A stretch of 52,524 bases of DNA from NCBI GenBank assembly GCA_013823485.1, contig PNMF01000004.1, forward strand, positions 1-52,524. Direction: 5' to 3'. This document shows, piece by piece, positions 1 through 52,524 of this stretch. Made by a program: the position numbers and the translations under genes. The stretch is from Comamonadaceae bacterium (GTDB lineage Bacteria; Pseudomonadota; Gammaproteobacteria; Burkholderiales; Burkholderiaceae_C). A model generated the notes under the pieces. It made no database searches. It was not told the DNA's origin and worked only from the letters and a program-made list of their open reading frames with translations. Position 1 is the stretch's first letter, and each line of letters starts with the position of its first letter.

Positions 1-59
1 GTCCTTGCGGGTGGGCGCTCCCATCCCCGAAACCATCAAGTCCAGAACGGAGGATTCGA

Positions 60-941
60 TCAGCGATGCGCCTTGCTGAACAGGCTGGCTGCATCTACAC
101 GGCCGAGGCGGAACGCCGCATCGACGGTTGCGCGTTCGGTGCAATCCCAGGTGGACACCGGTATCGGCCGGCTCGGCTGCCAATACAGCCGTTCGCGGAA
201 GCGAAACAGAGACGGACGATCCGGGTAATGGCGCGTCAGCATCACCAACGTGCCGGCGCGCTGGGCAGGGCTTTGCGACGGAATCGGCGCGTTGTCGGTG
301 TAGCCGCCGTCAAAGGCATAGCCGTCCGAGAGTTGGACGGCGGGCATGATGGGCGGCGGGGCGGCGGCCGCCAACAGCACCCGGTGCGCGTCCGATGCAA
401 ACTCGCAGCGTGTGATGTCGATGAACTCCTGCCGCAGGCCAAACAGCCGCGGCAATCCCGGATGGATGCTGTGCCGGACCTTCTTGTCGACGATGTAGGC
501 CAACGTGCCGAGCGCGACGCTGATGCCCAGGCCGAGAACTCGCGACGGCCGCGTGACAGCGACCTGCAATGAAGCGCCGCAACCCCGCAACTGCCCGAAG
601 GTCGCATCATTGAAAAATGCGTCTAGCCAGGCGGGGTAGATCGTCTGGTGCGCAAACTCAATGCGGCCTCTCCGCAAACCCTGCCAGGCGAAGATCCGGG
701 TGGTGCCCGCATAGAGTTTCAGGCACGCCGCCAGTGCAACCTCGGGCCCGGTGGTGAGGCAAGCGGCGGCAATGGCGGCACCTGCGCTCGTGCCAACCCA
801 TTGCTGCGGGAGCAACCTTCCGGCTTCCAGCAACCGGCTAATCGCACCCGCCTGCCACCAGCAGCGGTTGCCGCCACCGGCCAGCGCGAGGGTGGTCAGC
901 TCGGCCCAAGCCTGATGGCTCGGAAACAATGTCTGGCCCAT
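60..941 (-). CDS. Patatin-like phospholipase family protein
   Basis: Predicted serine acyl hydrolase of 293 aa. The three patatin landmarks are visible: the oxyanion loop AGGGNRCWW near residues 21-29, the nucleophile elbow GTSAG at 50-54 (Ser52), and the catalytic Asp in FDGGYTDNAP near residue 207. These form the Ser-Asp dyad of patatin lipases. I use the ATG at 941; an in-frame TTG at 953 adds only four residues. I see no signal peptide, so it is probably cytoplasmic or peripherally membrane-bound. It lies downstream of, and on the same strand as, the AbiE pair, separated by 142 bp. Patatins serve both as housekeeping lipases and as anti-phage effectors; nothing here settles which. Family assignment is firm, substrate unknown. 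Confidence 0.9.
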   Translation of the reverse strand: MGQTLFPSHQAWAELTTLALAGGGNRCWWQAGAISRLLEAGRLLPQQWVGTSAGAAIAAACLTTGPEVALAACLKLYAGTTRIFAWQGLRRGRIEFAHQTIYPAWLDAFFNDATFGQLRGCGASLQVAVTRPSRVLGLGISVALGTLAYIVDKKVRHSIHPGLPRLFGLRQEFIDITRCEFASDAHRVLLAAAAPPPIMPAVQLSDGYAFDGGYTDNAPIPSQSPAQRAGTLVMLTRHYPDRPSLFRFRERLYWQPSRPIPVSTWDCTERATVDAAFRLGRVDAASLFSKAHR

Positions 942-1083
942 GGATGCACGCAAGGAATCGACTTCCGGTGGGTATTCGGGTGTTGATTAGCGCCGGATCT
1001 TTCGGCGCGGCCGCGATTATGCGAAGGCCAAGCTCCGGCATCGATGCGGGTATTGAGCCCCTGGCGGGTACGCCATGGAGGGC

Positions 1084-1986
1084 TCAGACCCAGCGCAAAG
1101 CCTCGGGGCGCCAAGTGGCCGTCGCCGCACTGCCCGCAGCCGCCACCTGCGTCGGCGGCCACAGCAGATCGGCCAGCAGCGCCACCGTGTCGCCCAGACT
1201 GTCGGCCTGAATGCGGTTCTTGTTCAGGAAGGCCTGCCATTGGCGCAGCTTGGCGGTGTCTTCGCTGAAGGCTCGGGACAGTGCCAGGGGGCGCTCGGTG
1301 GGCAGAGCAGTCTGGCGCCGGGCAAAGGTGGCGGCGATGGCTGCGGCCAGCGTGGCGCCGTCCAGAGGGGTGCGGCGGGCGATCACCGCCAGGTCGAAGA
1401 AGTCTTTCATGCGGCTGTTGGCCTGCCCCAGCATCACCATGGCCTGGTACTTCTCGGCGATGACGGTGTAGACCGGGTAGACCCGCAGCCGAGGGGCAGA
1501 AAAGTCACGCAGCAAAGTCGGATAGGCCACGGTCTGCGGTTCTGGTGTGACGGCATCGCCGAAGCCCACGTCCACCTGCAGCGCACAGCGCGCCGAGCCG
1601 ATGCGGCCCACCAGCGTGATGCGGGTGCCGCCATAGGTGTTGTCCTCCCGGATGGCATCGGCCCTGACCGAGTCGGGGTCGAACACGATACCGTCGCCGA
1701 GATCCAGGGCGGCGATGTCGCGGAAGTTGGCAATCAGGCTGGCCGCATCGTCGGGGCCGAAGCCGAGCAGGTCGGCGTCCTTGGTGGGGCGGTGCGGCGT
1801 TTCGTACCACAGCGCAAACAGCAAGGCCCCTTTGAGCAGGAAACGGTCCGCATGAGCAGACGCGCTGACGCGAGCCAGCAGGCGTTCCATGCCGAAGCGG
1901 TTGAGCAGCAGGCTGTAGTCATCGCCGCGCTGCTTGGCGAGTGTCAGCAGTCGGGCCAGGATGGATGCCGACAGGTTGCCGTTCAT
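1084..1986 (-). CDS. abiEii: AbiEii/AbiGii-family nucleotidyltransferase toxin
   Basis: 300-aa toxin of the AbiE abortive-infection/toxin-antitoxin family, whose members transfer nucleotides to target RNA and arrest growth, classically on phage infection. Family motifs are intact: LLKGALLFALW (50-60), the metal-binding RPTKDADLLGFG (66-77), VDVGFGD (139-144), an EK pair (178-179) and KDFFDL (194-199). It starts inside the stop of the antitoxin gene (ATGA, 4-bp overlap), so translation is coupled. The end has no obvious terminator before the patatin gene. Since all catalytic motifs are present, I expect an active toxin. The identity of the nucleotide and the RNA target cannot be read from sequence. 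Confidence 0.93.
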   Translation of the reverse strand: MNGNLSASILARLLTLAKQRGDDYSLLLNRFGMERLLARVSASAHADRFLLKGALLFALWYETPHRPTKDADLLGFGPDDAASLIANFRDIAALDLGDGIVFDPDSVRADAIREDNTYGGTRITLVGRIGSARCALQVDVGFGDAVTPEPQTVAYPTLLRDFSAPRLRVYPVYTVIAEKYQAMVMLGQANSRMKDFFDLAVIARRTPLDGATLAAAIAATFARRQTALPTERPLALSRAFSEDTAKLRQWQAFLNKNRIQADSLGDTVALLADLLWPPTQVAAAGSAATATWRPEALRWV

Positions 1987-2582
1987 TGGGTCATGGCTTC
2001 CAGGTACGGCTGCATCACCCGTTCAACCCGGTTGATCCTTGCAAAGTGGCCCAGCTCCGGCATGGTGACCTTGCGGCCGCGCCATGCATCCTTCAGTGCC
2101 TCCAGCGCCACGTCCAGGCCGATCTGGTGGCGGAACTTGAAGCAGTCGGTCACGGTCTTGGCAGCGCTGTACACGCGGATGGGGGCACCCTGCCCTGTCA
2201 CGGTTTCGATGCCTTCGCTGTAGGCATCACCGCGCAGGCGGGCGATGCGCAGCGGGGGGTAGCTCACCGCCGGGGTCTGGCTGCCTTCGGGCAGGGCAAT
2301 CCACACCTCGTGCGGCTGCTGTGTGCCGATCCCGTGGAACTGCAGGGCGCTCAGCAGGCACAGCACCGCCTTGGGTACACGCTGGCACACCTCGATGAGT
2401 GTCTGGTGTTCGGTGACTTCTGCGTCGGGCACGCCGTACAGGCCCCGCTCCAGGCGCTGCAGTTTGCCGGCCTGGTGCAGCTTGATCAGCAGTTGGGGTG
2501 ACCAGCCCTGCTCGCGCACGTCGACGGCCCGAAGCACACGCCGGTGCCGGGCCAGGTCGAGGATGAGGTCGGACTGGTTCAT
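1983..2582 (-). CDS. abiEi: AbiEi-family antitoxin, winged-helix transcriptional regulator
   Basis: 199-aa antitoxin. The N-terminal part (WSPQLLIKLHQAGKLQRLERGLYGV, written here in pieces: SPQLLIKLHQAGKLQRLERG) is the winged helix-turn-helix of AbiEi proteins, and the C-terminal half ends in the conserved VYSAAKTVTDCFKFRHQIG region. AbiEi proteins neutralise the partner toxin without stably binding it (type IV system) and repress their own promoter. I chose the ATG at 2582 because an upstream ATG at 2624 lies inside the promoter palindrome. From a candidate -10 box at 2594-2599, the transcript would begin about five bases before this ATG. No ribosome-binding site is visible, so translation may be leaderless. 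Confidence 0.92.
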   Translation of the reverse strand: MNQSDLILDLARHRRVLRAVDVREQGWSPQLLIKLHQAGKLQRLERGLYGVPDAEVTEHQTLIEVCQRVPKAVLCLLSALQFHGIGTQQPHEVWIALPEGSQTPAVSYPPLRIARLRGDAYSEGIETVTGQGAPIRVYSAAKTVTDCFKFRHQIGLDVALEALKDAWRGRKVTMPELGHFARINRVERVMQPYLEAMTQ

Positions 2583-2593
2583 GCGGGGCGAGT

Positions 2594-2630
2594 TTAATAT
2601 CCGCATGACTTTTGAACAAGTCATGCGGAT
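2594..2630 (-). promoter_or_regulatory. Promoter and perfect inverted-repeat operator of the abiE operon
   Basis: Two perfect 13-base arms, ATCCGCATGACTT (2599-2611) and AAGTCATGCGGAT (2618-2630), flank the six-base spacer TTGAAC. On the minus strand a candidate -10 TATTAA (2599-2594) and a weak -35 GACTTG (2622-2617) have 17-bp spacing, so the palindrome covers the whole promoter core. AbiEi antitoxins are known to autorepress through inverted repeats in their promoters. The symmetry is directly seen; its use as the AbiEi operator is inferred. Confidence 0.75.
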
Positions 2631-2665
2631 TTCAAACCACCCGCACCCGGTCTGCGCACAAAAAC

Positions 2666-2697
2666 AAAAAGCCCTGCAGCGAACTGCAGGGCTTTTT
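2666..2697 (-). terminator. Bidirectional intrinsic terminator after tRNA-Ser
   Basis: Stem GCCCTGCAG / CTGCAGGGC with loop CGAA, flanked by five A and five T, so it can work in both directions. It lies 6 bases past the CCA end of tRNA-Ser and insulates that unit from the abiE promoter. Confidence 0.92.
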
Positions 2698-2702
2698 CAA
2701 TG

Positions 2703-2795
2703 TGGCGGAGTGAGAGGGATTCGAACCCTCGATGAGGCTCTACACCCCATACTCCCTTAGCAGGGGAGCACCTTCGGCCACTCGGTCATCACTCC
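2703..2795 (-). tRNA. tRNA-Ser (anticodon GCU)
   Basis: 93-base gene including an encoded CCA (2705-2703). The acceptor arm GGAGTGA pairs with TCACTCC. The anticodon stem CTCCC/GGGAG holds the loop CTGCTAA, giving anticodon GCU (codons AGC/AGU). A long variable arm follows, as in serine tRNAs, and the T-loop GTTCGAATC is canonical. A -10-like CATAAT on the minus strand (2812-2807) is placed for a start near the 5' end, but no -35 is visible, so it may also be read through from lysC. Confidence 0.97.
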
Positions 2796-2840
2796 GGAAG
2801 CCCCGCATTATGCCTCAATTCGGCAGCGGGGCCGGGGCTC

Positions 2841-4121
2841 TCAGCGGCCGATGGTGTCGGCGGTCTGGTCCAGATCGAACTCGCGGTGCAGGGCGCGCAC
2901 GGCCAGTTCCATGTACTTCTCGTCGATGACGACCGAGGTCTTGATCTCGGAGGTGGAGATCATCTGGATGTTGATGCCTTCGGTGCTCAGGCAGCGGAAC
3001 ATGCGGCTGGCCACGCCCACATGGCTGCGCATGCCGATGCCCACGATGCTGACCTTGCAGATGCGGGCGTCGCCCAGCACCTCGGTGGCGCCCATGGCCG
3101 GCGCGACCTGGCTCTTGAGCAGGTCCATGGCCTTCTGGAAATCGTTGCGGTGGACGGTGAAGCTGAAGTCGGTCTTGCCGTCCTTGCTCACGTTCTGGAT
3201 GATCACATCCACCTCGATGTTGGCATCGGCCACGGCACCCAGGATCTGGGCGGCGATGCCGGGGGTGTCGGGCACGCCGAGAACCGAAATCTTGGCCTCG
3301 TCGCGGTTGAAGGCGATGCCGGAAACGACGGCTTGTTCCATGTTGTCTTCTTCCTCGAAAGTGATCAGGGTGCCGGAGGCGGCTTCTTCGTTCAGGTCGA
3401 TGTCCCAGGGGGTGAAGCTGGAGAGCACGCGCAGCGGCACGCGGTACTTGCCGGCGAATTCCACCGAGCGGATCTGCAGCACCTTGGAGCCCATGCTGGC
3501 CATCTCCAGCATCTCCTCGAAGCTCACGCGGTTCAGGCGGCGGGCTTCGGGCACCACGCGCGGGTCGGTGGTATAGACGCCGTCCACATCGGTGTAGATC
3601 AGGCACTCGGCGGCCTTCAGCGCAGCGGCCACGGCCACGGCCGAGGTGTCGCTGCCGCCGCGGCCCAGGGTGGTGATGTTGCCCGCAGGGTCGACACCCT
3701 GGAAGCCGGTGACGATGACCACCTTGCCGGCAGCCAGATCGGCGCGCACGCGCTCGTCGTCGATGCTCTCGATGCGGGCCTTGGTGTAGGCGTCGTTGGT
3801 CTTGATGGGCACCTGCCAGCCGGCGTAGCTCACGGCTTCCAGACCTTCGGCCTGCAGCGCGATGGCCAGCAGGGCGGACGACGCCTGCTCGCCGGTGGAG
3901 GCCAGCATGTCGAGTTCGCGGCTGTAGGCGCGGCCCGGCTTCTCGGGGGCGACTTCCTTGGCCAGGGCCAGCAGGCGGTTGGTCTCGCCGCTCATGGCGC
4001 TGGGCACCACCACCATCTGGTGACCGGCCTTGTGCCATTTGGCGACACGGCGGGCGACGTTGCGGATGCGCTCGGTGGAACCCATGGAGGTACCGCCGTA
4101 CTTGTGAACGATCAAGGCCAT
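2841..4121 (-). CDS. lysC: Aspartate kinase
   Basis: 426-aa aspartokinase, which phosphorylates aspartate as the first step to lysine, threonine, methionine and diaminopimelate. The N-terminus carries the kinase signature KYGGTSMGS (residues 7-15), and GRGGSDTSAVA marks the substrate/ATP site. The C-terminal third holds the two regulatory ACT domains (from about residue 265), where lysine and threonine usually give feedback inhibition. The ATG at 4121 is chosen because homologues begin MALIVHKYGG; the open frame extends further upstream. It has its own consensus -10 overlapping the end of tilS. No lysine riboswitch fits in its leader of about 60 bases. Length matches the single-function betaproteobacterial enzyme. 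Confidence 0.97.
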   Translation of the reverse strand: MALIVHKYGGTSMGSTERIRNVARRVAKWHKAGHQMVVVPSAMSGETNRLLALAKEVAPEKPGRAYSRELDMLASTGEQASSALLAIALQAEGLEAVSYAGWQVPIKTNDAYTKARIESIDDERVRADLAAGKVVIVTGFQGVDPAGNITTLGRGGSDTSAVAVAAALKAAECLIYTDVDGVYTTDPRVVPEARRLNRVSFEEMLEMASMGSKVLQIRSVEFAGKYRVPLRVLSSFTPWDIDLNEEAASGTLITFEEEDNMEQAVVSGIAFNRDEAKISVLGVPDTPGIAAQILGAVADANIEVDVIIQNVSKDGKTDFSFTVHRNDFQKAMDLLKSQVAPAMGATEVLGDARICKVSIVGIGMRSHVGVASRMFRCLSTEGINIQMISTSEIKTSVVIDEKYMELAVRALHREFDLDQTADTIGR

Positions 4122-4188
4122 CGGAATGTCTGTGCAGAGGGGGACAAACGGGCCTGCACGGCGTGCCGCCGGCAGGCAAAACCTCGGG

Positions 4189-4194
4189 ATTATA
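4189..4194 (-). promoter_or_regulatory. -10 box of a lysC promoter, inside the tilS stop codon
   Basis: A perfect TATAAT on the minus strand overlaps the TAA stop of tilS and sits in the symmetric context CCTCGG-TATAAT-CCCGAGG. No convincing -35 is present 17 bp upstream. It would start a leader of about 60 bases ahead of lysC. Confidence 0.5.
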
Positions 4195-5182
4195 CCGAGG
4201 GGGTGTACTGCAGAACCCCGCCCTGCCGCACCACAAACCCTGCGGCCACCCGCAGTTCGATGCGGTGCCCGCGCGTGGTGCAGGCGGCCACCTGCGGCAG
4301 CAAGGCGTCCATCTGCACGGCGCTCGGCGCCACCGCATGGCATTCGCGCAGCCAGTGCCGGATGAGGTTGGCCTGGCGGTCGGTCGACAGGCCCTGCAGG
4401 GCCGCAATCTGCGGCGGCAGCCCGGTGTGTGCTGCATCCAGCCGGGCCAGCTCGTCGAGCAGGCGCTGGGCCTGCGCGGCATGGCGGGCGGTGCGGGCCA
4501 GCGCGGGGACGGCGTCGGGGAAGGCGTCGCGCCAGGCCGGCATCAGGCGGTGGCGGATGCGGTTGCGGGTGTAGCGCGGGTCGGTGTTGGTGGGGTCTTC
4601 GATCCAGTCCAGGCCGGCGCCCTGCAGATCGATCCGCAGCCGGGCGCCGTCCACCGCGAGCAGCGGCCGGCCGAAGCAGGTGCCATGGCGCTCGAAGCGC
4701 TCGGGCATGGCAGCCAGCCCGGGGAGTCCGGCACCCCGGCTGAGCGCCAGCATCACGGTCTCGGCCTGATCGTCGGCATGCTGGCCCAGCAGCACCACGG
4801 CAGCGGGCGGCGCCTGCTGCGCCAGGCCGGCCAGCGCGGCATAGCGCGAGCGGCGCGCAGCGTCTTCAGGGCTTTGCCCGGGTTCGGGGCGGGCGTCGAC
4901 ATGGGCCAGGCGGAATTCGGCGCCCAGCGCCAGCGCGATGCGGCGGGCGTGTTCGGCAAAACCGTCGGCGGCGGGCTGCAGCCCGTGGTGCACATGCAGG
5001 GCCACCACACGACCCGGCCACAGCGCGGTGGCAGCCTGCAGGAGAGCGGTGGAGTCGGCGCCACCGCTGAAGGCCACGCCGATGGCGCCCGGTGCGAGAT
5101 CGGCACCGTGGCGCTGCCACCAGGCGGCGGTGGCCTCAGCGGCGTTCGCGGGCTTCGGCCTTGGTGTCGGTGAAGCGGCCAT
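4190..5182 (-). CDS. tilS: tRNA(Ile)-lysidine synthetase
   Basis: 330-aa enzyme that converts C34 of the CAU-anticodon tRNA-Ile to lysidine, so it reads AUA and accepts isoleucine. The N-type ATP-pyrophosphatase P-loop SGGADST is at residues 39-45. The TilS-specific [19 protein letters not shown] stretch (near residues 190-208) is also present. A shorter C-terminal region follows, so this is on the small side for the family. It overlaps the 3' end of accA by 47 bp in another frame; the start at 5182 gives the expected short N-terminal extension before the P-loop, but a start further in cannot be excluded. Confidence 0.93.
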
Positions 5183-6122
5183 AACCGTCCAGGCGCTCGT
5201 GGCGGCGCTCCAGCAGTTCCTTCACCTTCAGGTCCGACACCTGGCGCCAGGCGTCGGTCAGGGCCCGCTTCAGGAAGGCCGACATCTGCTTGTGGTCGCG
5301 GTGGGCGCCGCCCACCGGTTCATTGACGATCTTGTCGACCAGCCCGAGCGACTTGAGCCGGTGGGCGGTGATGCCCAGGGCCTCGGCCGCGTCGCTGGCG
5401 CGCTCGCTGGTCTTCCAGAGGATGGAGGCGCAGCCCTCGGGGCTGATGACCGAATACACCGAGTACTGCAGCATGAGCACCTGGTCGGCCACCGAGATGG
5501 CCAGGGCACCGCCGGAGCCGCCCTCGCCGATGATGGTGGAGATGATGGGCACTTCCAGCTGCGCCATCTCGAAGATGTTGCGGCCGATGGCTTCGGACTG
5601 GCCACGCTCCTCGGCGTCGATGCCGGGGTAGGCGCCGGGCGTGTCCACGAAGGTGAAGACCGGCAGCTTGAATTTCTCGGCCAGCTTCATCAGGCGCAGC
5701 GCCTTGCGGTAACCCTCGGGCTTGGTCATGCCGAAGTTGCGCAGCGCGCGCTCCTTGGTGTCGCGGCCTTTCTGGTGGCCAATCACCATGCAGGGCTGGC
5801 CGTTGAAGCGGGCCATGCCGCCGACGATGGAGAGGTCGTCCGAAAAATGCCGGTCGCCGTGCAGCTCGACGAAGTGCGTGAAGATGTCGCGCACATAGTC
5901 CAGCGTGTAGGGCCGGTCGGCATGGCGGGCGATCTTGGTGATCTGCCACGGCGTGAGGTTGCTGTAGATGTCCTTGGTGAGCTGCAGGCTCTTGCCGGCG
6001 AGCTGTTCGATCTCTTCGGAGATGTCCACCGCGGACTCGGTCTGCACGTAACGCAGCTCCTCGATCTTGCCTTCGAGCTCGGCGATGGGCTGCTCGAAAT
6101 CGAGAAAGTTCTTTTTGGCCAA
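5136..6122 (-). CDS. accA: Acetyl-CoA carboxylase carboxyltransferase subunit alpha
   Basis: 328-aa alpha subunit of the carboxyltransferase that, with AccD, moves the carboxyl group from biotin to acetyl-CoA to make malonyl-CoA for fatty-acid synthesis. It shows the typical N-terminus [19 protein letters not shown], the crotonase-fold core with [16 protein letters not shown], and [11 protein letters not shown], which forms an oxyanion hole. Length is close to the usual 315-325 aa. A good ribosome-binding site AGGAG precedes the ATG. It sits between the DNA glycosylase and tilS in one transcription direction. Confidence 0.98.
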
Positions 6123-6155
6123 GATGGGCTCCTGTCTTGCCTGTGGGGGTGGGGG

Positions 6156-6818
6156 TCAGTAGCTGACCGGCACCGGATCCAGCGATCGCCAAATATACCA
6201 AGTGGCCACGCTGCAATACGGTGCCCACGACGTGGCCACCTCGCGGATCTCGGAGCGGCTCACCGGCTCGCCCGAGAAGTAACAACGGCTGATGCCGTTC
6301 TGCAGCCCGATGTCGTCCAGCGGCAGCACGTTGGGGCGCATCAGGTGGAAGATGAGGAACATCTCGGCGGTCCAGCGGCCGATGCCGCGGATGGCGACCA
6401 GCTCGGCAATGATGGCCTCGTCGTCCATGTCGGCCCACTGCTTCTCATGCACCTGGCCGTTGGAGAAATGCAGGGCCAGGTCGACCAGGTACTCGACCTT
6501 GCGGGCCGACAGGCCGGCCGCGCGCATGTCGTCCACCTTGAGCTTGAGCACCTGGGCCGGCGTCATGCGGCGCGAGAGCGCGGCAAAGCGCTCCCACACC
6601 GACTGAGCGGCCTTCACCGAGATCTGCTGCCCCACGATGCTGCGCGCCAGCGTGACGAACGCATCGCCGCGCGACTGCAGGCACACACCGGGGTGCTGCG
6701 GGATCAGCTTCTTCATGACGCGGTCGCGCTTCATGAGGTGGCGGCAGGCCTCGACCCAGTAGTCGGGGGCCTCGGGTCCGATGTCGGGCAACACGGAAGA
6801 CGATGCGGCAGGCGACAT
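6156..6818 (-). CDS. DNA-3-methyladenine glycosylase II (AlkA-like, HhH-GPD family)
   Basis: 220-aa base-excision repair glycosylase that removes alkylated purines. It has the SIVGQQIS helix near residues 60-67, the helix-hairpin-helix VAIRGIGRWTAEMFLIF (about 145-161), and the conserved Asp in NVLPLDDIGLQ, which acts in catalysis in the HhH-GPD superfamily. It lacks the iron-sulfur cysteine cluster of the MutY/Nth branch and the N-terminal domain of E. coli AlkA, so it belongs to the short single-domain type. Its ATG shares one base with the cysS stop (TGATG), implying coupled translation. Confidence 0.92.
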   Translation of the reverse strand: MSPAASSSVLPDIGPEAPDYWVEACRHLMKRDRVMKKLIPQHPGVCLQSRGDAFVTLARSIVGQQISVKAAQSVWERFAALSRRMTPAQVLKLKVDDMRAAGLSARKVEYLVDLALHFSNGQVHEKQWADMDDEAIIAELVAIRGIGRWTAEMFLIFHLMRPNVLPLDDIGLQNGISRCYFSGEPVSRSEIREVATSWAPYCSVATWYIWRSLDPVPVSY

Positions 6819-8200
6819 CAGGCGCGTTCCCAGGTGGTGCCGGACGGGCCGTCCTTGAGCACGATGCCCTCGGCCAGCAGCGCCTGGCGGATGCGGTCGG
6901 CTTCGGCAAAGTCGCGTGCCTGCTTGGCCGCAGCACGGGCTGCGATGCGCGCCAGGATGGCGGCTTCGTCGGTCGACTGGTCAGCGCCGCCGCCCTGCAG
7001 GTAAGCCGACGGATCGGCCTGCAGCAGACCCAGCACGCCGCCCAAAGCGCGCAGCAGGCCGGCGCGGGCCGGGTCGCGGCTGCGGTTCACGTCGGAGGCC
7101 AGGTCGAACAGCACGGCCAGGGCTTCGGGGGTGTTGAAGTCGTCGTTCATGGCCGCCTGGAAGCGGGCGGCCAGAGGATCGGTCCAGTCGATGGCCACCG
7201 CCGCCGGCGGCACCTGCTGCAGCGCGGTGTACAGGCGCTTGAGCGCGGCACGGGCGTCGTCCAGATGGGCGTCGCTGTGGTTGAGCGCGCTGCGGTAGTG
7301 GGCGCGCAGCATGAAGAAGCGGACCGTCTCGGCGTCGAACTTGGCCAGCACCTCGCGGATGGTGAAGAAGTTGCCCAGGCTCTTGGACATCTTCTCGTTG
7401 TCCACCCGCACAAAGCCGTTGTGCATCCAGAAGCGGGCCAGCGGCACGCCGGTGGCTCCCTCGCTCTGGGCGATCTCGTTCTCGTGGTGGGGGAACTGCA
7501 GGTCGGCGCCGCCACCGTGGATGTCGAAGCTCTCGCCCAGCATCTCGCAGCTCATGGCCGAGCATTCGATGTGCCAGCCCGGGCGCCCCGTGCCGTAGTC
7601 GCTGTCCCATTTGGCGTCGGCCGGTTCGTCGGCCTTGGCGGCCTTCCAGAGAACGAAGTCCAGCGGGTCGGCCTTGCCGTCGTTCACCGCCACGCGCTCG
7701 CCGGCGCGCAGCTCGTCCAGCGACTTGCCGGAGAGCTTGCCGTAGCCGGGAAACTTGCGCACCGCAAAGTTCACATCGCCGCCTTCGCTGCGGTAGGCCA
7801 GGCCGCGCTCTTCGAGGCGGCGGATGATGCCCAGCATCTGCGGCACATGGTCGGTGGCGCGCGGCTCGTGCGTGGGCCGCTCGATGCCCAGGGCGTCGGC
7901 GTCCTGGTGCAGCGCGTCGATCATGCGGTCGGTCAGCGACTGGATGCTCTCGCCGTTTTTCAGCGCGCGGGCAATGATCTTGTCGTCGATGTCGGTGACG
8001 TTGCGCACATAGGTCACCTTCAGGCCGCTGGCCTTGAGCCAGCGCTGCACGATGTCGAAGGCCAGCATCGAGCGGGCATGACCCAGGTGGCACAGGTCAT
8101 AGACCGTCATGCCGCAGACATACATGCGCACGTGGCCCGGCTCCAGGGGCTCGAACGGCTCCAGACGCCGGGTCAGGCTGTTGTGGATTTTCAGGGTCAT
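6818..8200 (-). CDS. cysS: Cysteine--tRNA ligase
   Basis: 460-aa class I synthetase that charges tRNA-Cys. It has the zinc-ligand Cys in YVCGMTVYD (near residue 29), the HIGH-type motif HLGH (38-41) and the KMSKSLGN loop near residue 272. The WHIECSAM and [15 protein letters not shown] motifs contribute the other zinc and discriminator residues. The ATG at 8200 gives the normal start MTLKIHNSL; an upstream in-frame ATG at 8224 would add eight unlikely residues. First gene of the cysS-glycosylase-accA-tilS-lysC run. Confidence 0.98.
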
Positions 8201-8250
8201 GGGAAGGCGGGCGGGGCGCGGCAAACGGCTGGGCGAGCGTACCCCTCAGA

Positions 8251-8256
8251 TACAAT
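8251..8256 (+). promoter_or_regulatory. -10 box upstream of the TPR/cyclophilin operon
   Basis: TACAAT in the cysS/TPR divergent gap, with only a weak -35 region. It predicts a leader of about 115 bases that includes the short direct repeat CCCACCGGTTT/CCCACCGGTTC near 8328-8349. Moderate to low certainty. Confidence 0.4.
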
Positions 8257-8375
8257 CCGCCAGTATATCCAGCCCCCTTCCGGCGCCTGTGCAGGCCGCT
8301 GGTTTTCTGTCCCCGGCGCGCGTTCCCCACCGGTTTCCCACCGGTTCCCGCCCGCCGAATGCTTTCCGAGGTCCC

Positions 8376-8942
8376 ATGCTCCATCTCGCGAAATCTCCCT
8401 CCCCGACGCTCCGCACGGTCCTGGCCGGCCTGCTGGTTGCTGGCCTGATGGCCACCGGCGCTGCCCAGGCCCAGCAGGCCGAACACGCCGAAGTCAACCG
8501 GCTGCTGCGCGCGGGTCAGTTCACCGAGGCGCTGGCCAAGGCCGACCAGCACCTGGCGGCCAACCCGAAGGACGCGCAGATGCGCTTCATCAAGGGCGTG
8601 GTGCAGAGCGAGAGCGGCAAGGTGGCTGAGGCCATGACCACCTTCACCGACCTCACCAAGGAATTCCCCGAGCTCCCCGAGCCCTACAACAACCTGGCGG
8701 TGCTGCACGCCAACCAGGGCCAGTTCGAGAAGGCCCGCGTGGCGCTCGAGATGGCGGTGCGGACCAACCCGTCCTACGCCACCGCGCACGAGAACCTGGG
8801 CGACGTCTATGCCAAGCTGGCGGCGCAGTCCTACACCCGGGCGCAGCAGATCGATCCGTCCAACGCCACGGCTGGCCCCAAGCTGAATGCGGCGCGCAGC
8901 ATCTTCGTGCCGCCCAAGGCCGCCGGCTCGCAACGCAAGTGA
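8376..8942 (+). CDS. Secreted or periplasmic tetratricopeptide-repeat protein
   Basis: 188 aa. A signal peptide (hydrophobic stretch about residues 13-30, cleavage after AQA near residue 32) is followed by about three TPR units, seen in [19 protein letters not shown], then the [20 protein letters not shown] unit and [11 protein letters not shown]-type repeats. TPRs are protein-interaction scaffolds, so the product is probably a periplasmic adaptor. The start at 8376 is chosen for the signal peptide; the frame is open further upstream. The ppiA gene begins 7 bp after its stop, so the two are co-transcribed, and a role beside the periplasmic prolyl isomerase is plausible but unproven. Confidence 0.85.
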
Positions 8943-8949
8943 CCCGCCC

Positions 8950-9633
8950 ATGACCACCTTCCAACTCACCCGCCGCCTGCTGGCCAGCGCCCTGCTGCTG
9001 CCCTGCCTGGCACTGCCCGCGCTCGCCCAGGACAAGGCGCCTCGCGTCAAGCTCGCCACCAGCCAGGGCGACATCGTGCTGGAGCTCTACCCGGACAAGG
9101 CCCCCCGCACGGTCGAGAACTTCCTGCAGTACGTGCGTGACGGCCACTACGACGGCACCGTCTTCCACCGGGTCATCAGCAACTTCATGATCCAGGGCGG
9201 CGGCTTCGATGCCAAGCTGCAGCAGAAGCCCACCCGCGCACCGGTGCCGCACGAGGGCCAGGAAGCCCTGGCCAAGGGCGGTCCGCGCAACGTCACCGGC
9301 ACCATTGCCATGGCCCGCACCAGCGACCCGCAGTCGGCCACGGCGCAGTTCTTCATCAATGTCAAGGACAACGCCTTCCTCGACCCGACGCCCATTCCGC
9401 CGGGCGATCCGGTGCCGAAGTTCGAGTACCGGGGCCGCACCTACGAGAACGTGCCGCGCGCCAACCTGCTCAATGCCGCCGAGCTGTACGGCTACACCGT
9501 CTTCGGTCGGGTGGTCTCGGGCATGGACGTGGTCAACAAGATCAAGGACACGCCCACCGGCGCTGCCGGCCCCTTCGGCTCGGACGTGCCCCGCACCACC
9601 ATCACCATCACCAAAGCCACCCTGGAGAAATGA
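8950..9633 (+). CDS. ppiA: Periplasmic peptidyl-prolyl cis-trans isomerase (cyclophilin type)
   Basis: 227 aa. A Sec signal peptide (cleavage after ALA near residue 26) leads into a cyclophilin domain with the catalytic [13 protein letters not shown] block and [14 protein letters not shown]. Cyclophilins speed up cis-trans isomerisation at proline bonds, here of exported proteins. An insert around [19 protein letters not shown] near the C-terminal third distinguishes it from the next, cytoplasmic, paralogue. The two genes are adjacent, with 2 bp between stop and start. Confidence 0.93.
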
Positions 9634-9635
9634 AC

Positions 9636-10142
9636 ATGGCCAATCCGAAAGTTGAACTGCACATCGCCGGCAAGGGCGTCATCACGCTCGAGCTCGACGC
9701 CGAGAAGGCGCCGCTGTGCACCGCCAACTTCCTGTCGTACGTGAACAAGGGCCACTACAACAACACGGTGTTCCACCGCGTGATCCCCGGCTTCATGATC
9801 CAGGGCGGCGGCTTCGAGCCGGGCATGAACCAGAAGCCCACCGATGCCCCGATCAACAACGAGGCCAACAACGGCCTGAAGAACGAGAGCTACACCGTTG
9901 CCATGGCCCGCACCAGCGACCCGCACTCGGCCACGGCACAGTTCTTCATCAACGTGGCCAACAACGGCTTCCTGAACCACACCGCGCCCAGCGCCCAGGG
10001 CTGGGGCTATGCCGTGTTCGGCAAGGTGGTTGCCGGCACCGAGATCGTCAAGCAGATCGAGGGTGTGCCGACCGGCCGCCGCGGCTACCACGACGATGTG
10101 CCGAAGGACGACGTGGTGATCGAAAAGGCCGTGGCCGTCTGA
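9636..10142 (+). CDS. ppiB: Cytoplasmic peptidyl-prolyl cis-trans isomerase B
   Basis: 168-aa cyclophilin without a signal peptide, matching cytosolic PpiB in length. Catalytic motifs [14 protein letters not shown] and the [14 protein letters not shown] block are intact. I choose the ATG at 9636, which has GGAG at good spacing; an ATG at 9630 overlapping the ppiA stop is the alternative and adds two residues. Together with ppiA this is a tandem periplasmic/cytoplasmic cyclophilin pair. Confidence 0.95.
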
Positions 10143-10165
10143 CCACCCCGCACCGCCCGAGGTCG

Positions 10166-10969
10166 ATGGATCTGCCGGATCTGCCCGAACTGCAGGCGCC
10201 GGCCGGCTGGCGCACCATCGACATCGTGTCCGACCTGCACCTGCAGGCCGGCGAGCCCGCCACGCACCAGGCCTGGCAGGCTTGCCTGAAACGGGCCGAC
10301 CGGGCCGACGCGCTGTTCATCCTGGGGGATTTTTTCGAGGTCTGGGTCGGTGACGACCTGCTCGATGCCCCCCCGCCCCGCGAGGACACCGCCGACCGGG
10401 CCTTCTGGCGGCACTGCGCCACCGAGCTGCGCAACTTCGCGCGGCGCACACCCACCTTCTTCATCGCCGGCAACCGCGACTTCCTGCTCGGCACCCAGGG
10501 GCTGGCGGCCTGCGGGCTGATCGGCCTCAGCGACCCGACCGTGCTGGTGTTCGCTGGCCGGCGCTGGCTGCTGAGCCATGGCGACGCGCTCTGCCTGGCC
10601 GACACCGACTACATGACCTTCCGCGCCGAGGTGCGGAGCACCGAGTGGCAGCAGGCCTTCCTGGCGCGGCCGCTGGCCGAGCGCGAGGCCACCGCCCGCG
10701 CGCTGCGTGAGCGCAGCGAGGCGCGCAAACGAACCCTGGGGTCCGACCCGGCGCTCTGGGCCGATGTCGATGCCGGTGCCGCCCGGCAATGGCTGGAGCG
10801 GGCCCGGGCCTCGGTGCTGGTGCATGGCCACACGCACCGCCCCGGCGAACACGATCTGGGCCAGGGCCTGCAACGGGTGGTGCTGTCCGACTGGGATGCC
10901 CGCGCCACCCCGCGCCGCGCCGAGGTGCTGCGCCTGACCGCCGAAGGCTGGGAGCGGCGGCCGGCATGA
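10166..10969 (+). CDS. lpxH: UDP-2,3-diacylglucosamine diphosphatase
   Basis: 267-aa calcineurin-like phosphoesterase that cleaves UDP-2,3-diacylglucosamine to lipid X and UMP in lipid A synthesis, at the inner face of the cytoplasmic membrane. The full LpxH metal set is visible: SDLHL, LGDFFEVWVGDD, AGNRDFL, LSHGDALC and VHGHTHRP, giving the Asp/His/Asn ligands of a two-metal centre. The ATG at 10166 puts DLHL about 20 residues in, as usual. It follows ppiB by 23 bp, the common ppiB-lpxH order in Burkholderiales. Confidence 0.95.
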   Translation: MDLPDLPELQAPAGWRTIDIVSDLHLQAGEPATHQAWQACLKRADRADALFILGDFFEVWVGDDLLDAPPPREDTADRAFWRHCATELRNFARRTPTFFIAGNRDFLLGTQGLAACGLIGLSDPTVLVFAGRRWLLSHGDALCLADTDYMTFRAEVRSTEWQQAFLARPLAEREATARALRERSEARKRTLGSDPALWADVDAGAARQWLERARASVLVHGHTHRPGEHDLGQGLQRVVLSDWDARATPRRAEVLRLTAEGWERRPA

Positions 10970-10979
10970 GGAACGCCGC

Positions 10980-11834
10980 ATGGGTCTGATGCAGCGCTGG
11001 GCGCGCCGCTGGCGACGCCCACCCGAGCTGCCCGATGCGCTGTGGTCCGCCGTGCTGGCCGACCTGCCGTTCGTGGCAAGCCGCAACCCCACCGAACTGA
11101 ATCGCCTGCGCGACCTGTGCGGCCACTTCCTGGCCGAGAAGGAATTCCACGGCGCCCATGGCCTGAACGTGACCGACACCATGGCGCTGTCGATTGCGGT
11201 GCAGGCCTGCCTGCCGCTGCTGGGCATGTGCCTGCCCGGCGGACACCCACCCCGCCGGCCCTGCGATCTGCTGGACTGGTACGGCGACTTCGTGGGCATC
11301 GTGGTGCAGCCCGGCGCCGTGCTGGCCCGGCGCGAAGTGCGGGACGCCAGCGGCGTGGTGCACCAGTACACCGAGGCCCTGGCCGGCGAAGCCATGGACG
11401 GCGGGCCGCTGATGCTCAGCTGGGAAGACGTGGCAGCGGCCGGCGAAGTGGCGGAGCGGGGCCACAACCTGGTCATCCACGAGTTCGTGCACAAGATCGA
11501 CATGCACGACATTGCGCTGGGCGACCAGCCCGGCGGCAGCCCGCCGCTGCCCCGGGGCTTTCTGGGCCATGCCCGGGGGGCCGAGGCATCAGCCCACTGG
11601 CAGCGGGTGATGCGCGAAGCCTTTGCGCGCTTCACCGAGGCGGTGAGCCTGGCCGAACGCTTCGGCGGCGAGACGCCCTGGCTCGATGACTACGCGGCCC
11701 ACAGCCCGGCGGAGTTTTTTGCCGTCACCTGCGAAGCGTATTTCGTGAGCCGCGAGCGCTTCGGCGCCGAATTCCCCGAACTGGTGCCGCTGTACGACGG
11801 CCTTTTCCAGGCCGCCGTGTCCCGCCCGCGCTGA
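10980..11834 (+). CDS. mtfA: MtfA-type zinc-dependent peptidase
   Basis: 284-aa M90-family metallopeptidase. The zinc site HEFVHKID (HExxH) and the downstream third-ligand region EFFAVTCEAYF are intact, as is the N-terminal EKEFHGAHGL block. E. coli MtfA is a cytosolic aminopeptidase linked to the glucose-PTS repressor Mlc; whether that link holds here is unknown. It begins 11 bp after lpxH. Its stop TGA abuts the stop of the convergent DUF349 gene in the hexamer TGATCA, with no terminator between them. Confidence 0.93.
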   Translation: MGLMQRWARRWRRPPELPDALWSAVLADLPFVASRNPTELNRLRDLCGHFLAEKEFHGAHGLNVTDTMALSIAVQACLPLLGMCLPGGHPPRRPCDLLDWYGDFVGIVVQPGAVLARREVRDASGVVHQYTEALAGEAMDGGPLMLSWEDVAAAGEVAERGHNLVIHEFVHKIDMHDIALGDQPGGSPPLPRGFLGHARGAEASAHWQRVMREAFARFTEAVSLAERFGGETPWLDDYAAHSPAEFFAVTCEAYFVSRERFGAEFPELVPLYDGLFQAAVSRPR

Positions 11835-14447
11835 TCAGCGCTTGATCAGGGCCTTCAGCACCGCCTGCAGGCGCCGGGCCGCTGCGCCTTCGTGGGCGCT
11901 GCCCAGCACGGCCGCGACATCCTTGCCCCAGGTCTCTGCCGGTGCCGGCGCGTTGCGGCGGGTCAGCAGGGTGAGCTGCAGCAGGCGGCGGTCGCTCAGG
12001 TGCTCGGCGGGCGTCGGCACCTCGGCGGCCATTTCCAGGCGCAGCAGGGTCTCGCCGGACAACGCCGCCGGGCTCTGGCCGAGGGCAGCCGCCCAGGCGT
12101 TGCGGTCGCTGGCCGACACCGCCTTGCCCAGGGCCTGGGCCGCCGGCAGCGCAGCAGCGTCGCGGGTCTGCCAGGCGTGCAGGATCTGGGTCAGCACCTC
12201 GCCGTGGGCCTGCTCGGCCAGCCGGCGCAGCGCCATCTGCGCGGCTTCCTGGGCCTGGCGCTGGGCGCGGAAGGCGGTGTCGCCGAGGCGGGGACCGCGA
12301 GGGGCGCGGTCGTCGCGCTCGAAACGGCCGCCACGGGCATCGCGGAAGTTGTCACGGCCGCCATCGCGGCCACCATCCCGGCGCCCGTCGCGACGGTCAT
12401 CGCGGCGGCCTTGCGGGGCGGCGGGTGCATCACCCCGCTTCTGGCCCGGGCGGTCGTCGCCTCGCATGGCCACCAGCTTGCGGGGGGCAGCAGCAGCGGG
12501 CGCGGCACCCTCGGCAGCGGCTGCGACCGGTTCAGCGGACGCAGCGGTAGCGGCGGTGGCAGCAGTGGCCGCACCGCCCTCTTCCACCGGCGCTGCCAGG
12601 GCCGCTTCGAGCGCGGCCATGGCGCTGCGGATGGCCTGTGCATCGCCCGAGGCACTGGCGGCTTCCAGCGCGCGCGATGCGTCCAGCACCCGCTGGTCGT
12701 GCGCGCTGATGGCTGCGGTCTGGGCCTGACGCTCGCCCGACTTGCGGGCAAACGCGGCGTCGATGGGCTCGCGGAAGGCTTCCCACAGCTTCTGTTCCTG
12801 CTTGCGCTCCAGCGGCACCGCATGGGCCTCGGCCTGCCAGCGCTGCTGCAGCGCCTTGACGGCATCGAGCCGGAGCACCGGGGCAGCCCCCAGCGCAGCG
12901 GCTTCTTCAATGAGGGCCTTGCGGCGGGCCACGCTCTCGGCCTGTGCGGCTTCCAGCCGGGCATGGGCCTCGTGCATGGCGGTCTTCCAGAGCGGCTGGA
13001 TGTCGGCGAAGGCCTTTTCGCTCAGGTGGCCGGCCTCGCGCCAGCGTTCCGAGAAGGCGTGGAGCTCGCGGATCTGGGCTTTCCAGTCGGTGCTCCCGGC
13101 ATGGGCGGCGGTCCATTCCCGGACCGCCTCGATGATGGCCATGCGCTGGCCACGGCTGGCATCGGCCTGGGCACGGACCTGGGTCAGCCAGGCCTCGACC
13201 ACCTTGTAGGCCTGGTTGCAGGCCTCGTCGAAGCGTTTCCACAGGGCATGGTTGGGCTGTCCGCCCTGGTCGGTGGCCTTCCACTGGTCGCGCAGCGTGC
13301 GCAGGGTCTCCTGCATCTTGCGGCCGCCGGGGAGCTGGCCTTCGGGGGCTTGCAGCAAGGCCTCGGCCTTGGCGACCAGCTCTTCGCGGATCTGGTCGGC
13401 GCGCCAGCGTTGCCAGCCTTCGAGCTCGCCGGCCTGGGTCAGCACGGCGTGCACCCGCGCGTCGAGTTCGGGCGGGACGAAGCGGCCATGGGTCTTGAGC
13501 ATGGCGCGCAGCTCGGCGGCGGCCTTGGGCGTGGCCTTGCCGTGGCCCTGGGCCACTTCGGCTTCCAGCGCGGCCAATGCCTTTTCGACTTCGGCGGCCG
13601 CGCGCTGGCGACGCTCCTGCTGCACCTGGGGATCGACCGGCGACTTCTCGGTGCGGCGGTCGGCGGCGGCCTGGGGCTCTTCGCCACGGGCCACCCGGAT
13701 CTCGTCGGCCCAGACCGGCACCGCCGGCAACGGGGCCTGGGGGTCGGCGTCGGCCGCCACCGTGAGGGCCAGGGCGGCCTGGAAAGCATCCCAGACCAGT
13801 TGCAGCTGCTGGCGCGATGCCTCCAGCATGGGCGGGAAGCGGCCTTCCACGCTGGGCCACTGGGCATGGGCCATGAGCTGGTCGACCTGCTGCTGCCACT
13901 GGGCCACGTCACCCTGCAACGCTGCCGCTGCGGCCTGGGCCTCGCGCCAAGGCTTGGTGGACAGCACCTCGATGCGCTGGGCAATGAGCACCGCCGCTTC
14001 GCGCTCGACCTGCACCGCGTGCTGCAGGTCCTCGATGGCCTTGACCCGCTCGGCCAGCTGCTGGCGCAACGTGGCCAGCGGCTCGCGCGACAGCGGCGCA
14101 CCGGCGCGGGCGGCATCGCGTTGCCAGGCCAGTGCATCGGCCAGGTTCAGGCGCGACTGCTCCAGCAGTGCCTGCGCCTTGTCGGTCCACTCGACCGCCG
14201 TCTGCTCCTGGGTCTTCTGGCGCCGGATCTCGTCCAGCCGCTCCTTCAGGGGACGGGCCGCGCCCCGGTCACGGTGCGACAGTTCGCGGAAGACTTCCTG
14301 CATCTGTTCGGCCGACGGATCGGTGGCCAGCCAGTCGCGGACGCGGGCGGTACGCTCGCCCGAGGTGGGGGCCGAGAAGGCGCCACCGGTGAGGGTGTCG
14401 AGCGGATGGGGCGTTGTGGCGGACTTGGGCAGGGACGGCGTGTTCAC
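11835..14447 (-). CDS. DUF349-domain coiled-coil protein
   Basis: 870 aa with a GTG start. Most of it is predicted helical or coiled-coil, with repeated W-x(n)-F/W segments such as LWKRFDEACNQAY and LWEAFREPIDAAFARKSGE that mark DUF349 repeats. An Ala-rich linker (about 620-660) is followed by an Arg/Asp/Gly-rich stretch (about 675-720) built on RDGG/RRD units, which looks disordered and nucleic-acid-binding. A final helical domain follows. The biochemical function of DUF349 is not established to my knowledge. A hairpin and a -10-like GACAAT lie just upstream. Confidence 0.85.
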   Translation of the reverse strand: MNTPSLPKSATTPHPLDTLTGGAFSAPTSGERTARVRDWLATDPSAEQMQEVFRELSHRDRGAARPLKERLDEIRRQKTQEQTAVEWTDKAQALLEQSRLNLADALAWQRDAARAGAPLSREPLATLRQQLAERVKAIEDLQHAVQVEREAAVLIAQRIEVLSTKPWREAQAAAAALQGDVAQWQQQVDQLMAHAQWPSVEGRFPPMLEASRQQLQLVWDAFQAALALTVAADADPQAPLPAVPVWADEIRVARGEEPQAAADRRTEKSPVDPQVQQERRQRAAAEVEKALAALEAEVAQGHGKATPKAAAELRAMLKTHGRFVPPELDARVHAVLTQAGELEGWQRWRADQIREELVAKAEALLQAPEGQLPGGRKMQETLRTLRDQWKATDQGGQPNHALWKRFDEACNQAYKVVEAWLTQVRAQADASRGQRMAIIEAVREWTAAHAGSTDWKAQIRELHAFSERWREAGHLSEKAFADIQPLWKTAMHEAHARLEAAQAESVARRKALIEEAAALGAAPVLRLDAVKALQQRWQAEAHAVPLERKQEQKLWEAFREPIDAAFARKSGERQAQTAAISAHDQRVLDASRALEAASASGDAQAIRSAMAALEAALAAPVEEGGAATAATAATAASAEPVAAAAEGAAPAAAAPRKLVAMRGDDRPGQKRGDAPAAPQGRRDDRRDGRRDGGRDGGRDNFRDARGGRFERDDRAPRGPRLGDTAFRAQRQAQEAAQMALRRLAEQAHGEVLTQILHAWQTRDAAALPAAQALGKAVSASDRNAWAAALGQSPAALSGETLLRLEMAAEVPTPAEHLSDRRLLQLTLLTRRNAPAPAETWGKDVAAVLGSAHEGAAARRLQAVLKALIKR

Positions 14448-14477
14448 GGCGGATCAGGACAGGTGGCGAAGGGGTGC

Positions 14478-14501
14478 TGGCCGCACAGGGGCGTGCGGCC
14501 A
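14478..14501. repeat. Intergenic hairpin between DUF748 and DUF349 genes
   Basis: Perfect 9-bp stem TGGCCGCAC / GTGCGGCCA with loop AGGGGC. There is no U-tract on either strand. It lies downstream of the DUF748 gene and in the predicted leader of the DUF349 gene, so it could attenuate read-through or protect the leader. Confidence 0.6.
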
Positions 14502-14562
14502 AACGCGTATTGTCGCCGCGATCAGCGGGGGTGCGAACCGCTGAAGGCCAGCAGAGCGGGTG

Positions 14563-17500
14563 TCAGCGCGGCGCGAGCTGCAGTTCGGCCTGCGGCTTCC
14601 AGCCGTCGCCCGCCGACTTCAGGCGCGGGGCCCCCAGAAACAGCCGCTCTTCGGGCACCGAACGGGCAGCCAGAAAGTCCTTCACCGCCACCGCGCGGGC
14701 CACGGCCAGCTCGCGCATGGCGTCGTCATTGACCGGCACGGCCGCCATCAGCAGCTTTTCCATGTCGGGCACCGGCAGGTCCTTGGCGATGCCCACCAGG
14801 TTGCGCGGCTTGGCCACGTCGGAGCGGCGGTAGACCTCCTTGAGCAGGTCGGGGTATTCCTGCGCAGACACGCTGACCGCCGCCGGCACGGCCGCGCCGC
14901 TGCGGGCGAGCTGGCGGCGCTTTTCGGCCTGCACCTGCGCGTCCAGACGGGCGCGCTGAAAACCGGCCCGCTCGGCCTCCAGGTCGCTGTGGCCCATGAC
15001 GGTGAGCTGCAGCGCGGGCCGGCTGGTCAGGGCCTTGGCCACCGACTCCAGCTGGCGCTGCCCTTCTTCGCCCAGCGCCGCGCTGCCCGGCGCAAAACCG
15101 ACCTGGCTCATGTCCGGGCCGTCGCTGCCGAAGGCGCCGGCAATCAGCGCGAACGGCGCGGTGATGGCCTTGCCGATGAGGTTGAAGATGAGCTTGACGA
15201 TGATCGGCCCGAGCCGGAACTGCGGGTCGTTCAGCGACCCGCTGACCGGCAGGTTGATGTCGATCACGCCGTTGCGGTCGGCCAGCAGCGCCACCGCCAG
15301 CTTGACCGGCAGGTTGGGCGCGGTGCTGCCCTCGATGCGCTCGCCGAAGCTGAGCTGGTTGAGGATGATCTGGTTGCTGGCGCTGAGCTGGCCATCCGGG
15401 TCGATGCGGTAGGCCAGGTCGACGCTGAGCTTGCCGCGCTCGATGCCGTAACCGGCGTACTTGGCGCTGTAGGGCGAGAGCGGCGGCAGCTCCAGGTCGC
15501 GCACCCGGGCCTGCACGTCGAGCGCCAGCGGACGGGCCAGCGGGTTGATGCGCCCGCCGATGTCGAGCGCCGCCGTGCCTTCGGCCCGGCCCTTGAGCGA
15601 CAGGTCGGCCAGCGCCAGCGGCTGTCCGGGCGCAGCCGGCTGGCTGGCAAAGGCGCTGAGGGTGCCGGTGAGTTCGCTCAGGTTGGCGGTGTAGTTGGGC
15701 CGGATGAAGCGGTCGGAGAACAGCACCCGCCCGTTCACCAGGCTGACCGGGCCGAAGCGGATGTCGGGCGCCGGGCCTGCGGCCACCGGGGGGGTGGCCG
15801 TGGCGGGCGGCGGGGCGTCGGCCGCGGCCGCAGTCTGCGGATCGGCCGAGGTCGGCGGGTTCGCCGGCTTCACCAGCCCCTGCAGGTTGATGCGGCCTTC
15901 CGGGTCGATGATGACCCGGGCAAAGTAATCGCTCAGCACGGTTTCCGCCACCGCCAGCTGCAGGGCCTCGCCGGGCGCGGTCTGCAGCCGGACGCCGCGC
16001 AGCTGCAGCGACTTCCAGGTCAGCAGCTCTTCGGCCGGGGTCAGGCTGTGGGCGCGCAGGTCTTCCAGCGCTGCATCGGCCGCCAGCTTCACCCGCGGGC
16101 CGTTGGCGGCCAGTTCCAGATCGAGCTGGCCACGCAGGCTGGCGTCGGCCCGCAGCAGCTCGACGGCGAGGCGGTCGCCGAAGTACGGCTCCAGCGCGTG
16201 CAGGGGCAGGCGCTCCAGCTGGAGTCGGGTGCGGGCGGCCAGCCCGGCGTCGGCGGCCGGCAGGCGCAAGCTGCCGTTCACATTGATCCGGCCGGGCTCG
16301 CTGGGCCGGTCGGCCACGGCCACCCGGGCCTGCAGGGTCAGCGGCATGTCCGGCTGGCGGGCGGCCAGCGGCGCCAGGTTCTGCAGACGCAAGTCCAGGC
16401 CGGAGACCAGCAGGTCGGCCGGTCGGGCGCCGGCGCGGTCGGTCCAGCGCAGGCCGGCGCGCTCCAGGCGCAGATCGCCCACCGTCACCTGCCATGCGGG
16501 GGCTGCGGTGGCCCGGGCGGGCTCGGTCGGCGGGGTCACAACAGGTTCAGCAGGCGCAGCGGGAGCGAGCGGCGCGCGCAGCCAGGTCTGGAACATCCAG
16601 CGCCCGTCGGCATCCCGTCCGGCCTGCAGGCGGGGCTCGTCCAGCCGCACCGTGCCGATGGCCAGCCGGGCGGCCGGCCAGTCCAGCGCCACATCCGACA
16701 GCTCCAGCGCCTTCCACTGGGCCAGCGGCTGGCGCGCGCCACCCAGGCGCAGGGCCTCCAGGGCCAGCCGGCTGGCCCGCAGCTGGGCGGACATGGGCCG
16801 GTCGGTGGTGGCGGCGGCCCAGTCCAGTGCCAGGTCGGCGCTCAGGCTCCCCGACAGCTCGGGCTGGAGCACCTGCTTCATATAAGGAGCAGCGGCCGAC
16901 AACGGCCAGCCCTGCAGCGACGCCTGCAGCCGCGCCAGGGTGTCGCTGACCTCGCCGCGCACCGACAGGGGGGTGTCGCCCAGGCGGCCGGACAGCTCCA
17001 GCGGCGCAGCGGTCTGCATGGGCCAGGCCACGGCACCGAGGCGGATCTGCAGATCGGCCAGGGCCAGTTCGGCGGCGGGCCGGGTGGTCTGGTCGCGCCA
17101 GTCGATGCGCCCCTGGGTCAGGTCCAGCGACGCCATGCGGAACTGCCATGGGGTGGCCGGAGCGGCGGCCTTCGGGGAAGCGGCCGGCGGCGCCTTCTCC
17201 GGCACCAGCCGGGCGAGCATGCGCTGCAGGTTGGTCTGTCCGGCGGCATCCCGGTCCAGACGCAGGGCCAGCCCCTGCAGGCTGACCGGGCCCAGCGCCA
17301 CCCGGCGGGCCAGCGGCTCCACGCCATCCAGGGCCACCTGCAGGCGCTCCCATCCCAGCCAGGCGCCGTCGGCGGCGCTGCCCGCCTCGGCCACCCGCAA
17401 GCCGGCCACGCCGACCGAGCCGGACAGCCGGACCTGGGGCTGCTCCTTGTGTTCAAAGTCGAGCGTCAGGTCGATGTCGAGCACCCCGGCCAGGGGTCGC

Positions 17501-18285
17501 AGGGGCAGCGAGGCTGGCCAGTAGGGCAGGTAGGGCGCCAGGTCGAAGGCCGGCATGCTCAGCCGGGCCTGGGTGGCATGGGTCTCGGCAAACGGGGTGG
17601 TGCGGGCGCTGGAGTCGAACGCGCTGCCGTTGAGCCGGAAGGCCAGGCGGGGCTGGGTGACCACATCGCGCCGGGACGGCAGGTTGCTCAGGAAGGGAAC
17701 CCCCAGCTCGACACCCTCGATGCGGTGGGTCACACCGACCGGCTGGTCCTCGAAGGTCAGGTCGCCGCCCTGCACTTCCAGGTTGAAGACGGCAAAACGG
17801 GCCGGCTCGGCGGCCGGGTCGGGCGGCGGGCTGGCGGCCCGGATGCGCTCGACGATGTCGTCCACGCTGTAGCGGCCATCGGCGAGATGGCTCACATGGA
17901 TCACCGGGCGCTCGATCCGCAGGGCATCGATCACCGGTGCCAGGCGCAGCAGCGACTGCAGCTCGGCATCGACATGCAGCCGGTCCACCGTGAGCAAGGG
18001 GGCGGCATCGGCCGAGGCACCCGCCACCCGCAGCCCCACCAGATCGACCTCCAGCGACCACGGCCGCACCTGCACCGACTGCAGCGTGACCGCGCGGCCC
18101 AGTGCGTCGGACGCGCGGGACTCGATCTGGGACTTCAGCAGCGGCGGCAGGCCCAGCCACCCGATCAGCCAGAGCAGCAACAGGCCCGCCAGACCGCGCA
18201 CGGCCCAGCGTCGCCAGCGCACCGGCGCATGCCAGGTCTGCTGCCAGAAACCGGAGGAACGGGGATTGGGTGCGGTGGCGGTCAT
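14563..18285 (-). CDS. AsmA-like DUF748-domain envelope protein
   Basis: 1240 aa. One N-terminal membrane helix (LAGLLLLWLIGWLGLPPLL, about 31-49) is followed by a very long periplasmic region of repetitive beta-rich AsmA/TamB-like sequence. The conserved DUF748 core (about 915-1055) includes INPLARPLALDVQARV, GVIDINLPVSGSLNDPQF and the amphipathic FNLIGKAITAPFALIAGAFG. After it comes an OmpA-like segment (GSAALGEEGQRQLESVAKAL, then VMGHSD), typical of this family. Such proteins resemble bridge-like carriers that move phospholipid between membranes; that role is inferred from the fold family. I start at the ATG at 18285, where the membrane helix fits, although the frame is open to 18465. Confidence 0.9.
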   Translation of the reverse strand: MTATAPNPRSSGFWQQTWHAPVRWRRWAVRGLAGLLLLWLIGWLGLPPLLKSQIESRASDALGRAVTLQSVQVRPWSLEVDLVGLRVAGASADAAPLLTVDRLHVDAELQSLLRLAPVIDALRIERPVIHVSHLADGRYSVDDIVERIRAASPPPDPAAEPARFAVFNLEVQGGDLTFEDQPVGVTHRIEGVELGVPFLSNLPSRRDVVTQPRLAFRLNGSAFDSSARTTPFAETHATQARLSMPAFDLAPYLPYWPASLPLRPLAGVLDIDLTLDFEHKEQPQVRLSGSVGVAGLRVAEAGSAADGAWLGWERLQVALDGVEPLARRVALGPVSLQGLALRLDRDAAGQTNLQRMLARLVPEKAPPAASPKAAAPATPWQFRMASLDLTQGRIDWRDQTTRPAAELALADLQIRLGAVAWPMQTAAPLELSGRLGDTPLSVRGEVSDTLARLQASLQGWPLSAAAPYMKQVLQPELSGSLSADLALDWAAATTDRPMSAQLRASRLALEALRLGGARQPLAQWKALELSDVALDWPAARLAIGTVRLDEPRLQAGRDADGRWMFQTWLRAPLAPAAPAEPVVTPPTEPARATAAPAWQVTVGDLRLERAGLRWTDRAGARPADLLVSGLDLRLQNLAPLAARQPDMPLTLQARVAVADRPSEPGRINVNGSLRLPAADAGLAARTRLQLERLPLHALEPYFGDRLAVELLRADASLRGQLDLELAANGPRVKLAADAALEDLRAHSLTPAEELLTWKSLQLRGVRLQTAPGEALQLAVAETVLSDYFARVIIDPEGRINLQGLVKPANPPTSADPQTAAAADAPPPATATPPVAAGPAPDIRFGPVSLVNGRVLFSDRFIRPNYTANLSELTGTLSAFASQPAAPGQPLALADLSLKGRAEGTAALDIGGRINPLARPLALDVQARVRDLELPPLSPYSAKYAGYGIERGKLSVDLAYRIDPDGQLSASNQIILNQLSFGERIEGSTAPNLPVKLAVALLADRNGVIDINLPVSGSLNDPQFRLGPIIVKLIFNLIGKAITAPFALIAGAFGSDGPDMSQVGFAPGSAALGEEGQRQLESVAKALTSRPALQLTVMGHSDLEAERAGFQRARLDAQVQAEKRRQLARSGAAVPAAVSVSAQEYPDLLKEVYRRSDVAKPRNLVGIAKDLPVPDMEKLLMAAVPVNDDAMRELAVARAVAVKDFLAARSVPEERLFLGAPRLKSAGDGWKPQAELQLAPR

Positions 18286-18354
18286 GCGGTGGAGTGTCGC
18301 GCAAGCCGATGAACGGCCACAACCGGGAACACACGCACCAGGAACCCAGCCCCC

Positions 18355-18538
18355 AGAAACAAGAAACCCCGGCAGACCAGGTCTGCCGGGGTTGACGGCG
18401 GGCAACATGCACTTGCCGTCGGTGGGGCTCGGCGGGAGGGTCTGGTCCCGTCGGCCAGGGAGCAAGAGATTGCTCCCGGAGGGGTCCGGTCAGCGGCTGC
18501 ACCGCTTCGGCCGGCTCATGCGTTCCGTGCCGGAACGC
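18355..18538 (-). ncRNA. Candidate structured small RNA, about 184 nt
   Basis: Read on the minus strand, the predicted start at 18538 coincides exactly with a perfect hairpin (stem 18520-18527/18531-18538). Further stems follow in order: 18486-18514 (with inner AGCGG/CCGCT), 18458-18477 (8 bp, 4-base loop), 18430-18453 (8 bp including one G-U), 18394-18420 (GACGGC/GCCGTC), and a 14-bp terminator stem at 18365-18393 followed by a U-rich tract. Unpaired pyrimidine segments ACCCCTCC and GACCCTCC could act as anti-Shine-Dalgarno seeds. No family recognised; it does not look like 6S, tmRNA, SRP or RNase P RNA. The structures are seen; transcription is inferred. Confidence 0.55.
18365..18393 (-). 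terminator. Intrinsic terminator of the candidate sRNA
   Basis: Arms AACCCCGGCAGACC and GGTCTGCCGGGGTT are perfectly complementary over 14 bp around a single A (in practice a 3-5 base loop). On the minus strand the stem runs into TTTCTTGTTTCT, a U-rich tail; the plus-strand side has none. It therefore terminates minus-strand transcription entering from about 18540. Confidence 0.75.
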
Positions 18539-18544
18539 AGCGCC

Positions 18545-18573
18545 AGATTACGCCTGCCCGACGGTGACTTCAA
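18545..18573 (-). promoter_or_regulatory. Candidate promoter of the small RNA
   Basis: On the minus strand TTGAAG (18573-18568) and TAATCT (18550-18545) are separated by exactly 17 bp. The -35 is a fair match to the sigma-70 consensus and the -10 a weak one. The predicted start about seven bases on lands on the first base of the leading hairpin. Confidence 0.5.
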
Positions 18574-18819
18574 GGGGCGACGGGCGCTGCGGCGATGGGG
18601 AATTTTTATGGCCACCGGCAGGCCCATTCGCCGACCCTGGAACCGGATTTCAGGACGCGAAAGGTAGACAAAAACCGATGGACGGTCATTCTCGCGACAC
18701 ATGGGGCCACCCTCCGGAAACCCGCGCCGGGCCTGGGATCGGCGCTCGGACGGCGGAAGCAATGACCTTTTCTTACAAATCCATATTACCGATAAATCTA
18801 TAAAACACGATTCAAAACA

Positions 18820-18848
18820 TTGACTCGATATGTTCGCCTACCTACCAT
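18820..18848 (+). promoter_or_regulatory. Promoter of the lytic transglycosylase gene
   Basis: TTGACT (18820-18825) and TACCAT (18843-18848) with a 17-bp spacer, directly downstream of an AT-rich tract (18755-18819) that could act as an UP element or attract a nucleoid protein. It predicts a leader of about 150 bases. Confidence 0.6.
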
Positions 18849-19004
18849 CCGCGAACTTTGCCCTTCAGGGTATTCCCGGACCGCTGCCGCCCTCCCCGGC
18901 GGAGTCGGCCCCCGGTGCAACGAAGCACCGGACCCGATGGCGTCCCCCCGTCCTACGAGGCCGGCTTCGCAGAGAAGTCCGCCTCGCCGCGAAAGGAGCG
19001 ACAC

Positions 19005-19889
19005 ATGAACAACCCGATCCGACGGGCACCGGCCAGCAGCCGGGCCCTGGCTTCTGCCAGGACCGCCATGACCGATGCCTACCGAGGCTTTTACGACATC
19101 ACGCACAACAGCCTGGCGCTGCTGGGCACCCTGCTGGCGGTCGCCGTGGTGGTGCTGGGCTTCCGGGCCGACCTGCGGGCCAGCGCCGAAGAGCAGCTGC
19201 TCGGCTGGCTGCTGCAGCGCCAGGAGGCCGCGAGCGTGGAACAGCTGGTCACGGCCGAGCCGAACGCGGTCGACCGCGTGACCGCCGCCGACCTGTCCGC
19301 CCTGCCGGAACAGCAGGCCAAGGTCACCCAGTGGCTCAGCCGCAAGTACCGGGTGGCGCCCGAGCCGCTGGCCGCTCTGGTCACCGAGGCCTATGCCGTG
19401 GGCGAGAAGGCGCGGCTGGACCCTACCCTGATCCTGGCCGTGATGGCGGTTGAATCGCGCTTCAACCCGTTTGCCCAGAGCCCGGTGGGCGCGCAGGGCC
19501 TGATGCAGGTGCTGACCCGGGTGCACACCGACAAGTACGAGGACTTCGGGGGCCAGCTGGCGGCCTTCGACCCGGTGTCCAACCTGCGGGTCGGCGTGCA
19601 GGTGCTGCAGGACGCGGTGCGCCGCGCCGGCTCGATCGAGGGTGGCCTGCGCCTGTACGTGGGCGCCGTCACCACCGATGGCAGCTGGTACATCGACCGG
19701 GTGCTGGCCGAGCACGCCCGGATCCAGAGCGTGGCCCTGGGCCGCGCCGTGCCGCGCCCTGCACCGGTCGCACAGCCCATCCCGGTCAAGCAGCAGGAAG
19801 GCCAGCCGGCACGCCAGGTGCCCGCCACCGAGCTGGAGGCGGTGGTGCCGGCCGGATCACCCTCGCCGGCGGCGGTCATCCCGTCCTGA
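19005..19889 (+). CDS. Membrane-anchored lytic transglycosylase (SLT domain)
   Basis: 294 aa. An N-terminal helix (LALLGTLLAVAVVVLGF, about 38-54) anchors it in the inner membrane. The soluble-lytic-transglycosylase domain follows with the catalytic Glu in AVESRFNPFAQSPVGAQGLM (near residue 148), which cleaves the MurNAc-GlcNAc bond of peptidoglycan with 1,6-anhydro ring formation. A Pro/Gln/Ala-rich tail ends the protein. The ATG at 19005 is chosen because AAAGGAG stands at ideal spacing; the frame is open upstream. The leader contains two strong stems, CCGGTGC/GCACCGG and GAGGCCGGCTTC/GAAGTCCGCCTC (one mismatch), the second just before the ribosome-binding site, so translation may be structure-controlled. 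Confidence 0.92.
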   Translation: MNNPIRRAPASSRALASARTAMTDAYRGFYDITHNSLALLGTLLAVAVVVLGFRADLRASAEEQLLGWLLQRQEAASVEQLVTAEPNAVDRVTAADLSALPEQQAKVTQWLSRKYRVAPEPLAALVTEAYAVGEKARLDPTLILAVMAVESRFNPFAQSPVGAQGLMQVLTRVHTDKYEDFGGQLAAFDPVSNLRVGVQVLQDAVRRAGSIEGGLRLYVGAVTTDGSWYIDRVLAEHARIQSVALGRAVPRPAPVAQPIPVKQQEGQPARQVPATELEAVVPAGSPSPAAVIPS

Positions 19890-19928
19890 CGCCCCCGCCG
19901 GGCCCGGGTGCTCGGCTAGAATCCGCGC

Positions 19929-20077
19929 GTGCGCAACTGGCGATAGGCAGCCACCTCAAGGGGTCGGCCGCTGACGTGGCCCCCCGGCCTGCCCGGGACA
20001 ACCACTGGGAAGCGCACCGCCCGGACCCGATGGTGCGTGCGTTCAGCCGTTCGCCTGGGCAGCCCTTGTCAGCGCAC
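19929..20077 (+). promoter_or_regulatory. ZTP/ZMP riboswitch (pfl motif) controlling glyA
   Basis: The closing stem GTGCGC (19929-19934) pairs with GCGCAC (20072-20077). Inside are the class hallmarks: AACTGGCG near the 5' end, a GTGG...CCAC stem followed by TGGGAAGCGCACCG (about 20014-20028), and the 3' pseudoknot half GCCGTTCGCCTGGGCAG (about 20046-20062). pfl RNAs sense the purine-pathway intermediate ZMP/ZTP, which builds up when 10-formyl-tetrahydrofolate is scarce, and switch on one-carbon genes; glyA is a known target. A TAGAAT -10 at 19918-19923 would start transcription at about 19930. No terminator follows, so control of translation is more likely. Confidence 0.87.
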
Positions 20078-20118
20078 AAGGAACCAACCCTTCACAGGAC
20101 TGCCTCCTCAGGATTGCC

Positions 20119-21363
20119 ATGTACGACCGCAACATCCTCATCGAACAAACCGACCCCGAGCTGTTTGCCGCCATCCGGGCTGAAAACGCGCGCCAGGAAC
20201 ACCACATCGAGCTGATCGCCAGCGAAAACTACGCCTCCCCGGCCGTCATGGCCGCGCAGGGCACCCAGCTGACCAACAAGTACGCCGAGGGCTACCCGGG
20301 CAAGCGCTACTACGGCGGCTGTGAATACGTGGACGTGGCCGAGCAGCTGGCCATCGACCGGGTCAAGCAGCTGTTCGGCGCCGACGCCGCCAACGTGCAG
20401 CCGCACTGCGGCGCCTCCGCCAACGAGGCCGTCTTCCTGGCCTTCCTGAAGCCCGGCGACACCATCATGGGCATGAGCCTGGCCGAAGGCGGTCACCTGA
20501 CCCACGGCATGCCGCTGAACATGTCCGGCAAGTGGTTCAACGTGGTGTCCTACGGCCTCAACGCCCAGGAAGAAATCGACTATGAAGCCATGGAAGCCAA
20601 GGCCCGCGAGACCCGGCCGAAGCTCATCATTGCCGGCGCCTCCGCCTACAGCCTGCGCATCGACTTCGAGCGCTTCGCCCGCATTGCCCAGGAAGTCGGC
20701 GCCGTCTTCCTGGTGGACATGGCCCACTACGCCGGCCTGATCGCTGCCGGCGTCTACCCCAACCCGGTGCCCCATGCCGACGTGGTGACCTCCACCACCC
20801 ACAAGAGCCTGCGCGGCCCGCGCGGCGGCATCATCCTGATGAAGGCCCAGCACGAGAAGGCGATCAACAGCGCCATCTTCCCCGGCCTGCAGGGTGGCCC
20901 GCTGATGCACGTGATCGCGGCCAAGGCAGTGGCCTTCAAGGAAGCCCTCACCCCCGAGTTCAAGCTGTACCAGCAGCAGGTGATCCGTAACGCCCAGGTC
21001 GTGGCCGAGACGCTCACCCAGCGCGGCCTGCGCATCGTCAGCGGCCGCACCGAGAGCCACGTCATGCTGGTCGACCTGCGTGCCAAGGGCATCACCGGCA
21101 AGGAAGCCGAGGCCGTGCTGGGCCAGGCCCACATGACCATCAACAAGAACGCCATCCCCAACGACCCCGAGAAGCCGATGGTCACCAGCGGCGTGCGCAT
21201 CGGCACCCCGGCCATGACCACCCGCGGCTTCAAGGACGACGAGGCCCGCGCCACCGCCCACCTGATCGCCGACGTGCTGGACAACCCGCGCGATGCGGCC
21301 AACATCGAGGCGGTGCGCGCCAAGGTGAACGCCCTGACCGCGCGCTTCCCGGTGTACAAGTGA
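20119..21363 (+). CDS. glyA: Serine hydroxymethyltransferase
   Basis: 414-aa PLP enzyme that converts serine and tetrahydrofolate to glycine and 5,10-methylene-tetrahydrofolate, the main one-carbon source. It shows [11 protein letters not shown], the YYGGCEYVD motif, and the PLP lysine in [13 protein letters not shown] (near residue 229). Length is normal. It is preceded by a ZTP/ZMP riboswitch, which would raise its expression when formyl-folate runs short. A hairpin-rich repeat separates it from nrdR. Confidence 0.98.
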
Positions 21364-21450
21364 CACCTCCACGCTCCACCGCTGCGCGGGTCGCTGCCCC
21401 CCGAGGGGGCGCGAATCCGGCTTGGGGCGGCCCGGCGCCGGATTGCATGC
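21364..21450. repeat. GC-rich double-hairpin intergenic repeat (REP-like)
   Basis: Two stems: GCCCCC/GGGGGC with loop CGA (21396-21410) and AATCCGGC/GCCGGATT (21414-21444), preceded by CGCTGCGCGGGTCGCTG. I recall near-identical blocks scattered between genes in Comamonadaceae chromosomes, so I call it a dispersed repeat. It may also end glyA transcripts. Confidence 0.6.
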
Positions 21451-21475
21451 CTGCCGCTGCGTGAGGAGCTGAACG

Positions 21476-21925
21476 ATGAAGTGCCCGTTTTGCGGTCATC
21501 TGGAGACCCAGGTCGTGGAGACCCGGGTGTCGGAGGACGCGGACTTCATCCGCCGCCGTCGGCAGTGCGGCCACTGCGAGAAGCGCTTCACCACCTACGA
21601 GCGGCCCGAGGTGAGCTTTCCGGCGGTGGTCAAGAAGGACGGCCGGCGGGTCGACTATGTGCCGGCCAAGCTGCGCGGCTCGTTCGCGCTGGCCTTGCGC
21701 AAACGGCCGGTGAGCACCGAACAGGTCGACGCCGCCATCGAGCGCATCGAGGAAAAGCTGCTCAACCTGGGCACCCGCGAGGTGCCGGCCGCCCGGCTGG
21801 GCGAGATGGTGATGCGCGAGCTGAAAAAGCTCGACAAGGTGGCCTACATCCGGTTTGCCAGCGTCTACCGCAGCTTCGAGGACATCGACGAATTCCGGGC
21901 GCTGGTCGACGAGGTCAAGCGCTGA
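21476..21925 (+). CDS. nrdR: Transcriptional repressor NrdR
   Basis: 149-aa regulator of ribonucleotide reductase genes. The N-terminal zinc ribbon MKCPFCGH...QCGHCEKRF provides four Cys ligands (residues 3, 6, and the CGHC pair near 31-34), and the C-terminal ATP-cone (from about residue 49, [16 protein letters not shown]) senses ATP/dATP. Length is exactly typical. ribD follows 7 bp after its stop, the common nrdR-ribD arrangement. Confidence 0.98.
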
Positions 21926-21932
21926 GTTCCGG

Positions 21933-23060
21933 GTGGACACCGACCTGATCCATCTGCAGGCCGCGCTGGATGCCAGCCGGCACTCGCTGACCCTGTCCAA
22001 CCCCAACCCCCGGGTCGGCTGCGTGCTGGTGGCGGCCGATGGCCGCGTCATCGGCACCGGCCACACCCAGCAGGCCGGTGGCCCGCACGCCGAGGTCATG
22101 GCGCTGCGCGATGCCGTGTCGCGCAGCGAGCCCACCCTGGGTGCCACCGCCTATGTAACGCTGGAGCCCTGCTCCCACTTCGGCCGCACCCCGCCCTGCT
22201 GCGATGCGCTGCTGCAGGCCCGGGTGGCCCGGGTGGTGGTGGCCTGCGGTGATCCCAACCCGCTGGTGGCTGGCCGAGGCCTGTCACGGCTGCGCGAAGC
22301 CGGTGTGCCGGTCGACCTGATGCCCCCTGACAGCCCGCTGGCGCTGGCGATGCGCGAACTCAACATCGGCTTCTTCCACCGCATGGAGCGCGGGCGTCCC
22401 TGGGTGCGCATGAAGCTGGCGGCCTCGCTCGATGGCATCACCGCGCTGGGCAACGGCCAGAGCCAGTGGATCACCGGCCCCGAGGCGCGCGCCGACGGCC
22501 ATGCCTGGCGGGCCCGGGCCTGCGCGGTGCTGACCGGCATCGGCACGGTGGCCGAAGACAACCCCCGGCTGGACGTTCGCGAACTGCCGGTCAGCCGCCA
22601 GCCCGACCTGGTGGTGATCGATTCACACCTGCGCACGCCGCCCGACGCCCGCCTGTTCGAGCCGGCCCACGGCGGCATGGGCCGTCGCATCCACATCTTT
22701 CACGCGGTGCCGGATGCAGCGGCCGCATCGGCGCTGGCGGCGCGTGGCGCCCGCCTGCAGCAGCTTCCGGGCGCCGGCGGCAAGGTGGACCTGAAGGCCA
22801 TGATCGAGGCGCTCGGCCAGCTCGAGATCAACGAGCTGCATGTGGAAGCCGGCTACAAGCTCAACGGTTCGCTGCTGCGGGCCGGGCTGGTGGACGAGCT
22901 GCTGGTCTACCTGGCGCCCACGCTGCTGGGCGAGGGTGCCGGGCTGGCACATCTGGGCGCCCTGGAGCGCCTGTCGGACGGCGTGCAGCTGCGCTGGACC
23001 GACATGGAGCCGGTGGGGAAAGACATCCGTCTGAGGGCCACCGTGATCCGTCGGTCTTGA
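21933..23060 (+). CDS. ribD: Bifunctional pyrimidine deaminase/reductase of riboflavin synthesis
   Basis: 375 aa with a GTG start 7 bp after nrdR. The N-terminal cytidine-deaminase-like domain has the zinc/proton-shuttle HAEVMAL (near residue 53) and PCSHFGRTPPC. The C-terminal reductase domain begins near MKLAASLDGITALGNGQSQW and carries the NADPH-binding reductase fold. It carries out the second and third steps from GTP to riboflavin. The frame is open upstream into nrdR, but the GTG gives the conserved N-terminus. The rest of the pathway resumes at ribE, beyond a pilin cluster. Confidence 0.96.
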   Translation: MDTDLIHLQAALDASRHSLTLSNPNPRVGCVLVAADGRVIGTGHTQQAGGPHAEVMALRDAVSRSEPTLGATAYVTLEPCSHFGRTPPCCDALLQARVARVVVACGDPNPLVAGRGLSRLREAGVPVDLMPPDSPLALAMRELNIGFFHRMERGRPWVRMKLAASLDGITALGNGQSQWITGPEARADGHAWRARACAVLTGIGTVAEDNPRLDVRELPVSRQPDLVVIDSHLRTPPDARLFEPAHGGMGRRIHIFHAVPDAAAASALAARGARLQQLPGAGGKVDLKAMIEALGQLEINELHVEAGYKLNGSLLRAGLVDELLVYLAPTLLGEGAGLAHLGALERLSDGVQLRWTDMEPVGKDIRLRATVIRRS

Positions 23061-23162
23061 ACCGCTTTTTGAATACCTGAGAACTCATCCGTTCATCGAT
23101 ACGGATTTCAACTCCATCGGAATGAGTACTTTGTAGTTATCTGAAAAACTACATTCGTGGGC

Positions 23163-23741
23163 ATGAACAAGCCCACCTCTTCCTTGCGCAATGCCGGTTC
23201 ACGGGGCCTGTCGCTCATCGAGATGATGGTGGCAGTGACCGTGCTCGGCACCCTCGTTGCACTCGCAGCGCCTTCGTTTGCCCGCATCGGCGAACGCTAC
23301 AAGGTCGACAGTGTGCAGGCCGACCTGGTCACGGCGCTGCAGTCCGCCCGTGCGGAGGCGGTGAATCAGGGCCGCACCGTCACCCTGCGGCGCCTCGCGG
23401 GCTGCCCGGAAGCGACCCACCCGGCCGACTGGCGCTGCGGCTGGGAAAGCTTCATCGACCGCAACCGCAACCGGACACGTGACCCGGACGACACGCTGCT
23501 CAGCAACCATGGCCCGGTGCGGGGCCACCAGATCCTGCTGGAGGGACCCCGGGACGACAGCCTGGCGTACTCGGCACTGGGACGCAGCGATGTCGCCACG
23601 CAAGGGCTGCGGATCACGCCGGACCGCAGCACCACAGCCGGCACCACAGCCGGCACCACTGTCGGCACCGGGCTGCGGCGCCTCTGCATCGAGTTCGGCG
23701 GCACCCGCCTGCGGGTGGTCGAAGGCAGCCACCCATGCTGA
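23163..23741 (+). CDS. FimT/GspH-family type IV minor pilin (first copy)
   Basis: 192 aa. Type IV prepilin leader: RNAGSRG is cleaved before LSLIEMMVAVTVLGTLVAL, with Glu at +5 of the mature protein. A GspH/FimT-type domain follows with the GCPEATHPADWRCGW cysteine pair and a terminal Cys. FimT-like minor pilins prime pilus assembly and in some species bind DNA for uptake. I prefer the ATG at 23163 to a GTG two codons earlier. A 12-bp minisatellite near the 3' end encodes TAGTTAGTTVGT. The upstream gap is AT-rich and includes the inverted repeat TGTAGTT/AACTACA (23132-23153), possibly its operator. Its end overlaps the next gene by 7 bp. Confidence 0.88.
   Translation: MNKPTSSLRNAGSRGLSLIEMMVAVTVLGTLVALAAPSFARIGERYKVDSVQADLVTALQSARAEAVNQGRTVTLRRLAGCPEATHPADWRCGWESFIDRNRNRTRDPDDTLLSNHGPVRGHQILLEGPRDDSLAYSALGRSDVATQGLRITPDRSTTAGTTAGTTVGTGLRRLCIEFGGTRLRVVEGSHPC
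23628..23663 (+). repeat. 12-bp tandem repeat inside fimT-like gene
   Basis: Three in-frame copies: AGCACCACAGCC, GGCACCACAGCC and GGCACCACTGTC, then a partial GGCACC. They encode a Thr/Gly/Ala linker, so copy-number change would keep the frame. Confidence 0.85.
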
Positions 23742-24295
23742 CCCGGCCGAAACCGTCAAGGTCACGCAGGGCGTCTCGCTCCGCCGGATTCACGCTGGTC
23801 GAGCTGCTGACCGTCATCACCCTGCTGGCCACGCTGTCGGCCATGGCCGCACCGGCCATGGTCGGCATGATGGTCCGCCACCGTGTCGACATCTTGAGGT
23901 CCGAACTCATGCAGTCGATGCAGCAGGCACGCTCGGAGGCCATGGCGCGCGGCAGCACGGTCACGCTGACCCGGCTGACCGGTTGCAGTACCGCACTGCT
24001 GAATGCCACCGACTGGAGTTGCGGCTGGACCACCTTCGTCGACATGGACGCGGACGGCGAGGAGGAAGCCGGTGATCTGCGGCTCCAGTCGGTCAGCGTG
24101 CCGGTCGGGGTGAGACTCACCAAGCCCACCACGCCCAACAGCAGCCAGCAGTTCAACCAGTTCGGCCAGAGCGTTACGCTGGGCCAGCGTTTCGAGCTCA
24201 GCCCGATGGACAGCCAGTACGCAGCCCTGGCCGGATCGGTCTGCTACTCCACCGGGACCCGGCTGCGCTTCAAGCAGGGGACGGGGTCATGCTGA
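23735..24295 (+). CDS. FimT/GspH-family type IV minor pilin (second copy)
   Basis: 186 aa and a clear paralogue of the preceding gene. The leader RRASRSAG is cut before FTLVELLTVITLLATLSAM (Phe at +1, Glu at +5). The same spacing of LTGC...DWSCGW cysteines and a terminal Cys support a conserved disulfide pattern. It overlaps both neighbours by 7 bp using the identical ATGCTGA junction, so the set is translationally coupled. Unlike the rest of the cluster it looks intact. Confidence 0.9.
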   Translation: MLTRPKPSRSRRASRSAGFTLVELLTVITLLATLSAMAAPAMVGMMVRHRVDILRSELMQSMQQARSEAMARGSTVTLTRLTGCSTALLNATDWSCGWTTFVDMDADGEEEAGDLRLQSVSVPVGVRLTKPTTPNSSQQFNQFGQSVTLGQRFELSPMDSQYAALAGSVCYSTGTRLRFKQGTGSC

Positions 24296-26085
24296 ACCAC
24301 CAACGCGGTGCGTCGTTGCTGGAAGCGCTGGTGGCCCTGTTCCTGGTGGCCTTCGGGTTGCTGGCCATGGCCGGGATGCAGGTTCGGGCGCTGAATGAAA
24401 CCCGCAACAGCGCTGCGCGCAATGTTGCATCGCAGATGGCCTCGGACCTGCTGGACAGGATGCTGCTCAATACCGGCGCCCGGACCGCAGCCAACCAGAA
24501 CAGCCCGTACCAGACCACGTGGGGAACGGTTGCTGCCGCGCCGGTCGACTGCCGTTCGACGCCTTGCAACCCGACGCAGCTGGCGCAGTTCGACCTCTGG
24601 CAGTGGAAGTCGGCCGTGGCGCAGCAGCTGGGCGTCAACACCGATTCGGGCTGCGGTGCCTACAACGGCATGCGGCTCATCGACAGGACCCATCGGACCA
24701 ACCTGACCAACTGGATCGACAACCTGACCTTGCCCAACCCGAGCAACACGCCATCGCATCTGGCGATGAAGAGGGTGCTCGACTACTTCAGCTCGAAAAG
24801 CAACTACAACCCCTGGCGGAACAACCCGCAAACCCCGGGCGACACGTCGGAGCTGAGTTGCCGCAAGTCGTTTCACGTGTTCATGACCGATGGCTCCTGG
24901 AACAGCGTGTACGCCAGCTTCAAGGACGGCGACGGTGTGGTCATGGGGGGCGGCAACGCCGACGGTGTCTCGCGAGACCTGCCGGACAGCGTCCGGTACG
25001 ACGCCGCCTCCGCACAGACCCGGTTCTACCGCGATACCCGGGGCATCCCGGCCATCAGCACCTTTTCGGACCTGGCGTTCCACATGTGGGCCACCGACCT
25101 GCGGACCGATCTGGCCAACGACGTGAAATTCCGGCAGAAGGTCAGCACCAACGAGATGTACGGCACCACCGCCATCACACCGTACTGGAACCCCAAGAAC
25201 AACCCGGCCAGCTGGCAGCACATCGTCACCTACACCATCGGGTTCAAGGGTGCCGCCGAAAAATGGACAGGCGACATCCAGTGGGCGGGCGGCATGTACA
25301 CGGGTGACGGCATCAACAAGCTGGCCCAGGGCAACTACGCCTGGACATCGCCGCTGTGCGGGACCAACCTCAACTCCATCTGCACCGTCGACCAGGGAGT
25401 CAAGGATCCCGGGGTGAACAACCGGCGCAAGCAGGAACTCTGGCACGCCGCCATGAATGGCCGGGGCGTCTTTTTTCCGGCACCGGATGACTCGGCGCTC
25501 ACCGCTGCCTTCCAGTCGATCCTGGCCGACACCCTGCGCAGCAAGCTGGTGCAGCAAACCATCACCGGGCAGGTGGCACGAACCGGTGGCACGACCGACT
25601 TCCGCAACTTCTTCATGACCTCCCGCAATGCGGTGCTCTACACGACGAACACCGCCACATCGCCGCGAGGCTGGTACATCGATCTGCCGCCCACGGGCGA
25701 AAGGCTGCTCAGCAACCCGACCCTCGGCTCCGGCACGCTGGTCCGTTTCAACACCCGGGTGCCGGCCGAATCGCAAACCGAGGGCACCTGCTCCACAACG
25801 CCCCGCCCGGAACTCGGGTTCCTGAACATCGTGAGCGGACTCACCGGCGCCCCCTCGGTCGAACCGGTGTTCCATTCGGCCGACCCCACACTGGACCTCA
25901 GCAACGCCTCGCGGGTGCAGTTCGGCGCCGGAGAATCGGTGGGCATCGAGACGGGCCGACGGACCGTCGTCTTCGACCTGACCAGCGCAGGCGCATCGCC
26001 CAGCGACCAGACCAGAACCTCCCCCCTCGAACTCAACCGGTTCACCTACGTCCCGCGCCGCATCGACTGGCGCATCCTTCCATGA
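24289..26085 (+). CDS. PilV::PilY1 hybrid minor-pilin/tip protein
   Basis: 598 aa joining pieces of two normally separate proteins. Residues 1 to about 117 are PilV-like: leader MLNHQRG, cleavage before ASLLEALVALFLVAFGLLAM, then a pilin start ending in LAQFDLWQWKSAVAQQLG. From about residue 122 (CGAYNGMRLIDRTHR) it is PilY1-like: the von Willebrand-A-type CRKSFHVFMTDGSWN (191-205), DLAFHMWATDLR, YWNPKNNPASWQHIVTYTIG and WHAAMNGRGVFF. The usual large beta-propeller seems missing, because FQSILADTLRSK runs quickly into the late segment SPRGWYIDLPPTGERLLSNP and the native-looking end. pilW and pilX are absent. PilY1 normally exceeds 1000 aa. The parts are recognised from memory; the deletion origin is inferred. 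Confidence 0.75.
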   Translation: MLNHQRGASLLEALVALFLVAFGLLAMAGMQVRALNETRNSAARNVASQMASDLLDRMLLNTGARTAANQNSPYQTTWGTVAAAPVDCRSTPCNPTQLAQFDLWQWKSAVAQQLGVNTDSGCGAYNGMRLIDRTHRTNLTNWIDNLTLPNPSNTPSHLAMKRVLDYFSSKSNYNPWRNNPQTPGDTSELSCRKSFHVFMTDGSWNSVYASFKDGDGVVMGGGNADGVSRDLPDSVRYDAASAQTRFYRDTRGIPAISTFSDLAFHMWATDLRTDLANDVKFRQKVSTNEMYGTTAITPYWNPKNNPASWQHIVTYTIGFKGAAEKWTGDIQWAGGMYTGDGINKLAQGNYAWTSPLCGTNLNSICTVDQGVKDPGVNNRRKQELWHAAMNGRGVFFPAPDDSALTAAFQSILADTLRSKLVQQTITGQVARTGGTTDFRNFFMTSRNAVLYTTNTATSPRGWYIDLPPTGERLLSNPTLGSGTLVRFNTRVPAESQTEGTCSTTPRPELGFLNIVSGLTGAPSVEPVFHSADPTLDLSNASRVQFGAGESVGIETGRRTVVFDLTSAGASPSDQTRTSPLELNRFTYVPRRIDWRILP

Positions 26086-26515
26086 AGGCGGCAACGGAGC
26101 GGAGCCGCGAGGCGGGCATGACCCTGATCGAACTGCTGGTGGTGGTGACCGTGCTGGGGTGCTGGTGGGTCTGGCCATGCCCAGTTACGAACAATACGTG
26201 CTGCGCGGGCACCGCGGGCAGGCCCGGGCCACCGTGCTGCAGGCGGGGCAATGGCTGGAGAGGGCTGCCACGGCCCAGGGCACCTACCCGGCTGCTGCGC
26301 AGGTTCCGGCCGATCTGCTGCGGGTCGAGGGCGGGCGCTACACGGTGGTGGTGGCGACCACCACCACCAGCTTCACCGTCACGGCCACCCCCTCCGGGCG
26401 CCAGGCCACGGACGGCTGCGGCACCTTTCAGGTCGACCACACCGGGGCGCGCAGCCAGCTCCAGGTGGTCGGCCAGCCCCTGCCCCTGACCAGCGACGAG
26501 TGCTGGAGCCGATGA
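26082..26515 (+). pseudogene. Frameshifted PilE-like type IV pilin
   Basis: The first frame reads MKAATERSREAGMTLIELLVVVTVLG and then turns to nonsense. The continuing pilin sequence LVGLAMPSYEQYVLRGHRGQ, through to TSDECWSR, is one frame back. The break lies in a run of four G at 26156-26159; one more G restores an uninterrupted pilin of about 144 aa with a proper leader (G before MTLIE, Glu at +5). It overlaps the hybrid gene by 4 bp (ATGA). It may be a true pseudogene, a phase-variable gene, a -1 frameshifting site or a sequencing error. Confidence 0.85.
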
Positions 26516-26577
26516 GCCGTCAGCGTTCCTGCCCCTGATGGCGGCAGGGGGTGGACAAACCCTGCGAAAATACCCGG

Positions 26578-27222
26578 ATGTTTACCGGCATCATCACCGG
26601 CGTGGGGCGTATCGCCGACCTCCACGCGCTGGGCAGTTCTTTGGACCACGGCAAGCGACTGACCATCGAGGCGCCCCCGGGCTACCTGGACGACGTCGGT
26701 CTGGGCGACAGCATCGCGCTGAACGGCGCCTGCATGACGGTCACGTCGCTCGACCTGCCGGCCCGGCGGTTCTCCATCGACATCTCGGTCGAGTCGCTGA
26801 CCCGCACCACCGGCCTGGGTCAGTCGGGCACCCCGGTCAATCTGGAGAAGGCCCTGCGTCCGCAGGACCGGCTGGGCGGCCACATCGTCTCCGGCCATGT
26901 GGACGGCATCGGGCAGGTCACCCACTTCGGGCAGGTCGGCGAAAGCTGGGAACTGCGGGTGATGGCGCCGCCCGAGCTGGGCAAGTACCTGGCCTACAAG
27001 GGCTCGATCACGGTCAACGGCGTCAGCCTGACCGTGAACCGCGTGGCCGACGGTGCCCAGGGCTGCGAATTCAGCATCAACCTCATTCCGCACACGGTCG
27101 AGAACACCACCCTGGGCACGCTCCAGGCCGGTTCGGTCGTGAACCTCGAGATCGACACCGTGGCCCGCTATGTGGAGCGCATGCTCGCCAGCGGCGCCAA
27201 CTTCCTGAAGGACCCCGCATGA
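26578..27222 (+). CDS. ribE: Riboflavin synthase, alpha subunit
   Basis: 214 aa. Joins two molecules of 6,7-dimethyl-8-ribityllumazine to give riboflavin. It starts [10 protein letters not shown] and has the two lumazine-binding repeats, with [11 protein letters not shown] in the first and [10 protein letters not shown] in the second, plus SGHVDGIG. No FMN riboswitch precedes it, and the ribosome-binding site is poor. The stop overlaps the next start (ATGA), coupling it to ribB. Confidence 0.97.
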
Positions 27223-28352
27223 ACGCCCCCGCAACCCTGGCACCGGTGGCCATTTCTCCGGTCGAGGACATCGTGGCCGACATGAAGGCCGGTCGCATGG
27301 TGATCCTGGTCGACGAGGAAGACCGCGAGAACGAAGGCGATCTGGTGCTGGCGGCCGACCATGTCACGCCGGAGGCCATCAACTTCATGGCCCGCTTCGG
27401 CCGTGGCCTGATCTGCCTGACGCTCACCCGCGAGCGCTGCGAACGCCTGCAGCTGCCGCCCATGGTGCCGCGCAACGGCACCAAGATGGGCACTGCGTTC
27501 ACCGTCTCCATCGAAGCCGCCGAGGGCGTGACCACCGGCATCTCGGCCGCCGACCGGGCCCGCACGGTGCAGGTGGCGGTGGCGCCGAACGCCCAGGCCG
27601 CCGACCTGGTGCAGCCGGGCCACATCTTCCCGCTGCAGGCGGTCGAGGGCGGCGTGCTGATGCGCGCCGGCCACACCGAGGCCGGCTGCGACCTGGCCGC
27701 CATGGCCGGCTGCTCGCCCGCTTCGGTCATCTGCGAAATCATGAAGGACGACGGCACCATGGCGCGCCTGCCCGACCTGCAGGTGTTCGCGGCCGAGCAC
27801 GGCCTGAAGATCGGCACCATTGCCGACCTGATCGAACACCGCAGCCGCACCGAATCGCTGGTGCAGCGGCTGGGCAGCCGCCCGCTCAACACCGCCTTCG
27901 GCGAGTTCACCGCCCACGCTTTCCGCGACCAGCCCAGCGGTGCCCTGCACCTGGCCCTGGTCAAGGGCGAATGGCAGCCGCAGGACGAGGTGCCGGTGCG
28001 GGTGCACGAACCCCTGTCGGTGCTCGACGCCCTGGAAGTGGGCCGCTCCATGCACAGCTGGAGCCTGGAGGCCAGCTTGCGCCACCTGCAGGACACCGGC
28101 CGGGGCGTGGCGGTGCTGCTGAACTGCGGCGAGGACGCCACCCGGCTGCTGGCCCAGTTTGAAGGCACCGCCCGATCGGCCCAGGCCCCCGAGCGCGGCC
28201 GCATGGACCTGCGCACCTACGGCGTGGGCGCGCAGATCCTGCGCGAATGCGGCGTCCAGCGCATGCGCCTCATGGGCAACCCGCGCCGCATGCCCAGCAT
28301 GACCGGCTACGGCCTGGAAATCACCGGCTTCATCGGCCGCAACAACACCTGA
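27219..28352 (+). CDS. ribB: 3,4-dihydroxy-2-butanone-4-phosphate synthase with degenerate GTP cyclohydrolase II domain
   Basis: 377 aa. The N-terminal half is a complete RibB domain: [17 protein letters not shown] (metal and substrate site), [10 protein letters not shown] and HTEAGCDLA. It makes the four-carbon unit for lumazine. The C-terminal half aligns in layout with GTP cyclohydrolase II, but where RibA has three zinc cysteines after RVHSE, this protein reads [20 protein letters not shown] with none, and the catalytic RxxGRxxG region is also lost. So only the RibB activity is expected (the RibBX type of several betaproteobacteria), and a separate RibA must exist elsewhere. Confidence 0.94.
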
Positions 28353-28371
28353 CCCCCGAGGAACCCAGCCC

Positions 28372-28836
28372 ATGTTCGGAGCAGACAAAGGCAGCGCCGG
28401 TCCGTTGGACGGCCGCAAATTCAGCATCGGTATCGTGCAGGCGCGCTGGAACGAAGGCGTCACCGATGCCTTGTTCAAGGCCTGCCACGCCGAGCTGCTC
28501 GCCCTGGGCGTGCAGGAAAAGAACATCGCCCATGTGAAGGTGCCCGGCGCCCTGGAGGTGCCGGTGGCCCTGCAGGCCATGGCCGAACGCGACGACTTTG
28601 ACGCACTGATCGCCCTGGGCTGCATCATCCGCGGCGAGACCTACCACTTCGAGCTGGTGGCCAACGAGTCCGGCGCCGGTGTCACGCGCATCTCGCTGGA
28701 CTACCGGCTGCCCATCGCCAACGCCATCCTGACCGTCGAGAACGACGAACAGGCCCGCGCCCGCCAGACCGACAAGGGCATCGACGCCGCCCGCGTGGCG
28801 GTCGAGATGGCCCATGTGCTCGACTCCATCGGATGA
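28372..28836 (+). CDS. ribH: 6,7-dimethyl-8-ribityllumazine synthase
   Basis: 154 aa. Condenses the RibB product with the pyrimidine from RibD, forming icosahedral or pentameric assemblies. Family motifs [11 protein letters not shown] and [18 protein letters not shown] are present, with the catalytic His at residue 92. Coupled by ATGA to nusB. Confidence 0.98.
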
Positions 28837-29342
28837 CCATGAACACCCCCGATTCCGACAAGACCCCGACCCGCGCCGGCGCACCCCGCAAGGCTTCCGA
28901 CAAGTCGGCCCGCACCCGCGCCCGCGAGTTCGCCCTGCAGGCGCTCTACCAGCACCTGGTGGGCCGCAACGAGGCAGCCGACATCGACGCCTTCACCCGC
29001 GACCTGGCCGGCTTCCACAAGGCCGACAGCGTGCACTTCGACGCGCTGGTGCACGGCTGCATCGAGCAGGCCGCTGCGCTGGACGCCCTCATCACCCCCC
29101 GCCTGGACCGCCCGCTGCCGGAAATCTCGCCCATCGAGCACGGCGTGCTGTGGATCGGCGCCTACGAGTTCCAGCACTGCCCCGACGTGCCCTGGCGCGT
29201 GGTGCTCAACGAATGCATCGAGCTGGCCAAGGCCTTCGGCGGCACCGACGGCCACAAGTTCGTCAACGGCGTGCTGCACCCGCTGGCGGCGCAGCTGCGG
29301 CCGGTGGAAGTGGCCGCGCAGCCGGCCCCTCGCGCCCGCTGA
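28833..29342 (+). CDS. nusB: Transcription antitermination factor NusB
   Basis: 169 aa. The helical NusB core begins at [20 protein letters not shown] after a basic, Pro-rich N-terminal extension, and ends in [19 protein letters not shown]. NusB with NusE (S10) binds boxA RNA to allow rRNA operon antitermination. The ribH-nusB pairing is widely conserved. Confidence 0.97.
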
Positions 29343-29346
29343 GGCC

Positions 29347-30573
29347 ATGGGCATGAAGATCGCCGGGCGTGCGGCCCGGATCGAACCTTTCTACGTGATG
29401 GAACTGGCCAAGGCCGCTGCGCGGCAGGCCGCACAGGCGGGCCCCGGCAGCCGGCCCATGATCTACCTCAACATCGGCGAGCCGGACTTCACCGCGCCCC
29501 CGCTGGTGCAGGAAGCCGCCGCCCGCGCCATTGCCGACGGCCGCAGCCAGTACACCCAGGCGCTGGGCCTGCCAGCCCTGCGCGAGGCGATTTCGGGCTG
29601 GTACGCCAGCCGCTTCGGTGTCGACGTCGACCCGGGCCGCATCGTGATCACGGCCGGTGCGTCCGCCGCGCTGCAGCTGGCCTGCCTGGCGCTCATCGAC
29701 GCCGGCGACGAAGTCCTGATGCCGGACCCGAGCTACCCCTGCAACCGGCAGTTCGTGCAGGCGGCCGAGGGCCGCGCCGTCATGATCCCGGCCGGACCGG
29801 AACAGCGCTTCCAGCTCAGCGCCGAACAGGTGCGACAGCACTGGGGGCCAGCCACCCGGGGCGTGCTGCTGGCCTCGCCGTCCAACCCCACCGGCACCTC
29901 GATCGCACGCCAGGAGCTGACCGACATCGCGGCCCATGTGCGCGAGCGCGGCGGCGTGACGCTGGTCGACGAGATCTACCTCGGCCTGAGCCACGACGAA
30001 GCCTATGGCCACAGCGCGCTCGGCCTGCCGGACGGCCTGGGCGAACAGGTGATCAGCATCAACAGCTTCAGCAAGTACTTCAACATGACCGGCTGGCGCC
30101 TGGGCTGGCTGGTGCTGCCGACCGAGCTGGTGCCGGTGGTGGAGCGCATGGCGCAGAACCTGTTCATCTGTGCCAGCACCATTGCCCAGCACGCCGCGCT
30201 GGCCTGTTTCCACCCCGACAGCCTGGCCGAGTACGAGCGCCGCCGCGCCGCCTTCAAGGCCCGGCGCGACTATTTCATTCCCGAACTGGACCGGTTGGGT
30301 CTGACCGTGCCGGTCAGGCCCGATGGCGCCTTCTACGCCTGGGCCGACGTGAGCGGCCTGTGCCGGCAATGGGGCATCGCCCCGGCCGGCGCGCAGCCCG
30401 ATCAGGGCGGCAGCTGGGCCCTGGCCTTCGAGCTGATGCAGCGCTGCCAGCTGGCCACCACCCCCGGCCGCGACTTTGGCCCGGCCGACCCGGGGCGTTA
30501 CCTGCGCTTCTCCACCGCGAATTCGATGGAACAGCTGCAGGAAGCGGTGGCCCGGCTGGAGGCCGCGCTGTGA
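29347..30573 (+). CDS. Class I/II PLP-dependent aminotransferase
   Basis: 408 aa. Fold-type I aminotransferase with YLNIGEPDFTAPP, the PSNPTGTSI segment, the PLP lysine in NSFSKYFNMTGWRLGW (near residue 243) and the carboxylate-binding Arg in RYLRFSTANS near the end. It resembles alanine/aspartate-type aminotransferases with the N-terminus IAGRAARIEPFYVME; the substrate cannot be read from sequence. It starts 4 bp after nusB and overlaps ybgC by 4 bp. Confidence 0.93.
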   Translation: MGMKIAGRAARIEPFYVMELAKAAARQAAQAGPGSRPMIYLNIGEPDFTAPPLVQEAAARAIADGRSQYTQALGLPALREAISGWYASRFGVDVDPGRIVITAGASAALQLACLALIDAGDEVLMPDPSYPCNRQFVQAAEGRAVMIPAGPEQRFQLSAEQVRQHWGPATRGVLLASPSNPTGTSIARQELTDIAAHVRERGGVTLVDEIYLGLSHDEAYGHSALGLPDGLGEQVISINSFSKYFNMTGWRLGWLVLPTELVPVVERMAQNLFICASTIAQHAALACFHPDSLAEYERRRAAFKARRDYFIPELDRLGLTVPVRPDGAFYAWADVSGLCRQWGIAPAGAQPDQGGSWALAFELMQRCQLATTPGRDFGPADPGRYLRFSTANSMEQLQEAVARLEAAL

Positions 30574-31031
30574 GCCAGGCCCCTGCGCCGCTGGCGCAGG
30601 CCGCCTTTCGCTGGCCGGTGCGGGTGTACTGGGAAGACACCGATGCCGGCGGCATCGTCTTTTATGCCAACTACCTGAAGTTCTTCGAGCGGGCGCGCAC
30701 CGAATGGCTGCGCTCGCTGGGCATCGAACAGCAGCGGCTGCGCGACACCACCGGCGGCATGTTCGTGGTGAGCGCTACCGAGCTGCAGTACCACCGGCCC
30801 GCCCGGCTGGATGATTTGCTGACGGTTACAGCCTCGGCCCGGGAAACCGGCCGGGCCTCCCTGACAATCGCGCAGTCTGCGTGGCGACACCCGGCTGGTG
30901 ATCCGGCGGGCAACGCGGCCGCCCCGGAACTGCTGTGCGAAGGCAGCATCCGCATCGGCTGGGTGGACGCCGCATCGCTGCGCCCTGCCCGCATGCCCGT
31001 CCCGGTGCTGCAAGCCCTGGCAGCCCCTTGA
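30570..31031 (+). CDS. ybgC: Acyl-CoA thioesterase YbgC, Tol-Pal associated
   Basis: 153 aa, GTG start overlapping the aminotransferase stop. Hot-dog fold thioesterase with the signature YWEDTDAGGIVFYANYLKFF, including the catalytic Asp, and ERARTEWLRSLG. YbgC heads the Tol-Pal operon in many Gram-negatives and acts on acyl-CoA or acyl-ACP near the inner membrane. tolQ begins 31 bp after. Confidence 0.95.
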   Translation: MSQAPAPLAQAAFRWPVRVYWEDTDAGGIVFYANYLKFFERARTEWLRSLGIEQQRLRDTTGGMFVVSATELQYHRPARLDDLLTVTASARETGRASLTIAQSAWRHPAGDPAGNAAAPELLCEGSIRIGWVDAASLRPARMPVPVLQALAAP

Positions 31032-31062
31032 AACCTTCCGGCGATTTTTTCCTCCGACGCAC

Positions 31063-31761
31063 ATGACCCAAGATCTCTCCATCGTCCAGCTCATGCTCAA
31101 TGCCAGCTGGGTCGTCCAGGCCGTGGTGCTGCTGCTGATCCTGATGTCGGTCGTCAGCTGGGCCGCCATCTTCCGCAAGCTGACCACCCTCAAGCGGGTG
31201 CGCGCCAAGAACGAGGACTTCGAGCGCGACTTCTGGTCCGGCACCAACCTGAACGACCTCTACAGCGCAGCCACCCAGAACGCCCGCCAGGGCGGCCCGA
31301 TGGAGCGCATCTTTGCCAGCGGCATGCGCGAGTACCAGAAACTGCGTGAACGCCGCATCACCGATGCCGGTGCCTTGCTCGACGGCGCCCGCCGCGCCAT
31401 GCGGGCCAGCTTCCAGCGCGAGCTCGACGTGCTGGAGAGCAACCTGTCGTTCCTCGGCACCGTGGGTTCGGTGGCGCCGTATGTGGGCCTGTTCGGCACG
31501 GTGTGGGGCATCATGCACGCCTTCACCGGGCTGGCCGCGCTCACCCAGGTGACCCTGGCCACGGTGGCGCCCGGCATTGCCGAAGCCCTGGTGGCCACCG
31601 CCATCGGCCTGTTTGCCGCCATTCCGGCAGTGGTCGGCTACAACCGCTTCGCCCACGACATCGACCGCGTGGCCAACGGCATGGAGACCTTCATGGAGGA
31701 GTTCTCCAACATCCTGCAACGCAACCTGGGCGCCCAGGGCAGCACCCCGTCGGGTCACTGA
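31063..31761 (+). CDS. tolQ: Tol-Pal system inner-membrane protein TolQ
   Basis: 232 aa. Three membrane helices: about 15-35 (VVQAVVLLLILMSVVSWAA), and two in the C-terminal half around NLSFLGTVGSVAPYVGLFGTVWG (cited in part: VGSVAPYVGLFGTVWGIM) and VATAIGLFAAIPAVVGYN. It forms, with TolR, the proton channel that energises TolA for outer-membrane constriction at division. The start is the ATG giving MTQDLSIVQLML. Confidence 0.97.
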   Translation: MTQDLSIVQLMLNASWVVQAVVLLLILMSVVSWAAIFRKLTTLKRVRAKNEDFERDFWSGTNLNDLYSAATQNARQGGPMERIFASGMREYQKLRERRITDAGALLDGARRAMRASFQRELDVLESNLSFLGTVGSVAPYVGLFGTVWGIMHAFTGLAALTQVTLATVAPGIAEALVATAIGLFAAIPAVVGYNRFAHDIDRVANGMETFMEEFSNILQRNLGAQGSTPSGH

Positions 31762-31762
31762 C

Positions 31763-32215
31763 ATGGCCAAGCTCGCCGCCCGCGGCCGGGGCCGCCGCAC
31801 CATCAACGAGATCAACATGGTGCCCTTCATCGACGTGATGCTGGTGCTGCTGATCATCTTCATGGTGACCGCGCCCCTGATCACGCCGAGCCAGATTGCC
31901 CTGCCCAGCGTGGGTCAGGCCGCGCGCCAGCCCGACCGGTTCGTGCAGGTCGTGATCGACAAGGACGAACAGCTCCAGGTGCGCGACGGCAACCAGGGCG
32001 GTGACTCGCCGCCGGTGCCCATGGCCCAGCTGGTGGCCCGGGTGAAGCAGATCCAGGCCACCGACCCGGCCTCGGGCGAGGCACCGCAAGGCGGCGTGCC
32101 GGTGATCATCAGCGCCGACAAGTCGGTGAAGTACGAGGCGGTGGTCCGGGTGATGGACACGCTGCAGCGCGCCGGCATTGCCCGGGTGGGCCTGGCGGTG
32201 CAGACCAGCCGGTGA
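31763..32215 (+). CDS. tolR: Tol-Pal system protein TolR
   Basis: 150 aa. One membrane helix NMVPFIDVMLVLLIIFMVTA carries the proton-conducting Asp (about residue 24), followed by a periplasmic domain ending in SADKSVKYEAVVRVMDTLQ. It works with TolQ as the motor stator. It begins one base after the tolQ stop. Confidence 0.97.
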   Translation: MAKLAARGRGRRTINEINMVPFIDVMLVLLIIFMVTAPLITPSQIALPSVGQAARQPDRFVQVVIDKDEQLQVRDGNQGGDSPPVPMAQLVARVKQIQATDPASGEAPQGGVPVIISADKSVKYEAVVRVMDTLQRAGIARVGLAVQTSR

Positions 32216-32226
32216 CCGGAACCCCG

Positions 32227-33138
32227 ATGAGCAGGCCCTCGCAGAGCATGTCCCCGCACAGCATGTCCCCGCACAGCACCTTTGACCGCAACAGCCTGGC
32301 GCCACCAAGCACAGACCGCTGGGGCCCGTCCATGGCCAAGGCCCTGGTGGTGCACGGTCTGCTCATCGGCGCGCTGACCTGGGGCGTGCAATGGAACAAG
32401 GACGTCGAGCTGGCCACGGTGGAGGCCGAGCTCTGGTCGCGGGTGCCACAACAGGCCGCACCCCGGGCGGTGGAGCCACCGCCGCCGCCCCCTGCCCCGC
32501 CGGCACCCGCCCCGCGCCCTGAACCGCGCCCGGCGCCGCCGCCCCCGGGGCCGACCGAAGCCGAGATCGCCACCGCCAAGGCGCGCGAAAAGGCCCAGGC
32601 CGAAAAACGCGAGGCCGAACTGCGGGCCGCCGAGAAGCGCGAGGCCGACCGCAAGGCCGCAGCCGAGAAGGCCGCTGCCGACAAGAAAGCGGCTGCCCAA
32701 AAGGAACGCCAGCAGAAGCTGGCCGAGGACAAGAAACGCGCCGAGGCCGAAAAACGCGAAGCCCAGCTCAAGGAGCAGCTGCGGCAGGACCAGCTGCGCC
32801 GCATGATGGGCCAGGCCGGAGCCACCGGCGGTCCGCAGAGCACCGGCACGGCCCAGCAGTCCAGCGGTCCCACGCCGGGCTATGGCGCCAAGGTGGCTGC
32901 CCGCATCAAGCCCAACGTGGTGTTCACCGATGTGGCGCCGGGCAACCCCCGTGCCGAGGTGGAGGTGCGCACCCTGCCGGACGGCACCATCACCGGCCGC
33001 AAGATCACCAAGAGCAGCGGCAACGCAGCCTGGGATGAAGCGGTGCTGCGCGCCATCGACCGCACCGGCAGCCTGCCGCGCGACACCGACGGCCGGGTGC
33101 CGCCCGCGCTGGTGATCGGCCTGCGCCCGCTCGACTGA
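32227..33138 (+). CDS. tolA: Tol-Pal system protein TolA
   Basis: 303 aa from the ATG at 32227 (GGAA in front). A GTG at 32212 overlapping the tolR stop, or later ATGs in a 15-bp duplication, are alternatives. One membrane helix (ALVVHGLLIGALTWGVQW) is followed by a Pro-rich hinge (PPPPPPAPPAPAP), a long Lys/Ala/Glu helix (about 110-190) and a globular TonB/TolA C-terminal domain ending in PPALVIGLRPLD. It spans the periplasm and transmits TolQR force to Pal/TolB. Convergent with dnaE. Confidence 0.96.
   Translation: MSRPSQSMSPHSMSPHSTFDRNSLAPPSTDRWGPSMAKALVVHGLLIGALTWGVQWNKDVELATVEAELWSRVPQQAAPRAVEPPPPPPAPPAPAPRPEPRPAPPPPGPTEAEIATAKAREKAQAEKREAELRAAEKREADRKAAAEKAAADKKAAAQKERQQKLAEDKKRAEAEKREAQLKEQLRQDQLRRMMGQAGATGGPQSTGTAQQSSGPTPGYGAKVAARIKPNVVFTDVAPGNPRAEVEVRTLPDGTITGRKITKSSGNAAWDEAVLRAIDRTGSLPRDTDGRVPPALVIGLRPLD
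32245..32274 (+). repeat. Perfect 15-bp tandem duplication near tolA start
   Basis: AGCATGTCCCCGCAC twice in a row, encoding MSPHS-MSPHS. Each copy carries an in-frame ATG, adding possible internal starts just ahead of the membrane helix. Confidence 0.9.
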
Positions 33139-33144
33139 GCGGGG

Positions 33145-36100
33145 TCAGTCGAACACGATCTCGGCGCGCTGTTCGTGCGCCTGGGCCATCCAGCTGGCCA
33201 GAGCCGCGTCGGTCGGGAAAAACAGCGAGCGGTCGTCCAGCTGCAGTTCGCACTGGGCACCCTCGCGCAGCAGCGCCAGCCGCACCGGCAGGCCCCGCAC
33301 CAGCTCGCCCTGCTCGGTGACTTCGCGCCGGGGCGGGAATTCGCGCACCAGCTGGGCCACCGAAGGCGCGTGGCCATTCACGGCCACCCGCAGGTATTTG
33401 CCGAAGCGGCAACGGGCGGCGGCCAGGTCCCACACCTGCTGGATCTTCAGGCGCAGCCCCCCCGAGAACCGGTCCGGCTGGGCCACCGCCTGCACCACGA
33501 TCAGCTCGTCGTCCTTGAGGGTGTTGCGGTGCGCGTTGATCAGGCCCTCGTCGGCGCTGACCTCCAGCACCGCGGTCTTGTCGTCCAGCTTGAACAGCGC
33601 GAGCTTGCCGCGCTGGCCATTGATGACCCGGAAGTCGGTGACGATGCCGGCCAGGATGACCGGATCGCGGCTCTCCTTCACGCTCTCCAGCGGCGTGCGG
33701 GCAAAGCGCCGGACCTCGCGTTCGACCTCGTCGAACAGGTGGCCGGAGAGGTAGAAGCCGATGGCGCTCTTCTCGAAGGTCAGGCGTTCCTTCACGCCCC
33801 AGGGCAGCGTGGCGACCAGCTCGGGCTCCTGGGTGCTGGAGCCATGGTCGTCACCGCCCAGCATGTCGAACAGGCCGCCCTGGTGGGCGTTGGCCTGGGT
33901 GGTGGCGGCGTAGTCGAAGGCCAGGTCGACCGAGGCCAGCAGCTCAGCCCGGTTGAGGTGGATGCTGTCGAAGGCGCCGCCCTTGATCAGGGCTTCCACC
34001 GTGCGCTTGTTGATGCGGGTGCGGTCCACCCGCAGGCAGAAATCGAAAAGGCTCCGGAACGGGCCGCTCTCGTGCCCGTCGGGGCCTTCACCCCGGCCTT
34101 CGCGGGCCGCCACGATGGCCTCGATGGCCTGCTGCCCGGTGCCCTTGATGGCGCCCAGGCCGTAGCGGATGGAGCGGTCGGTCACCGGCTCGAAGCGGTA
34201 CAGGCCCCGGTTCACGTCGGGCGCCTCGAAGGCGATGCCCATCTTCACCGCGTCCTCGAACAGGACCTTGAGCTTGTCGGTGTCGTCCATCTCCACCGTC
34301 ATGTTGGCGCAGAAGAACTCGGCGGTGTAGTGCACCTTGAGCCAGCCGGTGTGGTACGCGAGCAGTGAATAGGCGGCCGCGTGCGACTTGTTGAAGCCGT
34401 AGCCGGCGAACTTCTCCATCAGGTCGAAGACCTCGTCGGCCTTCTCCTGGCCGATGCCCTTCTCGGCGGCGCCCTTGCGGAAGATCAGCCGGTGCTCGGC
34501 CATCTCTTCGGGCTTCTTCTTGCCCATGGCGCGGCGCAGCAGGTCGGCGCCGCCGAGCGAGTAGCCGCCCAGGATCTGGGCCGACTGCATCACCTGTTCC
34601 TGGTAGACCATGATCCCGTAGGTCTCGGCCAGCACCGGCTCCAGCAGCGGGTGCGGGTACTCCACCACCTCGCGACCGTGCTTGCGGGCCACGAAGCTGG
34701 GGATCAGGTCCATCGGGCCCGGGCGGTACAGCGCGTTGAGCGCGATCAGGTCTTCCAGCCGGGTCGGCTTGGCGTCGCGCAGCATGCCCTGCATGCCGCG
34801 GCTTTCAAACTGGAACACCGCCTCGGTCTGGCCGCGCGAGAACAGGGCGTAGACCTTGGGGTCGTCCAGCGGCACATCCTCGAAGCGGAAGTTTTCCTGG
34901 CCCTTGTGGCGCTTCATGATGAATTCGCGCGCGATCTCCAGGATGGTCAGCGTGGCCAGACCGAGAAAGTCGAACTTGACCAGGCCGATGGCCTCCACGT
35001 CGTCCTTGTCGTATTGGCTCACCGCCGCGTCGCTGCCGGGCTGGGCATAGAGGGGGCAGAAGTCGGTCAGCTTGCCGGGCGCGATCAGCACGCCGCCGGC
35101 GTGCATGCCGATGTTGCGGGTCATGCCTTCGAGCTTCTGGGCCAGCTCGATGAGGGTGCGCACATCGTCTTCCTTCTGCAGGCGCTCGGCCAGCAGCGGC
35201 TCCATCTCGATGGCGTAGTTGTTCTTGTCGCCGTCCTTCTTGGGGCTGGGCGGGTACTGCAGGGTCACGCTCATGCCCGGCTTGTTGGGAATGAGCTTGG
35301 AGATGCCGTCGCAGAAGCCGTAGGAGAAGTCGAGCACCCGGCCCACGTCGCGGATGGCGGCGCGCGCGGCCATGGTGCCGAAGGTGGCGATCTGGCTCAC
35401 CGCGTCCTTGCCGTACTTCTCCTTCACATAGTCGATGACGCGGTCGCGGTTGCTCTGGCAGAAATCGATGTCGAAGTCGGGCATGGACACCCGCTCCGGG
35501 TTCAGGAAGCGCTCGAACAGCAGGTTGTATTGCAGCGGGTCGAGGTCGGTGATCTTGAGCGCGTAGGCCACCAGCGAGCCGGCACCCGAACCCCGGCCGG
35601 GGCCGACCGGACAGCCGTTGTTCTTGGCCCAGTTGATGAAGTCGCCCACGATCAGGAAGTAGCCGGGGAACCCCATCTTCAGGATGGTGTTGATCTCGAA
35701 CTCCAGCCGCTCCACATAGCGCGGGCGCTGGCGCTCGCGTTCGGCCGCATCGGGATAGAGGTGGACCAGCCGCTCCTCCAGCCCCGCGAAGGAGGACTGG
35801 CGGAAAAAGTCCTCCATGGGCATGGGCACGCCATTCACCAGCGGCGTCGGGAAGTTGGGCAGCTGCGGCTTGCCCAGCACCAGCGTGAGGTTGCAGCGCC
35901 GCGCGATTTCCAGGGTGTTGGCCACGGCCGAAGGCACATCGGCGAACAGGGCCGCCATGTCGGCCGCGCTCTTGAAGTACTGCTCGCGGGTGAAGCGGCG
36001 CACCCGGCGGCTGTTGCCCAGGATCTCGCCCTCGGAAATGCAGACCCGGGCCTCGTGGGCCTCGTAGTCGTCGGCTTCCAGGAACTGCACCGGGTGGGTG

Positions 36101-36711
36101 GCCACCACCGGCAGGCGCAGCCGGGCCGCCAGCTTGACGGTTTCGGCCACATGGCGCTCGTCGTCATTGCGGCCGGCGCGCTGCAGCTCCAGGTAGAAGC
36201 GGTGGGTGAACAGGCTGGAGAGCTGCAGGGCGACGTCGGCAGCGCGCTGGGCATCGCCCGCCATCAGGGCCTGCCCGACCGGACCGGCCTGCGCGCCCGA
36301 CAGCAGGATCAGGCCGCCGTGCAGTTCCTGCAGCCAGGCCCGCTGGATGACCGCCTGGCCGCGACCATCGTTGCGGGTCCAGGCGCGGGCCAGCAGTTCG
36401 GACAGGTTCAGGTAACCCTGGTGGTCCTGCACCAGCAGGATGGCGCGCGGCAGTGCCGGCTGGTGGGCGCCGGGCATGGCGCCGGGGGTTTCGTCGGTGA
36501 AGCCCTGCAGCATCACCTCGGCGCCGATCAGGGGCTTGACCCCGGCACCGCGCGCCGCCTTGTAGAACTTGATGGCCCCGAACAGGTTGTTCAGGTCGGT
36601 GATGGCCAGGGCGGGCTGGCGGTCGGCCGCCGCAGCGGCCACGGCATCGTCGATGCGGTTGGTGCCATCGACGACGGAAAACTCGGTGTGCAGGCGCAGA
36701 TGGACAAACAT
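33145..36711 (-). CDS. dnaE: DNA polymerase III subunit alpha
   Basis: 1188-aa replicative polymerase. The N-terminal PHP domain starts FVHLRLHTEFSVVDG. The catalytic palm has MPDFDIDFCQSNRDRV (near residue 410) with the metal-binding Asp pair, and GPGRGSGAGSLVAYAL precedes it. A helix-hairpin-helix and OB-fold region follow (EVSADEGLINAHRN near the end). Length and layout match the DnaE1 type used for the bulk of replication. Confidence 0.98.
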   Translation of the reverse strand: MFVHLRLHTEFSVVDGTNRIDDAVAAAAADRQPALAITDLNNLFGAIKFYKAARGAGVKPLIGAEVMLQGFTDETPGAMPGAHQPALPRAILLVQDHQGYLNLSELLARAWTRNDGRGQAVIQRAWLQELHGGLILLSGAQAGPVGQALMAGDAQRAADVALQLSSLFTHRFYLELQRAGRNDDERHVAETVKLAARLRLPVVATHPVQFLEADDYEAHEARVCISEGEILGNSRRVRRFTREQYFKSAADMAALFADVPSAVANTLEIARRCNLTLVLGKPQLPNFPTPLVNGVPMPMEDFFRQSSFAGLEERLVHLYPDAAERERQRPRYVERLEFEINTILKMGFPGYFLIVGDFINWAKNNGCPVGPGRGSGAGSLVAYALKITDLDPLQYNLLFERFLNPERVSMPDFDIDFCQSNRDRVIDYVKEKYGKDAVSQIATFGTMAARAAIRDVGRVLDFSYGFCDGISKLIPNKPGMSVTLQYPPSPKKDGDKNNYAIEMEPLLAERLQKEDDVRTLIELAQKLEGMTRNIGMHAGGVLIAPGKLTDFCPLYAQPGSDAAVSQYDKDDVEAIGLVKFDFLGLATLTILEIAREFIMKRHKGQENFRFEDVPLDDPKVYALFSRGQTEAVFQFESRGMQGMLRDAKPTRLEDLIALNALYRPGPMDLIPSFVARKHGREVVEYPHPLLEPVLAETYGIMVYQEQVMQSAQILGGYSLGGADLLRRAMGKKKPEEMAEHRLIFRKGAAEKGIGQEKADEVFDLMEKFAGYGFNKSHAAAYSLLAYHTGWLKVHYTAEFFCANMTVEMDDTDKLKVLFEDAVKMGIAFEAPDVNRGLYRFEPVTDRSIRYGLGAIKGTGQQAIEAIVAAREGRGEGPDGHESGPFRSLFDFCLRVDRTRINKRTVEALIKGGAFDSIHLNRAELLASVDLAFDYAATTQANAHQGGLFDMLGGDDHGSSTQEPELVATLPWGVKERLTFEKSAIGFYLSGHLFDEVEREVRRFARTPLESVKESRDPVILAGIVTDFRVINGQRGKLALFKLDDKTAVLEVSADEGLINAHRNTLKDDELIVVQAVAQPDRFSGGLRLKIQQVWDLAAARCRFGKYLRVAVNGHAPSVAQLVREFPPRREVTEQGELVRGLPVRLALLREGAQCELQLDDRSLFFPTDAALASWMAQAHEQRAEIVFD

Positions 36712-36747
36712 GCGCCCGATTTTAGGGACTGCGACGGGCCGACCGGG

Positions 36748-37443
36748 TCAGTCCTTGAGGATGGACAGCACTTCCGAACGGAACTCGCGGTTGTACAGGA
36801 TGGCCACCACGATCAACGTGGCCAGCACCATGGTCACCGGCGAAATGAACCAGGCCAGCAGGGCGAACGAGAAGTAGTAGGCGCGCAGGCCGTCGTTGAA
36901 GGTCTCGGCCGCCGAACCCACCATGGCGGCCGCCCGGTCGGCGAACTGCTGGCGGTCGAACTGGCCGCTGGCGAACGATTCCGGCGACGGCATGGAGCCG
37001 ATGACCAGCGCCACGAAGGTGTACTGCCGCATGCACCAGGAAAAGCGGAAGAACGAGTAGACAAAGATCGAGACCAGCACCACCACCTTGAACTCGAACA
37101 CGATCAGCGTGGTGGCCTGCGCGAACGGAATCTCGCTCATCAGCTCGGCCGCCTTGTCGGTGGTGCCCAGCAGCGCGAACACCGCACCGATGACCAGGAT
37201 GGAGGTGGACGAAAAGAAGGCCGGGGTGTTGGACAGCGTCTGGGTGATCAGGCCGTCCAGCATGCGCGGGTCGCGGGCCGTGGTCTGCTGCATCCAGTAG
37301 CGGCGGTAGCGGTTGGTGGTGTCCAGCAGCGAGGGACGGCGGCGCGACCACACCTTGGCAAAGCGCGCATAACCCACCCACAGGGCGAAGAAACAGGCCA
37401 GGGCCAGCCAGTCGGCCCAGGGAATGAGGCTGATGATCTTCAT
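36748..37443 (-). CDS. DUF599-family integral membrane protein
   Basis: 231 aa from the ATG giving MKIISLIPWADWLALACFFA. About four or five membrane helices are visible: near residues 8-25, 75-95 (STSILVIGAVFALLGTT), 110-130 (LIVFEFKVVVLVSIFVYSFF), then AYYFSFALLAWFISPVTM and VLATLIVVAILYNREF at the end. RRYWMQQTTARDPRMLDGL and LSNTPAFFSST are typical of DUF599. No function is established. It lies 36 bp upstream of dnaE. Confidence 0.9.
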   Translation of the reverse strand: MKIISLIPWADWLALACFFALWVGYARFAKVWSRRRPSLLDTTNRYRRYWMQQTTARDPRMLDGLITQTLSNTPAFFSSTSILVIGAVFALLGTTDKAAELMSEIPFAQATTLIVFEFKVVVLVSIFVYSFFRFSWCMRQYTFVALVIGSMPSPESFASGQFDRQQFADRAAAMVGSAAETFNDGLRAYYFSFALLAWFISPVTMVLATLIVVAILYNREFRSEVLSILKD

Positions 37444-37490
37444 GGGATCGGGGTGGCAGGCAGTTGCGGGGTCGCCCGCACTGTGCCACA

Positions 37491-37522
37491 GGCCGGCCGG
37501 GATCGGTCGATCCCGGCCGGCC
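37491..37522. repeat. Perfect 14-bp hairpin downstream of the flavodoxin gene
   Basis: Arms GGCCGGCCGGGATC and GATCCCGGCCGGCC around loop GGTC. Very stable but with no U-tract on either side, so possibly a Rho-independent-like pause, an mRNA stabiliser or a remnant repeat. Confidence 0.65.
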
Positions 37523-37537
37523 CTGATGGAACGGGGG

Positions 37538-38092
37538 TCAGCCCTTGAAGCGCTGGGCCACCGCAACCACGCGCTCGCCGAACTGGCGGGCGGTGTCGAC
37601 ATCGCCCTGGGGGATCTTGTCGGCGCCGGCGTCCGACGGTGCCTGCACCAGCAGACCCACCGAGCCGCCGAGGTTGTTGACGTCGGCGCGGGTCGAAGCC
37701 AGCTTGTTCGCGGGCGGCATGCCCAGGCTGACCCACAGGCCGCCATGCTGGGAGGCCAGGGTGGTCAGGTAAGACAGGGTGGAGCCCTTGTCGCCGTTCA
37801 GGCTGGCGCTGACCGTGAAGCCGGCAAAGAACTTGTCCTGCCAGGCGCGGGTGAACCAGGCCTTGGAGGAAGCGTCGGCGAATTTCTTGAACTGCCAGCT
37901 CGGGCCGCCCATGTAGGTGGGCGTGCCCATGACGATGGCGTCGGCGGCGGCCAGGGCTTCCCAGGCGCCTTCGGGCAGGTTGCCCTCGGCATCGACCGCG
38001 ATCAGATCGGCGCCGGCACCCTGGGCCACGGCCTGGGCGATGAACTGGGTGTGGCCGTAGCCGGAGTGGTAGACAACAACAACTTTTGCCAT
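37538..38092 (-). CDS. Flavodoxin-like NAD(P)H:quinone oxidoreductase
   Basis: 184 aa. The FMN phosphate loop HSGYGHTQFIAQAVAQGA (residues 9-26) and the isoalloxazine contacts MGTPTYMGGPSWQFKKFAD and NGDKGSTLSYL (near 99-109) fit the WrbA/flavodoxin_2 fold. WrbA relatives reduce quinones by two electrons and so avoid semiquinone radicals. It follows two pirin genes on the same strand. Substrate inferred only from family. Confidence 0.9.
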   Translation of the reverse strand: MAKVVVVYHSGYGHTQFIAQAVAQGAGADLIAVDAEGNLPEGAWEALAAADAIVMGTPTYMGGPSWQFKKFADASSKAWFTRAWQDKFFAGFTVSASLNGDKGSTLSYLTTLASQHGGLWVSLGMPPANKLASTRADVNNLGGSVGLLVQAPSDAGADKIPQGDVDTARQFGERVVAVAQRFKG

Positions 38093-38140
38093 GGTTTGCT
38101 TTCAGGGTTGTGCGCCGGTTGGCGCGGGGTTAGGGAAAAC

Positions 38141-38182
38141 GGTCAACGGAAAATGATCAACGGAGAATGGTCAACGGGAGAA
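38141..38182 (-). repeat. Three 14-bp tandem repeats at the pirin gene end
   Basis: GGTCAACGGAAAAT, GATCAACGGAGAAT and GGTCAACGGGAGAA in a row on the plus strand, differing by two or three bases each. The third copy contains the TGA stop of the pirin gene, so the repeat probably arose by duplication from its 3' end or from a regulatory half-site. Confidence 0.8.
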
Positions 38183-39064
38183 CGAGGGTTCGAGCGAGCC
38201 CATGTCGCCCCGCTGGAAGGCCTGGGCATAGGCTGCGATGTCCTGCCGGCTGTTGCCCACGAAAGGTCCGTAGGGCACCACCGGCTCGCGCAGCGGCCGG
38301 CCGGCCAGCAGCACCGCATGTGCGCCCGCCTCGGTCGATTGCAAGGTCAGCACCGAGCGGCCCGCCGCATCGGCCGGGGCCGGGGACAGCACCACCGTCT
38401 GGTGCATGCGGGCGGCGTGGTCGCCGGCGGTCAGCGCGCCGGCCGTGACGATCAGGAAGCCGTTGGCGGCGTTGTCCACCGGCAGGTCGATGCGTGCACC
38501 CGGCGCCAGCCGGATGTCCAGCAGATCGACCCGGGTGGCCCAGCGCGGGTCGGCGCCGATGGGCGACTGCAGGCCGGCAAACGAACCGGCCGCCACCTTG
38601 ACCTGCACGCCCTCGCCCTGCCAGACCGGCATGTCGGCCCGGGCCACCTTGAACACCGCAGCCGGGTCCTGCTTGTGGCTGCGCGCCATGTTCACGAAGA
38701 TCTGCAGCCCGATGGCGGGCTGCCCCGGCTGGCTGGGCGTCTCTTCGTGCACGATGCCGCTGCCGGCCTGGGTCCAGTGCAGGTCGCCCGGGGCAATGGT
38801 GCTGTGGTCGCCCAGCGAATCGCGGTTGATGACACCGCCCGGCGAATCGTCGAGCAGCAGCGTCACCGCGCTCATGCCGCCGTGGGGATGCGGCAGGAAA
38901 AAGTTCTGCGGCATGTGGAACAGGTCGACGCCGATGAAGGGGTCGATCAGGCCCAGGTGTTCCGGGTGGAACATGCGGGCATGGGTCCGGGTGTCGAACG
39001 CATGGTGGGGCATGTCCACCACCGATTGCACCGCGCGCCGGGTGAGCAGTTCGGAGCCGCACAT
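38171..39064 (-). CDS. Pirin-family protein (second in operon)
   Basis: 297 aa, bicupin of the pirin family. The N-terminal cupin shows FFLPHPHGGMSAVTLLL and LHWTQAGSGIVHEE, which give the metal-binding His set, and the C-terminal PYGPFVGNSRQDI block is the pirin signature. Bacterial pirins include quercetinases and metabolic regulators; the activity of this one cannot be told. It starts 15 bp after the first pirin, so both are one unit. Confidence 0.92.
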   Translation of the reverse strand: MCGSELLTRRAVQSVVDMPHHAFDTRTHARMFHPEHLGLIDPFIGVDLFHMPQNFFLPHPHGGMSAVTLLLDDSPGGVINRDSLGDHSTIAPGDLHWTQAGSGIVHEETPSQPGQPAIGLQIFVNMARSHKQDPAAVFKVARADMPVWQGEGVQVKVAAGSFAGLQSPIGADPRWATRVDLLDIRLAPGARIDLPVDNAANGFLIVTAGALTAGDHAARMHQTVVLSPAPADAAGRSVLTLQSTEAGAHAVLLAGRPLREPVVPYGPFVGNSRQDIAAYAQAFQRGDMGSLEPSFSR

Positions 39065-39079
39065 GGGGGTGGCTCCGGC

Positions 39080-39781
39080 TCAGGCGGCCAGGTCGAACAC
39101 CAGCACCTCGGCGTCGCGGGCCTGGTCCAGCACCAGGGCCGCTTCGTCGCGCAGCGCCACGGCATCGCCGGTCTTGAGGGCCTGGCCGTTCACCGACAGC
39201 TCCCCGCGCACCAGGTGCACATAGGCCTTGCGGGTCGGGTCCAGCGCCAGCCGGGCCGACTCGGCACCGTCGAACAGGCCGGCATAGATGGTCGCATCGG
39301 CATGCAGCTTGACCGCGCCTTCGGCCGTGTCGTTCGAGGCAACGCGGCGCAGGACACCGCGCTTCTCGGCGTCGGCAAAGGCCTTCTGCTCATAGCTCGG
39401 CGGGATGCCGCGCACATTGGGCTCGATCCAGATCTGCAGGAAATGGGTCTCGCTGTCGGGCGCATGGTTGAACTCGCTGTGCATCACGCCGGTGCCGGCG
39501 CTCATGCGCTGCACCTCGCCGGGGGGAATGCCCTCCACGTTGCCCATGCTGTCCTTGTGGGCCAGGTTGCCCTTGAGCACATAGCTCACGATCTCCATGT
39601 CGCGGTGGCCGTGGGTGCCAAAGCCGGTGCCGGGGGCGATGCGGTCTTCGTTGATCACGCGCAGATTGCCCCAGCCCATCCACTGCGGGTCGAAGTAATC
39701 GGCGAACGAGAAGGAATGGTGGCTGCGCAGCCAGCCGTGGTCGGCATGGCCACGGGCTTCGGAACGGCGGACGAGCATCAT
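39080..39781 (-). CDS. Pirin-family protein (YhhW-like)
   Basis: 233 aa starting MMLVRRSEARGHADHGWL. It has the metal-binding motif FGTHGHRDMEIVSYVLKG and the SEFNHAP/FLQIWIEP segments of the YhhW quercetin-2,3-dioxygenase-like group. AGGAGT precedes the first of two ATG codons. It is the lead gene of the pirin-pirin-flavodoxin unit, read divergently from a LysR regulator, and is the probable target of that regulator. Confidence 0.93.
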   Translation of the reverse strand: MMLVRRSEARGHADHGWLRSHHSFSFADYFDPQWMGWGNLRVINEDRIAPGTGFGTHGHRDMEIVSYVLKGNLAHKDSMGNVEGIPPGEVQRMSAGTGVMHSEFNHAPDSETHFLQIWIEPNVRGIPPSYEQKAFADAEKRGVLRRVASNDTAEGAVKLHADATIYAGLFDGAESARLALDPTRKAYVHLVRGELSVNGQALKTGDAVALRDEAALVLDQARDAEVLVFDLAA

Positions 39782-39881
39782 GACGGGACTCCTGCTGGTG
39801 GTCCGGGGACGATTCCCCGGTGTCGATGGGCTCCATTCTGGAGATTCGTCCGGACAAATCGGCTGCATGGTTTTGATGTCA

Positions 39882-39902
39882 TCATTCAAACCGTTTGAAT
39901 GA
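39882..39902. promoter_or_regulatory. LysR-type operator palindrome between pirin and lysR genes
   Basis: Perfect arms TCATTCAAAC and GTTTGAATGA around one C. It contains the T-N11-A LysR box TCAAACCGTTTGA. It lies 12 bp before the regulator's likely ATG and about 100 bp before the pirin start, the place expected for an autoregulated divergent LysR site. Confidence 0.75.
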
Positions 39903-39914
39903 ATGGAGCCCGCC

Positions 39915-40868
39915 ATGCCCGCCCCTGCCCCCAACCCCCGCTCGGCCCTGTCGGCCGAAAACCTGGCCCTGCTGGAAGCGGTGTCCCGCCTGGGCAGCAT
40001 GGCGGCGGCCGCGCGCGAGATCGGCATGGTGCCCAGTGCCCTGACCTACCGCATCCGGCAGATCGAGGACGCGCTGGACGTGCTGCTGTTCGACCGCAGC
40101 GCCCGCCGCGCGGTGCTCACCCCGGCCGGGGCCGAGCTGCTGCGCTCGGGCGAACACCTGCTGCAGGAACTCGACGCCGTGGCCCAGCGGGTGCGCCGGG
40201 TGGCCACCGGCTGGGAACCCCAGCTCTCGATCGCGGCCGACGCCCTGATCGCCCGGGGCACGCTCTTCGAGCTGTGCGACGACTTTTATGCCACCGGCGC
40301 CCCCACCCGCCTGCGGCTGCGCGCCGAAACCCTCTCCGGCACGCTGGAGTCGCTGCAGAGCGGCGCCGCCGACCTGGCGCTGGGCGTGTCGGTGGAGCTG
40401 GCGATCCCGGGCATCCAGGTGGCGCCTCTGGGCAGCGTGCCGTTTGTGTATGCGATCGCACCGCACCACCCGCTGGCCAGCGTGTCGCACCCCTTGTCCG
40501 ACGATGAACTGCGCCGCCACCGCGCCGTGGCAGTGGCCGACAGCACGCTGCGCGGACGCGGCGTGACCCACAACCTGCAACCCGGCCAGGACGTGCTGAC
40601 CGTGCCCACCATGCAGCACAAGCTCGAAGCCCAGCTGCGGGGCCTGGGCGTGGGCTTCCTGCCGCAGCCGCTGGCACAGCCCTACATCGACGCCGGGCGG
40701 CTGGTGGTCAAGCCGCTGCAACGCACCTCGCGCACGCAACGCGCTGCCTATGCCTGGCGGCAGGACGCCGGGCCCAAGGGCGCGGGCCGGGCGCTGCAGT
40801 GGTGGCTGGAGCGGCTGCAGCACCCCAAAACCCGGCATGCCCTGCTGAACAACCACCACCAGAGCTGA
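39915..40868 (+). CDS. LysR-family transcriptional regulator
   Basis: 317 aa from the ATG at 39915, chosen because GGAG sits six bases ahead; an ATG at 39903 directly abuts the operator palindrome. The winged-helix domain is LALLEAVSRLGSMAAAAREI with ALTYRIRQIEDALDVLLFDR, and the effector domain follows from about residue 90. Such regulators activate a divergent gene when a small molecule binds. The pirin-flavodoxin operon is the natural target; the effector is unknown, though a quinone or electrophile would fit. Confidence 0.95.
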   Translation: MPAPAPNPRSALSAENLALLEAVSRLGSMAAAAREIGMVPSALTYRIRQIEDALDVLLFDRSARRAVLTPAGAELLRSGEHLLQELDAVAQRVRRVATGWEPQLSIAADALIARGTLFELCDDFYATGAPTRLRLRAETLSGTLESLQSGAADLALGVSVELAIPGIQVAPLGSVPFVYAIAPHHPLASVSHPLSDDELRRHRAVAVADSTLRGRGVTHNLQPGQDVLTVPTMQHKLEAQLRGLGVGFLPQPLAQPYIDAGRLVVKPLQRTSRTQRAAYAWRQDAGPKGAGRALQWWLERLQHPKTRHALLNNHHQS

Positions 40869-40892
40869 GGGCCGCTGCTACATTCGGCCCAC

Positions 40893-42041
40893 ATGCCCGT
40901 CGGCGCACGCCACCCCAACACCCCTCGCACCATGAAACCACGTCGGCCCACCCGCGCTCCCCAGCCCACCCCCGCAGCCCCGTTGCGCCACATTGCCGTC
41001 ATTGGCGGCGGCATGGCCGGCGTGACCTGCGCCCGCACCCTGCTGCAGGCCGGCCACCGGGTCACGCTGATCGAAAAAAGCCGCGGCTTCGGCGGCCGCA
41101 TGTCGACCCGCCGCACCGAGTTCGGCGGCTTCGACCACGGTGCCCAGTACTTCACCGTGCGCGACGCCCGCTTCGAGCAGGTGCTGCGGCTGACCGCCAC
41201 CACCGTGGTGCGGCCCTGGAGCGCCAGCACGGTTCGGGTGCTGGACGAATTCGGCCATGTGCTGGCCAGCGCGCCCCCGCCCACCGAACCGCACTTCGTG
41301 GCCACCCCCGGCATGAATGCGCTGGTGGCGCTGTGGGCCCAGCCCATCACCCGCCCCGACCTGCACGGCCGCCTGCCGGCCCAGGCCCTGGTGCAGGTGC
41401 GGGTGACCCAGATCGAACGCGATGCCCTGCACCCGGAACAGTGGCAGCTGCGCGCCGAAGACGCCGAAGGCGGACAGCGGGTCCTGGGCGGGTTCGACCA
41501 GGTGGTGCTGGCGGTGCCGAATCCGCAGGCGCACGACCTGCTGCTGGCCTCCGGCCTGGCCCCCGACCTGCGGCAGGCGCTGGCACCAGTGCATGTGGCC
41601 CCTTGCTGGACCCTGATGGTGGCCTACCCCCAGGCCATGCAGCCCGGCCTGCCCCACCTGGGCCCGCAATGGAACGCCGCCCGCAGCACCCACCACCGCA
41701 TCAGCTGGCTGGCGCGCGAATCGAGCAAGCCGGGGCGTGACCCGATCGAGCGCTGGACGGTTCAGGCCAGCCCCGACTGGTCGACCCGCCACCTGGAAGA
41801 CGACGAAGAGCGGGTCAAGGCCAAGCTGCTCAAGGGCTTTGCCGAGATCACCGGCATCCGCGCCACCCCCACCCACGCGGTGGTGCACCGCTGGCGCTTC
41901 GCCCAGACCCGCACCCCGCTGGGCCGCTCGCACCTGATCGACCCGGCCCTGGGCATCGGCCTGTGCGGCGACTGGTGCCTGGGCCACCGGGTGGAAGACG
42001 CGTTCGTCTCGGGCCTGGAACTGGCCCTGGCCATGGCGTGA
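40893..42041 (+). CDS. FAD/NAD(P)-dependent oxidoreductase (renalase-like)
   Basis: 382 aa from the ATG at 40893; an ATG at 40932 is equally possible and a TACATT -10 at 40879-40884 makes the first nearly leaderless. The dinucleotide-binding motif [17 protein letters not shown] (about 35-51) is followed by [12 protein letters not shown] and [11 protein letters not shown], as in renalase/amine-oxidase-like flavoproteins, with a closing FAD contact [20 protein letters not shown]. The substrate is unknown. Its stop overlaps the gluQ start (GTGA). Confidence 0.9.
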
Positions 42042-42913
42042 AGCCGCGGGGCCGGTTTGCCCCCTCGCCGACCGGTCCGCTGCACGCCGGCTCGCTGGTG
42101 GCGGCGCTGGCCAGCTGGCTCGATGCCCGGGCCCGGGGCGGCGAATGGGGGGTGCGGATCGAGGACGTCGACACCCCGCGCTGCGTGCCGGGAGCCGACC
42201 GGCTCATCCTCCAGCAGCTGGCCGCCTGCGGCCTGACCAGCGACCTGCCGGTGGTGTGGCAATCGCAGCGCGGCCCGTTGTACCAGGCCGCGCTGGACCG
42301 TTTGCTGGAACAGGGTCTGGCCTACCCCTGCGCCTGCTCGCGCAGCGACATCGAGGCCGCCCTGGCCGCCGCCGGTCAGCCGCGCGAACGCCACCAGGCA
42401 GCCGTCTACCCCGGCACCTGCCGCAGCGGGCTGCAGGGCCGCCCGGCGCGCGCCTGGCGGCTGCGCCTGCCCGATGCCGCGCCGGTGCACTGGACCGATG
42501 CCCGCCTGGGGCCGCAGCAGCAGGACGTTTCCACCGAGGTGGGCGACTTCGTGCTGCGCCGCGCCGACGGCCTGTGGGCCTACCAGCTCGCGGTGGTGGT
42601 GGACGACGCCGAGCAGGCCATCACCCACGTGGTGCGCGGCCAGGACCTGGCCGACAACACCCCGCGCCAGATCCTGCTGCAGCAGGCACTGAAGCTGCCA
42701 CCCGTCAACTACCACCATGTGCCGCTGGTGCTGGGCGCCAACGGCGAAAAACTCAGCAAGCAGAACGGCGCCGCGCCACTGGACCTCTCGAACCCGCTGG
42801 CCGCCCTGAACGCCGCCGCCGCCGTCCTCGACCTGCCGCCCGCCACCGGCGGTGTGGCCGAGGCGCTGGCGGTCTGGACCCGGGCCTGGCGTGAGTGCTG
42901 GCGTGAGGCCTGA
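42038..42913 (+). CDS. gluQ: Glutamyl-Q tRNA(Asp) synthetase
   Basis: 291 aa, GTG start. It is a shortened glutamyl-tRNA synthetase without the anticodon-binding domain that attaches glutamate to queuosine in tRNA-Asp. It starts with [19 protein letters not shown] (HIGH region), has the zinc-type CACSRSD segment and the KMSKS counterpart EKLSKQNGA near residue 240. Length is typical. Confidence 0.96.
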
Positions 42914-42976
42914 CGGACAGCCTGGTCGGCCGCCGCCGGCCCGGCCACCTAAAATCGCGGGTTTTCTGCGCCCGCC

Positions 42977-43705
42977 ATGACCGACCCCCGACACGCCCTG
43001 CCCCGACCCGCCCCCACCGACGTGGAGCACCTGCGCGTGGTCAAGAGCTATGTGCTGCGGGCCGGTCGCACCACCGCCGGCCAGGCCCGGGCCTACGAGC
43101 TGTTCGGCCCGCGCTTCCTGGTGCCCTATGACCCGCAGCCGCTCGATCTGGCCGCCACCTTCGGCCGCCAGGCACCCACTGTGCTGGAAATCGGTTTCGG
43201 CATGGGCGGCGCCACCGCCCACATTGCCGGCGTGCGGCCGCAGGACAACTTCCTGTGCTGCGAGGTGCACGAGCCCGGTGTGGGTGCGCTGCTCAAGCTG
43301 TGCGGCGACAACGGGCTGGAGAACATCCGCATCGTGCGGCACGACGCGGTCGAGGTCATGGACCATATGCTGGCCGACAGCAGCCTGGACGGCGTGCACA
43401 TCTTCTTTCCCGACCCCTGGCACAAGACCAAGCACCACAAGCGCCGGCTGATCCAGGGGCCGTTCGTGAACCGCCTGGCCCGCAAGCTCAGGCCCGGTGG
43501 CTATGTGCACCTGGCCACCGACTGGCAGCCCTATGCCGAGCAGATGGCCGAGGTGCTGGCCGCCGAACCGCTGCTGAGCAACACCGCCGATGCGGCCCAG
43601 GGCGGCTACGCCCCCAAGCCCGACTACCGGCCGCTCACCAAGTTCGAGAACCGGGGCCTCAAGCTGGGCCACGGCGTGTGGGACCTGGTCTGGTCCCGCG
43701 TCTGA
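42977..43705 (+). CDS. trmB: tRNA (guanine-N7)-methyltransferase
   Basis: 242 aa. Uses S-adenosylmethionine to make m7G46 in tRNA. The SAM site [16 protein letters not shown], the acceptor-binding [18 protein letters not shown] and [15 protein letters not shown] are all present. A TAAAAT -10-like element lies just upstream. Confidence 0.97.
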
Positions 43706-43728
43706 CCGCCTGACAGCGGCGGCCCGGC

Positions 43729-44667
43729 ATGGCGCACCGGCCCAGGAACCCCCTCATTCCCGCGCGGGACGGCGTGTCGCCGAGCTGCGTGGCGGTGCCC
43801 CACGACAAGCCCTGCCCGTGGCCGACGGTGCTCGATTTCCTGAGCGACCGCCTGCCGGCCGTGGACCGCGCCGGCTGGACCGCACGCCTGCACGGCGCTG
43901 AAGTGCTGGACGACACCGCTCGCCCCTGCCGCCCCGACCAGCCCTGCGTGCCGGGCGAACGCCTGTACTACTACCGCCGCATCGAGGACGAGCAGCCGAT
44001 TCCCTTCGTGGAAGAACTGCTGTTCCAGGACGATCACCTGCTGGTGGTCGACAAGCCGCATTTCCTGCCGGTCGTGCCCACCGGCCGCTTTGTGCAGCAA
44101 AGCCTGCTGGTGCGCCTGAAGCGCCGCACCGGCATCGACACGCTCAGCCCGTTGCACCGCATCGACCGCGAAACCGCCGGCGTGGTGGTGTTCAGCATCC
44201 GCCCGCAGGACCGCGACGCCTACCAGGCGCTGTTTCGCCAGCGGCAGGTCGACAAGCTGTACCAGGCCATCGCACCGGCCGCAGCGGACGGTTTTCTGCT
44301 TCAAGGCCATGTGCGTCGCAGCCGCATCGAGGAAGACCCGAGCGGCTTCTTCCGCATGCGCGAGGTGCCGGGCGAAGCCAACAGCGAGACCCGCATCACC
44401 GAATTGGAGCGGCAAGGTGGCTGGGCGCGATTGGCGCTGGAGCCGATCACCGGCAAGCGCCACCAGCTGCGGGTGCACATGGCAGCGCTCGGTCTGCCGC
44501 TGGTGGGCGACCAGTTTTATCCAAAGGTGCGGCGCGGGCCGGACGAGCCGGAAGATTTCGCCGACCCGCTGCGCCTGCTGGCGCAGGCCATCGCGTTCAC
44601 CGATCCCTTGACCGGGCAGCCTCGGCGCTTCGAGAGCCGCCGGGCGCTGGATTGGCCGGCCGGCTGA
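43729..44667 (+). CDS. RluA-family pseudouridine synthase
   Basis: 312 aa. An N-terminal S4-like segment (WPTVLDFLSDRLPAVDRAGW) leads to the catalytic domain with the Asp in SPLHRIDRETAGVVVFS (near residue 143) and the ITGKRHQLRVHMAALGLPL block. It isomerises uridine in rRNA or tRNA; which site is not clear. The stop abuts that of the convergent lipoprotein gene in TGATCA. Confidence 0.93.
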   Translation: MAHRPRNPLIPARDGVSPSCVAVPHDKPCPWPTVLDFLSDRLPAVDRAGWTARLHGAEVLDDTARPCRPDQPCVPGERLYYYRRIEDEQPIPFVEELLFQDDHLLVVDKPHFLPVVPTGRFVQQSLLVRLKRRTGIDTLSPLHRIDRETAGVVVFSIRPQDRDAYQALFRQRQVDKLYQAIAPAAADGFLLQGHVRRSRIEEDPSGFFRMREVPGEANSETRITELERQGGWARLALEPITGKRHQLRVHMAALGLPLVGDQFYPKVRRGPDEPEDFADPLRLLAQAIAFTDPLTGQPRRFESRRALDWPAG

Positions 44668-45165
44668 TCAGGGACCCGAAGCGACCGCAGCCGGCGCCGG
44701 AGCAGCCGCTTGCCCGACCGGCTCGGTGCCCGGCACCGGCTGACCTTCCTTCTCGGCGGTGCGATCGAAAGTGAGCACCTTGCCGAACACCAGCTGCATC
44801 CAGGTCGGATACGTGTAGGCCGTGCCCTTGTTGTGGTCGATCACGGCACCGATGCCGCCACCGAGGATGATGTTGCCCCACATGCCGCCGTTGGCCCGCG
44901 AAATGGCGCGGCCCCGAGCTTCGGCCTGACCGGCGCCCTTGCAGACGATGTCCAGGTCTTTCGACGACCTGCGCACCGGCGTCGTGTCGCCGGACTTCAG
45001 GCTGACGGAGCCGTAGTCGTTGGTCAGCTGGCATTCGGCGCCGCTCACCAGCTCACCCGCCGGGTTGCGGGTCTCGACCTTCACCGGGTGGGTCGAGTCG
45101 TTGACGACCGACGCGCAGCCGGTGGACAGGATGGCGGCCGCGCAGGCCAGGGCGATGGATTTCAT
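44668..45165 (-). CDS. Outer-membrane-type lipoprotein, function unknown
   Basis: 165 aa from the ATG at 45165 with a strong GAGGAGGA site. Lipoprotein signal: a hydrophobic start and lipobox LSTGC, with Cys near residue 17 and Ala/Ser after it, suggesting outer-membrane sorting. The middle (GELVSGAECQLTNDYGSVSL, then TPVRRSSKDLDIVCKGAG) resembles a PEGA-like beta domain, and GNIILGGGIGAVIDHNKGTA is a glycine-rich hydrophobic segment. An Ala/Pro tail ends it. Similar small lipoproteins occur in Pseudomonas and Burkholderia, without known function. Confidence 0.82.
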   Translation of the reverse strand: MKSIALACAAAILSTGCASVVNDSTHPVKVETRNPAGELVSGAECQLTNDYGSVSLKSGDTTPVRRSSKDLDIVCKGAGQAEARGRAISRANGGMWGNIILGGGIGAVIDHNKGTAYTYPTWMQLVFGKVLTFDRTAEKEGQPVPGTEPVGQAAAPAPAAVASGP

Positions 45166-45229
45166 GGGGTTCCTCCTCGTTGAAAGGGCGCGACTGTAGG
45201 CCGCGCCCCGAGGGGACACCCCCGGGGGA

Positions 45230-47878
<2,649 letters not shown>

Positions 47879-48082
47879 GGTGGCCTTGGCAATGGAGCGG
47901 AGGTGGACTGATGCCCCCGGGGGCACCCCGGCGGCGTCAAAGCCCGCTATTTTCCAACACTTCGAGTGGCCCGGCGCGGCGGGTCACCACCGGTACTGCA
48001 GGGTCGGGCGGCTCGGGCTATCCTGCCGGATTCCGCCCTGCGGCCCGACCGCCCCGCGCCACCCACCGACCGGAGACACACC

Positions 48083-49561
48083 ATGGACATGAAAACCTCG
48101 CCCCTGGCCCTGCTCAAGGACCCCAGCCTGCTCAAGACCGACGGCCTCATCAACGGCCAGTGGGTGAAAGGCAGCAGCCGCTTCGATGTGCTGGACCCGG
48201 CCACCGGCCACAAGCTGGCCGATGTGGCCAACCTGGGCCCGGCCGATGCGCAGGCCGCCATCGACGCCGCCAATGCGGCCTGGGCCGGCTGGCGTAACAA
48301 GACCGCCAAGGAGCGCTCCAACATCCTGCGCACCTGGTTCAACCTGCTGATGGCCAACCAGGACGACCTGGCCCGCATCCTGACCGCCGAACAGGGCAAG
48401 CCCTACCCCGAGGCCAAAGGTGAAATTGCCTACGGCTCCAGCTTCGTGGAGTGGTTTGCCGAGGAGGCCAAGCGCGTCAATGGCGAGACCCTGCCCACCT
48501 TCGACAACAACCGCCGCCTGCTGGTGCTCAAGCAGCCCATCGGCGTGTGCGCCGCCATCACGCCCTGGAACTTCCCGCTGGCCATGATCACCCGCAAGGT
48601 GGCCCCGGCCCTGGCCGCCGGCTGCCCGGTGATCATCAAGCCCGCCGAGCTGACCCCGCTGACCGCGCTGGCTGCGGCCGAGCTGGCGGTGCGCGCCGGC
48701 ATCCCGGCCGGCGTGATCAACATCCTGAGCGCCGACAGCGAGCAGAGCATTGCCATCGGCAAGGTGCTGTGCGCCAGCGACGTGGTGCGCCACCTCTCGT
48801 TCACCGGCTCCACCGAAGTGGGCCGCATCCTGATGGCGCAGAGCGCACCGACGGTGAAGAAGCTCAGCCTGGAGCTGGGCGGCAACGCGCCCTTCATCGT
48901 GTTCGACGATGCCGACATCGACTCGGCCGTGGAAGGCGCCATTGCCAGCAAGTACCGCAACGCCGGCCAGACCTGCGTCTGCGCCAACCGCCTGTATGTG
49001 CAGGCCGGCGTTTACGACGCCTTCGTGGAGAAGTTCGCCGCCCGCGTGGCCGCCTTCAAGGTGGGCAACGGCTTCGACGACGGCGTGGTGCAAGGCCCGC
49101 TGATCGAGGACGCTGCGGTCGAGAAGGTGCAGCGCCATGTGAGCGACGCCGTGGCCAAGGGCGGCCGCGTGGTCACCGGCGGCCAGAAGCTGCCGGGCCA
49201 GTTCTTCCAGCCCACCGTGATTGCCGATGCGAAGGGCGACATGCTGTGCGCCCGCGAAGAAACCTTCGGCCCGCTGGCCCCGGTCTTCAAGTTCCAGACC
49301 GAGCAGGAGGCCATCGATGCGGCCAACAACACCGAGTTCGGTCTGGCCAGCTACTTCTACAGCCGCGACGTGGGCCGCATCTTCCGGGTGAGCGAGGCGC
49401 TGGAGTACGGCATGGTGGGCATCAACGTGGGCATCCTGGCCACCGAGCATGTGCCCTTCGGCGGCGTCAAGCAGTCGGGCCTGGGCCGCGAAGGCTCGCA
49501 CCACGGCATGGACGACTATGTGGAGATCAAGTACCTCTGCCTGGGCGACGTCCTGAAGTGA
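48083..49561 (+). CDS. gabD: NAD(P)-dependent succinate-semialdehyde dehydrogenase
   Basis: 492 aa. Aldehyde dehydrogenase with the cofactor site ITPWNFPLAMITRKVAPALA, the general base in SLELGGNAPFIVFDDAD (Glu near 265) and the nucleophile in NAGQTCVCANRLYV (Cys near 299). The overall match, including length, fits GabD, which oxidises succinic semialdehyde to succinate in GABA breakdown, but related semialdehydes are possible. It is read divergently from alaS and followed 4 bp on by a gamma-glutamyltransferase gene. Confidence 0.88.
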   Translation: MDMKTSPLALLKDPSLLKTDGLINGQWVKGSSRFDVLDPATGHKLADVANLGPADAQAAIDAANAAWAGWRNKTAKERSNILRTWFNLLMANQDDLARILTAEQGKPYPEAKGEIAYGSSFVEWFAEEAKRVNGETLPTFDNNRRLLVLKQPIGVCAAITPWNFPLAMITRKVAPALAAGCPVIIKPAELTPLTALAAAELAVRAGIPAGVINILSADSEQSIAIGKVLCASDVVRHLSFTGSTEVGRILMAQSAPTVKKLSLELGGNAPFIVFDDADIDSAVEGAIASKYRNAGQTCVCANRLYVQAGVYDAFVEKFAARVAAFKVGNGFDDGVVQGPLIEDAAVEKVQRHVSDAVAKGGRVVTGGQKLPGQFFQPTVIADAKGDMLCAREETFGPLAPVFKFQTEQEAIDAANNTEFGLASYFYSRDVGRIFRVSEALEYGMVGINVGILATEHVPFGGVKQSGLGREGSHHGMDDYVEIKYLCLGDVLK

Positions 49562-49565
49562 CCCC

Positions 49566-51163
<1,598 letters not shown>

Positions 51164-51170
<7 letters not shown>

Positions 51171-52468
51171 AACAGCCGCCGGGCGTGCAGGCCCAGGCCC
51201 AGGCCCACGCTGGCGTTGCGGTCGCCATGCACCACCCGGGCAGTCGGCACCCGGGCTGCCAGACGGCGGGTCAGGGGTGAAAACCCGGTGGAGCCGCCGG
51301 TGAAATACACCACATTCACCGCCTCGGGTGGGGTGCCCGCCATCCGCAGCGTGACGTCCACCGCCTCGGCGATGCGCTCCAGGTCGGCGTCCAGCGCGGC
51401 CAGGGCCTGCGTTGCATCGAACCCCACCCGCAGGCCCGGCTCCAGCAGGCCGAGGTCGATGTGGGTGGCGCCGCCTTCGGCCACCGCGATCTTGGCCTCC
51501 TCGGCCCGGCCCAGCAGGGCATGGCCCAGCCGGTCCTCCACCACCCGCAGCAGCCGCTGGTGGTGTTGCGGGTCGCCATAAAAGCCCTTCATGCGGCGCA
51601 GCTCGGCCACGCGCGGAGCCGTGTAGACCGTGTTGATGAGGTGCCAGGTGGCCAGATCGAAATACACCCGGCTGGGCACCTCGCGCGGCGCCGCGCCGTC
51701 GGCACGCGCCGGACCGAGGCCACGGTAGCCACACAGCGGCAGGATGCCGGCGAGTTCGACATGGCGGTCGAAATCGGTGCCCGCCAGGTGCACGCCGTGG
51801 TTGGCCAGGATGTCGTCCTTGCGGTCCAGGCGCGTGCGCCGCTGCGGCCCGACCCGCACCAGGGAAAAGTCGGAGGTACCGCCACCGATGTCGGCCACCA
51901 GCACCAGCGCCTCGTGGTCGATGCCCTGCTCGTAGTCGAGGGCCGCTGCAATCGGTTCGTACTGGAAGCTCAGTTCGCGCCAGCCAGCGGCATGGGCGGC
52001 GTCGGCCAACGTCTGCTGGGCCTGGGCATCGCGCTGCGGATCGCCGTCGACGAAAAACACCGGGCGGCCCAGCACCGCCCGCTCCAGCGGTGCCTGCGTG
52101 CGGCGTTCCGCCAGCGACTTCAGGTGCTGCAGGTAGCCGGTGACGACATCCAGGTACCGCACCGCACGGCCTTCGCCCACATCGGTGCTCTGGCTGGCCA
52201 GCGTGGAGCCCAGGATGCTTTTCATGGACCGCATCAGCCGGCCCTCCTGCCCCTCCAGGTAGGCCGCCAGCCCCGGGCGGCCGTACACCCGCTCGGGCGG
52301 CTCATGGTTCGCCAGCCCCTCGACCCGGTAAAATACGGCGGTGGGCATGGTCACCTGCCCGGGCTCCAGCTCGACCAGCGACAGGCCGGCCTCCGGGGTC
52401 GGGACGGCAATGGCGGAATTGGAGGTGCCGAAGTCGACGGCGCAGAAGGGACGGGGGGCAGGCGGCAT
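51164..52468 (-). CDS. Hsp70-family protein (YegD-like)
   Basis: 434 aa. The actin/Hsp70 ATPase fold is complete: phosphate 1 CAVDFGTSNSAIAV (9-22), phosphate 2 LVADIGGGTSDFSLV, and the adenosine motif VVYFTGGSTGFSPL near the end. It lacks the DnaK substrate-binding domain and lid, so it is not a classical chaperone. E. coli YegD is the nearest named relative; function uncertain. The predicted start of transcription is about four bases before the ATG, so it may be translated nearly leaderless. Confidence 0.92.
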
Positions 52469-52478
52469 GAGGGGGCGG

Positions 52479-52495
52479 ATTCTAGTCGCTAGAAT
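52479..52495. promoter_or_regulatory. Palindromic divergent promoter with two TAGAAT -10 boxes
   Basis: ATTCTAG-TCG-CTAGAAT is a perfect palindrome. Read either way it gives the -10 hexamer TAGAAT: plus strand at 52490-52495, placing a start just before tRNA-Gly, and minus strand at 52484-52479, placing a start just before the Hsp70-like gene. No clear -35 is seen on either side. Confidence 0.55.
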
Positions 52496-52505
52496 GCAGG
52501 CCGCC

Positions 52506-52524
52506 GCGGGTGTAGTTCAATGGC
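52506..52524 (+). tRNA. tRNA-Gly, 5' part only
   Basis: GCGGGTGTAGTTCAATGGC is the acceptor strand and D-arm start of a glycine tRNA (G1-C2-G3-G4-G5 and TAGTTCAATGG). The window ends here, so the anticodon cannot be read. Confidence 0.85.

Follow-up and report, generated by a model that had tools for sequence, protein, structure and literature searches.

A hybrid pilV-pilY1 reading frame between ribD and ribE in a Comamonadaceae genome, probably left by the recent decay of a redundant minor-pilin operon

The window analyzed here, a stretch of 52,524 nucleotides from a Comamonadaceae bacterium, contains a gene that begins as a PilV prepilin and ends as a PilY1 protein, which raises the question of whether it encodes a new kind of pilin, is the remnant of a decaying operon, or was created in the assembly. 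The single uninterrupted frame of 598 amino acids described in the initial annotation is present in the ORF list of the assembly. It is preceded by ribD and 2 genes for GspH-type pilins and followed by a pilE-like gene and ribE. The start codon of the hybrid frame overlaps the stop codon of the second fimT gene, and its stop codon overlaps the ATG of pilE. The nearest relative, the one found among the GTDB contigs, was a Hydrogenophaga MAG (NZ_OY288126.1, evidently contig C12 of the genome called G013 here), with the gene order ribD, two fimT genes, pilV, pilW, pilX, pilY1, pilE, and ribE, all of which are intact. The 2 loci have the same neighbors and G013 provides the nearest relatives of the PilV and PilY1 pieces, but its pilV (191 aa) and pilY1 (1091 aa) are complete and stand apart, separated by pilW and pilX. 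The features of the window are as follows.

23157..23741, + strand: fimT/GspH-type minor pilin 1, the first cluster gene after ribD, start codon uncertain (PF12019 GspH, E 6e-13; 75% identity to the G013 orthologue)
23735..24295, + strand: fimT/GspH-type minor pilin 2 (PF12019, E 1e-11)
24289..26085, + strand: pilV::pilY1 hybrid ORF, 598 aa (ORF list, TIGR02523, match to the intact relative)
24289..24630, + strand: PilV-derived part with prepilin leader, aa 1-114 (of 191 in the relative), identified by its identity to G013 PilV and by TIGR02523
24624..24652, + strand: junction 1, where 2020 nt of the G013 sequence are missing (PilV 115-191, pilW, pilX, about PilY1 1-100) and an overlap of a few bases
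24652..25530, + strand: PilY1-derived middle, corresponding to aa 106-396 of the relative, with the rest of the vWA-like region and the MTDG and YTIGF stretches
25524..25540, + strand: junction 2, an in-frame loss of 1533 nt (511 aa) that takes nearly the whole PF05567 propeller
25531..26082, + strand: PilY1-derived C-terminal part, corresponding to aa 908-1091 of the relative
26082..26515, + strand: pilE-like minor pilin with a frameshift after about 25 codons, the prepilin N-terminus and the ComP_DUS domain being read in different frames

The PilV start was recognized by the NCBIfam model TIGR02523, which matched residues 5-121 above its cut-off (E 8.5e-22), and by a class III leader with Gly at -1 and Glu at +5, as read from the sequence. 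The remainder aligned in 2 pieces to the intact PilY1 of the relative, with residues 114-472 of the hybrid corresponding to PilY1 98-441 and residues 410-598 to PilY1 903-1091. The amino acid identity to G013 was 92% for the PilV part, 84% for the PilY1 middle, and 73% for the C-terminal part. Alignment with the full PilV and PilY1 proteins thus bore out both of the ancestries that had been proposed, and the change from one to the other, previously placed near 24640-24660, does exist but lies slightly earlier, at about 24631-24651. The length of the open frame is by itself weak evidence here, because the GC content of the window is 69% and one of the alternative frames across the first join is open for 224 codons (24 in the other). 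As judged from these alignments, the support for the hybrid is homology and not frame length. A phmmer search of the hybrid against PDB sequences gave no match at E<=1.

The alignment of the window to G013 showed 2 breaks in this region, at 24624-24630 and 25530-25534, in agreement with the earlier suggestion that at least two in-frame deletions joined the genes. Both joins keep the frame, and the length of the second deletion is a multiple of 3. The alignments overlap by 7 bases at the first join and by 5 at the second, and the exact identity at the joins covers a few bases. No long repeat was present at either join, as judged from the sequence of the relative, which stands in for the ancestral sequence of the own lineage and leaves room for slightly longer repeats at the joins. 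Nor did any repeat pair the 2 ends of a join among the 20 repeat families listed of the 28 in the relative, and a collapse on a long repeat was rejected on these grounds.

Compared to G013, PilV has lost its last 77 residues and PilY1 roughly its first 100 as well as residues 397-907, and pilW, pilX, and the PilY1 propeller are absent from this locus, as had been noted. The PilV sequence stops after residue 114. All 15 PilV rows aligned from such loci end in C...CHL/T..(I/V/L)RP, which is absent from the hybrid as well as from the divergent PilV encoded on contig C33 of the same genome, and the PilY1 cysteines that fall opposite this ending in the alignment do so by chance. The PF05567 propeller is located at residues 534-910 of the relative and was matched by all 14 intact PilY1 proteins of the genus, with no match in the hybrid at E<=1. 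The solved C-terminal domain of PilY1 (3HX6) was matched at 525-1003 by a profile of these 14 proteins. The C-terminal piece of the hybrid begins inside this match and, to judge by the alignment, probably does not form an independent domain.

The same profile matched the fimbrial tip protein Mfa5 at 57-153, from the DxSxS strand onward (E 2e-4), in a stretch that we take to be the vWA domain of Mfa5. The vWA identity of the PilY1 N-terminal region rests on this match, and the Pfam search of the 14 intact PilY1 proteins gave no vWA model. Since the match of the hybrid to the profile starts at column 114, past the DxSxS strand matched in Mfa5, the beginning of the vWA-like fold is missing. The signal peptide region, the first strand, and the DxSxS are missing from the hybrid; DxSxS was found in 13 of the 14 intact proteins, and the T and D columns of the motif, given as DXSXS...T...D in PMC8806160, are kept. 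The earlier proposal that a VWA domain is placed directly on a pilin stalk does not fit these losses, with the PilV part ending 77 residues early, and a minimal vWA tip adhesin is unsupported because the vWA-like region is itself truncated. A modular pilin combines a complete pilin module with a complete extra domain, and in the hybrid both are truncated by alignment. Likewise, the secretion signal, the DxSxS N-terminus, and the PF05567 propeller that characterize PilY1 are all lacking.

Matches at E<=1e-10 were found in 24 of the 67 genomes of the genus, its own included. None of those in the 66 other genomes, some of which are incomplete, spanned the PilV/PilY1 join, and the idea that the hybrid belongs to an ordinary family of 598-aa proteins was accordingly rejected for this set. 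Instead, 14 of the 16 comparable clusters in other genomes (from 13 genomes) contained separate, uninterrupted ORFs for pilV, pilW, pilX, pilY1, and pilE, where intact was defined by ORF and the PilY1 lengths ranged from 1082 to 1388 aa with uncurated start codons. The other 2 clusters were damaged in other ways, so that 3 of 17 clusters were broken when the window is included, each by a different lesion. Clusters in G029 and G087 were cut by contig ends and stand outside this count.

The 2 damaged clusters resemble the hybrid locus in that they are PilY1 clusters located by ribE in the same genus and have lost large parts, but they differ from it in what remains. In G012 (L073 3560-3950, G012:C63), pilV and pilW are followed by a pilX fragment that continues in a different frame into the end of PilY1 (the last ~50 residues). 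In G028 (L196 10828-14878, G028:C1, a 3.05-Mb contig), PilY1 is kept from about residue 380 on, between ribD and ribE, and fimT, pilV, pilW, and pilX were not identified in the 1.7 kb that separates ribD from the PilY1 remnant.

The genome that contains the hybrid also carries a divergent set of genes on contig C33, with uninterrupted ORFs for a GspH-type pilin, PilV, PilW, PilX (model score just below the cut-off), PilY1 (1190 aa), and PilE. Given this intact cluster, the one in the window represents a second set. Genes of the PilQ, PilB, and PilT types were identified above the model cut-offs elsewhere in the genome. A second copy of the lost PilY1 was not found elsewhere in the assembly, the PilW of the relative matched only weakly (E 0.003 at best, on C33), the PilX of the relative had no match in a search run without a positive control, and the 2041 bases of missing DNA matched only over short stretches (the best of 63 bases, E 1e-5). 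With this qualification on PilX, we rejected the possibility that the missing pieces are located elsewhere in the assembly.

To examine the evolution of the retained pieces, we compared the window with the relative. The dN/dS values were 0.05 for the PilV part, 0.19 for the middle, and 0.28 for the C-terminal part, the last of which is slightly above the range of the neighbors (0.15-0.25 for ribD, both fimT genes, pilE, and ribE). Tajima counts with G009 as the outgroup were 2:2, 7:7, and 7:10 for the 3 parts, given with the window first, and thus showed no excess of replacements on the window branch. The hybrid retains 65 of the 66 invariant columns in the kept regions; the intact rows, each scored in the same way against the other 13, kept from 66/66 down to 66/75. 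Of the 179 columns that are invariant among the 14 intact PilY1 proteins, the other 113 are lost; at 3 of these, the aligned PilV residue is a match. The lack of acceleration means that the event is recent, or that it is an assembly error, or, least likely, that the product is maintained. Most of the sequence history predates the deletions, and the rates point to a recent event, neither proving nor excluding a present function. It had been argued that the open frames were a sign of selection or of a recent event; the former is weak, since both joins would be in frame by chance in about 1 of 9 cases and the retained pieces do not clearly differ in rate from the intact relative, and the latter fits better.

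We think that the hybrid probably reflects the recent decay of a redundant minor-pilin operon. Selection on the copy in the window may have lapsed because the C33 cluster could serve for pilus priming and supply a PilY1 tip protein. The joins would have arisen by illegitimate deletions at the scale of microhomology, their in-frame state would largely be luck, and the product, if made, would be a prepilin whose bulky C-terminus is misfolded and which is degraded or, at most, poorly inserted. In favor of decay are the frameshift in pilE, the presence of an intact second cluster, and the other kinds of damage in the G012 and G028 clusters, and the lesions cut through domains and are absent from the intact orthologues, as in a pseudogene. 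Both joins being in frame and the conserved columns speak against it, as do the second join, which removes the Pfam propeller rather cleanly, and the kept pieces, in which no excess of replacements points to a loss of function. It is unlikely, by our estimate, that the joins and the pilE shift are assembly or amplification artefacts, absent from an organism in which the operon is really intact. The assembly is a draft of 218 contigs, 88.8% complete and 4.2% contaminated, and kept pieces untouched by decay are what a truly intact gene would show. Amplification chimeras can show short shared sequence at their joins, so the overlaps are also compatible with that origin. However, neither join has a long repeat within the limits given above, and the searches of the other contigs failed to locate PilY1 and PilX, with weak matches for PilW and short ones for the missing DNA.

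A control for assembly errors, which set 424 kb of the own genome against 1.83 Mb from the relative, also argued against an artefact. Of 10 own contigs sampled, 7 were unmatched against 1.06 Mb of the relative and 5 had little or no match against the 1.83 Mb, so the control spans ~210 kb of aligned sequence. Inspection of the ORF lists at the 11 collinear breaks in this sequence placed 9 at gene ends or between genes, while the other 2 were the joins of the hybrid, the only ones to fuse coding frames. PilY1 was alone among the 176 genes compared in having a large internal in-frame loss. The scan flagged 12 rows, 4 of them in the window, one in the same frame on contig C7, which looks like a match to a paralogue, and 7 others that were inspected as a group. 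Frequent frameshift errors in the window were rejected on the basis of its 4 flags, which were PilY1 itself, one shift at ~6150 between 2 genes, and 2 spans across gene boundaries; the scan missed the shift in pilE because shifts near gene ends escape it. The control lowers, without removing, the chance of an artefact in a draft of 218 contigs.

Quite unlikely, in our judgment, is a working new modular pilin, in which a PilV stalk carries the PilY1 remnant as a minimal tip component with no need of PilW, PilX, or the propeller. The prepilin leader and the PilV core are kept, the frame is open, the gene overlaps are preserved, and all but one of the scored PilY1 columns are conserved. Pilins with vWA modules do exist, and Streptococcus sanguinis PilB, as presented in PMC8179133, resembles the hybrid in that a single chain starts with a prepilin leader and pilin helix and continues into vWA-related sequence. 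Unlike the hybrid, in which the parts are cut and the DxSxS is missing, PilB has a canonical pilin module and a full vWA fold with a metal-binding MIDAS. The loss of the first vWA strand with its DxSxS, the propeller, and the PilV ending, the frameshift in pilE, and the lack of matches across the join in the genus all count against a working protein, and vWA deletions gave no twitching and the full deletion few surface pili, according to PMC8806160. The titles and abstract openings listed for papers on PilY1, minor pilins, and modular pilins mention no natural PilV-PilY1 fusion, which is not proof of absence. A still more specific version, in which a pilin stalk covalently linked to a propeller-less PilY1 core was selected to act beside or against the complete C33 tip complex as a one-piece replacement for the PilV-PilW-PilX-PilY1 tip complex, we regard as very unlikely.

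If the locus is decaying, it is a modest example of the erosion of a redundant pilus-tip operon, with 3 lesions in comparable clusters of 3 genomes in one genus. If the fusion were functional, it would show that a pilin can carry an attached PilY1 fragment in the absence of PilW, PilX, and the propeller, which is not predicted by current models of the priming complex, where minor pilins hold PilY1 through PilX, as outlined in PMC13190605.

Several minor observations were made at these loci. Six genomes (G014, G018, G086, G005, G026, and G073) had clusters that were divergent and in which the PilY1 ORF measured 1047-1462 aa, and L062 (G011:C164) contained the minor-pilin/PilY1 cluster in 2 copies with ribD between them. 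In the 30 ribE loci L166-L195, ribD was located beside ribE, or the pil genes were located between them or beyond ribD. The fimT ORF upstream of pilV in G012 was 87 aa, and in G028 the 1.7-kb stretch had a long open frame on the - strand that matched no cluster gene, with a second, longer PilY1 ORF located beyond ribD. It was also noted that the window contained ~540 nt without a counterpart in the relative at 44668-45226, between 2 conserved genes and with a 183-aa ORF on the - strand, and that the relative held ~650 nt extra between 2 genes at the position of 37451-37538.
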